A program made the position numbers and the translations under genes. The notes below the pieces were generated by a model. It was not told the origin of the DNA. It did no database searches and worked only from the letters and a program-made list of their open reading frames with translations. Positions 1 through 64,000 of a stretch of DNA of 64,000 nucleotides are shown piece after piece. How positions within the stretch are numbered: position 1 is the stretch's first letter; every line of letters begins with the position of its first letter. Source of the DNA: Allacma fusca (taxonomy: Eukaryota > Arthropoda > Collembola > Symphypleona > Sminthuridae); contig OX359247.1 in the NCBI GenBank assembly GCA_947179485.1, positions 41,702,801 to 41,766,800 on the forward strand, given 5' to 3'.

Positions 1-1143
1 TAAATCTATTTTTCCTGGCCGGTGCACACAAAATACCTTGATTCATTGACATTCACATTTATAAAGTTACTATTTCACATTAAATGTACATACATAAATC
101 TCCTTGAACTCCTGGTAAAATCTAAGATAAATAATATCAACAAATTTACCAAGTTATTTGACTCTCTTGTAACATCTATTCTACTGTAAGCAACACATGT
201 ATTAGGATTAAGGTACCCTCATAACCTGGGCCCCATTTTTAACTCATTTCTTACGAAAACTATGTAGGTTCTCAAACAACATTCCCGAAAACATTGCCAG
301 ACTAGATACAGGCTTTGAGAACATAAAACGTACAATCTTCAAAGCCACAATATATTTCCTTTACAAGTTCATTTTGAACAGACCGAAAGGCTCCATAACA
401 AAACGTGCTTCAGGGAAACTAAGAGAACAGCAGCAAAAAATAAGCACAACAGAACCTTGCAACTGGAAGAAATGATCAATAAATCCAATCTGACGACTCA
501 TTACAATTCGATAATGGAAGCAAACTCCAGCGTGAAGTATTCAAAAATTATTTCCAAATACTACTTGGGGTCTGTAAACATAATTGTGGCTACGTTACAA
601 CAAACCCCTAAGTGGGCTCAACTATGTCAGATAAAAACTAACACATTTCCAAGTGAATTTTAATAAAATATGTTTGAGTTGTGTGATTTAAGTTAGCAAA
701 TAACAATAATAAATCTGCGATTATTTGTATTTTTGGGCCAGTCAAAATAGACCACAGGTGAGTTCTTCCGTCCCGGAATCCTTTCAATTTTACTATATGC
801 AATACTATAAAAAATTATGGCCTCACATGTGAAACAATGAGAAAGTTATAAGGGCTTTGGCCATATCGACTGAAATGAGTATGTTATTTTTATTATTTCA
901 AAAACCACTCATACAATCGTAATCAATGTGCGCCAGTATACGTATTGACAGCTTGCAATGCTTAAAACTCAAAATATTAAAAAAACAAATTCTCTCAAAA
1001 TTACAAACCTTTCTTTTAAGATAAATTTGGGGTTATACAAGCTATTTTCTATAATACAAACATATTGTCAAAAGTACTAAATTTATTTTTACCTGAAAAA
1101 TAAAATATCAATATGATCAAACCAAATGGTGTACATTCCTTAC
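1..1143. other. No supported gene; possible old coding remnant
   Basis: AT-rich sequence. A frame open from about 240 to 460 on the plus strand looks coding-like, but it is broken by stops after 470 and I do not recognise it. If the minus-strand exon at 1144-1270 belongs to a live gene, its next exons should lie here or beyond the window edge. I found no convincing acceptor-exon pair. Confidence 0.3.
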
Positions 1144-1270
1144 CACAGTTAACAACTCCCCCGACCGACATTGTATTTTTAATCTTGTCAATGAACGGGC
1201 GAACTCTAAGCGTATCTATTATAGAGAAAAACAATACCATCACGATATACAGAACCGAATTAGTGTACAT
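1144..1270 (-). CDS. First exon of a secreted protein (partial gene, paralogue of 48421-48544)
   Basis: The exon opens with ATG at 1270 and encodes a hydrophobic signal-type N terminus, then ends in SVGGVVNC followed by a GTAAGG splice donor at 1143-1138. The exon is 42 codons plus one base (phase 1). The exon at 48421-48544 has the same start context (MY), the same hydrophobic leader, the same ending (SVGGVQNC) and the same phase-1 donor, so the two are clear paralogues. The product should be secreted, but the mature protein is not visible because the gene runs toward the left window edge. It may be the first exon of a DUF4430-type gene (see 39761-42204), which is inference. No downstream exon was found in 1-1143, so the gene may also be a fragment. 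Confidence 0.5.
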
Positions 1271-2968
1271 GTTATTGCTGTCGATTTTACTCCAATTTAG
1301 AAGGTTAAAGGTGATTTGCTTGTCTTGACGAAGCTCTATCTGGGTTTATATATTTGGTGAACATTCAAGTATGCAGTATTTGTTCTTATCTAGATAATAA
1401 GCGTAAAACTTGACTGTATAATTACATCGATAGTTCTGATGGTGATAAAATCATACTATTGTTTTTTAAATAACCTCTATATCCTAATTTAAATACTATC
1501 AAACCTGGTGGACTATTGAAGGTATATATAACAAAATATATTAAACAAAATACGTGGCAGTTCAATTCTACAAAATATAGTTGGTAAGCATGGCAAATTT
1601 GACACACATGGCACAGTCTTAAGGCCATCCTGTTGAATTTTAACGGTGATTAGAAACTTAATCCTTTTAAAACGATTGAGAACTACAAACTTACGTGATT
1701 ACAGATTATTAGGAAGCAGAACGACCACACCCTGTAGTAAGGGTTTCGATTTTTACAAAGCATTGTATAATGATACGAACAAGTTTAATAACTTAACTCG
1801 TTCATATTTTAAAACTTCAAGCTCTTTCGTATAAAACGAGGTACCCGTAAATTAAGAAGTTGTAGTAAAAAATTTTAGTTTTAGCTTCAAGCTCCAATCC
1901 GATGCCTACAATTTCACTACATAATTTGTTTATGGTTTAAATTTAGGTTTAAATTCCGTGTCGCATCTCACTGGACATGTCGTAACTGCTTTTCCACTCC
2001 GACAAATAAAGTAGAAGAATAAATTGGTTTAGTAGCAAAACTCCTAGGTCGTTTTATATTTGGTCGGTCGATATCCTTTTCGATCGACCAGATATGATTT
2101 TGTTTTGTTTTTTGATTTTACTACAAATAATTGACAAGGGATAATCCCTAAAAAATCTACAACATTTCCATCAGCATAATTTAATGACAAACTGGACTAA
2201 CCCTTACATTTTTAAGGTCAAGCTTTCAAATAAAATATTATATATTTTCCGTGCAAGTTTAGATAAGCATGAATTCCAAACTTCTTTATTGCCCATTTCG
2301 TGGAAATCGTTCTTGCCTGCTGTCCATGGATTTTTTATGTACGATTAAAGCTGTAAATCGTAATACGTCAATACACAAAACATAAATAAAAACACTTTAT
2401 TTCGCGGAAAGTAACGTACAAAGAAATTCTTTTGTATGTCCAAGCAATATTTAAAGACGATAACACAATGAAATACCCTCCTGACAAATCGCAGGCTTCA
2501 AGTATTCGTTTATCCATTAGAGGGGAAATTTAACACGTTCAATATCATAAAAACGTCCATGTTTTCACCGTCGACAAAAAATGTAAATATGAAAGGATAG
2601 CTTTAAATGTATAAGGGAGCTTTTTCAATGACAAATCTCGTATAAAGATTTTGTAAGTTGCAGGGTTATTCGGTTAGCTGTATTTAGAGCTAAATGCAAA
2701 TAAATAATTTTATTTAATATATACTCATAATCAATTTCATTGCTCGATCAGTGCACTTTATATGATAAAAAACCGAAGTTTCATTTCGATTTAAAATCTT
2801 GTTTCGAATCTTAACGTTCAAAAATCAGGACGAAACCAGGTAAAAGACCAAATGTCACTTGATCAGGGACTAATTCAGGTGTCACTGAGGCGGGTACATG
2901 TTCAATTCACACTTAAACCTGGATTGCAGAAGTCATATATGTTGATACAATGTATAAAAATATGTTCG
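1271..2968. other. Intergenic, AT-rich, no gene seen
   Basis: Only short chance frames. A small inverted repeat around 2060-2095 (GGTCGGTCGAT facing ATCGACC) could be a hairpin or an old element end. Nothing else is supportable. Confidence 0.4.
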
Positions 2969-3375
2969 TGTTGGATTTACTTATAGTGGATAATGCGTTA
3001 TAAGGGATGTAATTTAACGCTCTTAAAGAAAGTTTTTAAAACTATAGAGGATATTGTAAAACCACTTTTGCTATATATATATTGTAAAAACACTAAAATG
3101 TGTAATGTAAAGTTAGCGATAGTGTAGGGTGGCTCACTTGAGTAGCACAAAAAGGTAAGACAAGCTATGTCAAGAGAGAAACCTGGAATGACCTCCCTTA
3201 CTTTATTCAACAGATTGGATAGTCGTAGATAGTAAGAGATAGTATTAGTTAGTAAGCATCGTATTCTACATTCGTTAATCTTTTACAATAATACAATAAT
3301 TCATTATTTCTAAAACTAGTAATAATTGTTTGACTTAATTCTAATAGTTGTAGTCAATTTCATAATGTCATAACA
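2969..3375 (-). repeat. Probable 3' LTR of the minus-strand gypsy element
   Basis: The minus strand has a purine-rich tract (GGAAGGAGAAG, 3376-3386) immediately followed by TGTTATGACATT at 3375. The tract about 400 bases further on ends in CCAACA at 2969, giving TGTT...AACA ends. No second copy exists in the window to confirm the boundaries, so the inner end is approximate. Confidence 0.5.
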
Positions 3376-3573
3376 CTTCTCCTTCCTGGGGTGGAGTGGT
3401 TTGATACCGGAGTATCTCTGTCAGGGGATAATGGAAACTCCCTTTACAGCTTGAATCATTCTCAATTTCTTACGGAGTTGTTGAGGTCGTACTCTTTTTC
3501 CTGGGCGTCTTTGTTTCGTAATCTTCGAATTGGTTTGGACAACGGCAACTACACTTTTCGTTGGTTGTACTGG

Positions 3574-4355
3574 TTAGAAACTAGCTTTAGGAGACGCTGT
3601 GAATAAATTTACGTCATGCTTCAATTTCGGAATTTCATTTATTAGGTTTGATGGATTTGAGGTGGTGTCGCTGATTGATTTTTGTTGCTGTTTATTTTTC
3701 CAATACTCATTATAGTAGATACATTTACGGATCCAATACTTAATGTCCTGTTTAGGGTTGTATTGTAGCATCTGCAGGGGGTTATTAATTTCTGGAGACT
3801 TTAATGGTGATGAACAAGTTGGAATAGTGGTTGAGAAATTTGTTGGAAGTTTTGTGAGGACTAATTTTGGATGTGGAAGGTATCTATTGCCGTACCAGAT
3901 TCCATTTTTGTCACCCATGTAATTGATAAATGGAGGATTAGAATTAGGTGTTGGTGAAATACCACCTAAGAAACCAAGGAGTCTGTTTTGATGAAGATGC
4001 GTCTACATCAAATAAATCAGAGAGTAGGGAATTTAATTCGACATCTTCAAGCGTTGGATTTTTGAAAAACTTCCTAGGTGTTATTGGATGTTCATCAGGG
4101 AGATTTCGTTTCATAACGCATACAAATCCAGGAAACGTAGAAATAGAAAAATGTGGAGGGGATTGTGGAATATGAATCAAATTCGGAGTCCGAGGATGTG
4201 GTGATTTGAAAACCTTGTTGTTGCGCGATTTGTTTGAAATTTTGATGAGGATTCCCTGGTGTAGTCCCAATAATTAAACAATCATCGATAGAGGGCTCCA
4301 TTTCCATTAATTCCATGAACTCATCTGACGAGGGCTCAATGTCCATTGAATGCAT
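3574..4355 (-). pseudogene. Post-integrase reading region of the gypsy element
   Basis: Three overlapping minus-strand frames (3574-3918, 3944-4270, 4095-4355) lie between integrase and the 3' LTR. They are rich in Ser, Pro and Asn, with an acidic start (MHSMDIEPSSDEFMELMEME). The position suits a C-terminal extension of pol or a third gene. There is no transmembrane segment or envelope-type signature, so I do not assign a function. Frame changes indicate decay. Confidence 0.4.
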
Positions 4356-4549
4356 GTTATTCTACGTATGAAAAATATAATAGTTGATTAGATATCTTTG
4401 TGTGGTTAAATATCATCATCTCTGTCGGGTGGATGGAAGTGTTGAAGATGTGGTGCATTCATGGGGATTGTTTTGTTCAGTTTCCCAGGTCTTTTATCTA
4501 TCAGTTTAAAACTGCGGGGATTTATATGTTCTATGATTTCAAATGGACA

Positions 4550-5554
4550 CTACCATCTTGGCATAAATTTTTGTACAAAGCAAGGCTTTCGAGTAAATTC
4601 TGCAACGAGCACTATGTCTTTAATTTGGAATGGTATTATTGGGTGTAATTTGTCGAATTTTTGCTTTTCTTTCCGTCTAAATTTTTCAGTTGTCTGTTTA
4701 GAAATATCTCTTGAGAAAGTCACATTCTTTTCGTTATATAATGGATTGAAGTTGTTTAAATATTGTTTTAGCGGAGGGATAATTTTGTCACATGGTAGAA
4801 ATGGTTCACAAACGTATACTAAATAATACGGGGAAAATTTTGTGACGGTATGGTAAGTTATATTATGAGCATAGACTGCCCAGGGTAATTGAATATCCCA
4901 TTCGCTATGGACTTGTAATAAATATTTGGCCATAATTCTTTTTAAAGTGTCGTTATTCTTCTCAGCTAGACCATTTGCTCCGTAACAGTTACGTGGAGTA
5001 GTAATTAATTCAATTTTAAAATAAATACAGAATGAATTGAATTCATTTGAGGTGAAGGCAGTTCCTGGAACAACAATAATGTTTGTGGGGATACAATGGC
5101 GTTGTAATATTAAGTTTGTTATTGATTTGATGGCTTGAAAGGAGTCTTAAAAGGGTACTGGTGTTGCATCTATGTACCGTGTAAGGCGATCATTTATGAT
5201 AAGAGCGAATTTATTTTCATTTTGAGATTTTGGGTAAGGGCCCTGAAAAACTATTCCCAAAGTATGAAATGGAATGTCGGGTACTCCCAAAAGGCACATT
5301 GGTCCAGATTCTTTGAAATTGTGATTTTTGATATATTTTTGACATATGTCACAACTGTTAATGTACTTAGTGACATCTTGATTCATATTTTTCCAAAAGT
5401 ATATATTTTGTAGAGTATGAAGTGTCTTCAGGATTCCTAAGTGACCGCCTGTGGGACTATTGTGGACTGATTCTATTATTTCTATTTTGAGTGATTTTGG
5501 GACGCAGTTCTTGAAAATATTATTGCTGTAGTTTACTTTAGATTTATACAGCAC
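4550..5554 (-). pseudogene. gypsy integrase (HHCC finger and core), broken
   Basis: The first part (5147-5554) has the zinc-binding signature of retroelement integrase: His in HNSPTGGH, then CDICQKY downstream. The start of the catalytic core follows (HTLGIVFQGPYPKS, then LIINDRLTRY). The frame then breaks. The second part (4550-4933) carries the late core and C-terminal region (WAVYAHNITYHTVTKFSPYY and beyond). The stretch between 4933 and 5147 is out of frame. Family knowledge: integrase inserts the cDNA into host DNA. This copy cannot encode a working enzyme. Confidence 0.8.
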
Positions 5555-5638
5555 TACTTTTATTAGGAAATAGTTGTGGAAGGAATTTAAGTTTTCGTCA
5601 ATTAGATGATCTATTATGGATTTCAGTTGTGGATGTAA

Positions 5639-6430
5639 TTATTGATGTTCAATTATTCTTCTTGCTTCTATATTATTTGAAGTGATTGACAATAAATGGT
5701 CTTCAGGAAAATCATCTTCAATTGGTGTTGGATTTGATGTTGGATATCTCGAAAGAGCATCTACATGAGCATGTTTCTTCCCAGAATTGTATACAACTTC
5801 ATAGTCATATTCTTGTAACCTTAATGTCCATCTTGATAATCTGTCTGATTTTAGTTCTTTGGTTTTCATTAAGTAGCACAATGAGCAATGATCTGTTATT
5901 ACTTTGAAATGTTTCCCAAAAATGTAGGGTCTTTTTTTTCTATTCCGTAAATACTTCCAGACATTCAATATGTGTGACGGCCCAATTTGTTTTCGTTGTT
6001 ATTTAAACTTCTGGATAAATATGCAATGGGATGTTGAGTGTTGTTTTCTGTTTGCATGATTATGCAGCCTATTCCGTACAACGAACTTCCGTCTGTGTGG
6101 ATTTATATTTCAGCTTCTGGGTTGTAGTGGGCGAGGGCTGGTGCGGTAGTTAATTGTTTTCATTATTCTGAAGGATCTAGAGCATCACTCCAGATAAAAG
6201 GTTTATTTTTCTGAAGTAGTTGATTTAAAGGAAAAGTGATTGTGGCAAAATTTTGAATGAACTTTCGGTAGTATGAGCAGAGTGATATGAACATCTTTTT
6301 GTTTTTGTTGTGTTGGAAAATTTTGAACTGCTCATATCTTTTCTGGATTGGGTTGTATTCCATCTTTTGATACGACATGGCCAAGATATTTTACTTCCTG
6401 CATTCGGAATTGACACTTGATAGGTTTAAT
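5639..6430 (-). pseudogene. gypsy RT thumb/connection and RNase H, broken
   Basis: Starting next to the LINE insertion, the minus strand encodes [20 protein letters not shown], the conserved RT-connection motif of Ty3/gypsy pol. After a TGA and frame shift it gives CSYYRKFIQNFATITFPLNQ. The RNase H end (5639-5968) has the typical HFKVITDHCSLCYL and DRLSRWTLRLQEYDYEVVY motifs, followed by ADALSR-like HVDALSRYP. It continues the RT piece at 6938-7660 across the inserted LINE. Stops and frame changes make it a pseudogene. Confidence 0.8.
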
Positions 6431-6930
6431 GATTTTTAATGATTTTTAATGATTTTTAATGATTCTACTTGACGAATTGACATTTTATGTTTTAATGAAG
6501 TAACCAAAGTAGGTTACATAATAGACCCAACTGTTAGATGGGAAAAAGATAGAAATCAACCAATGGAAGTGGATCATGAAAAGAAGCAGATTTATCAATC
6601 TTGTGTTCCTTTCTTTAAGCAGAAATACAATTTGAAAACTATTGAAGTTATTGGACTATTAATTGGAGCTCGTGGAACTATTTTTGAACATTTTGAACAA
6701 TTTAGACAACGATTTAATTTATCTAAACAGCTTATAAACGATGTAATTATTACCACAATTCGTGGATCTTACAGGATAGCATTTCATCACTTGTACAATT
6801 AGTATGTTTATAACCAAGTTTATAACAAATATTTTTTGTGTTAAAAATGTTTGAAATTATTATGTACTGTGTCGTAAGGCAAATACTATTGTGGTATCAG
6901 TGAAATAAATTATTTCTTTCTCTCTCTGTT
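6430..6930 (+). mobile_element. 3' end of a LINE with restriction-like endonuclease, inserted in gypsy pol
   Basis: The plus-strand frame from about 6468 to 6802 encodes the C terminus of a non-LTR retrotransposon polyprotein. It has RIDILCFNE, then IIDPTVRWE, then EVIGLLIGARGTIFEHF and a final HHLYN stop. The R-D...D-P-T-x-R-E pattern resembles the restriction-like endonuclease end of R2-type LINEs (family knowledge). It is followed by a 3' UTR with AATAAATTATTTC and a CTTTCTCTCTCTG tail. A (TTTAATGATT)n tandem sits at the 5' junction near 6430-6465. The element is 5'-truncated, as is usual for LINEs. A related tail lies on the minus strand at 18232-18700. Confidence 0.7.
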
Positions 6931-6937
6931 AAATTTG

Positions 6938-7660
6938 CTATTTGTAGGCTTGTTGTACTGCTTCTAAACGGTGATTGTTGTCTGTGAAGGATTTTGCAAA
7001 AATTAAGATGTCGTCAAGAAAGACTAAGCAGATGCTCCATTTTAAATTACCAAGTACTCTGTCGATAAGACGTTGCCAAGAATATGGACTATCTACCAGT
7101 CCCAAAGGCATACGGTTCCAAACATAATTTCCGTTGGATGTTGTAAACGCTGACTTGTGTTTTGTTTCTGGATCCATAGATATTTGATGAAAAGCAGAGA
7201 GAAGGTCAAGTGTACTACAATAGGAAAATCCATGTAATCTGTCAAGTGCATCATCTATTCTTGGTAAAGGGTAGCTTGTTTTCTTAGTTTTCTTGTGAAG
7301 AAGTCTGAAGTCACAACAGAATCGGTATGATATTTTGGTTCCATCGGGTGAAGGTTTTTTGCAAAGTACAACAGGTGAGGCGTATGGAGAGCCGGTGGGT
7401 TCAATAATATTTGTAATTAACGTTTCATTTATTTGTTTATTATTTCATCTCGTTCTAATTTAGAAACTCGATAAGATCTACATCTGATAGGCATGTCATC
7501 GGTTGTGTCGATCTTGTGTTGAACTAAATTGGTTTTACCAAGTTCATTGGTATTAAATGCAAATACAATTCTGTATTTTGTGAGTAGTTCTTTTAAGGCG
7601 ACTGTATGTTCTTCCGTTAGATTGTTTGAGTGCAAGAGCATATTAATTTTGGATTTTATC
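6938..7660 (-). pseudogene. gypsy reverse transcriptase fragment
   Basis: The minus strand encodes a Ty3/gypsy RT. The linker and start lie at 7429-7660 (VQHKIDTTDDMPIRCRSYRV). The central RT at 6938-7430 has YPLPRIDDALD, DLLSAFHQI and the catalytic FLDDILIF (FLDD in place of YLDD/FADD-type boxes). The frame change near 7430 splits it in two, and the LINE at 6430-6930 separates it from the RNase H half. Role in an intact element: cDNA synthesis. This copy is inactive. Confidence 0.8.
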
Positions 7661-7668
7661 TGACCCAA

Positions 7669-8175
7669 CAGTGTTTGACCACAGAACCAGCGAAAGTGGA
7701 TGCTATTATGAGCCAACCCAAACCCAATAATGTGGATACTCTTAGAACATTTTTGGGAATTATAGGTTACTATCGAAGATTTATTTGGGACTTTGCCCAA
7801 ATTGCAGCTCCATTGCAGAGCTTACTCAAAAAACATTCTTTGTGTTATTGGTCCAAAGATTGTGATGAGTCTTTTGAACAACTCAAACAGGTTGTATGTA
7901 AAGCGCCTGTACTGAGACATTATGATGAGAATTTACCCTGTATGCTATATACGGATGCGAGTAAACTTGCCATTGCAGGGATACTACATCAAAAGTTTGG
8001 GGATGGTGAGCATCGTGTTTATTATGTATCGCGTGCACTCACTCCAACTGAGAAATATTGGAGCGTCACTAAAAAAGAGTGTCTTGAAGTTGTATTTTCA
8101 GTAACGAAATTACGTGAATTGTTATTTCTTAAACGTTTCACCATAGTTACTGACCATATTCCCTTTGCTTTTTGA
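7669..8175 (+). pseudogene. gypsy RT-connection and RNase H
   Basis: One frame encodes the end of RT (TEPAKVDAIMSQPKP, FLGIIGYYRRFIWDFAQIA). RNase H follows, with LYTDASKLAIAGILHQK, VYYVSRALTPTEKYW, ECLEVVFSVTKLRELL and FTIVTDHIPFAF, then a stop. The catalytic Asp of YTDAS is kept. This region would degrade the RNA strand during reverse transcription. The frame stops at 8173 where an intact element would continue to integrase. Confidence 0.85.
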
Positions 8176-8282
8176 AATGCCAGCGTGATCCTACCACCAG
8201 GCTTACCAAGATGTCCCTTATTTTATAGGATTATAAATATGTGATTCAATATAAAAACGGCTCTCTCCACAGGAATGTGGAC

Positions 8283-9290
8283 GGAATCTCACGTTGTCCA
8301 ATGCCAAACAATCTGAGGATTACTTACTCATTCCTGGGTTTTATGCTTCTCTCATTACTCCCGTTGATGCTTTGTTAAATCCTGATGATTTAAAACATGC
8401 TCAAGAAATTGATCCGGTTTTACAGCGATTATTAACAAAGAAGCGTTCAAAAGTGAGTTCTAACAGTGATGGTGTTTATTTTATTCAATTTAATAATTCA
8501 GTATTATACAACCTATTTTACTTTTAGTACCTAAGGCTATGATTCCCACATTATTACATAATGCCTATAATCATCCCTTAGCAGGTCATCTTAATTTTTG
8601 CAGATGCTTGGCTCGGATTCGTCCCTATTATTCGTGGCGTTCCATGTCGGCGGACACTTTTAAGCATTGCTCACATTGTCCCGAGTGCCAAAGTCGACAG
8701 CATAAGACTCATATACGGATGGACAGTCTAAACATTATTCCCATAAAATTTCCAGCTAGTACTTATGCTATGGATTTATTAGGCCCATTTAAAGAAGCCC
8801 CTAGAAGTAATAAATGCGTATTAGTTTAAACGGACTTATTTACGAAATGGGTCCATATTTCATTGCTTCCTGACCGAGACGCTGCTAATGTATCAATGCA
8901 CTTAGAACAGTTTATTTTAACATTTACAGGCATGTCTACATTAATTTCCGATGGTGCCGCAGAAACAGTCAGTTCAGTTACAAACGTATCCCCTTTCCAA
9001 GAGTTTTTGGGCGCCAGCCTCAGGCTCCCATGTTAAATTCGATCCCAAATTCCCTTTTAAGCTTTTCTTAACTGAGTCCAAATCAAGTTAAGATTATGCA
9101 TCAGCAAATGGCTCAATTAATTCGCACAGCTCAAATTCAGGCCATGGAAAAATTTCATGCGCAGTATAGACCCTTTGAATACAAAGTTGGTTCCCACGTT
9201 AGATTTTACTTACCACAGCGAAAAATAGGACTTTCCAAACAATTACTCTGTAGATGGATAGGTCCCTATACCATTGTAAGCATATAGATA
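8283..9290 (+). pseudogene. gypsy integrase, broken
   Basis: Three blocks are visible. Block 8294-8527 is the RNase H-integrase linker. Block 8539-8829 has the zinc finger (HNAYNHPLAGH, then CSHCPEC) and the first catalytic Asp region (YAMDLLGPFKEAP). After a stop, the frame continues to LISDGAAE, the second catalytic Asp, near 8945-8965. The third catalytic region is missing or scrambled (9000-9090). Block 9096-9287 carries the C-terminal part (EYKVGSHVRFYLPQRKIG). It cannot be functional. Confidence 0.8.
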
Positions 9291-9428
9291 AGAATAATAA
9301 TGCTGAGCTAGTGTTAACGTTCCCTTCTCAAAGGTTACGACCCAATGTCTGGTGTCATCTTTCACAGCTCAAGCTTATAAGTTTAGATTTAGGTGATGGA
9401 ATAATACACCCTGAGTAGGTATACGCAA

Positions 9429-10920
9429 ATGATGATCAAGCTGAGTTTGACTCTTGGCTCAGTTAATGTCACTCCTCATCTCATCCATGGTAAGATTAAA
9501 AGCAGTTCCGAGACAAAAGAAATTGTTCATTATCTCGACTCCACCCACCCATGCAAAGTATCATTGCCACAGTCGCCTGCCTATTCCAATGTCAGCTTCG
9601 AGTCATTCGAGATCTCAATTTTTAGTGGTTCCCCCGCAGGTTCTTCCCAACTATGAACCTCCGGCGTGTCAAGTGTCTTCAAATCCGACAGTGAACCACC
9701 CCCAGTGCCAATTCAAAGACATGTCATTAATCCGACTCGCTCAAACCAAACGTATTTTCATAAGGAACGAGGCTCCTGTTGATTGCCTTCCCTCCTACAA
9801 AGTGCTCCGTTCGGGACTTTAGTCCACGACGATTCCTTCACAAACCAGTACGATGAACCAATCTCCGACCTCTTTGGAGCTGAGGCTCCTAACCCCGGAA
9901 TCCCAGTCTCTAAATCAGGGGACACTTCCGACTATCACTATTGTTTTAACAATTCCTGCTAAACGACCGCGGAGAATTTGTGGTCTCTCCAAAACGTTCA
10001 CCACGCTCTGCATCTTCTTCATCTGCTCCGGCGGAGTGGCTCCTTTATCCCCCTTGAGGATGGAGCAGCCTGCCCTCGCTCTCCAAGGGACTCAGTCTCC
10101 CCGGACTGAAAAACCAACAACCTACCTCCACCAACAAATTAATGCTTTCCCCTCAAAGGTCCGTAAGTACAATTTCTTTAAATACTAAGATTGCCCCGAA
10201 TCCTTTCATAAGTGAAATCAAAAAGAAAAAACGAGCAAATGCTTTAAAAGTGATGGCTCCTGGAGCCGGTTTTGTGCTTGCTTCTCCCCGTCGTTGCTAA
10301 CGTTCTCAATTTCATTACCTCTCCTTCCAACACGTTTAATCAAACTCCTCCTCCACATCAATTGCTTAAATCTGATGATGCGATGAGTGTCAGTGAGAGT
10401 GCCAACATTACTGAAAATGTTACACTTTCTCCCATGGATCAAGCTATCCAAGATTTCAAAATTTTACAGCTCATGATTATGTCAGATCCTAAAATCTTTA
10501 ATTTAGAAGACATTGTAAAGGCAGCACAACATTCTCCTGCTACTACGACTGCACAAGAGCAGTCATTTCATCCCTCCGTGATGCCAGCAATCATCGCAAC
10601 CCCTCAAATTGAAGTTGGACTTGGCCACGGAGATACCAACTTGGAGTTCAAAATTTTCTCCATAACCGGTATTTCATTTTTTACTAATTTTGGTTTTCTT
10701 CTCATTGCTTACTGATGTTACCGTTATCATCGCAACTCCTCGAGTCAACACGGACAACTTCATCAAGCTGTCTACGTGTCAACTCCTCCGGAAGACAACA
10801 ATTCCCAGCAACATGCATCACATGACCTTTCCCCGTCCTTACTGAAACATAAAAGTGCGGTGTTATTAATTTATAGGTGTAATGATAGTACTTATAATTA
10901 TGAAATAATAGTTTTGTCAT
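9429..10920 (+). pseudogene. Post-pol region with membrane-anchor-like end (possible env-type third ORF)
   Basis: Frames at 9429-9822, 9853-10188 and 10272-10715 follow integrase. The last is Pro/Thr/Asn-rich and contains possible N-glycosylation sites (ESANITENVTL). It ends in a hydrophobic stretch (ITGISFFTNFGFLLIAY) followed, after a frame break, by a short polar tail. Position and layout suit an envelope-like third gene of an errantivirus-type element, or just a pol tail with a membrane anchor. I see no fusion-peptide or furin-type site I would trust. Multiple frame breaks. Confidence 0.4.
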
Positions 10921-11184
10921 GGTTTTAAGCGGCTTTTCTTTGATAAAGCAAACTTTGTAGTGCCTTCCTTGTAAACTACAAGGTGTATATTATAAATTAA
11001 AAACACAAAATCCATCCTTTTTTTCTTTCTTTCTTGGTTCTGTTACTATCTACTCTATCATTTGAAGTTTGTACTTTGATTTCAAGTACCATTATTGTAT
11101 CATTTTAATAATTTTTTTAGGTATTTTGATCATGATAAAATTGTTCCCATTTTGAGGGCAAAATATTTTTCCCGGACCCCGGGA

Positions 11185-11400
11185 TGTTAGGTATAACTAC
11201 ATAGTTGTAAGAATTGTAGCTTGTAAATAATTTTAAGAAGTCATTTTATCATAAGCAATAAAATTGTAATGTGTTGAAGGTCAGCTCTCTAGCTGCGTCC
11301 AGAGAGAGAAGAATCCCTGACGAGGGACTTCTCACGCTCGACTTTTGGAAACGTCAATCTGATGTAATGGTGTGCGAATGCTAACTTATGTAACGAACAC
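11185..11400 (+). repeat. 3' LTR of the plus-strand gypsy element (approximate)
   Basis: A GC-rich purine tract (GGACCCCGGGA) is followed by TGTTAGGTATAAC at 11185. The segment contains AATAAA at 11257-11262. The right end near 11400 is inferred from the fading of LTR-like sequence; there is no second copy for comparison. Confidence 0.5.
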
Positions 11401-11756
11401 ATACAGTTATGCCTAAGTGTGTGCAAACTTTATTTTTGAGCTCTCAGTCTTGACCGGAGAGATATTCCTATTCCTTCTTCTTTGAATCCTCCGAGATTCT
11501 TTAATGTTTTCCATTTTTAGTTCCAAAGTTATTGTTGAGTAAATAATCATTTCCTTTTCCGTTTCATTGAATAAATAATCAGCCTTCGGGTTATGTAATT
11601 CATTTGTTGTGTGTAGCAAGTTAAAGTCTTTATTAACTGCAATGATTCAATTAATTTCATAGCACGATAAACAATTAATAAGAGCAGTGTTGGTGCTCAA
11701 AGTATAGTGCCCCAACCTTGACCTTTACAATACTATCATTCATGCTGAAATATTTA

Positions 11757-12115
11757 CAGGAAGTGCTCAAGGTGTTATATTGTTTATAACTCGAATTGAT
11801 TTGATTCCGTCTAACCCTGACATTCCATTTACGCTCAAAAGAAGACAGCTTTCTTTCAAAGTGAGTTTTGTAATGACTATTAATAAAAGACAATGGCAAA
11901 CCTTTAATCATTCTGAAATATATTTACCATCCCCAGATTTTACAAATGGACAATTAAATGTTGCATTTTCAAAAGCTAAATCAGGAAAGAAAGTTAAAGT
12001 CAAAATTGTCGATGCTGAACATCAAGGGAAAATACTTGATGGCAGAATTGAAATATTTACAACAAATTTTGTATTTAAGAAATTTTCAAAGAATGAATTA
12101 ACATTTGTATGTTAA
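11757..12115 (+). pseudogene. Helitron PIF1-like helicase C terminus
   Basis: The frame encodes ITRIDLIPSNPDIPFTLKRR, VSFVMTINKRQWQTFNHSEI and YLPSPDFTNGQLNVAFSKAK. These match helicase motifs V-VI of Helitron Rep/Hel proteins (family: ...RRQFPv..aFAMTINKSQGQT...YLP..VFSHGQLYVALSR). SQGQT has become RQWQT and SR has become SK, so the helicase is impaired. Only about 115 residues of a protein normally over 1000 long remain. No Helitron 3' hairpin/CTRR end was confirmed downstream. Confidence 0.8.
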
Positions 12116-12293
12116 AGCGGGACTAACTCCTGTCTCGATCCACGGGTCTAACACTCTCAATAGAATTCTATCGTTTAAGCAAGAGTATATCAAACCTATG
12201 AGTAATTATCCCTGCTGAGCAGGGCTTTCTACTAGTCCTTTATTAATATTGACCACTTCCTGTCAGTTGATTTAAACTTTCGCGGACTTGGCT

Positions 12294-13310
12294 TTACAAT
12301 TCAGACCTTCGCGAAACCCGGATCAGCTGGAGCCTACTTAATCTTCCTTTCAAATGTTTATTATGGGACCATAGTTTTAACAATATTTTCGTAACGTCTA
12401 AAAGTACTAAATGCATATATTTATAACGAATTTGTGAGACGAATCCTAAAGAAATATTTTGCAGAATACTATTTCCCTTATAAAATTCACAGTATTCCAA
12501 GGATTGGATTGACAAATCGGTTCGACAGTTCCCAGCAGTACACAAAAATACGGCCCACCGATTTCGATACGTTCCGTTTTGATTGCACTTGCCGCAGGAA
12601 AAGTATCCAGGATGTCCTACGGTGTTTGTGACAAATGATCTGGCGGGAGCATCTGCAATTATTATTGCCTCAGAAAATCATTGTAATTATCAGGTTTGCT
12701 CATTCCGTGATAAACGCCGACAACAAATGGGATTTAATTTCCCCTTACGATGCGACACTGAATGTGCCAGATCTGACTGTTTGAGCGTTTTGTTAGAAGC
12801 AGTCCGTCGATACTGACGTCGAAACGAATTTCATTTAAATCTCCATGCATTAGGTTCCGTAATAATCCTTCTCGTAATCCGAAATGTACATAATTCCCTG
12901 GTGACACAACAATGATTTTGGACTTACTAGGTGTTCCTAAAAAGCGCCGAGCATCATTTGGCACATTAGCAAGCTTCAAATTTGAATTTAAATTTTTTTA
13001 ATAGTTTTGTCAGGGTTTTTAACGGAACACGCTCTCGAACTGCCCACATCTTTAGGTCTTTGAGAAAAGCCGCAACATGAAAATCTCCCCAAAGCTCATT
13101 GTTTTGAGCTTTATTTGTGCACGTTTCACTTCCAACAGAAAAACTCACATCATTCTCGTCTATTTCTACATTAGTACTGCCACCTTCAACCTTACTAAAT
13201 ACTTGGGCGCCAGTGTTTCGTGTTTTTCGTTCAATAAATACAACACCGTCTTTTGCGACCTGAGATGCAATGCGCCGAATATGACGAGCACTATACTTGC
13301 TCATTCCCAC
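12294..13310 (-). pseudogene. Decayed transposase-like gene
   Basis: Minus-strand pieces in shifting frames run in the order of a widespread arthropod transposon protein. They are: MGMSKYSARHIRRIASQ and FLKDLKMWAVRERVPLKTLT (12966-13310); NDARRFLGTPSKSKIIVVSP with a HFGL and DVSIDGLLLTKRSNSQIW stretch (12734-12979); and DAPARSFV, GHPGYFSCGKCNQNGTY and YKYMHLVLLDVTKILLKLW (12294-12660). From memory the family has LPxDARTLLxTPR, IDGLPLxKSSxxQFWPI, CDAPAKxFV...GHxGYxxCxKC and DYMHLVCLGV. I do not know the transposase superfamily with certainty. Frame shifts show it is dead. Confidence 0.65.
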
Positions 13311-14630
13311 AAAAACTGACTATTTACACTGTTTGTTTGAAAAGGTGTAATCCTTAAATATATAGGATATTTCGCTTACTAAACTGTTCGTTAACCAGTT
13401 AAAATAACATTACCATGATCGTGGTGTCCAATAAGAAGAGTAACGGAGATGATCACTTAATTCCACGTTGGAAGATTACTTATTGTAAGGTAAAGGATTC
13501 CCACGTGCCTTTCCGGCTTTAGCCGTAAAGTATAAGGGATGAATATGCACGCATGCTTTTGTTGTAAATAGTAGAAATATTTGCTACTCCCAGCGCTGTT
13601 GTACATTTCGTAGATGATGATGGACATTTTAAACCCTTTAACGTTTTAAAAATGTTTTCATACAATGATAAACATTTTCAATCTGGTGGGCACAATATCG
13701 TTGACTTTTTCAAAGGTGTTACTGAATAAATGTATCCGTGGAATGTTTGAATAATTTTGAAAAAATAATTAGAATGTGGCAAATCAGCGTAGTCACGCCA
13801 ACAAAATGTGAAAAATCCAACAATTTTTCAAATTTTCTTAGGACTTTGTTGTCCTTAATATCCCACACATTCAAAATTTTGAAAATATTATAGAATATTT
13901 TGACGAAATTTTAAATTAAATCTGAACCTACGAGCAAAATTTCAATATTGTAATCACCATAATATAATAAAAATACAATTTAAATCTTTCAGAAGTTGAA
14001 TGAATATAATACCTCAAGATTGTTAACTTTGGATAGAATCAGATGCAGGAAATAAAAAACTGAAACGTTTTCTACGTGCCTGAAGATACTCTGTTAGATA
14101 TTTTTCAAGATCAGGAAGAACCAGGGTAACTGTGGTTTATGTCACGGAGGAGCTTATTATAAATTTTGAAACTAGATTCAACAAGTTTTCTTACATATAT
14201 GCAAGCCAAATACAAGTAGGTAATTAAATTGAACTCAAACATATCTGATTTTTTATTTTTCAAAAACTTAAAAGTCCTGATTTGAGAATCCAATAATATG
14301 GGCACCCTGGACGGGACTAGAGTATTTTTATGTATGAACATGTTTCGAGCATGTGTGAACATTGGGTTGGATTTTGTTCGAGTTGTGAAAATGAATTTTT
14401 CTTATGGGATTTAACATGCAAAATTCAAGCAAGGAAGGGTCTCCCTGTCAAACTTTCAAAAAAAACAAACTTTCAGATGTCCTACTGCCCGAACCTAGAG
14501 GAGATGGCATCAAGTTTGCGGTTTACGTGAACACTATTAGTAGTGCCTACAATTCCACCAATTTTCATTTAATTCTGGAGTTCACATCGGAAGACTACTT
14601 GTCAGTCCCTTGAAATACCTGAAAATCAAG
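13311..14630. other. Intergenic AT-rich DNA, no gene seen
   Basis: Frames here are short and low-complexity. Nothing resembling an exon with acceptor and donor was found. Confidence 0.4.
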
Positions 14631-14631
14631 G

Positions 14632-14840
14632 GCAGGTTCAGTTTCGGGTCGGGTTTAAATCGGATCCGAATTTCAGGTAGTTTTTCAGGTATTCTAGTTA
14701 TACCCGACGAAAAATACCTGACAAGTAAAGTATTTGCTCGGATCCGGCTGCACAAGTTCGGGTAGAAGAAAAGTTTTACCTGAAATGTCAGGTAAGGGTC
14801 GCGTTCAGGTGCGGATCCTGATACCTGAAAGCAGCTCTGT
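14632..14840. repeat. Degenerate short-period array (CAGGTAT / GGATCCG)
   Basis: Many variants of ATACCTGA, TTTCAGGTA and CGGATCCG are packed into about 200 bases, in both orientations. The texture matches the other element-borne arrays in this window (CGAGTAC, GGGTAC). I could not find a matching 8-bp target duplication, so element boundaries are not claimed. Confidence 0.45.
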
Positions 14841-16980
14841 CCTGACCTTTCTGCGTTCTAAAATTGTCAATGCACACATTCGAAGCTTGAACAGTGCCAC
14901 TGACGGTGATTTTGCTCAACATCTCGGTTGGATTCCAAATGTTGTGTAGAAAGAGCAAACCGAAATAAGTCTTTCTTTGTTGAGCTGCGTATATATTCTA
15001 CATGCTGTAGTTGCACATTTGTCCGCTGACTTCGCCATTATGGGAAACAAATTTAAGAGACACTCATAATTTTGCAGTGTAGTGGTGACACTAGGCCCTC
15101 TAACTGTCGAACAAAGGGACTGAACCCTAACTTCTGAAAATTCTTCATTATCAAATGAAACTTTCATGTGCTTCAATTCATTGCCATCATTCCACCGTAT
15201 GTACTGTGTACTACCTAAACCTTAAGATTCTCTAGCTTAGAAGTTGAATGAAGTACCAAAGACGACTGATGCCACATGCTGCACTGAACTGAATAGTAGT
15301 GAAACGTTTTCAGTTTTTCTGCCATGGTTGAGCACACGCTCATGCATGCTTGCACCAAGTTCGTTCAGTGAACTAGTTCCTAAACTGAACTTTTCAAAAA
15401 TATTTAATATTTTGAGTGAACATGAATGAACGGAAATAAATGAATAGAATAAATGCCTGAATGTGAACTGGACTATTTTTCACTTCGAATGAACTTACGA
15501 TAAGTATAGCAAATCGCTGAACTGAACTTAGTTGGACTTCAGGAAATAATAGAACGTGTAGTAACCGATATTTTATTTGACTCCACCTTCCCACCTCTAA
15601 ATACCTCGAGTTTATCGGGCTTGTTGTTTATGATGTGCTTTTATTATTTGTACTGAGTGATTCAACTTGTAAATCCAGAGTGCATGAACAACACAGGTAT
15701 AATTGCTGCATGCCGAAGTTAATTTCGAATTTTTGTTCAATGTGTAATGTATTTAAGTTTTTTTTGATAAAATCGGAATTTTATCAACACTAGTATTTCA
15801 GAAAGAAGCAGTAAATTATATTCTGTATTACGTTTAACTAAGAATAGAAACCAAAAGTAAACCAGACAATAAATTGAATTTTTCTGCAATGCTGAGACTG
15901 AAATTTGCTCCCCTTAATAGTCTTATATACTCAGTTAAATAACCGATTTTTAATGTCAAATAAATTATTAGCTTAAATGCAGAATTGAATACAAAATTAT
16001 TAAAAATGAGCTGAATTGAACGACTAACTGATTTAACTGAACTTGAACTGAACTGATATATGTAATTGCAAAATTAATTTGAACTGAACTAAATGAGCGG
16101 TAAAAAAATTACAGTGGGCTTGAGTGAACGTCATATTTGTATTGGTACAGCGAACTGAATTGGAATGAATGCGTTTGCAATCCATGGAGTAAGGAGTTGA
16201 ACTTGAATTGAATATTACCTCGAAGTTGCAAGCATGCGCTCATGTAATTACAATTAAGGTTACTAACTGATCTCACGAATGTATGATTTTGGTAAATTTA
16301 GAACTACTAATTTTGGAACTTGACATTTGTTGTCAAAATATAGGGGGTTACAATCCATATACTGTACCACCCTGGATACAAGTAGGGGGTACACTGTAAC
16401 ATAGGGTTGTTTATTAGTCCTTGATAGTTAGCAGTTAGCATTACATTTGACCATTGCGCTGAATTTAGAGGTTGGTAACTTAATTAAAAGCAAGTCACCA
16501 CAATGAGTCTGAAAGAAACGAGTCACACTGAACAAACATTTCCATGACATAACCCGGCAATTATTACAGACAGATAGGGGAAGCTAGATACATAGATATT
16601 CCAAACAATTTAGACTTCAATGGTTTCATTAACTTGTTTTACATGATATGTTATGGTTGGGCTTTATATAAATTGACTTCTCAATATCTATTTGTTATTT
16701 GTTCGAGTACAAAACACTTAACATGTGAATTAAAAAATTTTTCCAGAAAATTAGCATTAATAATTTGCAATCCTTACATTAAATAAATGTTGACTGTAAA
16801 AGTATCCAATGTTTAATAACGATTGTTTGCATAGGTTAAGGCATGTAAAAAGAAAAATGTTTGTACATTCCAAGTAAATAAGATAAAAACATGAATACAC
16901 AGGAAGCATAATTATTCCATTTATCCTTAAAGGATAAATGAGCCTTAGTTATTGTTGTTGTGAATATGTCATGTAATTTC
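14841..16980. repeat. Degenerate GAACTGAACT-type repeat region
   Basis: From about 15275 to 16215, variants of GAACTGAA, TGAATTGAA and TTCAGTT recur every few tens of bases. The same motif family appears inside the element at 51716-52135. No terminal inverted repeat with target duplication was identified. The remaining sequence to 16980 has no recognisable gene. Confidence 0.4.
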
Positions 16981-17252
16981 AGTTGTACTCTCAAATGTAC
17001 TCATTTAATTTAAAATATGAAACACAATTGGGTCCACCAAACAAAAACGCTGTTCTTAAACTTTGGACTAATTTCAATCTGGAAAAGACAGTCCGCAGAT
17101 ATATTCTTAGAAAACCTTGATGATATCTTGAAAACAGTTCAGCTCCAATGCAAAGAAAAAGACGTCCAAAGAATATTGAAGTCATCATACTCAAGTGATT
17201 TTAAATTTTACAAAACAGACACATATGCCTCGAACTACCTAAGGGCTAATAT

Positions 17253-19004
17253 CCCGAGTAGAAATGACTGGTCAGATTTACGTCTGAAAATGGGAATCGA
17301 CGTTAGTTGACGTTAAACTGACTAAGCTCAAATTGTTGGTCACAGATGCGATGTTCCATGAACGTCAATGAGACTATCACAAATATTATCGCAATTCTCA
17401 ACAAAAATACAACGTTCTTTTAACATCAGGACCTAACGTTAATCAATAAAACATTCACGACGTTTAGTTAACGCAAAATCCCCGCCAAATAACGACAGCA
17501 ACTATACCAATGGTTATATTTACGTAAACTTGACGTAAATAATAGTGCCTCCTAGCAATTGCCTTCTGTAGACACATTACATACATACGTCAAGCCCAGT
17601 CGTTAATGCAACGTCAAATTTTGGTCAAACATGTAGTAAACTCGGCACATGCGTATTTACAAACTATGGCCGAGAGCGCTGTATAGTCCGAACTTTAAAT
17701 GACTTGGCTCTGATCTGTTACTTTCCTGTAACTTCTAACAGCCAATGATTACTTCTTTTCGTCAATTGTTTCAGGTAAGCAAAACAAATTATTATTTTAT
17801 ATAAAAGTGTAAGTCGTGTGTATTATTTGAAGCAACGAGTTTTATGATAAGTTATTATTAGAATGTAAATACTAAATATGTTCCTGTTTATCAAAGGTAA
17901 GTAATTTTTAAATGATTATGGTTAAGGAAGTATGTACTTGTAAGGCAACGCTTAATGTTAACTATTATTAATGTTGAAAGGTAGAAACCCCTAATATTTA
18001 TTTGGAATAATTTTAAGGTTTCAATTTGTGACAATTTTCAACATTTTTAATATCTGATAGTGTGTCGCCAACACTATCAAGTATACCCCTACCACATCAA
18101 CAATCAACATTCTTTCCAGCAAATAGTTTCTAATGCAGAAGGACAAATAAACAATAAATAGTTTAATTGTGATTTATATGAATAATGTCCTCAAATATTA
18201 TAATTAGTTGTAAGTTTTTAAAAGATGCAGGAGAGAGAAAGACTTTATTGACACTGCTTCTCAATAGAAGTAGCCCTTATGGACTCAGTATACTATTAAC
18301 AATTTTCAATTAAGTAACTAATTAGTATAATTTATGACTTATAAAGATGATTATTACAAATTAATGCACTGTTCTTAAGAACTAAAGATACTATTTCTTC
18401 AATAACTTTCATTGGTATCCTAAATCGTTTTAGGAATGTTACAAAAAAATTTGAAATTGTTCCTCGTGCCCCAATGTACAGTCCAATTGTTTCCACTTCT
18501 TTTAGATTGAATTTTGATTGAAAGTAGGGAATGCATGGATCATAAATTGATTTCTTTTCTTGTTGTGCTTTCTTTAAGTTGCAATTAAATCTAAAAGCGA
18601 AATATTTCTTATTTTCAGGTTTCATTTTGACGATCGGTGGACAGAAATTGAGATTTGGAATCAGGAATAAGGACAAGAATGCTGCGGACAACTTTGAATG
18701 ATGACTTGTAGAGAAATATGAAATGCACTATTTAATTATTTTTTGGGATAGAATTTAATCAGTAAATTATATTTCAACCCCCGTGAACAGGGAGGTTAAA
18801 TTGCGTTGCAATAACGATAGTATTTGGCGTAAACCAGACGTTATTTCTATAGTTATATTTTCGCAAGGTGGTGACGTTCAGCTGTCGTTGTCAAAGCGGA
18901 CATATTGTATTCAGCTGGACGCCACAACTGGACTTTGTTCTGACCAATTGACGTTAATTTTTAACGTACTAATAACCGTGCACTGACCAAAATTTCTACT
19001 CGGG
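17253..19004. mobile_element. 1.75-kb DNA element with CCCGAGTAGAAAT termini
   Basis: Left end ATCCCGAGTAGAAAT...TGGTCAG is mirrored at the right end (CTGACCA...ATTTCTACTCGGGAT). The element is bounded by AT on both sides, and the empty site is deduced from the interrupted LINE reading frame. The interior is rich in GACGTT/AACGTC hexamers near both ends (17300-17640 and 18838-18970), which could be repeated transposase-binding sites. No transposase frame is present, so it is non-autonomous. It also contains a reversed LINE fragment at 18232-18700. Confidence 0.7.
18232..18700 (-). mobile_element. Endonuclease-type LINE 3' fragment inside the 1.75-kb element
   Basis: The minus strand encodes EKKSIYDPCIPYFQSKFNL, KEVETIGLYIGARGTISNFF and a final NNHLYKS stop. 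This is the same protein end as at 6563-6802 (EVIGLLIGARGTI...HHLYN). Its tail (rc of the CTCTCTTTC-rich end near 18232-18240) also matches the tail style of the 6900 copy. The upstream part of the frame is fused to unrelated sequence. It is 5'-truncated. Confidence 0.7.
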
Positions 19005-19380
19005 ATCCCTCTAAGCGTAAAAAGACTAGTTGCCCAACTAAGAGTGAACCACCATACAATATATTATAAGAAATCTAAAATTAATTTTGACCATGAGAAC
19101 TGTAAATTTTGTTCTCTAAATGAAGAAAATAAAGCATACCATTTTTTGTGAAGTGTACTTATCTAATTCCCCTTAGGGAAAAATTCCTGGCAAATTATAT
19201 AGCTAATATAAGGATAGAGAATTTGTATGATCTGTTCAAAGTTCAGGATACAGAACATCTGTTCAGCTTAGTAAATTTCATAAAAGAATGTTTACCATTA
19301 CGTGCCACTAATTAAGAAATTTTTAACGTGTTATGGGCGAGACCCGAATGACATGAATAAATTGAATTGAATTGAATACT

Positions 19381-19867
19381 CATTTAATTTTCCTTCAGCA
19401 CTTTGCCCTCAAACATTTTGATTAGTAAGCGTCATATGTACTTAGCTAATTTGTGAATAATACATTTAAAAGTTTTCCATGAAGTTCCTACAGCACATAC
19501 ATACATAAGTTGGAACCAGGATTTACGGGGTGGCCCACCCTGGCCCGGCCAGGGTAAAAAATTTAGGGCCAAGGTAAAAACAATGTTGACTAAGGCCCTC
19601 AGATTGCAGATATCATGTGTGAAGGCCCACAAATCTATTTTGAGGGTTAGGGCCAGGGTAAAAATTATTTTATTAATCCACCCCTGGTTGGCACCAATCA
19701 TAATAATTGCCGTTACAGTGTAAATGCAGCTGGATAACATCCGAAGCTCACCATGGAATTCTGAAACATCAACACACTCAATGTGAGATAAGTAATGAGA
19801 ATTTCATATTTGAGTCTTGTCACTTGTGATTCTGATGACTGTGCATTAGGAAAGTCGGAATAAATGT
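19381..19867. other. Intergenic, no gene seen
   Basis: Contains a short repeat of AGGGCCARGGTAAAAA at 19540-19660 (about three degenerate copies with GGGCCAGGGTAAAA), suggesting an old element interior. No coding evidence. Confidence 0.3.
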
Positions 19868-20097
19868 CATCTACACAAAGATGGGCCCCAGCCTAGATCT
19901 AGGATGGAATCTAGGCACAAATGCTAGGCTGGCTTACAATTGAGTTAAAATGTAGGCTAGCGTCTAGGATGGGCTCCACAAAGTGATGGGCGTACAGGGA
20001 AGATATAGAGAAGTTGCCAAATAATGGGACATTATGGGCTTTAGAGTAGGCTAGGCCAAACGGAAACTATATTGCCTAGACGGAATATAGGCTGGCT

Positions 20098-20729
20098 CAG
20101 ACATGTCCAGCCTTCGAAGAAGCCTTCAATGAAGGTTCAATGTCTAGCCTTCAATGAAGGCTTCATTGAAGGCGGAATATCAGTTTTCCAGAGAGTTGAG
20201 AAGGGAAGGCTGAATTAATTCGGGAAGGCTAAAGAAAGCCTTCCTATTATTATCAGAAAACGGAAGGCGAAGGAAGGAAGTATGAAAAGTAGCCCTCTGC
20301 TACTTAGAAGGCTTCGCGTATGCAATGAACTACAATAGATAGTTACAAATACAACAATGAGAGTACTAAAAAGTGAACAAATGAGCAAATGCACAGTTAT
20401 ATGCACAATGAGACTTACTTCATTGCTTCTGATTTCAATAAACGAACTCAATTGAGTTAATTGTATCGCTGATTTTCAGGTGTTTTACCTGCAAAAGGGT
20501 TATTTAAATGCATTGCTATGGTATTTCGTGTTATGAAGGCTGAATAGGAAGGAAGGCTGATTTTTTTTGAAGGCTGAAGGCTGGAGGCATTAAATTAATA
20601 AGTAAAATAGGGCTGAAGGAAGGCAAAATATTTTGAAGGCTTCCTTTAATAGAAGGATGAAGGAATGCGTTTTTTCAAAAAATTGCCTTCGAAGGTTTGA
20701 AGGAAGACAATTTCATCTGGACATCTCTG
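20098..20729. mobile_element. hAT-type MITE with AAGGC arrays
   Basis: Left end CAGACATGTCCAG and right end reverse complement CAGAGATGTCCAG, flanked by GGCTGGCT (20090-20097 and 20730-20737). The ends are filled with GAAGGCTTC-type repeats over roughly 20110-20320 and 20535-20715, so arms can fold back. Non-coding. Relatives occur at 54960-55066 and 59653-60115. Confidence 0.85.
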
Positions 20730-20761
20730 GGCTGGCTAGCATATATGGCGCACGCATACTA

Positions 20762-22132
20762 AGGGAGTGTGCACATATTACGTTTCATTTTTTCACAATT
20801 TTTGGACCCTACCTCCCTGTCGTCATCCTAACATCATTAATCCTTGACACCCCCCTCCCCTGTAAACGTCATCAAAGCAAAAACAAAGAAAAACAGGTTT
20901 AATCCACAGCATTTTTAGGGCGGCGTCAGCCCCCTTATAAGAGAGCGTTGTCCGCGATGTCTGGTAGTTTCCCCCGAAACTACTAGACCAAACCGTTCAA
21001 AGTTTTAGTTATCATTGGATAGGCCGAAAACTCATTGATACCTGATTGAAACAGGTCAGCGTGTTCTTAAGTAAAAATAATCTGTACTTTCCTCCGAAAA
21101 TGCTCGACCCATTTTGTTCAAAATTGATGAGCTTGTTATTGGTTGAAATCGGTCCACGTGTTCGTACTTAAACAAAATAAACTAAATTTTGAAGGAAGAA
21201 AAAAATAATTAAGGTAAACGAATGAATACCGGTTGGGAAACTTGAGATCGTGGCTATTTTATTTCGGTTTCTCCTTCGCGGACAAAAGCGAAGTTGCTAT
21301 TATTACTCTTTTTGCAAAGAGCCTATTGTTATTATAAAATTACCATTTAACGTTAGTAATATAGGCAAATTCGCTCTGTATCGAGTCAGTCACATTTACA
21401 ATAACTTCCATCGGTGTTTCCGACAAATACTCCGCTTCAAATGCTGTGGAAAACTGATTTTTGAATTTGATTACTTTGAACAACAGATTCAATATTTTTC
21501 GAGATGCTTTCTAACAAATTTCTATGAGCAGCTCTTTTGTGGGGTTCATATGCAATGTTGATAACAACATAGTAATTGGATTTGACTTTCAAGGTTGTCT
21601 TGAATGCTGGGACAATAGTAGACAGAGGATAATTTCCAGACATTTAGCATGACATTTAGCAACAAACCGTCAAAGTAGGCAGATGAATCGTCCGGGTTTT
21701 CAAATACCAACTCCAGAAAAATCATGCTTAAAGAGCACCGGAACCTGGAGAAACTTCTGTGTTAAAAATTTGTCCAAGTTGCATCTGAGATCATGAAAAC
21801 TAATTATTTGCAAAACTGAAATTGACGGACGTGATTTTGTAGCCATTCTTGCGTGAGCCACGAGTTTTCAGAATGGTCATGGTTGTCAGACATTTGTACT
21901 AATGTACAGCTTGCGTATGTTTATAAAATGTATCAGTGGTCTTTCACAAATAAAAGTTTGTTACTAAAAACGCTAGTCTAACAATTATCCGTGTTTATTC
22001 CTTACATTTTTGTGATAATGGGTGAAACGTCATCAGCAAGATTACCCCCACCCCCCATTGATATACAAAAATCATCAGCTTCAAGACCCCCTCCCTCCCC
22101 CAAAAATGAAACGTAATATGTGCACACTCCCT
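20762..22132. mobile_element. 1.37-kb TIR element (AGGGAGTGTGCACATATTAC)
   Basis: A near-perfect terminal inverted repeat of about 30 bases starts AGGGAGTGTGCACATATTAC at 20762 and mirrors at 22132. No clear target duplication beyond a shared A/TA was found, so the superfamily is open. It has pyrimidine-rich blocks (CCCCCCTCCCC and similar) just inside both ends. Internal frames (for example 21250-21561) are unrecognised and lack supporting features. Confidence 0.75.
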
Positions 22133-22530
22133 AACGGATCTATGAGACTACAAACAGCTTGCTCTGCGTGCCGGTATTAATTTGAAAGTTAAAGTTTGCA
22201 GTTTGCACATCCATTGAAGATGGATTAACAAATGATGGACAAATAAGGGTATTATGCTTATCATGTGTATATATATAAATGAAGGGTACGAACATAGGCT
22301 TATGTGTAGGAAAGCTTGAGGGCTAGGGGCTGCCTTTTAGGCAAGGGTTCGCTTGAATGCCTTTCCTATACACCATTCTGGGTAGGCTAAGCGCTCTTGG
22401 AGGCCGTAAATGGGGGATGCTTTAATTGTACAAGCTCTGCTTATAGGCTATGAGGTGGGGCTAGCGATGATTTTTGAATGTGGGCAGGATATAGGCTGGG
22501 GTTATACAAAGGCCCATGTTTGCATCTACA

Positions 22531-23788
22531 ACTATCAAGAAAATTGCTAACGCAACAGGTCCCAACTACTTCTTCCCTCCCCGAGGAAAAGCAATGGCCT
22601 CATATAAATTACATTGTTCATCATAGTGTGCATGATCTTCCTCAACTGCAAGCAGTAACATGCGTGAGTGCCTTTCTCAAAGGTGCATATACATTTATAC
22701 ATAATTATATACATCATCCAGTATGATTGTATGCACGGTTCATTTGCAGTGTTTACATAAAATGAATCTGGGATTTTTTTGTACGTGCATTACGTGACGT
22801 TCAAGTATGAGCACGATTTCAAATCATACAACGCACGCCCTGAATAAATATTGTGTAAATATGTGGATATGAAGCTCGAGATTTATTGTTTATCCAGAAT
22901 TGCCATCATGCACGTCGTGCCAAGTTGATTGAATCATTTGGATAGAAATTATTTTGTATAGCTTATCACGTCAATGTCAGCAAGAATCATTTGGTATCTT
23001 ACTCAATGGGAAAAATGTTGCTACAATTATTAAGCTATTACAATTCCCTATGAAGCAAAACCTGCCAGATGGTTTTGACATTACCAGAAGCCCAATGTCA
23101 AACGTGAGGAGTAGACATTTGAAGTGTCATCGGCATACGTTCGGAGGATTGAAATCCAGTCGACGCAAGGACGGGATACTGTACAATACGCAAATAAACG
23201 CTGCACTTGTTTTATGAGAGCATCCGTAACTGCGGAGTAGACTTTGACTGTAACAAGAACATGAACTTGTAAGGAGAGACCTGAAGGAAAATGTCTCTTT
23301 TTTTGCCGTTTTTTCAATAGATAAAATGCTACGAGTAAGTGGTGGTATAATGCGGGAAAGGCAATTTTGACTACTGTGGTAAAAGCAACAAAACTACAAA
23401 TTAAAAGCAATCCCAAATTATTAAAACAACTTGACTCATAAAAATAATAATGATTAATAAATATAAGTCTTCAGTCCACGCTAGTTAGGGTAACAAGAAA
23501 TATAATATACTTCTTTATTGGAATCAGATTCTTCATTAGAGTACAAGTTAACTGCACGCCGCCTAGGTAACATTGAGGCAGTCGAACGTGGAACACACGT
23601 AATATGTGTTCCAGTATCATCTCATTGGAATATTCAAAATACCGCCTTGGGTCCACCAATGAGCATGGTATGAGCAAGGATCACTCTTCGTTACAATGCT
23701 CTTATTAGGTCTCTTACTGGGACAGTACAGAGTACCGCTGCTAACAAATACAACTGGGAATCATTCAACAGAAATAATTTAAAGATCA
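22531..23788. other. Intergenic, no gene seen
   Basis: Frames at 22478-22726 and 22954-23416 on both strands overlap each other and lack exon signals or recognisable motifs. I leave them unannotated. Confidence 0.35.
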
Positions 23789-23796
23789 ATTATGGG

Positions 23797-24524
23797 TATA
23801 GCTCCTTATCGAGTTCGAGTATACCGGCGAGTATCGAGTACGAGTTCGAGTCAAGTGCGGTCAAATTTTTGTGAATACTCGATACTTGAAATGGGTTTCG
23901 AGTACGGGTAACGAAGTTTCACATACTTACGAGTACGAGTATCAAACGAGTACGAGTCCAATAAAAATACTCATAAGGGTTATCGAGTTCGAGTACCACA
24001 TGCTCAATATATGAGTACGCGTACACGTGCACACAAGTGTTGCAAACTTTTGAATTTCCAGTAAAGAAACGAAGGCGCTAATATGAAATTATCACAAAAA
24101 ATCCAGCTTGGTGTCCAAGAGAATGTTGGGATGTCTTGATTCCTTGGATGGTAATTAAATTTACAGAGACACTTTACCAACTGCATGTTCAATTTAAAAT
24201 TTTGGGGGAATTACTTGTGAGAAATTAAATGAATCTAAAAAAATCACTGTTCAATTGTGGTCTTGTTATTATTAAATACTCGAGTATGAAGACTCGAGTC
24301 ACGGCACGAGTACGAGTACGGGATTTCGGTATTTACAGTTCCGTACTCGCGATTATGAAACAAGTTCGGGTTCTGAACTGGAACTCGGTCGCTTATTTCA
24401 AGTATTTTCCTGAGTAATCGTATATGTGGCGAGTACGGGTACCTTGGATTGGAGTCCATACTCGATGCTTCGATTTCGAGTACGAGTACGGTTCCGCAAG
24501 GTAATCACTCAATAAGGAGCTATA
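23797..24524. mobile_element. hAT-type MITE with CGAGTAC arrays
   Basis: Left end TATAGCTCCTTATCGAG and right end reverse complement TATAGCTCCTTATTGAG (one mismatch in 17), flanked by ATTATGGG (23789-23796 and 24525-24532). Degenerate CGAGTACGAGTTCGAG repeats fill the first 200 and last 250 bases. The unique middle (24010-24240) is non-coding. Confidence 0.85.
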
Positions 24525-25761
24525 ATTATGGGTCAATGCAAAGTAATGTACAGTAGCGACCCCTACTTTACTTGTGATTTTAGTGAGAATTCTTGCCTGT
24601 CTAAATTTGCACTCGACTCAAAGCCAGGGGTGAAATATCGGAAAAATAAAAATTACAATTAAAATACCTGCTTTAATTTAATTTCGATTTAGATTCCGAT
24701 TCTGATGTATCCAAATAATTAATTTTGAATTCCGATACCAATTAATTCAAATACTTTTAAATAATTCAGATTCCAATTCCGATTCTATGCATGTAACTTA
24801 TAATCCAAAGATGCTAGCATATCCTACTTGTAGGCCTATTTATAGGGTGCTAGCTATTTTCTGAAAAAATTGTAGGCAAAATAGGGTGCACTGATTTTCG
24901 CAGAAAAATGCCTATAAAATAGGAAATGCACGCCTGAATACAAGCGGTCATATAGGCATACATGTAGGCAGCACGAGAACACGCTTGTATGAAGGGAAAT
25001 ATGTAGGATGTACATATATATGTACATACAAAACATTATGTAGGGTGAAGGATTCTACCACAAAATATTTTTATTTATAATTTAAACTATAGATCAGTGC
25101 ATCGCATGGGTACAAAAATGCTGTACCTGGACCTGAACCAGGACCCAAATAGTGGGTACCGGCAAAAATCGTACCCAAACCCGTACCTGAATAAAAGTAC
25201 CCATTAAATAAATGTTGGTACCTGGACCTGATTATTTTTCAAGTAGTGCGTACCTGTACCTGAATTTTACCCGTACCCAAAATATACTCAATATATGGAC
25301 CTGTACCTGAAACATTTTCTTACGTACCTGTACCCAATCAGGTACTTTAAAAATGATTACTGTAAATGATTCAACATGATGACATTCGATGGTTTACGTC
25401 ACAGCAGTTACAAGCTAGACAAAATTCTGCCTCGTCATAATTTTTGCAATACTAGAGATGTTAATGGAAGTATAACTTCAATATCATCTGAGGTATTGCC
25501 ATGTGCAATTAAATCTTCCACTTCTTGGTCATCCTCCATAACCACAATATAACTTAACACCATTTTTACTGAATCACACGTGGAATTTGTAATTACACGA
25601 ACTTATTGCTGGCACACAAGCAAGTCAACAATCTCTATTGCACAAACGTATGCTTTTTTCAAAAATTGCGATGAAATCCTGAAAACACGCTGAATATCAA
25701 AACAAACCTGTAGGTCGGAGAGAGAGCCACATACTACACTAGATGCCTCGTAAGATGTATT

Positions 25762-26347
25762 GGGTCATTTCATGCCATTCCTGTAAGGTAAAAATGGTCA
25801 AAATTTTGATTTGCCTAATTCTTCAAAAACATGAAGCAGAGCATGTGCGTAGGAGGGACTGTGGGGGTGGTAGAGGCTTGTAACCAGCGGATCCCCGATA
25901 ACGGGTAAAAACGGGTAATTTCACGGAATCTAAAATATTTTTGTCCCTAGCAGTCCGATCCGGACCATTCTTTCGCTGAAATGACTGGAAATAAGTGGTG
26001 AACACAACGGTTTTTCAGAATTTCGAATTTCGAAAAACTAAGCTCAAAATTTTGAAAAAACCGGTTTTTGCTGCAAGTCCCGAACAAATCAACCGATTTT
26101 GACGATTCCGGTGCCAAACTGCAAGTTTTGCAGTGTAAAACACGTGTTTCCAAAATTATGAATTTCGAAAAAAAAACAAAATTTTGAAAAACTGGTTTTC
26201 GCCATAGTTATGACACTAGTAAACAGATTTTGATAATTCCAGTGCCAGACATAATGTTTCGCATTGTTGAACACAACGTTTGCCCAAATTTTTGAATTTC
26301 GAAAAAAATCAAAATTTTGAAATATTTGATTTTGTCGTATTCATGAA
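25762..26347 (+). repeat. Left terminal inverted repeat arm (586 bp)
   Basis: Starts GGGTCATTTCATGCC and ends ...GTCGTATTCATGAA; beyond it the two arms diverge abruptly. It contains several AAAATTTTGA-type palindromic blocks and a GC-rich block (AACGGGTAAAAACGGGTAA). Frames in it read identically in both arms only because the arms are copies; they are not genes. Confidence 0.9.
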
Positions 26348-26639
26348 ACTCGTGAAGTGACTTAGATAATGCGAACCCTAAAATTAGTTAGGACGTCAAA
26401 GGAACGAAATGATTTATGCACATATGTATAATTTTTAAAACACAAATCATATGCAGTTATAATAAAACGAGCGCTTTGTTTAAAATTCTGTCAATACATT
26501 TATTATATTTGTAATAATTTAAACATGTACATATGGTATATGCTGGAAGTGCTTGACGAACAACCCCACTCTATCGAACTATGTGTAATTGAATTTTCAA
26601 TATTTTGACAGACATAACAACTGGAACGTTACCAATGCA

Positions 26640-29279
26640 TTAACTTATATGATTAGCCAGAATCTCACTAATTCGATTAAATTCTGGTAATCCTAACTTG
26701 TACATTCTTCCTGGCGTAGACGTTACATCGGGAGCTTCAACTGGTCCTAGAAGGTGATATAGCTCCATGGAGTCTATTTTCGGAACTCTGGGCCAAGAAA
26801 AGCTGTTGCGGGATCCGCTGCGTTGCATAAAGTTAATGTCAACACTCTGCCCATCCAAATTTAACCCATGAACAATTCCAAGCTGGAACTTTCTGTTAAC
26901 CTCAACTGCGACATATGATCCATGTGCTGGAATCAGCGGCCTAGCAACTTCCTCCTCGAACAACGAAAATACCTCAGACCTCTCGGACGACGAAAAAACT
27001 CGAACCTCTACCTGTGAACCAGAGATTGGTTTGAAAGCGTGGCATCGTTGTATGCCACAAATTCGACTTGCCTCGCCATATCTATTTTCCAGTCTTTCAA
27101 CCATTGCCTGAACCTCAGCATTTGTGACTAAAAGGATCTCCATTGTTGGAGAATCACACCATTTTCTTTGACAAAAATCTACCATTTCATGTGCTTCGCG
27201 TAAGAAATTACCCGGTTGAAGACTACAAACGGGTAGCACGCTTCACTACCGCCGCGATACCATCGCACTGCGATTTGCCATGAGCGGTCGCAGTATTGTG
27301 CCACTCAGCGGATAATCCAAAATCCCCCTGGAATTTTACGAGGTTACCGATATTCTTAAAGTTTTTGTATTGTGCGGCGCTGCCGTCAGATACAAAGTAT
27401 ACGTGTGTTATCATTGGAAAGTCTCGTTTAATTAATGGCACAACTTTGGTCAAAAAAGCAAAAAAGGCAGTAGAGTTATGTACTAGGTCGTCGCTGATGA
27501 GTGTAGGACTTATACAACATTTTTTCTTCCACTTTATTATAATAATAAACACAAAATGGGTGAACAGTGCATTGACGGGGAGAAAAATGTGTACTTTGTA
27601 TGTCTCTGTGGCTTGTAAAAGCATAGTTCATCCCAAAGTCCACCTGGCATATAATGCTCTCCTCCGTCTCTATTCGAATGTACAAATCTTTCAGAAACTT
27701 AGACTGCTTGTTGTTAACGAAATGATGAAATCCAATTTTTGGAATCATAGCGTCAAATCTATCAATGAAATCTACTTGGCTTTCGCGGATTTCCTTCAAA
27801 TGTGCACGATCAGTGCTTTCCCACAGATGAAAAATGACGTCCTCGTCAATGTTTGTGCGGATATACTGATGTAGAGAATCATATTTAGGGCATTCTGAGC
27901 AGAATCCCAGATAACATTCGTCCGTTGAGGGATTGCAAAAATAAGTCTCCAGAAATGTCTTTGTGCCTTGTGAATATCCTATCACATCACACAGGATTTT
28001 AAAATTCTCGTGAATAACACAAACACAAGTGGTGTGATGCCCACGTATTCCTGGCCACACGCACTCTCGTGGTCGTAGTAGTGAAAACTTCGTAATACCA
28101 AGTTTGACTTGCGGATGTAAGTTACAGAATTCGCGATACAGCTCCTCTAATTTCATCAGAATCCATCTTTGTGCTACACGTTCTTTAACACCATAGTCCT
28201 GTAGAACCTGCACAGTTCGCCGTGCTTCCGGTAGAACTCGACTGTTCGTATCATCCATTAAAAACCAATAACAAGATTTCGGGTTCCGGAATCTAGTGGA
28301 CGTCCAGCATCTTTTGGTGGTGGAGCAACAAATGGGCCGAATCTAGTTTTAAGTTTCGATGCCTCGCGTGCTTCATATGTGGTACATTTAAAATGCAAAA
28401 TAACATCAGCAATGGTCATGTCTGGAGGTGAACAGGTCAGATTAAGATATGTTTCTCTTCGTGTTGTTAATTCTTTGAACCGCTCAGGTAGCACCGATTT
28501 AAGACGGCTGCACCAACTACACTTAGTTCTCGGTGAAAGTGGAAATTTATTTCTGGTTACACGCTCTACTTTCCTTTTCAGTGCATCTGTTGCCTTGACA
28601 ATCTTTCTCCCGAGAGCACCTCGACTAGCTACATGGTGACGTTTAAGCGGAGTCTCACCAAGCGACCTCAGGCTTGCGTTTAAATCGTCTAATTCGTATT
28701 CTGAAGGAATCGACGATACAGTTGCTGTAACAGATTCTTCTTCGTCATCAAAATCGACAAGGGTAGGTATGGGATCCGGTAAAGTGGGACATGTAAATTT
28801 TGGAACTCTTTGCCATGAGCTGCAGCCGGGAGTAGGTTCTGGACACTTTGGATTAATGACGTCTTGTATTTCTGTTTTCGGCACCCTGTGAATTGATGAG
28901 GTTGGCGTATATGTGGAGGTGGGAAGTGGTCTTGGTGCTATAATATTTATAATACTTGGCATTTCATGTGGCTGCGCTTCGACATGCTGCGGTGATGACG
29001 TTGCTGTTGGCGAACCTGCCAAGTTAACATCGGGTTGTTGTGGTGACAACACCTCCAGGATATTCGGTTGCGGCTCTGCCTGTCAGGCACCCGTTGAAAT
29101 AGCCTCGTGCATCTCTCTCCAACAGCTGATGCACAACACAGTTGACCCACTTGAAGAGCCATTCCAGTGTGATCCTGTGCGTTCTGTTGCAAGGATTCTG
29201 TTATGATATTTGTAGCTTGTCGTTTTGAGTGTCCTGAGTAATTCTTAGGATTGCAGCAAATGAACTTACGTTTCCCCAT
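26640..29279 (-). pseudogene. DDE-like transposase gene of the long-TIR element, three frame breaks
   Basis: Pieces in order: MGKRKFICCNPKNYSGHSKR start (29279); a Pro/Ser-rich linker; CSWCSRLKSVLPERFKEL; then DAGRPLDSGTRNLVIGF ending 28261; a conserved block from MDDTNSRVLP (28258) through FSLLRPRECVWPG and HHTTCVCVIHENFKILCD; CQVDFGMNYAF; FVSDGSAAQYKNFKN; AEWHNTATAHGKSQCDG; and a C-terminal piece 26640-27239. VDF-, SDG- and AEW- are good candidates for the DDE/D catalytic acids. The family (SDG..QYKN...AEWxFFATSHGKxPCDGIGG) is common in arthropods and cnidarians, from memory, and its superfamily is uncertain to me. Frames change at 28258 (one base short in a T5 run), near 27495 and near 27237. 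A probable 71-bp intron (29150-29080, GTGGGT...ACAG, phase 0) joins the first two frames. AATAAA lies on the minus strand at 26504-26499. Confidence 0.75.
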
Positions 29280-29809
29280 TTTACAAAAGGTTCGAAAAAC
29301 TAGTTCACAGAAGGAAAAGTTAGAAGTAACGTAAAATTAAACAAACTCGAAGCGTGTGTTAGAACTAACTGGGACGTTCCTTACAGAGGCAACACAAGAT
29401 TTGGTACTGAGTTTCCTGTATACAGTGACAATTCACGAAGTAGAGCTTAACAGCGCCAAAATAATTTCATCGGGGGCAGCTCCTTTCTATTCTGAAAGTG
29501 CTCAAGACTAATGATTACATTATTCCAGTATTCCTGAGTGAGTCACAACTGATGTCTACGAAAAGTTCTTTCGAACAGTAAACAAGAATAGACAAGAAAG
29601 CTCGGATGACCTGGAATACATTTCTAAAATAAATATTTTTTATGCATGAGTAATTACCGATGCAGTAGTTTGCGCAGTACATATCCCGTAGTATGTAAGT
29701 TCATGTGGGTGCGTTTACTATAAATGTGGACTGTGATATCACAAAATCGCCAGTTCCGCTTTTTCAGACCAAGTCGTGTGCAACTAACTTAGACTAATAA
29801 TTTTTAACA
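29280..29809. promoter_or_regulatory. Divergent promoter region between transposase and membrane gene A
   Basis: This 530-bp spacer separates the minus-strand transposase start (29279) from the plus-strand ATG at 29810. For the plus gene, TATAAAT is at 29719-29725 and an initiator-like CAGTT has its A at 29752, about 33 bases downstream. I saw no equally clear TATA box on the minus strand. Confidence 0.55.
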
Positions 29810-30402
29810 ATGCTATCAACTTTGCTGTTGTTAGGGCTTCTGAAATTAACGTTAGCAAACATGTACGTTGACTACGTGGATATTCCAGTAACCGCAGATA
29901 TCAGTCGTGTTAGCACCGAGAGTTCAATTGTTCGATTTTACGACGAGGCAGTTACGGATGCAAACAAGGTCGTTAATTTCGCTGTTGCTACTGAACAAAA
30001 AACTTTAAAAACTTCGAAAAAGTCGGCGAAGTCGCAGAAAAAGTAAGTGATGCAGTTGAATCGCTCCGGATACCTTGTTGAAGACATACGAGTTTGTTGT
30101 GTGAGTACCAATACGCAATCGTTTTTAGCATTTTAAATGTATTATTTCATGAATTAATTGTATAACATTTTTAGTCGGTGGGCTAAAGCTGGAATTATTG
30201 TCGTGGTCATTATTGCTCTGCTCGGTATCTTGTGTGTACTTGGCAAGTACTTCTCGTTTGTGAAAACGTGAGTCAAGTATTCTTAAACATCTGAATTCAT
30301 ATTTACACTACTTTCTCTTATGTCTATAATGAGGTAACATTTTTTTCGTATTCCAGCATATTCCGATCCCGTCATCAACCTCATACCTCTCAAGTTGTAT
30401 GA
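29810..30402 (+). CDS. Membrane mini-protein A (signal peptide, one TM), three exons
   Basis: Exons 29810-30042, 30175-30267 and 30357-30402; introns GTAAGT...TTTTTAG and GTGAGT...TTCCAG, both phase 2. The 123-residue product starts MLSTLLLLGLLKLTLA, a classic cleavable signal. About 60 residues of ectodomain are followed by a Lys/Ser-rich juxtamembrane stretch (KTLKTSKKSAKSQK) and a TM helix (AGIIVVVIIALLGILCVLG). The tail is KYFSFVKT to ...PHTSQVV. Topology should be type I (N outside). It is a paralogue of gene B: exon 2 is exactly 93 nt in both, with matching ends (YFSFVK/YFNFVK) and C termini (QVV/AVV). It has its own TATA box. I do not recognise a known family. Function could be host-membrane related, or an accessory of the element; this is not known. 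Confidence 0.75.
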
Positions 30403-30457
30403 CTCAGTGGGTACATGGGTGGTCGAAGTTATTATTAAGTGCTACCCTTTTCGTGAA

Positions 30458-30493
30458 TATAAAAGACTGCGCTGCGGTGTGTTTTTTCAGTTG
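30458..30493 (+). promoter_or_regulatory. Core promoter of membrane mini-gene B
   Basis: TATAAAAG at 30458-30465 followed by a TCAGTTG arthropod-type initiator with its A at 30489, 31 bases from the first T of the TATA box. Translation starts at 30545. It lies only 56 bases past the stop of gene A, so B has its own transcription start rather than being read through. Confidence 0.65.
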
Positions 30494-30544
30494 TATTGTT
30501 CGACCTTGTAGTTGTATTTTTTATTACTTTCTCATTCGGGCAGA

Positions 30545-30948
30545 ATGAAGTTGTGTAAATTTATAATTTTTTCTGCATTTGTAAACATTTGCTGGGCATT
30601 TGACTGGCCTGACGTAACAGTTAAATTGGAGGATTTGATAACATTCCCAATGTAAGTATCTAACTGAAGTAACTATTCACAAAACAATTTTTGCAGCATG
30701 TGTAATAAATATTTAACTTGTTTCAGACGGGCTGTGGAATTTTTCGTTGCGGCAGTACTGTTAATTCTTGTCATTTTAATTTTCAGGAAATTAAAACAGT
30801 ATTTCAATTTCGTGAAGCAGTAAGTGTAATTTCGTTAGTTGTAAATTCGTAGTTTGTACTGAAGTAGTTTCGGCGCAATACCGAATAAGTACTGAAACTA
30901 TTATTCTGAAATTGTAGGCATAGTAATACCCAGCCTGCAGTAGTGTGA
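30545..30948 (+). CDS. Membrane mini-protein B (signal peptide, one TM), three exons
   Basis: Exons 30545-30651, 30727-30819 and 30918-30948; introns GTAAGT...TTTCAG and GTAAGT...TTGTAG, both phase 2, at the same places as in gene A. The 76-residue product has a signal peptide (MKLCKFIIFSAFVNICWA). The ectodomain is only about 18 residues (FDWPDVTVKLEDLITFPI), followed by a TM helix (AAVLLILVILIF). A basic stop-transfer RKLK, then QYFNFVKQ and a tail ending QPAVV complete it. AATAAA is at 31157-31162. It is a tandem duplicate of gene A that has kept the TM/tail exons and lost most of the ectodomain. Family unknown. A hydrophobic C-terminal VV in both could be a PDZ-type ligand or an ER-exit signal; this is inference. 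Confidence 0.75.
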
Positions 30949-31515
30949 TTTCTGTTGTCCTGGAATTTATTGACCACTCCTGGCAATCACATGTGGACGA
31001 AATAATTTTTGTTGACCAAGAATTAGTTATGTTTTGACTCTGTTTACATTACTTGTTTGCGCTCTTTTTAAATATTGCCAAATTATCTGACTTTATTGAT
31101 GTCTCTATTCGTGTATGTAAAAAAATATGCGGTTTATACTAAGATACATTGCTGAGAATAAATTCTTCATCTGAAAGGCTAATGCTTTCACTGTTGTACA
31201 TTTCTGAGTTTGTTTAGGCCTAATGTCTTGTCGTTGACCATGTACGTATTCATATTTGTCCATTTTCAAACACAAATTGTTAATGTGCAATAAGCCATGA
31301 AATACATTTGCGAAATCATACCTTCCTACATTACAATTATGGTAGTTTACGTTTCCACATTCAAGCCCGTCAAAATCAGAGTTGTGCTGTTCCTGTTTAT
31401 GTTTTTGAAAATTGTAATATATTTTGTGCAGATATTCACATTTTTGAAAATATGTTGTGTTCTACAATGCAAACCTTTATTTTAGAGTTGGTATAATCCA
31501 AGTCACTTTATTATA
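30949..31515. other. 3' flank of gene B inside the transposon
   Basis: Contains the AATAAA of gene B and AT-rich DNA up to the right arm. Short frames at 31105-31496 lack support. Confidence 0.4.
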
Positions 31516-32102
31516 TTCATGAATACGACAAAATCAAATTTTTCAAAATTTTGATTTTTTTTCGAAATTCAAAAATTTGGGCAAACGTTGTGTTCAACAA
31601 TGCGAAACATTATGTTTGGCACTGGAATTATCAAAATCTGTTTACTAGTGTCATAACTATGGCGAAAACCAGTTTTTCAAAATTTTGTTTTTTTTTCGAA
31701 ATTCATAATTTTGGAAACACGTGTTTTACACTGCAAAACTTGCAGTTTGGCACCGGAATCGTCAAAATCGGTTGATTTGTTCGGGACTTGCAGCAAAAAC
31801 CGGTTTTTTCAAAATTTTGAGCTTAGTTTTTCGAAATTCGAAATTCTGAAAAACCGTTGTGTTCACCACTTATTTCCAGTCATTTCAGCGAAAGAATGGT
31901 CCGGATCGGACTGCTAGGGACAAAAATATTTTAGATTCCGTGAAATTACCCGTTTTTACCCGTTATCGGGGATCCGCTGGTTACAAGCCTCTACCACCCC
32001 CACAGTCCCTCCTACGCACATGCTCTGCTTCACGTTTTTGAAGAATTAGGCAAATCAAAATTTTGACCATTTTTACCTTACAGGAATGGCATGAAATGAC
32101 CC
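31516..32102 (-). repeat. Right terminal inverted repeat arm (587 bp)
   Basis: Inverted copy of 25762-26347. Differences seen: AT versus GT in the AAAAAC[A/G]TGAAGC block, GCCA[G/A]ACA, one extra A in a poly-A run, and GAA[T/A]ATTT near the inner edge. Ends GGCATGAAATGACCC at 32102. Confidence 0.9.
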
Positions 32103-33391
32103 TTTACTGATTGTAAAAGTACCCACATTTGCAGGTATTAGTTTGTCAGGTCCAGGAATATTGAAAGTTTGTACCTGTTCCTGTCAGGTACAACCCAAAA
32201 AATTCCAAGTTTGTACCTGTACCCAACACCTGGTTTTGTACCCAAAATTTGGGTACATATAGCTGGTACCCATAAAGTACCCATTCAGTTTGGGTACTTA
32301 AACAGAGTACCCATTTTGGACCTGGACCTGTACCTGTACCCAAATACTCAGGTACTACCCGTACCCATGCGATGCACTACTATAGATTACTAATGTTACA
32401 TTATTGATTATGGAAGTTTTCTCTCAATGCGAACCAAAACGATTTTCAAGTGTTGGAAGATCAGGCTACTGCAGGAACGTCTGAGATTTCCCATTCAAAA
32501 TAATATGCATACAGAACTAAGAACATCTACATATGTGTATTGTATGTGATTGCTCGATCGCTCATACTTACTGTAACGTGCAATACGAGTTTTCACATAA
32601 TGCATGAGTAACATTAATTTTGTAGAAGTAGATACACAGAATCAGTTTGTTTAAAAATGTGACTACACAATAGCAAAGCAGGTAGTATGAAACAATTGCT
32701 TTAGTTTAGCATCTTTGTTATAATCTATTGTTATTTTTGTCATTTTTAAGTCATTCGACCACATCATTTAAACTGTTTGTTTACTCGAACAAACAACATG
32801 TTTTGCAGGGATTACTCCGGAAGCTGACCTAGGTTATAGTGTTAAATTAAACTTAATGCAGAGAAAAGTCTTCCCGCATTAACCTAAGTCTCTGGAATGC
32901 TCAAGATTATTGATGTTACTTGCTGGAGAGTTTCACAAAATTCTGAATCATTCCACCACTTGAACAAATTAAATCATTTGTCCTTTGTGTGGTCCATAGT
33001 TGTTCCACAGAATACGTTGGAACATCTTTCATTTTTTTTGTATTTCTAAATTTTGATTATATTGGTAGGAATTACGAACACATGATTCCGCCTTTCTTTT
33101 CATTTTTATTACTACGATAAAGAACTGTTTGCGCAAAAAAGAAGTGTAAAGTGTACAAGGTAGAAGTACTATAAAAGGTCGTAAAGGGATCTTTATGGCT
33201 GTCTACTGCAATATCAGAAATGGAATCGGAATTCATTGGAATATCATTAAATTCTAATACCAATACCGATACTTACTTTCTAATTCTGATTAGAATTCCA
33301 ATACCTAATTTTACAGTATTTTTAATTCCGATTCTAATGAAATTTTCGGATTCTTTTTCGATTCCGATTCCAATTCCGATTTTCAACCCTA

Positions 33392-35270
33392 AAGCCCATG
33401 CTGAAATCCATGCTGAAGTTATTTATTGTGTGAGTGAGGAAATGACATGAAAGTTGAGGGAATTTTATAGCAAATATTGGAAGAGCAGTAAATGTAAATA
33501 AGAGCTGTATTTTTACAAACATGAGGAAAAAGGTAGTGAAGGAAGCTCTTTACTTTCACAATTATTACAAATTAAGGAGCACAAGGGGTGACTACCAGTG
33601 TCAACTCATTGTCAGTCTCTTTGAGAGATGAAAGGATCTCGGAGGAACAAAAGGAATAACCTAGACACCGTTGAAGATTTTAGAGAATTTTCTTGAAAGT
33701 GTCAACACACGGAGAGTGTCACCCATGAGCCATTGACTCTATGTTGACTTGACTTCATTAATTATTTGCTAACTACCGAATAATATCACACGTACTTAAA
33801 ATAAATGTAAATTATAAAATGGTTGTAAGGGCCCAGGCCAAGAAATCGACCGAATAAATATATTATTATTATCATTTAATTATTTGCTAAAGCTAATGCC
33901 TTTCAGCTTGGTCCATCTCAAAGACTCCATGTGGGACCTTGAGCATTCCTATCATCTGCGTGGAAAAGGGCTGAGAGTGTCTAGACAACTATTACTACAT
34001 TCATATGCGCTGACGTAAATTGTCAAGCTAATTGTTCATGAGTGACGACGTGTGGGAGTAAGTCATCAGGGCATAAACTGGGGATAATGCAATGAATGTA
34101 TAAATGCTGATGATGAGTTCCATGAGCGTTTTAACCTCGAAGCAATATTCTGCGAAATTAGTAATTATTATTTTACCCAATGGGCCGTTCCATGAAATAT
34201 AAACAATTACAAATGAGAGCGGGAAGTGCTGGGACTATGGAAGGGAAATTTCGGAATTTATTCCAAACTTGACAGGCAAATGCAACAAGACTAATGTAAT
34301 CAAGTTGCTGACAGGGATAGAACACAAACATGGTCTGAATTATGCTTGTCGTGATGTTTTTGTATTCTTCCATTACAGATAGTACTCAAATGTTAAAACA
34401 AATACGGGTTTAGAATTGAGCAGACTACAGGAATAATATTGTAGATGGATCCGATTATCACATGAGTGCTAGTTTATTGCAGTTAAGTTTCAGGGCACAG
34501 AGTACCATCGGAGTATATTCCACCTAACTTATAATTAATTGTAAGAGCCCCTGTCCCTACCGTAGTATTTCGTGATGTTTGCAAGCGATACGTGTGCTCC
34601 TTTAGGTAATAAAAAAAATTGAATGACTGGGCCTTCCATCTAACGTCAAAACATATTAACCAAAACGAGCTTATTTTCTACAAGTGCACTTCACTATCCT
34701 TCCGTTCCTTTTGATTGTGGCTTGTGGCCTTAAGCAACGCAGTATGCATCATTTTAATGAATAGAACGTCGAAAAAGAATTAAATTATTAAAACAAGAAA
34801 TCCTTGCGTGAATCCCTTACTTACTTGGATTGTACAATGTGCTTCATAATCTTTCACTCCTCCCCCACTAACCCATTTAACGGACAATAACGCAAAATAT
34901 AAGATTTTCCAATTTTCAAGCTAAATGTTTTCCCGATGTTTCAAAATCAGGTAAATAGGTCAGAATTGCGGTCACAAACGTGCAGTCAATTATTTGAGAA
35001 TTTTAGACACTAGCATAAAGCCCTGTGGTCCGCAGAGGCAGTTACTTGGAGGGGAGGGGGTATTCGAGTTTACATAATTAGCTAGCTCCCTAACTAAGCC
35101 TTGTCTAGGAAGTTCTTTGCTTAAGTACTATTACTTACAACGCGATCGTAAGAGTAACTGTACTATGAGTCACTAGAAGAAGTCCGCATGTGAGATGTAA
35201 ACGACCGTTCCATTGGTCCATCATGTTCTTGGTTGCACCGTGTGCTGTACAGCGTGATTGGCTTGAAGTT
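33392..35270. other. Intergenic with two LINE-like 3' tails
   Basis: No gene. The stretch ending GGGCCCAGGCCAAGAAATCG...AATAAATATATTATTATTAT (33830-33880) looks like a LINE 3' end. A second possible tail is at 34540-34625 (GTAAGAGCCCCTGTCCC...GTAATAAAAAAAATTG). Both are inferred from composition and terminal AT/A-rich tracts only. Confidence 0.35.
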
Positions 35271-35274
35271 ATGC

Positions 35275-37130
35275 CGAGGATTGATTTGATTTATTAAGGA
35301 TTCTTCGCGGGCGGTGCCCCTATCATCCAGTTCATTACAGAGAGTTACATGTATGTATATAAAGACTAAAATAAAAATAGTTTTTAATTTTACTTAATTT
35401 TATATTTAGTAGACAAAAGAGAAATGCTTATAAAAACAATGAAAGGATAAGAGTATTACAAATCTGGAATATCTAACTCGTGATATAGTTGATTATGAAA
35501 ACAACAAATCCTGATACAATTAGAGACAAAGTTTGCAAAATTACAGATAACATCCGGAGATTGAGACTTTAAAAAATGAATAAACGTATCCTCATTACAA
35601 TGCATGATGCCGTACCTATTAAGTGTAGACCGTTGAGAGTTATATACAGGACAATTTTTTAACATATGTAAAATATCATCTGATTGGTTGAGTTTATACT
35701 GTTTACAACTTTCTGGAGCCGAGAATATGTATTTGTAGCCTCTGGCATACACCCTACCAGTACCGAGACGCAAATTTTAGTCAGTCTGGTGTCAGGCATG
35801 CATAGGATACGAAACCAGAATTTGAGGGCATGACAGAGAATTGTGGCGTATACTTTTGTTCTACCGGTTTCTATGCGGAGAATGTGCGACGGAGTGGAGA
35901 TAGGAAGCCATAGACAACTTTTTAAGAAACGATTTTGTGGTATTTCCACTTCTTTTGGAAAGTCAAGTGCCCAGATTGGAGCAGCATAAAGCATAGTGGG
36001 TAGTATTATTGTGTCAAGAAGTTTCGTACGAGTTAGCAATGAATTAGATTTTGATTTGGAGATAATTCTTAAAGTTGGGTTTATGCATGCAAGCGCTTTT
36101 TTCTTCATCACATTAGTTGCCGATCTAAACTTGCCTGAGGGAGTATAGGGAATGCCTAGGTAGGTATAATTGTTAGTAATTTCAATCAAGTTGCCCCGAT
36201 ATGTCCACTTCCAACTTGGGTGGAGGTTTCCTCCGTTCAGAAAACTATAATTTTAGTCTTGCTGAGGTTAAGAGTTAGACAATTCATGTCAAGATAGTCC
36301 GAAATAATGTCAATTTTTGTCTGTAGTTGTAGTTTAGTGTCGGCCAGAGTAACGTTATCATCCGCCACCAGTAAATGATGAATAAAATCAGTTCCCCCAA
36401 GCCCACCGGTATTACACCCTTGTCAGAAAGGAATTTGTCAAGATCACATATGTAAATAGCAAATAGTAAAGGACTCAGTATTTCCCCGTGCAAAACCCCC
36501 TCAGAAACGTCAAACGAGTTCGTGTGTTCATTACCCACCCGTATTTTAACAACTGCCTTGTCGTATAACTATTTAATTGTCCTAATAATTTTACCACTTA
36601 CCCCAAAACGACGTAACTTGCACCATATGATGTTATGGTTAAGAGAGTCAAATGCACGTGCAAGGTCAATAAATAAAGCAAAGAGTTTTGCCCCCTTGCG
36701 TTTTAATTTGCATTGCACTATAGCCATTAGACTGAATATTTGATCAAGACACCCACGATTTTTTCGAAAACCAGCCTGAGTCTCCGGGAGAATTTTGTTG
36801 TTTTCACACCACACACTGAGACGGTTATGTAGTACCTGCGTAAATAGCTTAGTAATTGTATTAATAAGGGCTATGCCCCGGTAGTTTTCAGGCAGCGCTT
36901 TGTCACCTTTTTTATGTAACATAAATAATTCTATTTCGGACCAGGCTGTAGGAGTGACCCCACTATTGAAAATAGTATTAAAAAGGTTTAAAAGTCTCTG
37001 GAAGAAGCCATCAGGGACTTTTTTCCAAAAATGCCGAGGAGTTTTAAAGCTTAGCTTAGACAGCTTACTTCGCCTTTTAGTTGGCTTATAAGGCGGTTCG
37101 GAGATATCACGCTGTTTCATTGGCTTTGAG
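35275..37130 (-). mobile_element. jockey/CR1-like LINE, 5'-truncated and decayed
   Basis: The minus strand encodes RT blocks. At 36569-37120: FWKKVPDGFFQRLLNLFN, LPENYRGIALINTITKLFTQ, PETQAGFRKNRGCLDQIF and FALFIDLARAFDSLNHNI. At 36284-36538: SFDVSEGVLHGEILSPLLFA, with the catalytic YADD region shifted out of frame near 36360. At 35659-36189: NNYTYLGIPYTPSGKF and the thumb. A C-terminal region with ESCKQ..., DDILHMLKNCPVYNSQR follows to 35456. The 3' end near 35275 has GGGCACCGCCCGCGAAGAAT followed by AATAAATCAAATC. Three or more frame breaks; no endonuclease half. Confidence 0.85.
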
Positions 37131-37177
37131 TTATACCGCGGAGTTTAAAAGATGTGAAAGAGGAGCCTTCACAAACA

Positions 37178-38965
37178 AATTGATGGGCACTGTCACGAGG
37201 CATGAGTTTTTCCCTCTCCCTCAATTTTTGAGGGATGAGAACGAGTTCCTATCATAAAAGAAGTGCTCTCATATATTAAGGGCGAGGCATAACAAAATGT
37301 TTGTACTAAAACGAGGGCGAGGGTGATTACTAAAAGCTAGTCCTCATGAAGTTCGAACAACAGTATTAAATCCCGCGGGATAATTTTTGCATTTCCTCTT
37401 TGCTGTGCCTTTTCGCCATACGTGAGTCTGAAGAATTAGATCTTAAAAATAAACTAAAGTTCGGAAGAATTAACTAAAGGTCTGAATAATTAAGTGTATG
37501 TTTGATGGTCTCAACTTGGTGATACTGAACTAAGGGACTGGATGGGATAACTATTTGAAAACAAATTACATGCATTTTTCAAGGGACAAATAATTGACTG
37601 GGCAACTTCTTGCCGATACGGGACAAATATTTCACTGGACAATTTTTCCAGGGATCAGGACAGGACAAGACCAGGTTTCACGTTATGGTTATGCACTTCT
37701 CACGCCATTGATGGATAATTAGTTATACCTTGCTCTCACCTCACGAGGTTAGCAGTTAAGTCTACTTGCACTCGCCGTCGTCAAAACCTTCACGATAAGC
37801 GACGTTCTACTCGCTCTGAGACTCGATGGGCGAGGGTGAGGGCATGTTGTTAAAAGTAGACCGTCACGGGGCCGTGAGATCTAGATTGCAATGCACTGGC
37901 AGTTATGCTGTACTTATGGACTCATGAGGCAGAGGTAGAGTCCTTATGATTTAGAGTAGGCCCTCACGAGTCTGAGTGCGAGTTCCAGCGTAAACTGACG
38001 TGAGGGCAAAGATGCTAGCCTATCCTACATGTAGGCCTACATGTAGGCCTATTTATAGGGTGCGAGCTCTTTGCAGAAAAAATTATAGGCAAAATAGGGT
38101 GCACTGATTTTCGCAGAAAAAATGCCTATAAAATAGGAACGCCTGCATACACGCGGTCATATAGGCATATATGTAGGCAGCACAAAAACGCGCTTGTATG
38201 AAGGCAAATATGTAGGATGTACATATATACATAACTATTTTCTCATTATGGAATAAGTTATCTCAATGCTAACCAAAACGATTCTTGAACGTTGGAATAT
38301 CAGGCTACTGTAGGGCAGGGGCATGTGAGATTTCCCATTCAAAATAATATCCAAACATAACTAAGTACATATACATATATTGTATTAGATTGCTCGATGC
38401 TTATATACTTACTGTTACGTGCAATACGACCAATCAATAGGAGTTTTCACATAATGCACGAGTAACATTAATTTTGAAGAAGTACTCACGATCAGTTTGT
38501 TTAAAAATATGATACATAAGAAAGTAACAAACAATTGTGAGTGTTTGCGGAATAATTGTTGCATATGAGGGATAGCCTATTTGTTTTTTAAACTAATCCT
38601 ATATGTCCATAAAAAATTTGCTAAAATAAAGACAGCAAAATGTAATTATGAATTTTAGTCAAAATAGAATTTAATTCTACAGTATAGGGTCCCATGTAGG
38701 AAGGGGCTAACACTTTCCGTTACCCTATATAGGCAGAAATGTAGGCAGTGGCAAATGCCTACTTGTAGGCAAGGATATAGGCCCAGCAATTGCACAAATA
38801 GGCGAGAAGGAAGGCCCCTCCTAAACTGAATGTATAGGTAGGATGTAGGATAGGCAAAATCAGTTTAGCATCTCTGCGTGAGGGTATGAATGAGACCGAG
38901 TGCGACAAGATTTAGTTACATACCTCGTGAGGTGAGGGCGAGGGCTTTAAAATTGCCCATCTATG
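37178..38965. mobile_element. hAT-type element with CTCACGAGG arrays
   Basis: Left end AATTGATGGGCAC and right end reverse complement CATAGATGGGCAA, flanked by CACAAACA (37170-37177 and 38966-38973). Inward arrays of GAGGGCGAGG, CTCACGAGG and GGTGAGGG run along both arms (37190-37340, 37730-38000, 38880-38950). The element at 38007-38876 is nested in one of these repeats. Non-coding. Left terminus has diverged from the CA start seen on the right. Confidence 0.75.
38007..38876. mobile_element. hAT-type element with TAGGC arrays, nested
   Basis: Ends CAAAGATGCTAGCC and reverse complement CAGAGATGCTAAA, flanked by CGTGAGGG (37999-38006 and 38877-38884). The duplication is itself a unit of the host element's array. 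Left and right arms carry TAGGCCTACATG and ATAGGCA variants. It is a sister copy of the element at 24806-32717 and shows that element's unfilled structure. Confidence 0.88.
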
Positions 38966-38973
38966 CACAAACA

Positions 38974-39760
38974 TACAATACAGGTCGGAAAATATAATTG
39001 AGGATAAGAAATTTTTGTTCCCTGCCAAATTTGTTTTTATATAGACACCCTTTCCTCTAATTTGTACGAAATTGTACGTGTTTTTCACGGAGCTTTCACA
39101 CCGGTCTCTACAGTACATTTCGAACTGAGGGCATGACCAGTAAAATCAGAGAGTAAGGCTGGGGAAATTCAGCTTCAAGAGCGGAATTGATATAGGTACG
39201 ACCAAGGAATAATACCTATATGTTATTGTAATTTTTTCATGAACTGTCTAACACTCCTAAAAATATTTTAGACAGGTTTGTTGTGATGTTCATGTGGATT
39301 CATTTGAGACTAATATCATCTAAAATTATGATAAATATAGACTTCCTCAAAATTACTCTTGAACCCTCCATCTTTCCCCACTCCTACCAAAACCATAAAC
39401 CAAAAATATGGAACTTGATTCCTGCAAAAGTCAGTTCGAACTTCAGGAAATGACTCAGAAAAGCTGTATTAGAAATTAATCCTTAAACTTTACATTCATT
39501 TTGATTTAACCATAATTAAAAATTGGCAAGCAAATATTAGTAGATTCATTGTGTGATTTGGATTTATTTTCTGCCAATAAAATGAATTATGCAAAATAAC
39601 TGAGAATATTCAACCATCTGAACACATAGCCTGAATTGTAAATGTAAATCTACAGTTATATGCAATTTGCATACTGTCCATGGGTTTATGTAAACCATTG
39701 CTACGATGGGACATGGGAGCCCTTATTGTCAGTGTATCTTCTGGTATGTCCTGAATTGGG
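38974..39760. other. 3' flank of the DUF4430 gene
   Basis: No gene seen. AATAAA on the minus strand (39568-39563) lies about 193 bases past the stop of the upstream gene and is its likely polyadenylation signal. Confidence 0.45.
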
Positions 39761-42204
39761 CTAATGCGTCGCATGGTTCCTCCAAAACAGATACACTTCT
39801 CCTGGTTTCACACGAATGAAATCGACCCCTGTATATAATTCAAAGGAAGTTTATCAATTCTAGAATAGTTTTTCCCCGGAATTTTCAAGGTCAAAGTCGT
39901 TGATGCATTCACACCATACTGTACAGTAGTAGAACAACATTTCGTTACAAGCTAATAAGAAGTAATTATATTTAAAAAATAATTGTCTCGCTATTGGGGA
40001 CTTATTTACTCGGCTCCTAAATCCATGAAATTAATACTGCTTTATATAATTAAATTTGACACCAATTAATTCTAGTAGTTTTCTCTGGTATGGGAAAACT
40101 AAAATGGTGTCTCAAGAGGTAAGCTCGCAACTCGCAAGTCAAATATTGCAAAAGGAAGTTCATTTGCTTAGCCAGCAAATTCTTGCATAATTATTCTTCC
40201 TTAAATTTTAAAGTACATTTTGTAGATTGGATTAAAATGCTGGCATATTGTTTTACCTTGGGGATGCATGTGAAAGCTGTTGGGGGGATGTTGAGTGTCA
40301 GGTTGTTGGCTAAGTTTATACAGCATCCAATGAAGATTCTTACTTAGGTCTTCCCGGACACCTCCAATGTTGGTAACATATTTCCCATATGGGTACTGAA
40401 TGTATCGGAATCTGAAAGAAGGTGTCGGAAAATTGCTTACGCGTAAATAATTATCATACCTGGGATATTTATTGTTGCTAAAATTTTAAAAAGTGTACTT
40501 GCATTTCCGACACAGTGAAGAATAATAATATAATAACACGGTCGGTAAAAAAACCGAAAACAACACTTTGTAAATGCAGTCGTCAGAGAAAGTCATATTG
40601 AAAAAACAGATTTAAGTAATAGAGTCACATATATCTTTGTAATGAATTCTATAACAACTAATTAGAAACACGTAAGCAAGTATTTAGGTTTACCTGAAGC
40701 CTCTCTGAGTCCTTGACGCCTTTTTCATAATCCTCCATAAACTTGTGTTAGGTTTGATACGAGTCACATATTTTAGGATGTCCATATTTGATGAGATAGG
40801 GTCGGGATCGAACCATACGTAGTAACTTATTTTTGACAAAGATTCCAAATCTAAACAAACAAAATAAATTGACAGGTCAGGTCAATAGATCTGTCTAAAA
40901 AATATTATACGCCGGTATTACGTAATGTCCTTCCAACGAGTAGATACGTATTTCATTTCGGTTCGTATGTGTGAAAAAAGGAGAAATTATCGTCAAAATG
41001 TCCCGGAATCTCCCTGCCTGATCTGTCTAATTGCAAGAAACTGTTCGGATGTAGTCCCGACACGTTAAACTGGAAAATGCATATTGTCCTCATTTTGCAG
41101 CAATGACAGCCTTTTCAAATATAAAAATTCTATGGATATCCTTACGATGTCGCTGTGCTAACAGATTGTGAGAAGTACGTAAGTATTTTCACAGCTCTCT
41201 AGAACTCCTAGAATACTTTTTGGTATAATATCTTAAAGTTTTTTAATGCTGTACTTCAGGTTTTATTCAAACGTACGGAGTTGTGCCCAATAATTTATTT
41301 AATGTATTCCATCCTGTTTAGAATGCTTCCTATTGGATTTACCATTTTGATACTGGTTGTCATATTCTGTCAAGCTCCCATTGGTTCCGATACTTTTATG
41401 AACCTGAAAATTGTAAGGACAATAATTTAGTGGTTTTCAATTCAAGTGTGAAAAAGTTTAAGACAAAAAATACTGTACATCGTTATAACCAAAGATCAAA
41501 GAATCCTACGTGTACTATATTATGCCGTACTTTTACAAATGATTATAAGTGCATACGTCTGTATAGAAGGAGCCTGTAGAAAAAGTTGATGCTAAAGAGC
41601 AAAGGCATAGAGCCAAAATTTTCATGTTGTAGCACTGGACGATGGACAGTGCAACTGAAGCCTGAAAGAGCAAACTCAATTGAAGTTATAATGATCAAGG
41701 AGCTTCGTTTATTACTTCGTTTAGGATTTCCCGAGATCAAGGATTGTATTGAGGAACTACTCTTCCTAAATAAGCAGAAATTTTAATATTTTTTATTGCT
41801 GTAAAACAGGGAAAAATCTCTTAGTAAGATATACATACATATATGACCTCGGTAAAACATACTTTTTATTTTCCCCATTCCAAGAGATAAAAAATTGATG
41901 AAATTGCACATCAGTAACAAGTAATAATAATTATTGATTATAAAAATACTATAAATAAAGTATATAGGTATGTATATTTGTACTGTATAATCCTTTGAAT
42001 TTGATTTCTTACGGATAAATCAATAGAGAAGGCTTATTTTAACTTAAATTGCCTTCTCTTGTGGCGAATTAAAATTATTAAGAAACGCAGGAAAAACAAC
42101 GACTATGCATATATTGTATCATTCATTGACGAGTAAGCAAATCTTTCTTACGTTTTCCTTAGAAATGGTATCAGCACTTGCCAGTCCGCGAACTTCGTCA
42201 GCAG
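39761..42204 (-). CDS. Secreted-type DUF4430 (transcobalamin-like) protein, 3' exons
   Basis: Five minus-strand exons join with consistent phases: 42204-42152, 41403-41343, 40850-40694, 40411-40257, 39828-39761 (stop TAG 39763-39761). All introns are GT-AG (donors GTAAGA, GTAAAT, GTAAAC, GTAAAA). The product includes ISYYVWFDPDP, NTSLWRIMKKASRTQRGFRF, YGKYVTNIGGVRED, LHWMLYKLSQQPD, then GVDFIRVKPGEVYLFWRN near the C terminus. This is the DUF4430 layout known from arthropod secreted proteins and the C-terminal domain of transcobalamin/intrinsic factor (family: ..vM..A......F.F....yG.YV..i.G......hWmLY.l....P...P......GVd.....G..YLFWy). In vertebrate relatives the fold helps bind cobalamin; ligand here is unknown. 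The 5' end is not within 42204; at least one more exon is needed, possibly those at 47629-48544. Confidence 0.7.
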
Positions 42205-42712
42205 CTATGAGTTTTACAGGGATTGAAGATTGAACGTACGTGTAGGGAAACGAAATACATTTAATTCAAATTTTGAAACTCCTTCGAATAAATGACAGGG
42301 ACTGGTTACTGTGTACCCCCCGTTGTAAAGACCCCGTCTAAACGGATTTTTTTTAAAGGAGTAAAATATTTGAACATGCTTTATACAAATTTAAGTGAGA
42401 CTGAATGATTTTGTGAGAAGCGTACACCATACCAAGATTTCGAGAAATCGCACTAGGGTATTCAAGTCTGCATTTTTCGTTAGGTTTAACAGGACGAGGA
42501 CTCATATCATGGACTATCTCAGATTAGACATACTACAAATAAAACAAACGTAAAAAGCTATCAGAGGGTATATCGTCCCTTAAGAGGCAAAAAATCAACG
42601 TGTATTTTCGTTTCGTATCAAAAATGATCTACATGCAGTTTCACTAGTCAATAAAATACATAAAAAAGCAAAAGGATCTAAATACAATTTGTAATGAACG
42701 CAATGTACAATA
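42205..42712. other. Intron or upstream of the DUF4430 gene, nothing further seen
   Basis: An open frame extends the 42152-42204 exon upstream to about 42255 before a stop. A pyrimidine-rich tract ending CATAG at 42209-42205 makes 42204 the better acceptor. No other exon was found here. Confidence 0.35.
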
Positions 42713-42898
42713 CAGTGAAATCTCTTTATAACGGCCACTTTATAACGGAATTCTCGTTATACCGGACAGATTTGTTCATCCCCACCAAAAGTAGTTGTAT
42801 AAGTATATAACGTCAGTTATGTTCATATAACGGAATAATATTTATATCGAACAAAAATCCAAGTTCCCTTGCGATTCCGTTATAAACAAATTTTACTG
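42713..42898. mobile_element. pogo/Tigger-like MITE (186 bp)
   Basis: Ends CAGTGAAATCTCTTTATAAC and reverse complement CAGTAAAATTTGTTTATAAC, flanked by TA on both sides (42711-42712, 42899-42900). CAGT...TATAACG termini with TA duplication are typical of pogo/Tigger elements in the Tc1/mariner superfamily. Non-autonomous. Confidence 0.85.
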
Positions 42899-43479
42899 TA
42901 TCTCTTTAAAACTGCACTGAAGTTTCATTTGAGTTCGAATTCGAAGTTCAAGTTACACTCGCGTTCAAACTGAGCTTTCAAGTTAAACTTAAGTCACACT
43001 TGAGTTACATGTCTGATCTAAGTTCATATTGGAATTTCGAGTTAAACTAAGTGGTTATTCTTTTGTATCTGGTATATAGGGATTTGACATTGGATTTTAT
43101 CTGGTATATATATTATATGGAGCTTCCATTGAGACGCACTAGGAGAAATACCTTGTACAAGTTGTGGAATTTGTAGTAGGTTTCTACCATGGTATCAATC
43201 CATTATACCAGTCATATAGATACTTGATAGTGTCACTATTTAATTCCATTTTCACTTTCCGAAAAGTTGAAACTGTTTCAACTTTTGGAAAAAGGAAATC
43301 TGAGTGATAACTGTCAAGTCAGTTTGAGCTACAAATTCGGACAGTTCGTGAAAATGCAGTGAAATGAAAGTAGTGTGAAACTCGAAGAAAAACATTTTCA
43401 CGAATGCGATTATAAACACGAGTCATTCATGAAAATGCAAGAATTATCGACCGAAGTGAAAAACGGCTGAACAAGGCAT

Positions 43480-45290
43480 CAGAGCTGTCCAAAATACATG
43501 GTATTTTAAATACGTATTTCAAATACATTTTTGTATTTTGTATTTTAGTGGCTAGATATGTATTTTGTATTTTGTCTTACTAAGCAATGTATTTTGTATT
43601 TTGTCTTACTAAGCAATGTATTTTGTATTTTGTCTTACTAAGCAATGTATTTTGTATTTTGTCTTACTAAGCAATGTATTTTGTATTTTGTCTTACTAAG
43701 CAATGTATTTTGTATTTTGTCTTACTAAGCAATGTATTTTGTATTTTGTCTTACTAAGCAATGTATTTTGTATTTTGTCTTACTAAGCAATGTATTTTGT
43801 ATTTTGTCTTACTAAGCAATGTATTTTGTATTTTGTCTTACTAAGCAATGTATTTTGTATTTTGTCTTACTAAGCAATGTATTTTGTATTTTGTCTTACT
43901 AAGCAATGTATTTTGTATTTTGTAGTTTGTATTTTGTCTTACGAAGCAATGTATTTTGTATTTTGTAGTTTGTACTATTTTGTCTTACGAAGCAATGTAT
44001 TTTGTATTTTGTAGTTTGTATTTTGTCTTACGAAGCAATGTATTTTGTATTTTGTCTTACGAAGCAATGTATTTTGTATTTTGTAGTTTGTATTTTGTCT
44101 TACGAAGCAATGTATTTTGTATTTTGTCTTACGAAGCAATGTATTTTGTATTTTGTAGTTTGTATTTTGTCTTACGAAGCAATGTATTTTGTAGTTTGTA
44201 TTTTGTTCGCTATATAAGCTACTTGTGTTTTTTGTTGGCGCACTTTCTTTGGGTTTGAAATTTCCGTTTATGCCAAAAACCAATCACATCAATGAAGTAA
44301 AACGAAATTCAATCGTTTTAACATAACGTAAGGCTAAGTTCAAGATTTTGCATTTTCTACGTTTCAAGTATGTATTTAGTATTTTGTAGTTTGTATTTTC
44401 TACGTTTTGAGTATGTATTTTATATTTTGTAGTTTGTATTTTCGTTTGCCTGAAGAATGTATTTTGTATTTTGTAGTTTGTATTTTCGACGTCTGAGGAA
44501 TTTATTTTGCATTTTGTAGTTTGTAGTTTCGACGTCTGAAGAATGTATTTTGTAGTTTGTATTTTCGACGCCTGAAGAATGTATTTTGTAGTTTGTATTT
44601 TCGACGCCTGAAGAATGTATTTTGTATTTTGTCTTACGAAGCAATGTATTTTGTATTTTGTAGTTTGTATTTTGTCTTACGAAGCAATGTATTTTGTATT
44701 TTGTAGTTTGTATTTTGTCTTACGAAGCAATGTATTTTGTAGTTTGTATTTTGTTCGCTATATAAGCTACTTGTGTTTTTTGTTGGCGCACTTTCTTTGG
44801 GTTTGAAATTTCCGTTTATGCCAAAAACCAATCACATCAATGAAGTAAAACGAAATTCAATCGTTTTAACATAACGTAAGGCTAAGTTCAAGATTTTGCA
44901 TTTTCTACGTTTCAAGTATGTATTTAGTATTTTGTAGTTTGTATTTTCTACGTTTTGAGTATGTATTTTATATTTTGTAGTTTGTATTTTCGTTTGCCTG
45001 AAGAATGTATTTTGTATTTTGTAGTTTGTATTTTCGACGTCTGAGGAATTTATTTTGCATTTTGTAGTTTGTAGTTTCGACGTCTGAAGAATGTATTTTG
45101 TAGTTTGTATTTTCGACGCCTGAAGAATGTATTTTGTAGTTTGTATTTTCGACGCCTGAAGAATGTATTTTGTAGTTTGTATTTTCGACGCCTGAAGAAT
45201 GTATTTTGTATTTTGTAGTTTGTATTTTCGACGCCTGAAGAATGTATTTTGTAATTTGTATTTGGGGAGTACGTATTTTGGACAGATCTG
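43480..45290. mobile_element. hAT-type MITE expanded by a TATTTTG minisatellite
   Basis: Left end CAGAGCTGTCCAAAATAC and right end reverse complement CAGATCTGTCCAAAATAC, flanked by CAAGGCAT (43472-43479 and 45291-45298). The interior has a 29-bp tandem array (43560-43925), then variant units with TACGAAG or GACGCCTGAAGAATG in place of TACTAAG. A block containing CGCTATATAAGCTACTTG and the unique middle is present twice, about 548 bases apart (44205-44640 and 44753-45190). Frames in the array are artefacts of the repeat. Confidence 0.9.
43560..43925. repeat. 29-bp minisatellite, about 12 copies
   Basis: Unit GTATTTTGTATTTTGTCTTA + CTAAGCAAT repeats with almost no variation for about 365 bases. 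Because the unit is 29 bases, each 60-base step shifts the motif by two. Near-perfect copies suggest recent expansion, unlike the degenerate arrays in the sister elements. Confidence 0.95.
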
Positions 45291-45298
45291 CAAGGCAT

Positions 45299-47108
45299 AA
45301 GAAAATAAAAGCTTTTACAATTAAAATTAAAATCGTGTCTCTCTACTGAAGTCAGAATGAGCAATTCAAGATATCTATGGTATACTCGTTTCCCCCTTCT
45401 CAAATTATTTGTTCCGTCATAAGTACCAGTACAACCGCATATAATAATATTTTTATAAAATATTATAAATATTATTACATAAAACATTTTTATGTAGGAC
45501 AGACAGCCCATAAAAACGGCAATCTAAAAAATTCTTCTTTCTAGTCTTTGTTTCTGAAAAAAATTCCAACCGATGCTCTTGTGTAAAAACGACATAAAAA
45601 CTCCCTGAAAACCCCATAATTGATAATATTTTCTACTAAAAACCATCAAAACTTATCTCGAAATAAATTGTGTGCAGGTATAAGTGATTTTTTTTAAATC
45701 TCAGTGTAATCAAAGAAATCATGACCTTGCTCCACTTCCGTACGTGACAGCTGTATCTAGGTGTTTTGGGCTGGAGGGATGAAACATGAAAAATCTAGAA
45801 ATATTTACAAGTCATGGGGGGATTCAATATTTTTTTCTAATCCTACTGGTATAAGCTAGGTAGATTGTCTCGTGGTACCTCACGCCACCAGTTGATTTGA
45901 ACAACTCTGTCTTGAACCTTGCTCTCTGTTCAAACTGATCATACCAACAATCCTTACGGACATGTGGGATAGCTTCCTGGAAAGCCCATAAAATTACCTG
46001 TCAAACACCGTTAAAAATTATTTGCAAAAAATGGTCCTGAAATAAACAACTACTGAATTGAAAACATCCACAAAATCCAGCCTCGTTTACCCTCCATGTC
46101 ATCTGTCCCAAAAATTGAGCGAGGTCAATGAAATAAATTCTACAAAATAAATTTACTACAAACTGGAGGAATCAAATACTTGTAGTTACTTCCTTTTGTA
46201 CTAATAATTCTCAACCTTGTAGAAATGCCTTGTACGGTAAAGTACGGATCAAGGTGGAGGAAAAGCTTCAGGAGCGAATTTTAAGAGGAGGCAGAAAGGA
46301 GACATTTCGAGTGTATCTATTTTGAATGGAACATACTGAGTTTCTGAGCATTTTTGAACGAATATGTATTGAAATTATGAAAAACAATTTGGCTTGGTAT
46401 GCATATACGCCGATAGTTACAGTAACATCCCAAAACCAAATTATTCGTGCACCATACCTTAATAATGCATACTCTTACCTTATGACTTAAGTGTTAATTC
46501 TTTGCAGAAGATTTCGATGAATTTTGTAACTCCAAAATTCATCATCAACTCCAAGTTTATTTATGCTGGTTTAAAAACCTTTGTATAATTAACCGTGTAC
46601 ATGTATTCACATACATTTATACTTACATCCCATTAAGCATCAAAGAATGCCGAAACGTGTAAAATAACGTAAATATGTTGTGTGCTGTAAAGTAACTGTT
46701 GTTGCACCCAGTTTTATTAACTTTACTGTGGCGTGAATTTATCAGTGATAAGCTCAAGCTTTTGAATCAGCTTAAAATCAGGTAACAGTATAAAACTACA
46801 TTTCTTAGCAGCTATGTATGCACATTAGCAGCTATGTAACTGCAAACTTATATAACTTCCTCCTGGACAAGTTTACTACGGATTGCAAGCATCTATAGTA
46901 AAAGGACAAATTATATTTTAATCGCATGAATCTCCTTAGGATAAGTTATAGTGCTAACACTGCACTTGACTACACGGACACTCTTATAGAGTAAGATACG
47001 ATTTTCTCTAACTAGGCACAGATATTTCGACTTCGATCCTCTCTAATCCGGTGTACCTCTTTTGTAGTACGTTGCAGGTCGATATTACATATTAAAGGAT
47101 AACCTTAT
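45299..47108. other. No firm gene; one possible terminal exon
   Basis: A minus-strand open stretch at 45824-45976 (50 codons and a stop) follows a CCAG acceptor in phase 0. It would match the phase-0 donor at 47629. The encoded FKTELFKSTGGVRYHETIYL is not recognised. The support is weak, so it is only noted. Confidence 0.25.
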
Positions 47109-47528
47109 GGCTCATTCGCACTATGCCGCGGGAGTCAATTTTCAGCTTGCAGTAACACGCCGCGTCCGCACTAGGCTGCACATAATGTGTTTTAACGCCA
47201 GTACGCGCGTGAGACACAAGCCGTCGCGGAATGTGCTGCACCCATGTCCGCACATATTAGCGGTACACGCTGCAGAAAAATGTGACGCGCGGCAACAAAA
47301 GTTGAAGATTTATCAGAACAAGCTGCAAATGAATATTGCATCTGCCCGTCAACCTTCAACCTAGAGTCAAACAAAATAGGTGCGGAGCTGCTTTTACTGC
47401 GACTGCAAGTTGACTGCTACTTTTCTGGTGAGGACACAAAAGCTGACGATTCATGCTTGCAGTCGTAGTCAAAGTGCTACGTCAAATGACGCCGCAGCAA
47501 ATTGACTCGCGTCCCCAGTGGGAATGAG
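47109..47528. mobile_element. Candidate GC-rich MITE
   Basis: Imperfect inverted termini: CTCATTCGCACT...GAGTCAATTT on the left and (reverse complement) CTCATTCCCACT...GAGTCAATTT on the right. The interior is clearly richer in GC and CpG than its surroundings. No target duplication found, so boundaries and class are uncertain. Confidence 0.5.
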
Positions 47529-47628
47529 GAATTACGAGAGTCAAGTTTTTCGGTTTTTAGGGTTGCTCTGAAAGAGCAATTGTACTGTATGTATTTTCTT
47601 TCATGTTATGACGTTATATAGAACTTAC

Positions 47629-48544
47629 TCCGTCCCCAAATTCTCCAGTAATAGGCCAAGCGTGATGAAGTCTATACACTTGCACGTATTGAATTGGTGT
47701 CTCAACTGGACTTCTTATGACCATGGTTTCTTTTCCATCTTTAATGATCGAACCCTCAAAGACAAGGTTTGTGTAATCTGAAGCTGTTTTAACGCACAAA
47801 TAATAGAATCATATCGCTTACAAATAGTTACCAGAAGTCTCTAAATATAAATATACATAAAAAAGTAAAGTTTATACTTACAAGACATGAAATCCAAGTA
47901 AAGGTCCTACGCTGTTCCCACCTTTAAATTACAGGGCACAAGATTACAGTCCGGATATTAACTTCCATAACGACTCCTTTGGAACCTACGCAACGAACAA
48001 TGATGTACTTGAATGTTTGATTTTAGTGAATCATTGTAACCAATGCTGCTGTGAAATCTTGATTTGAATCTTGTGACATCACTGTATGAAAAGGTTGTTT
48101 TAGACATGTACATCACGAGGAGTTAGTACTAAGTTGCTACGACCATAACTTTTAGAGATATCAACTTCAAGAAATGATAAAAACTTCCCCATATTCCTTT
48201 GATACATTTGATGTTATTATTTCAAAGCTATTTCACTACATATCAATAGGTTACCGGTATAAAACTCCTATACAATTATATAAAAATTAGTTTTCTCACA
48301 ACATCCCCGCAAATCAGCATGTCTTAACGCCGACATGCTGTCGCATGTATTATAATGATTTAAGAAAATTTACCCAAATATCTACTCTAGCCCTTAAACA
48401 AAATATGTCAGCTTACTTACCACAGTTTTGAACTCCCCCGACCGATCCTATACTTCGAACCTCATGAATCACAGGGAGGTTTCGGGTAGCTATTCCAGAG
48501 GCAGAAACTGCCGTCATGAAACAAAGAAAGAAAATGCGGTACAT
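47629..48544 (-). CDS. 5' exons of a secreted protein (signal peptide exon plus one)
   Basis: Exon 1 (48544-48421): ATG, signal peptide (MYRIFFLCFMTAVSASG), then PVIHEVRSIGSVGGVQNC, donor GTAAGT in phase 1. Exon 2 starts at 47783 (AAAACAG acceptor) or 47777 (TTCAG acceptor), both in phase. It encodes YTNLVFEGSIIKDGKETMVI and YVQVYRLHHAWPITGEFGDG, ending at 47629 with donor GTAAGT in phase 0. An alternative small exon at 47925-47883 has a good donor but would break the phase. The gene is on the same strand as, and upstream of, the DUF4430 exons at 39761-42204 and could be their 5' end. Linking exons were not found, so I list it apart. The function of the N-terminal part is unknown. Confidence 0.55.
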
Positions 48545-51500
48545 GTTCGAGTTCGCGAGTTTTCGAATTCTCGGGAGGACAAAATTTATTTTAATGACAT
48601 GGGAAAGCTTCATGTGGGTTTATATACCTCATGAGATTTCAGGTATGTTCCGATTCAGATAGGTAAAACAATTGCGCCACTGGTAGTTAAATTTGATATT
48701 CATCAATTATTATCACGAAGCAATTACAGTATTAATTACAAGGACGCTTAATGTCCCCGAAAATTATCATCAAAGTAGGCGGACTCTTAAGTATTAATGT
48801 AACAGAGCAGATGTTGAAACCTCCCAGTTTTTAATTGCGAAAATTAAATTCTCTCTAAATCTAAGGCATTTTTTCAAGTTACATTTAGACGTGAACATAC
48901 ATATGAGGAGGTGAGATGCAAACTGACTTAAGTCCTATTTATAAACTTTGAAGGAGAAGGGAAAACTTCTCATTTCCAGACGATTGAGAAATACAGTCTT
49001 AATATTAAAGGGTGGTACGATGTAGTAATATCATACAATTGATAAATTTCTTAGTTCAATATTTCGGCGATAATACAAATTTGCATTTTGAACTTGACCC
49101 AGTTTGTAACAAACTTAACGCTACTTTTTACCCTAGCTCTTTTTTGAGAAGCAAAGTTACATATACTATAAATATTAATATCGTTCGTTGGTTTAACAAT
49201 ATTACTTTTGTGTTACATAAAGTACATTAAAATGAAACAATACTGTATTTTCAGTATCAGCATTCAGTGGCTTGATCTGTGGATTAATTCCTATTTCCAC
49301 CAAAGTGCTTGAACCTATTCAAATGTGCGTCTAACTTTGTTTTCACCGAATTTCGTTTTCCCACTTTTAGATTACCTTTCTAAATTTAAGATTTACGCAT
49401 GAGTGACCCTTGCATTAATGAATAAAATGAATTTAAAAAAAATGAACCAATTCCAGTTTGTAATTCAGCTCTTTGTATAATTGCGTATAATAATTTTCCT
49501 AGAAATGAAAATATTTTCTATTACAGTCACCTGACTTTTGGTGCCTGTAAAATTAGTATCGTAAAGCCTTCCATGCTTTCTCATAAAACGTATTTCCTAA
49601 CTTAGTACTTGATAAACACTTGAACAAAATTTGACCTACTGTTTAGAGATTAAATTTTGCTGACCGTTACAGTTTTAAAAATTAATCAAGAACGTTTTCA
49701 AGGTGGTGAATGTGCAACCTTTCGGTTTTCAGTTGAATAATGCATATGCATAGGTGCTCAAACTAATATTGTTGGTGACCAAACAGAAATATAAGTGTTA
49801 TAACTGAAGGATGAATCTTTACTCAGTAAATTTATTATTGACACAGATTAAATACAGAAGGCGCTGACACGTGGATATGTTTGGTTGGAAACATACTTCA
49901 GAAAACACTTGAAAACAGTGTCCGCAAAACGATTCTGACAACAAAATGTGATTTGGTAAAATAACGAAAGTTCCTTGACGCAATAGTGTAAATATGGTAT
50001 GACATGTTAGGAAGATATTTGCAATTTATGGTTACAGGGATGGAAGGACGTAGATTTTTCAGGGTGGTACATACATGGCGACGTCGGGACAATAATTTCA
50101 TTGCCAAGTAATACCCAGTTTTGTGATAGTTTTTAAGTGTCCACAAGCAACCATAAACTTTGTAAAAACTGTAGTCATTGATTATTAGTTTGTGTAACAA
50201 TTATTGGAACCTCTACTCCAACTATATTGCAGTTTCCATCCACAATAATTACTTTAGATTCACATGCTGACCTTACGGACGCGGGAAGTAATTGTGGATG
50301 TTGCCACCAAAACTGCAGAATAGTTGGAGTGGATGCCATTCTAATCCCAAATTACCTGTAATATATAGGTTAAGTTGTTCTTGTGTCACTTCTGACATCA
50401 TAAATAGAATGCATAAGTCTCATTTCAGCCAATTGTTGAGGAATATTGCTTGAAGGAGTAAAAACAAATGAGAAAGTGTTTTGTAATTCTATTGCCAGCA
50501 CTATATGTATGTATGTATAATTCTGCGTTCGTTAATTATGGAAATATGAGGGTGGTAAAATAACATGTTAATTTTGTATGTGTTTATTATTTACAAAAAC
50601 TATGTTCCCTTTTGCGAGCAATGTTTGGACGTAAGTGTCTATTGGTTTGCTATCTACATATTTGAATCCAATTTAGATTTGCACACTGAAACAAAATTTT
50701 ATCAGCTTCATTTTACGAAACGGGAATTCGATTTAGGTTGTTGTTGTCGTGGGTAATCGTGTCTGTTTGCATATCATGTATGTATGTATTTTTTAAATGA
50801 TAAGTTGCATGAGATTACGCCATATGCAGATACTTGCATTGACATGGAGTCGTGCATACACGACTAATTTTACCCGGGATATCCATGTAGCAACAAAATT
50901 GGTTCAACAATATCAAAGTAAACGAGTTAAATGTGTGCATGCTAAGTATGCTATAGCCATGGTATTTCTTATTATAAGTTCAATTAGACTAATGAATATA
51001 AAATTATTTCGATAGAATACTATAATCGTTTATATACAAATATTGATATTTTTAATTACAAAAACGTATTTTTTTTATGAAATACTGAGAATTTTCTACT
51101 GTCTTTCAGTAAGCACTAGTTAGATGTCATTGAAACCAATTTCTTTTTCTTGGAATGTACATTAAAATTTCTTAAGATAATAAACATAGAACCAAGCTAC
51201 ATGCATGTGTCATACGAACCAACTTCCTGATCTTGAATCGAATGTGAATGTAGTTTATCAATTTTCTGGCGATTTTAATGACGTGTCAAGTGCCAGCAGG
51301 GATTGCAAGTAATGTAGTTACAGTTGGAATTTGGAAAAGTATTTCTATTTTCCCATTTACCCCCGAATTTCATCATAGAAGTCCAAAACTAGATTCTTGT
51401 GTTGTTTTACTAGAATGTATATTTTAAAATAAATTGTACAAAAGAGGCAAAGAACACATGAAAGAGTCCAAATGTCAGTGCCCCTTCAAGAGAAAATCCT

Positions 51501-51580
51501 TAATTAGGAATCTGTGATAGAGAGGGCGCATGTGCTAACACACCAACTTATAGCGAGGTTTACTCACGGGATTAAATTGT
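48545..51580. other. Upstream and intergenic DNA, no gene seen
   Basis: Frames at 49012-49230, 49898-50200, 50565-50756 and 50797-51015 lack motifs or exon borders. Nothing else is supportable. Confidence 0.4.
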
Positions 51581-51588
51581 GTACTTAT

Positions 51589-52389
51589 TAGGGTTGGTCA
51601 TACCGATATAACGATACGATTTTATCGTTAATATCGTTCTAAGAAGGTAGGATAGTCACAAATTGCATACTGTGGTCAACTGACGTATTTCACGCCATAG
51701 AAAGTGTCATCTGAACCGGAAGGAGTAGTCAAAACGGTTCAATTCAGTTTAGTACAAATTAATTCAATTCGTTTCAGTTCAAATTTTTGAACTGAACTGA
51801 ATCGAAAACAACTCTTTCCGCAGATAAACTTAAAGAATACGATTTCTAGACCCGACAGCAGTATTTTCCAAGCGTACAACAAAAAGAAGTTAAACTATAA
51901 GGGTATAGATCGTTACTTTTAAGATCTGGAGAGCTTGTAAACGGTAAATCTATTGCTAAAATGTTTGGGGCAGAATGAATCGTTTGAACTTTAATAATTC
52001 ACGAAAAACGATTCAATTAAGACAAAGTTATGAACTAAATCAATCGATTCAGTTTCATCTTGAATTGAATCGAAAAATTAGTAAATTGAACTGAACTGAA
52101 AATTTCCAATTCAGAATTGAATTGGTTCGATCAATAGAAGGAATGGTTAAATAGGCATTTGAAAAAGTGAATAAGTGAAAATAAAGCATTATTTCGGCTT
52201 ATTTTTATTGCTTACGTAACTTTTAATAAGTTAAATACTTCTTGGATACTTTTACTGCTTAATTTCATTATTATTTCAATTTATATTGTGTATCGTTTTT
52301 ATCGTTCTACCATATCGTTATCGGGATAATTTTTGTGAACGATAACGATATTAACGATATTTCGAAATGTAACGATATGACCAACCCTA
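51589..52389. mobile_element. hAT-type MITE with ACGATAT arrays
   Basis: Ends TAGGGTTGGTCATACCGATA and, at the right, TATGACCAACCCTA, flanked by GTACTTAT (51581-51588 and 52390-52397). Short TATAACGATA/ATATCGTT arrays adjoin both ends. A block of GAACTGAA/GGTTCAATTC repeats occupies 51730-52130 and looks like a further insertion with inverted ends (near-duplicate flanks GAAGGAGT and GAAGGAAT). Confidence 0.85.
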
Positions 52390-52397
52390 GTACTTAT

Positions 52398-55300
52398 ATT
52401 TGTCCTACTTTTACTAGATAATTCCGATAAGGGTTAAAATCAGTGCGGACGGTGTTGAAGAAGTTTGCGTTGTAGCAACTGTCATCATCTTACCATGAGG
52501 TGAGATGATTCTTTACTCTTTTCCCAATTGAATGTTATTTTCAAATCTTGAGCTTGCCACCTAAAATGCTACAACAAACTAAAATAAAACGATGTTGATG
52601 TTGCGGATACAATGATAATAGTATAAACAATTCTCAAAAGTATAATTTTGAGGATCATGAACTTTATGCAAAATATGATCTTTCCATGAGTTAACATGTA
52701 GTGCTGATATCAGTACAAGTCTGATTGTGAGGATTTTCTTTTCATATAATAAATACCTGTTAGATATCTGTACGTCCTTCACAGAGGATACATCACCTGA
52801 TCTCACAAAAATCTCATCGTATGATATCATATTCATATGAAATATTACTGAAAATACCTTTCTTTATAAATTTAATAATGTTTCTTTCTCATCTCAAAGT
52901 CAAGTTAATCTTGAATATCTTCCTTAACATCCCGTATGTTCTTAAGGGTCATGTCCACAATTCTCAACATAGTGGCCTGTAATATAGCTCAACGGGAATT
53001 CATACAATTTGCTATCAAACGGCATCAAAACATGTTTTAAAAAAAATTATGGGCAGAAATAAGGACTTTTAAACGTTTTCCCTCAAAATTCTAACTTCTC
53101 TACACTTCCTGAACCACTTCACCCAGAGTTTTTTAAAGCTAGTTTGATGAAACCAATTTTGAAAGATCTGGAACAAGATTTACTAAATCATAAGGGAATT
53201 GAATATTTCTTATTGTTGCCTCTTACCTGGGCTGGATGGAGGGGGCAATCGTTTTTGGGCACCACGTAGAAGCTTTTAGACTTAATCAATCTCTCACGAG
53301 ATGTCGGATTGTTGTTCCATTTCAACAAATATAGTAAAAGAGATATTTGGTTTTGGTAGAAAAAATCATAGGCTTTTTCGTAGGAATGCGTTCGTTACCA
53401 GCACATCTCGGGGTTTTACGGAAACAAAATTATTCTAAATTGAGATTTGAATTCTAATTTTAGTATGGGAATTTTTTACTAGCTGGACGAACAAAGAATT
53501 CGGCGGAAACTTCTAAAATTGGCTTTTGGTCTTTGGTTTCGTTTTGAAAAAAACAAAGACATAAACATTGAAAGTTAAAAATATCAAAATTAAACGTGAT
53601 TTTTGTAAAATTTACAGAATTTCTGAAAATAAATTATTCATAAGCACCTGAATTCACTGGAAATTCCGGCTTTCTGAATTTCCGTAATTTTCGTAATAAT
53701 TTAAAGGTTTTTCAAGTTTGCCATTAATACATAGTAATAAAATGATGAAAATCATTGAGATTAACTCGAGGAAAACTGTGTTGAATATTATGGATGTGTG
53801 GTCTGTAATATCAATGGTTTACTTGTCGGAGCTGTCACGGACTGCGAACAATTCCAGTTTGTTATTTTAAAATTCGATCAGCCAATTAAAGCTCCATGCC
53901 TAATATTCATAGGCTTATTTGTAGCTGCGATGTTCCTGCGATCTTGTTTCCCTACTATTATGTGTTTTGGAAAACGTAAAAATCTCGATATAAATCCAGA
54001 AGTTCTACCATAAGAATAAAATTAAGTGCAATACCTCATTGGAACCGTCGTTATAGCCTGGAATTGAAATATGCAATTTACGGGTTTTTAAAATTTCGAC
54101 TGAGAAAATCTAAAAAAAATCTTCAATTTTGGCGGTGATTATTTTGAAACACCTCCGTACTGCCTTTAATTTGTTACTTTTACGTACAACTAACAATAAG
54201 GCATGTACCGAAGCATCTTTATTTATATTATTCAGTTTTTTAAACCAATTTTATTTAAACACTTTTGAAAACCGAATAATTCGAATACACAAATAAATCA
54301 TGAAACACTATAAGCATATTTAATATTATGGTGGAAATATTATTTAATTACAGTGGATAGGGACCAGCAAAATTTGAGGTTCTAAGGATAATTAAGAATT
54401 TGAATCTCAAGAATATTATATAACTATGCATTAGAGATTTTATGTAGTACGAATACGAATGTTTAATATGCAAAAATTAAAATCGTAGGAAATAATTAAT
54501 TTATAAATTGATCAATGTTATACTATTTCGTTTATTTTTATCAAAGATAATTTTTTCAAACATTTTCTATACTTGTCATTTTAATGATTACCTAAATATT
54601 TGATTTAAGGACCCTTCGCCTAAATGTCACCCACTAAACTTGACAAACACGTTTGAAATTATGTGCAAATTTTTATAAAACTTTACGGGGATGAGAACTT
54701 TTCTGTAGATGCAATGCAATGTAAATAGTAGCTGTGCAGTTTCCAAACTGAAAAATCGTCGAAAATTTGAAATACCTGGCTGTACGTGGGGACTAAAGGA
54801 CTGCAAATATTTACCAAAATGTATTTTTGTTTGAAAATGACAGAAAACCTTTGATAATTGACGTCGGGTCAAGGGTTCGAAAGAAATTCAAAAATATCTG
54901 TTTTGGAGATCAAAACAGACCGAAAGGTTTTTCTGCATGGAATCTGAGAACCTTTTGTTAATTTGCTGTCCCTAACCTTCCTTCACAATCCTTCATTGCT
55001 AGCTGTTGTAAAGGCTTCCTTCAGCCTTCAGAAAAAGCATCAACATCCAGCTGCGCATCTCTGATATATGTAGGTTGGAAATTACTGACTGAACTTAACT
55101 TAAAATAATAAAAAACAAGCCATTAATAAACCATCAAGTTGGTTTCTCCCCAGATTTGGTGCCAATCACAACGGATTGGAGATTTAAAAGAGCCCTTAAA
55201 TGTAGTTAAACGATGAGCAGCCTTATACGTAAAGCTACCCAAAATAGGTGTTGATAGGTATTTAATGTTTTCATGCTTTACGAATCATTACAATCCCACA

Positions 55301-55633
55301 TCTCATGTGCGATATTGCCCCGTTTAACCTCGTGCATAAACAAATAATTTGCTTTGGAATCATGAGCAGGATTTTAGTGCGAGAGCTAGCTTATATATTT
55401 TTCATGACATTTTGTACATAAGTTGAAATTTCGGTAAATGAGTTTAAAAAATATTCCTATTTTAGGAATTGGGTGTACTTTTGAATTTTATTTGAAATAA
55501 ATAATTGAATTCATGTTAAACCTACTGATTTTGGCTTCTATTTGACAAAAATACATGAGCTCATATTTACTCTACTAATTTTGTGTATTCATTTTATTCT
55601 AGCCTGACGTTTTTGTTATGCTGATGGGGATGT
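52398..55633. other. Intergenic, no firm gene; small AAGGC-type fragment
   Basis: The plus-strand frame at 53798-54013 has a hydrophobic segment (PCLIFIGLFVAAMFL) but no ATG context, splice borders or recognised motif. 54966-55066 holds a fragment of the AAGGC element family, ending CGCATCTCTG. Otherwise AT-rich. Confidence 0.35.
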
Positions 55634-55641
55634 ATCCAAAT

Positions 55642-56876
55642 CAGTGCTCGGCACGGGTATTGGTAATACTCGGGTAAACGGGTATGGGTACGGGTATGGG
55701 TACTACCCGGGTACGGATTTTGTGTACCCGAACAATTCCGGGTACTACCCGGGTACACTTTGGTCGGCTCAAAATTTCGGGTACGGATACGGGTATGGGT
55801 ACGGGTACAAGGATTTCAAAATGGGTATATACCCACCGGGTACGGGTATAAGGGTGTCATTTACCCGTACCCGCGACCATTGTACCCGAGTATTTGGATA
55901 TGTTGAGATTTGATACATTTTGATGAATTTTATGAAAATAATGGAACTTCCGTTGGAAAATTCTGTCGGTGGTTTTAGTAATTCTGAATACATATAGCTT
56001 ATTGTTAATACCCTTTTAACCTTACAATATGCAGTAACTGTATTTCAGACTGTGTTGCTAAAATATATATTTATATCTATAATATATATTTTTATGGAAA
56101 CAGGTTTTAGGAAGAATAATTAATAAACAGACGATGAATACTATCAAATAGAAGTGGAGAATAGGTTTCAACGAAATTTTATACAAAACGTCTTAGCCAC
56201 AATGAATACAATTTAAAAATTAGAGTTCCGATGAGTTGGATGGCAAGATATTTTTTGTAATTGGTAGTTGATTAGGAAAAGGCGGATATTTGTAACAAGC
56301 TATTAATGAGTTACATGTACACAGAGCTACTGAGATGAGAAAATTAATGTAAAAGGCCGAATAAATCAAGAAGTGAAAAATCGAGTCGCCAAGTCCCAAG
56401 CCAAAAATGCATGTACATATGGACTGGGTGCTATAAAATACTTCGCCCATCAGCCCATAAACAATCAAATGGGGATAATTTTACTTCTAATCAAAAACGC
56501 TCTACTCTTCAATAAAATATATAATGTCAAATACCTCTCTAGCTAGTCAAAATTACCCACTCAGGTGTCATACATTATTACATATAACGTACTATGTATT
56601 ACATTAAAACATAATCTGGATAAAGTACCCGGGTGCGAGTACGGGTACGACACTGAGATACCCGAGTATGGGTACAATTTTCGAGTATTTTCGGGTACGG
56701 GTACAATGCGGGTACAGGTACATGGATTGAGATAACATTGCGGGTACGGGTACGAAAAATTTGTACCCGGATATTCGGGTATGGGTACGGGTATAGATAC
56801 CAGTTATTGAAATACCCGCACTTCGGGTACGGATACGGGTACGGGTACCGATTTTTCGTACCCGTGCCGAGCACTG
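55642..56876. mobile_element. hAT-type MITE with GGGTAC arrays
   Basis: Perfect 18-bp ends CAGTGCTCGGCACGGGTA, flanked by ATCCAAAT (55634-55641 and 56877-56884). GGGTACGGGTATGGGTAC-type arrays occupy 55660-55900 and 56625-56860 in opposite orientation, so the element can form a long hairpin. The middle (55900-56620) is non-coding. Ends resemble those of the element at 25095-32379 (CAGTGC..CGC..GGGTAC), suggesting related families. Confidence 0.92.
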
Positions 56877-56884
56877 ATCCAAAT

Positions 56885-57760
56885 AGATCAATCCCGAAAT
56901 AGTAAATGACTTTCTCCAATTACTTATTGTAAGTTATAGACACCTTATCGAAATTAATCCGCCAATTATTATTTATTTATATATTGCCTTCCGATTGCAT
57001 GCCCAGTACTAATAACATCTACGTGTTGAACAGCTGCAGCAATCAGTACCGGAGAGATTGAACATTGATTGAAAAAATTAATTACTTCACTAATTAAATT
57101 GGTTTAACGTATGTACACTTCATAACAATTGACCATGACTATTAACGAGTAAAAAACAAATTGAATTTATCCATAACTTGCATGAAGTAGGTCATCCGCA
57201 GTCTCAGTTGAGTCCGTCTTTGTATGGTTTCTAGCAGTAATTTATTCTTTCCCGTTCCATTAAAGTTACTAAACCTCAATTTTAGTACGTTGCGGACTCT
57301 TGGGGAATTAAGCCTAAATTCTCCGATTTTTATTCACTTGTCTTTCATAAGTTTTATTATTGGCCGGAGTTATAATTTTCCGATAGTTTGATAGTAGTTA
57401 CTTACTTCTCCTAACATGCATGTAAATACGTGAGAAAATAAATTTACGTTTTCCATTTGACTTTGTACAATAATCCCCTTTCTGACTAATTTGGAACCGC
57501 ACCATTTTATTATTTACGTGTTACAACCCATTTGTGCATTAACAACAATATTATTTATTCTTGATAATTATGTAGCTTATTATTGTCACATTGTATTTTG
57601 ACATCATAATCATTTTGAACGTTTTTGTCTCGAACGTATTGACCACGAAAATTTTATACTTGTGTGACAATCGGAAACGACGATAAATAATAATAGTTTC
57701 CGACATAGAACCATACATTTTCAAAAAAATTGATTTTTGCGAGAGAAGTCGATAATAAAT
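56885..57760. other. Upstream region of the chemoreceptor-like gene
   Basis: No gene seen; AT-rich. No convincing TATA box was identified before the ATG at 57761. Confidence 0.4.
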
Positions 57761-59254
57761 ATGCTGACAAAGGAGGAATTTAAATATAATTTGGTCCTAT
57801 ACAAAAAACTAGCGTCCCTAAAAATATTTCCTATTGAAATGGTAGTATCCACGGGTCATCTCCGGATTGAGACAAATGGGAAAAAGAAGGTTATCAGCTA
57901 CGCCATTAACATCCTCACATTCATTCGCTTGATTGACTTCATTTATGTTCTTCTCGCCTCGCCTCAAATCCACCAACTGGCAGCTCTGCAGCGTTTCATA
58001 CTTCATTTTGTAAATGTGGTCACTTGCACGTATGGAGTTGCGGCATACACAATACAATTTGTTCTGAAGCCATATGTCACTGCTGCAATTTTCAATACAT
58101 TTTTTGTTGAAGAAACCCGTCGAGGTAAACAATTAACATATCAATTTTCAAAGAAATCTCAAAAACCAAATATGTTCATATGTTTCAATGTTTATAAATA
58201 TGCTAGTTGTAGGGGTTTCTCTAGTTTATTAATGAACGGATATTTATAAAGAAAGTTATTGTTACTTTTCCCCTTTTTTATTACATTTCATCGTATTGTT
58301 CTTGCCCTGTAGGATTTGATACAGGCAAGCGAGAACAGAAAATGCGAAAAAATATGCGTAAGTACTCTGTGCAAGAACTGGCAGCAATGGGCTGCCTGGT
58401 TCTGTTCATACTGAGCAACATTGTGATAACGCTATTTGTATCCCATTTACAAATGGAAATGCACTTGTTCTACCGCCTGCCGCCAGGACTGCAAACCAAT
58501 TTCACGTTTTACGGCCTTCTAGCAATGGAAATTTGCTTTGCTGTGGTTTGGGCCGCTACGGCAACTTTCAACGTAAACATGCAGCTGCTGTTCTTTCAGA
58601 AAATGAATGACGTTCTGGATCATCGAATTAGTGTTTTAAGGTAACTACTTAGTTTTAGTGTTATTGTTGAAATGGTTGAAAATTGGGTGTTTTAAGATGC
58701 ACTAAAATTATTTTGAGGGATTTCCGATTTTTGCTCTAAATTTCGGAATTTGTTGGCCTTATTTCAGAAAATTCAATGCAAATCGTGGTCATAACTTCCA
58801 AATCCTTGAAGAGTACCGGCAATGCCATAAACTCCACCTCTTTCTTTTGCTGTTCAATTCAGCCTGCTCCAAACTTATTTTTGGCCTGAAATGTCTCTGC
58901 ATGTGTTGCACAATCCTGTGTGGATACTACACCATCCAAAATTTCGATGAGGAACCAGTCCTAGCGGGCCTCTTTGGACTTCTAACTTTCAACTCCATTG
59001 TGGCTTTTGCAGTTATTTACGATAAGGCTTTCTCAATACCGGAGAAATTTCAAATTTTCAAGGAGGAACTCCACGTTGCGTCTAAGATGTCAAATTTGAC
59101 CCCAGTGCAGGAAAGGCTAATTGAGAAGACCATCTACAGTGTTAGAAACGTTGGAATTCAGGTGGCGGGTTTTCATAATTTTGAGCGCGCATCAACGATA
59201 CGCTTTGTGGACTTTGTCAGCAGGAATATTTCTGGGCTTTTGATCGCCACTTAA
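57761..59254 (+). CDS. 7TM chemoreceptor-like (gustatory receptor-type) gene, three exons, complete
   Basis: Exons 57761-58124, 58313-58640 and 58768-59254; introns GTAAAC...TGTAG (phase 1) and GTAACT...TTTCAG (phase 2). The 1179-nt CDS encodes 392 residues. ATG 57761 is used because the frame upstream opens only with TTG. Hydrophobic helices include ISYAINILTFIRLIDFIYVL, FILHFVNVVTCTYGVAAYTI, LAAMGCLVLFILSNIVITLF, FYGLLAMEICFAVVWAATAT, LKCLCMCCTILCGYYTI and LAGLFGLLTFNSIVAFAVIY. The end has VGIQVAGFHNFERASTIRF and VDFVSRNISGLLIAT, the position of the conserved C terminus of arthropod Gr-type receptors and similar to collembolan relatives I remember (...GxFHxxERxSTxxFxDYVxxN). The canonical TYhhhhhQF is absent. 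Role would be a membrane chemosensory channel; ligand unknown. AATAAA is at 59427-59432. Confidence 0.75.
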
Positions 59255-59538
59255 TTTTCACAAAGAAGAGAAAAATGAGGTGCTGTAAATTCTGCCCATG
59301 ACCGAAACCAATTGGCCTGAATCTGATGCCTTGTGACGCAAGACGCAAAATATTGCACGTTAGAAAACCTCGTTATTAGGATCAAAACAAATGTCACGCT
59401 TTGCGGAGGAGCACATAAATTAGCACAATAAATGATAAAAATAAACAAGCACTGCAATATAATTGTAAATGTGATTAATTGTTTTCAAAATAAGTGTACT
59501 TATACTTACCTGAAATAGTTTTCTGTTCTGACTGTAAC
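59255..59538. other. 3' flank of the receptor gene
   Basis: Contains the polyadenylation signal at 59427-59432; nothing else seen. Confidence 0.5.
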
Positions 59539-59542
59539 TTTA

Positions 59543-59635
59543 CAATTTATCACGTCGCCCCTTAGTGACCTTTCAATTTATCACGTCGCCCCTTAGTGAC
59601 CTTTCAATTTATCACGTCGCCCCTTAGTGACTTGG
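59543..59635. repeat. 31-bp tandem repeat, three copies
   Basis: TTTATCACGTCGCCCCTTAG plus GTGACCTTTCAA is repeated three times with the third slightly diverged at its end. It directly abuts an AAGGC-type element. The GC-rich core contrasts with the surroundings. Function unknown. Confidence 0.9.
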
Positions 59636-59652
59636 CCACTTGGCAATCTAGC

Positions 59653-60115
59653 AGGCATAGGTACACAGCCTTCGAAAGCTAGCCTTCCAAGAAGGCTTCA
59701 TTGCAGGCGGCAGACGATTTTTCATCCGATTGAAGGAAAATGGAATGCAGGCTGAATTTTTTCGCGAAGGTTGAGGGAAGGCTTCATAAAATTTACAAAA
59801 AATGATGTTTGAAGGAAGGGAGGGTAAGATGTATCTTTCAGATGTATTAAAGGCTTTACGGGGATCATACCTTATGTATAAAATAAAAGACATAATTGTG
59901 AATTCTGTTAAATATTTACATGAACATTCGTATCTCCATTCATTTTGGCGACATTTTTGGTCAAAACTACTTCGTTTTCAAAATTCCTGCGAGTTTTAAT
60001 ACCACTTCTAAAATTTTGCATACATAATTTTGAAGGTTTTATTTGTTTGTAGGAAGAAGGAAGGCATTTTGTTTTAAATTGGCCTTCGAGGGCTTAAAGG
60101 AAGGCCATTTCATTT
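59653..60115. mobile_element. AAGGC-family hAT-type MITE, decayed
   Basis: Left end CAGGCATAGGTACACAGCCTTCG is diverged; right end reverse complement is CAGAGAGATGTTCAAATGAA, similar to CAGAGATGTCCAGATGAA of the 20098-20729 copy. GAAGGCTTC-type repeats adjoin both ends. A perfect 8-bp duplication was not found, so it is older. Confidence 0.6.
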
Positions 60116-61077
60116 GAACATCTCTCTGATCTATTGGTAATCATAGATGCATTTTTATACACCAGTAGTATTTTTAATTCAGCAGTTTTTCACAAACATC
60201 ATATCAAGCATATGCATGCACGAAAATTTTAAAAACATTTACATTCAAATCAATTAAATTGCTTGTATACGATAATCTGCGATATCTAGCGGCTTATGCA
60301 ATTGGTTCAGTAATTACTTTTGGTGGTCACACACGAAGCAGACAATCAAACAGCCCTTAAAAATCTAAGGAAAAATCAAATCCGCGCAAATAAATTCCGC
60401 TATGGAATTAATTACCATGTATTTAAATTCCAGAAGTTATGCAGTGCTTTTACAATTGTCCACTCCTGAAAATTATAGTATGCAGAGGTACAGGTCCTGC
60501 ACATACAATATACAATTGGCTGAAACCAAAGTTCTGATGTGCTACTTAAAATCTAATAGCCGTTACATTTTGGCCAGTGGTGAGGTTACAAAGTGTATAA
60601 GAAGCAGCATAATTTACAAATATTTTCACAGAATTTAACAGTATTTTTTACAATTTATTTCAATCATGTCTGTAGTTGCTTACCTAAATTTAGTATGCAG
60701 TAATAATCATTACTTTATTCTTATTCATTACAAACACAGTATCACAATCTCGATTCAAATATTAATTATCAACAACTATCATTATACATGTCTAATGAAA
60801 TGGTCTTAGTCTTAAAATATTTACTTACAGCTCAGCCAACATCTAAGTCAGAAATGAAGATTAAGTCCCAGTGTACGAACTATGAAAGCTTATAAGTGCA
60901 TGGTGCACTGTTAAAAGAGCAATCCTATATGAGCATTAAGCATTATGCCATCAATATTGTTCTTAGAATGAAAGTAATAAAAGGAATGCAGACTATAGAG
61001 AGCCAACTATAAGAGCACAACTGCTGCTAATAATACTAGAATAATTATATGTTAGAATTGTAATTTATTGCTATGCT
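60116..61077. other. Intergenic, 3' side of the NSRP1 gene
   Basis: No gene seen. A minus-strand AATAAA at 61069-61064 lies nine bases after the NSRP1 stop and may be used; further ones lie near 60716. Confidence 0.4.
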
Positions 61078-62991
61078 CTAATTTGCAGACACTATTGCAG
61101 GTCTCAGAGGGCAGGAGTCTTTTCTTTCAATATATCTCCTAAAAGCATCTTCAAATACTGATCCGACTGTTCGCTTCTCCCAAATTTTATTTCGCCGACT
61201 TTCTATTTCTTCCTGAGTGAGCTCCGTAGAACTAACTAACGCTGGAGGTGGTGACGAAGTAATTTTAGATTCTTCAGTTTTCTTCTTTCGAGAACTTCCA
61301 CCGCGATTCTCATCAATTTTGGGATCAGGCTCTTCGCGATGTTTTCTACTGTGCCCTGGTTTATCTTCCCTGCGTTTGTCTCTTTGCTCGCCATCTCGAG
61401 ATCTAGCTCTGTTCCTTTCCTTCGGCCTGTCTCTGTGTCGTTCCCTTGATCGGTCTCTGTCCCTATCCGGTGACCTATCCCGGTCTTTGTCGCGTGAAAA
61501 GTCATGGCGCTTGTCTTTATGACGACGGTCACGGCTCCGACTTCGACTTTGGTGATGCTTTCTATGTCCTCGACTTCGGTACTTATCTCTATGATGGTGG
61601 TGACGACGTCGTTCACGACTACGACTTCGCTCCCTGCTCCTGCTTTTTCTTTCTCGGCTCAAAGATCTTTCCTTACTTTTGCTTCTGCCCTTACCTCTAC
61701 TACGACTCCTGTCCTCCCTTTGTTTTGGAGATGGAGCTTCAAGACTTCGACTCTTTCTTTCAACTTTTGGACTCTTACTTTGGTCAGGGATAGGTGCTCC
61801 TTCTTCGTCGCTAACTTTCTCTTCCTTTATACTAGGGCCCTGACTTTCTGACGACGTGGGCTGAGTTTCTGCATTTTGAGATCTGTACAAGTGCCTATAA
61901 AATCCACTAAGGTCTTTCTGCTTTGTAACATCCGTCAGATCTGCTCAAAACAAAAACCGTTCGGTCTAAATCACGTACATAGATCGTCTCGTATACAGAG
62001 TTTTAATTATAACCAAAATATCATACAACACATTCTTCCATAACATCAATTGTTTTCGGCTGTAATAACCTATAATAATACTTGGACATCTTACCATCAA
62101 TCATATCTCTCTTCTTAGCTTCTTCCAGCAATAGCTGTTGTTCTTCCATTTTCTTTCGGTAAGCTCCGGTTACAAATTCCTCCTTGTCTGCAAATTCGTC
62201 TCCTTCGGCTTCCCTCTCTTTTTGAACTTGTCGTTCAACTCGTTGCTCGTTCTCAAGCTTCCGTCTTTCAGATGCTTTCATCAGAGTATCAATATATTTG
62301 GATTTTTGTGTCGACTTGAGCAATTCTCTCGACTGCAATTTCTTCTCCTCCATTTCATCGTACACCTCATCATATTGATACACCGTGGGATCTTCTTTCA
62401 GTGCATTTTTGATGACTTGCTGCGCCTGTTTCTGTTGCATACTCCCACATTTTTGACTCTACAAATCAAAATTACATTAAAATCCTCCCAAAAAATGACA
62501 ACTTGTCGAAGGTTCCGACAAATACGATTTAAATTACATTTAAAATATTTCTCTACACTTACTTTAGTCGAGGTACCCTTTTTACTCACAGGTGCATCAG
62601 AATCATCTGATTCATCATCAAATATATTCTTCCTGGGAGGGGTGGACCCTTTTGTCTTTTTCCCTTTTGACGGTATTATCAAACCATATCTGTACAGACA
62701 ATCAATTTAAAATCATTAGTATTTACCCACCTATCTCCAACAAATACTGGGATTTATGATCGTTTCATTAAACAATTTCAAAACGCCTTTCCACTCTCAC
62801 CCCACACAATTCACCAAAATATTAATTTGCGAATTATATATAAATTATTTAAACATAAGTACTTCAATTTAAAATCAATTTCCTCTGACCCACACAACAC
62901 AAAAATATTTCCTTGAACAATAATATCAGGACAAAATTCATAATTTATTTATTCCACTTGAAATAAATTTCACTCACTGTTTCTCAGCCAT
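61078..62991 (-). CDS. NSRP1: Nuclear speckle splicing regulatory protein 1, four exons, complete
   Basis: Exons 62991-62978, 62689-62563, 62458-62095 and 61940-61078; donors GTGAGT, GTAAGT, GTAAGA; phases 2, 0, 1. CDS 1368 nt, 455 residues. It starts MAEKQYGLIIPSKGK, matching the QYGLI(L)P start of vertebrate NSRP1/CCDC55. An acidic IFDDESDDSD stretch follows. Next is the conserved coiled-coil domain with ALKEDPTVYQYDEVYDEMEE, SKYIDTLMKASERRK and DEFADKEEFVTGAYRKKM. The signature DVTKQKDLSGFYRHL opens exon 4. A long Arg/Ser-Asp/His-rich tail (RSRSRE, RDKDRDRSPDRDRDRSRERH) is typical of nuclear speckle proteins. It ends in KIWEKRTVGSVFEDAFRRYI. Role: pre-mRNA splice-site selection in nuclear speckles. 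Intact, and the strongest host gene in the window. Confidence 0.95.
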
Positions 62992-64000
62992 TCTTCCTTG
63001 ATCTGTCAGCCCTTCCAATGATTCGTACTGAAGGTAGGGAATGATTACTAACGTGTTTTGAGATAATACCCTGGATTCCTCAAGCCATTAAATATTTATA
63101 TTTAATATTTAATGTCCTCCTGTTTAATGGTCGATGTTGGTCACTAAACATTTGAGCAAAATAAGCAGTAAAAGAAACACTAGAAATACATACAATCCAA
63201 TCTTGCAAATATCCCAACCCCAGCTATAAAATCGTAAGAGTAAAATTACTCAAGTATTTTTCATATTCCCCGCAAATTTGTACCACGTGGTAGTGACACG
63301 GGCAGAGAATACGGTCACGGCTGCTGGAGTTTCCAAATGGGAATGGTTTCAGTTTCATGTGTTCATTCATTCAATCATGATTTTATTAACACCTTATTTC
63401 TGATTCAGCACAATAATTAGACTAATCTCCCATTATTAACACGCATTATATTGTAAAAATAATAAATTAAAAAATTTTGGTGTAGGTTTCAAAATGAGAT
63501 ATTGCTTCAATAAACAAATGTGCAAATTTTGGATGGAACTGATTCTGCAGTTTTTTTAGGTAATTGTGTCTGCGGATGACAGACGGGTACGAACCAAAGC
63601 AGAGGGACAGCTGGCGCTGCCCCTAAAATGGGCAAACCTGATGAGAATCTCTTCCTTCCCAAGATTCTTTCAATGAGAGGAGAAATCCTTGGAGGATTCT
63701 GGGGTTTACAGCCTAACAATTTCTTTAATGTAGATTCTGAAAATCTAGAGAAACTTTACCTGCTATATTTTCTAAAATAATTACTTTCCGTATAAATATT
63801 TTCGGCTGTAAGAGATGGATCCCGCGAATAACATTGGAATTATTTAAGCATTCGAACAGCAAAAATTGCCGAACACTGAACTGTAATTTGTTGGGTAATT
63901 CTGGTTTTCGAATATTAAATTGGCAAGATTGTCCGTTTCTTTTGTACAATCAACTATGGTTTAGTAATAATTGCAATACGTGGTTAGTGCTTATTTTTAT
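62992..64000. other. Upstream of NSRP1; no firm gene to the window edge
   Basis: A plus-strand frame near 63628-63777 (MGKPDENLFLPKILSMRGE...) and a minus-strand one at 63725-63949 (with a GCAG|GTAAAG donor-like site near 63760) are coding-like, but I recognise neither and they overlap. A gene continuing beyond 64000 is possible. Confidence 0.3.

Follow-up and report, generated by a model that had tools for sequence, protein, structure and literature searches.

The window, by which we mean the whole 64,000-nucleotide stretch of Allacma fusca DNA analyzed here, carries at positions 25762-32102 a 6341-bp copy of a DDE-type DNA transposon. The copy is bounded by a left terminal inverted repeat of 586 bp (25762..26347, plus strand), which begins with GGGTCATTTCATGCC and contains sub-repeats of ~134 bp, and by a right terminal inverted repeat of 587 bp (31516..32102, minus strand). 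Over 586 aligned columns, the arms differ by 3 substitutions, 1 internal one-base gap and 1 end gap, in agreement with the ~four differences counted in an earlier note on this DNA, and they form by far the longest inverted pair of the region (571 bp ungapped versus 102 for the next). That note had also called the element recently moved. The identity of the window arms fits this view but is not a clean clock, because in two relatives, L028 and el36, the arms resemble each other in the outer portion and then lose this similarity abruptly towards the inside, a pattern that hints at arm homogenisation. The target duplication flanking the window copy is imperfect (ATT/TTT). The terminal 15-mer singled out by the earlier note gave 7 exact matches: two belong to the window copy itself, three (L003, L004 and L007) are other copies or arm fragments, and two (L001 and L002) showed no further match to the element.

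The minus strand carries the transposase gene (26655..29279), as had been proposed, but the gene is broken by frameshifts, which the earlier note did not say. Compared with the 896-codon frame of L028, it consists of five pieces in changing frames (29279-29142, 28926-28261, 28264-27503, 27501-27226 and 27224-26655), separated by four frame changes, and is inactivated in this copy; some of the indels might be assembly errors. The model of a relative's transposase predicts a DDE/D RNase H-like catalytic core with three conserved acidic residues. Uncharacterised animal proteins, one of them labelled "ARL14 effector protein", belong to the same transposase family; their names point to sponge, hagfish, spider, sea spider, beetle and thrips, and a further member labelled as bacterial is probably contamination. 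No viral or prokaryotic relative was confirmed in viral_contigs or genome_contigs, and the transposase had no BFVD match at E<=1e-3. Nothing informative came from comparing its profile with PDB sequences, from Pfam for the five window frames or three transposases, or from NCBIfam for two transposases. The rows CLZ and Gad1 (0.002) of P0080 fall short of the curated cut-off and were judged to be chance.

Genes A and B

On the plus strand, two intact three-exon genes, A (123 amino acids) and B (76 amino acids), are divergent from the transposase gene. Gene A has a TATAAA box (29719..29724) 91 bp upstream of its start codon. Its exon 1 (29810..30042) encodes a signal-peptide-like start and an ectodomain, its 93-bp exon 2 (30175..30267) a membrane span and a basic juxtamembrane stretch, and its exon 3 (30357..30402) a short tail whose final residue before the stop is valine. 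Gene B repeats this layout, with a TATAAA box (30458..30463) 87 bp upstream of the start codon, an exon 1 (30545..30651) for a signal-peptide-like start and a short ectodomain, a 93-bp exon 2 (30727..30819) for a span and a basic stretch (FRKLKQYFNFVK), and an exon 3 (30918..30948) for a short tail, again ending in valine and a stop; an AATAAA polyadenylation-type signal follows 3' of the gene (31157..31162). The splice sites were chosen by hand, and the three exons are open across them. Public A. fusca proteins contain 67 amino acids of B exactly, and for another copy their A and B are spliced in the manner chosen here. By hydropathy, both window proteins begin with a hydrophobic stretch and have a single strong span, so the open frames and the predicted topology agree with the two intact genes with signal peptide and one transmembrane segment described earlier. 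In another copy, the N-terminal stretches of A_36 and B_36 stay below the hydropathy threshold.

The two proteins are apparently paralogues, judging by a profile match (prob 90.6, E 1.3e-6), the 93-bp middle exon of both, and an exon-2 identity that for several A-B pairs, but not for all, is higher than in shuffles. The protein database held no homologue of either outside A. fusca, and their conservation was assessed within this one genome. Pfam was uninformative for two A proteins and one B protein, as was NCBIfam for B and A_28; a row for A_28 (GltP, 0.0046) is below the curated cut-off and was therefore attributed to chance.

The module in other copies

Of the 12 loci read from the family of the window copy, 9 have A and/or B in the corresponding position. 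L028, L036, L037 and L039 hold both genes in unchanged order and orientation, B remnants are kept in L031 and L041, and A remnants in L042 and L056. As for the other three loci, L008 has lost both genes at a clean internal gap, L035 is truncated and lacks the first 305 transposase residues as well, and L040 is unclear, having neither gene in the sequence read, which excludes 0.9 kb adjoining its transposase. At transposase identities as low as 41%, both genes are still there, and the pair is present in two copies that are 99.1% alike over 2642 bp and occupy separate insertion sites. For the genome-wide tally, which was built on B and E searches, 92 search rows were reduced to 62 transposase loci for the distances by merging rows that belonged to a single locus. 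All five significant B loci of the 393-Mb genome lie inside family elements. The earlier note had proposed looking for the genes at the same place in other copies, and its suggestion of a helper module is borne out as far as the module being part of the element is concerned.

In the other three families, identity to the window proteins is 18-35% for A and 35-59% for B, and throughout this range B conserves its codon-position pattern, splice pattern and span. Some dN/dS ratios are near or above 1 (0.8 for A_w-A_37 by NG86; 2.0 for A_28-A_37 and 1.1 for B_36-B_37 by ML) and are unreliable because dS is saturated. We rejected the idea that A and B are kept intact while the window transposase decays, as four frame changes over ~2.6 kb against none over ~0.6 kb is, by our own estimate, not significant. 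Terminal inverted repeats are present in the window element and its relatives, and 3-bp target duplications were read in el36 (CGT), el28 (AAT) and the fold-back fb12 (TTA); el37 has none, and the reading of el43 is ambiguous. Whole elements measure 5.5-7.1 kb.

A sister lineage with protein E

In a sister lineage, the corresponding divergent slot is occupied by E, a membrane protein unrelated to A and B, and the enclosing arms are 0.8-1.1 kb long. The transposase adjoins 8 of the 11 significant E loci, the genome transposase list has no entry beside three good E loci, and no E was seen at 5 of 11 sister-lineage loci. In two E elements, a 4-bp target duplication is possible (GTAT and TTTT). 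Profile comparison detected no homology between A and E (prob 1.2), and a lone tblastn match (E 0.003) was not relied on. The model of E is poor (pLDDT 52). In class I viral fusion proteins, a furin-type cleavage site precedes a hydrophobic fusion peptide. In the E proteins, a basic site (RTER in E38, RQSR in E44, RQKK in E43) opens the most amphipathic stretch of the ectodomain; in shuffles, which were scored for E proteins alone, this placement recurred in 4/2000 for E38, a clear result, and in 230/2000 and 376/2000 for E44 and E43. Pfam for the three E proteins, NCBIfam for E44 and the comparison of the E profile with PDB sequences gave nothing informative. Two Pfam rows for E38, PT-VENN (E 0.0023) and Stevor (0.02), were put down to chance because they are beneath the curated cut-off.

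The A, B and E proteins are 73-255 amino acids long and are each predicted to have one strong span, giving a small single-pass design with a basic juxtamembrane stretch like that of FAST and sORF2-like proteins; E43 (255 amino acids) is larger than usual for these. The net charge after the span is +3 or +4 in 4/4 B, +1 to +4 in 4/4 A and +1 or +2 in 3/3 E proteins. Charge favours an N-outside, C-inside topology, which a signal peptide would set, in 9 of 11 proteins but does not settle it: the span of window A is preceded by +6 and followed by +4, and E43 is tied at +1 on both sides. The N-myristoylation motif MGxxxS/T, a mark of many, not all, FAST-type fusogens, occurs in 0 of 11 A, B and E proteins. 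FAST proteins do not typically have a signal peptide. Most module genes come with their own TATA-type box.

Discussion

Among named superfamilies, Zator is defined by a 3-bp target duplication and the Pfam entry PF07592, and Sola by a 4-bp duplication. The 3-bp duplications of the window's lineage resemble those of Zator, yet the P0002, P0007 and P0080 transposases gave no Zator-kind match at E<=5 in the Pfam copy used, which may not include PF07592. Compared with the 4 bp of Sola, the A/B lineage has 3 bp, and 4 bp is possible in the two E elements. In a full-text literature search, with subscription journals largely outside its scope, we saw no account of membrane-protein genes in TIR DNA transposons.

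According to excerpts of PMC9587614, Kolobok elements are likewise eukaryotic DDD/E transposons whose sub-lineages have differing second proteins, but those accessory proteins are nucleases, a helicase and KolX, and the TTAA target duplication of the Kolobok definition differs from the CGT, AAT and TTA found here. The word "membrane" is absent from the main text of that paper. The nematode Maverick with a putative fusogen, as portrayed in part of PMC10680173, is also a DNA element, one whose membrane gene may help it to spread; Mavericks, however, are virus-like and have a polymerase and capsid, whereas in the 5.5-7.1-kb A. fusca elements we saw a transposase and the membrane module alone. No capsid gene was seen in the elements, which leaves passage between cells with no evident cargo.

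In excerpts of PMC11952523 (a preprint) and PMC12945298, the sORF2 products of mdg1-clade retrotransposons and reoviral FAST proteins are small single-pass proteins with a basic juxtamembrane tail, and those of mdg1 elements, which are FAST-like, are proposed to fuse or remodel membranes. The mdg1 case shares two further traits with ours, namely, a transposable element without a classical envelope as carrier and fast sequence divergence. In contrast, the A. fusca carrier is a DNA transposon, its genes are spliced and mostly have their own TATA-type box, and its proteins have a signal-peptide-like start and no myristoylation motif, with no capsid noticed.

Judged by its arrangement in the copies, the module lies within the arms and travels with the element. 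Even as its DNA diverges, the design of its proteins is retained, with a hydrophobic start, a single span and the same pattern of splicing. We consider it almost certain that the membrane-protein module is a standing part of these transposons. The normal gene set of this DDE/D family would then be a transposase, which presumably cuts and inserts the element by the DDE mechanism, and a divergent membrane-protein module, A plus B or, in the sister lineage, E. That a constrained membrane module occurs in two unrelated versions in one slot of two lineages suggests that the elements gain from acting at membranes, and some membrane-acting function that helps the element is probable. The module proteins, single-pass and with basic juxtamembrane tails, would be routed into the secretory pathway and may aid spread of the element, for instance from soma to germ line; remodelling or local fusion of cell membranes is the likeliest means. 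This helper role is favoured by analogy with the proposal for mdg1 retrotransposons, and cell-to-cell passage or fusion specifically is less likely than not.

Somewhat less probable is that the module, from the endoplasmic reticulum or plasma membrane, counters host defence or the silencing of transposons, or controls whether a second copy can enter. The secretory-type design and basic tails are compatible with this, and A and B diverge fast, as expected in an arms race, but the scanned A, B and E proteins have no known domain and piRNA factors are mostly out of reach from the secretory lumen. A toxin-antidote-like arrangement, in which A or B harms cells that lose the element while its paralogue protects, so that hosts are held, could draw on the paralogy of the two genes and on the small membrane proteins that occur in such systems. 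It is nevertheless improbable, given that a single protein, E, fills the slot in the sister lineage, that multicopy insertions weaken the killing of losers, and that several decayed copies retain the remnant of one gene alone. We regard as more improbable still that a DNA virus or Maverick-like element shrank to the present element, leaving A, B and E as remnants of envelope-type genes: the basic site of E is placed as in cleaved viral fusion proteins, clearly so against shuffles in E38 alone, but viral contigs and BFVD yielded no transposase relative, no polymerase or capsid gene was noticed, and whole elements are small. One-off capture of two host genes, the other branch of the earlier note, has the host-like look of the three-exon structure in its favour and was rejected as very improbable, the module being at the same place in several diverged families and no significant B match marking a host locus. 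The shortness of the products might equally suggest conserved regulatory DNA, an idea made just as implausible by the coding, splice and span patterns that B keeps and by public gene models that agree with A and B.

In excerpts of PMC9587614, the accessory proteins of eukaryotic DNA transposons are DNA-acting (nucleases, a helicase) or of unknown role. It is a doubtful but conceivable extension that an animal DNA-transposon superfamily, here unmatched to named ones, ships its own fusogens, small membrane proteins of the secretory pathway, for soma-to-germ or between-host passage of the element itself or of cells or vesicles loaded with its transposase and DNA. If the fusogen reading is true, a plain cut-and-paste transposon would gain a virus-like way to spread and, if the role is passage between cells, this would offer a directly testable answer to the long-standing puzzle of the route that DNA transposons take into germ lines and into new species.

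Results

The window element spans 25762-32102 (6,341 bp), with arms that differ by 3 substitutions and one internal gap across 586 aligned columns. On the plus strand, gene A (29810-30402) and gene B (30545-30948) are each open through three exons, and a TATAAA motif lies 87 to 91 bp upstream of both. The transposase gene on the minus strand falls into five pieces with four frame changes when compared with that of the related locus L028, so the window copy is non-autonomous, unless some indels are assembly errors. Hydropathy analysis of A and B revealed in each a hydrophobic stretch at the N terminus, which appears signal-peptide-like judging from hydropathy alone, and a single strong span close to the C terminus. 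Sixty-seven amino acids of gene B are identical to a public Allacma fusca protein, which assigns the genome to this species or a very close one.

The arms of the window element are nearly identical in their outer part and abruptly diverged in their inner part, as are those of the L036 element and of L028 (2030-2579 and 7408-7947). The outer part looks as if it had been homogenized, which would spoil dating from the arms. Tandem sub-repeats of ∼134 to 139 bp inside the arms of more than one family (window 25996-26384 and its mirror 31479-31868; L044, about 1400-1944) are possible multiple transposase-binding units. Degenerate GTACCTGTACCC-type repeats lie immediately beyond both element ends (window 25122-25307 and 32157-32360).

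Searching the genome (392.7 Mb, 91 contigs) for the transposase gave at least 92 matches; of the 118 candidates, 91 were scored. We read 12 loci of the window lineage, defined by a transposase identity of ≥39% or by matching arms plus interior, smaller lineage fragments being left out. A and/or B were present in 9 of the 12, counting remnants: both in the window, L028, L036, L037, and L039, a remnant of A in L042 and L056, and a remnant of B in L031 and L041. L008 had neither gene, its DNA being continuous across the site of both, and its transposase was also partly missing. No A or B was found in the 7.6 kb read upstream at L035, where transposase residues 1 to 305 were missing as well, or in the 3.7 kb read at L040, a stretch that excludes the 0.9 kb adjoining the transposase. 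In our reading, exon 3 of the L036 B gene is out of frame relative to the other exons, although public model P0122 continues; exon 3 of the L037 A gene is short or absent. Since L037 and L039 are 99.1% identical across 2,642 bp (17 mismatches) yet lie on different contigs and differ past the arm end, we conclude that the element moved with the A-B pair inside.

Five loci (L011, L012, L029, L033, and L034) matched the arms without any match to the element interior. Short arm-only derivatives, fold-back or MITE-like, occur at L011 5001-5581, L012 4216-5015, and L034 4203-4781, the first directly adjoining a ∼165-bp satellite array. Near-identical ∼90-bp stretches flank the L028 element on both sides (about 1900-2000 and 8010-8100), as if it had inserted within a tandem repeat. 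Three transposase fragments cluster in 20 kb at G000 C8:40226682-40246134. The transposase is also fused into predicted host gene models, laminin-like in Brassicogethes and "ARL14 effector protein" in Nymphon (P0020, P0047), probably by misannotation.

The genome-wide gene search bearing on A and B used B as the query and returned 7 matches, which came from 6 candidates, every one of them scored. Its sensitivity was limited, since it missed B in L037 and L039 (35% identical). Five loci reached E ≤ 1e-3 (window, L036, L041, L028, and L031), and each, already known from locus reading, had a transposase match within 8 kb on the opposite strand. The sixth (E = 0.38) had no transposase nearby. With 5 of 5 significant B loci beside a transposase, A/B is very unlikely to be a host gene, as far as the B query reaches.

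Identity to the window protein was 59%, 58%, and 35% for B and 35%, 22%, and 18% for A in L028, L036, and L037, respectively. Among the window, L028, and L036, B showed a dN of 0.32 to 0.52 (NG86) with saturated dS, which limits the reliability of the YN00 ratio of 0.42 for L028-L036. Codon position 3 was the most variable in 12 of 12 A-A and B-B pairs. Because of saturation, none of the high ratios is reliable, either by NG86 (window-L037 A, 0.8; L036-L037 A, 0.68) or by maximum likelihood (L028-L037 A, 2.0; L036-L037 B, 1.1). With splice sites chosen by hand, in agreement with public gene models where these exist, exon 2 measures 93 bp in 7 of 8 A/B genes and 90 bp in L037 A. A C-terminal valine, an ER-export signal in type I proteins, ends 3 of 4 B and 2 of 4 A proteins. 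A and B are probably an old duplicate pair, given their profile match (probability 90.6, E = 1.3e-6, scores that membrane spans inflate) and an exon-2 identity above shuffles in several pairs, not all.

In a sister lineage (transposase identity of 31 to 35%), the divergent slot that A and B occupy in the window lineage holds, at L038, L043, and L044, a two-exon gene encoding a membrane protein, E (170 to 255 aa). The enclosing arms measure, in that order, 797 bp (92.3%), 1,058 bp (98.5%), and 908 bp (99.1%). These E proteins share a basic site (RTER, RQKK, RQSR), after which comes a conserved segment resembling ILESxxGGDLxxFLxxIKGMFG; no homology between A and E was detectable. Over the 1,801 bp compared, second copies were 99.67% (L053 versus L044) and 99.9% (L054 versus L043) identical, and the transposase part searched is open in L044/L053 and L043/L054 (frames of 764 and 795 aa). 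Each pair may be a segmental duplication, the comparison being made without outer ends.

With the L038 E protein (E38) as the query, we obtained 17 matches at 13 loci, 11 of them with E ≤ 1e-3. A transposase match lay within 8 kb, always divergent, in 8 of these 11; positions this near to one make up 0.25% of the genome. Five of the eight had previously been read. The six new significant loci comprised three adjoining a transposase and three without any in the transposase match list, which also held none for the two weaker loci. The three lone matches (G000 C1:73284853, C8:16402166, and C1:40050436, the last 70% identical to E and open over 56 aa) are possibly decayed elements or domesticated genes. 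The 3 kb read at six more sister-lineage loci (L047 to L052) contained no E gene; the E38 query located an E gene 6.7 kb from the L052 transposase, the other five still being without E. Opposite the L048 transposase lies a 64-aa frame (reverse complement, 2183-2374) that contains a strong membrane span; it matched none of A, B, or E and is possibly a third version of the membrane module.

The net charge after the span was positive in 11 of 11 proteins and exceeded that before it in 9, window A (+6 before, +4 after) and the L043 E protein (a tie) being the exceptions. As charge fails in these two, the main guide to orientation is the signal-peptide-like start, and 9 of 11 proteins pass the hydropathy threshold for it. 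In 3 of 3 E proteins, the most amphipathic ectodomain stretch begins at the basic site; L038 is the sole one in which this stands out clearly from shuffles (4/2,000; L044, 230/2,000; L043, 376/2,000).

Discussion

Toxin-antidote retention and defence blocking are conceivable roles for the module; with modest confidence, we favor a helper in membrane remodelling or cell passage, given the protein features above and two parallels. The closest worked-out one is sORF2 of mdg1 retrotransposons. This small protein of the plasma membrane has been proposed to make follicle cells fuse locally with the oocyte, and its authors report no success yet with reporter assays in minimal systems (PMC11952523); PMC13269885 gives context for this proposal. 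The other is the putative fusogen that nematode Mavericks carry (PMC10680173).

Accessory proteins named for eukaryotic DNA transposons, in the sections at hand of PMC9587614, are nucleases, a helicase, and KolX. We found no description of a membrane-protein module in TIR transposons in the literature searched, whose coverage mostly excludes subscription journals, and such absence is weak evidence. The element operates as TIR DNA transposons do, and its new part is the membrane module.
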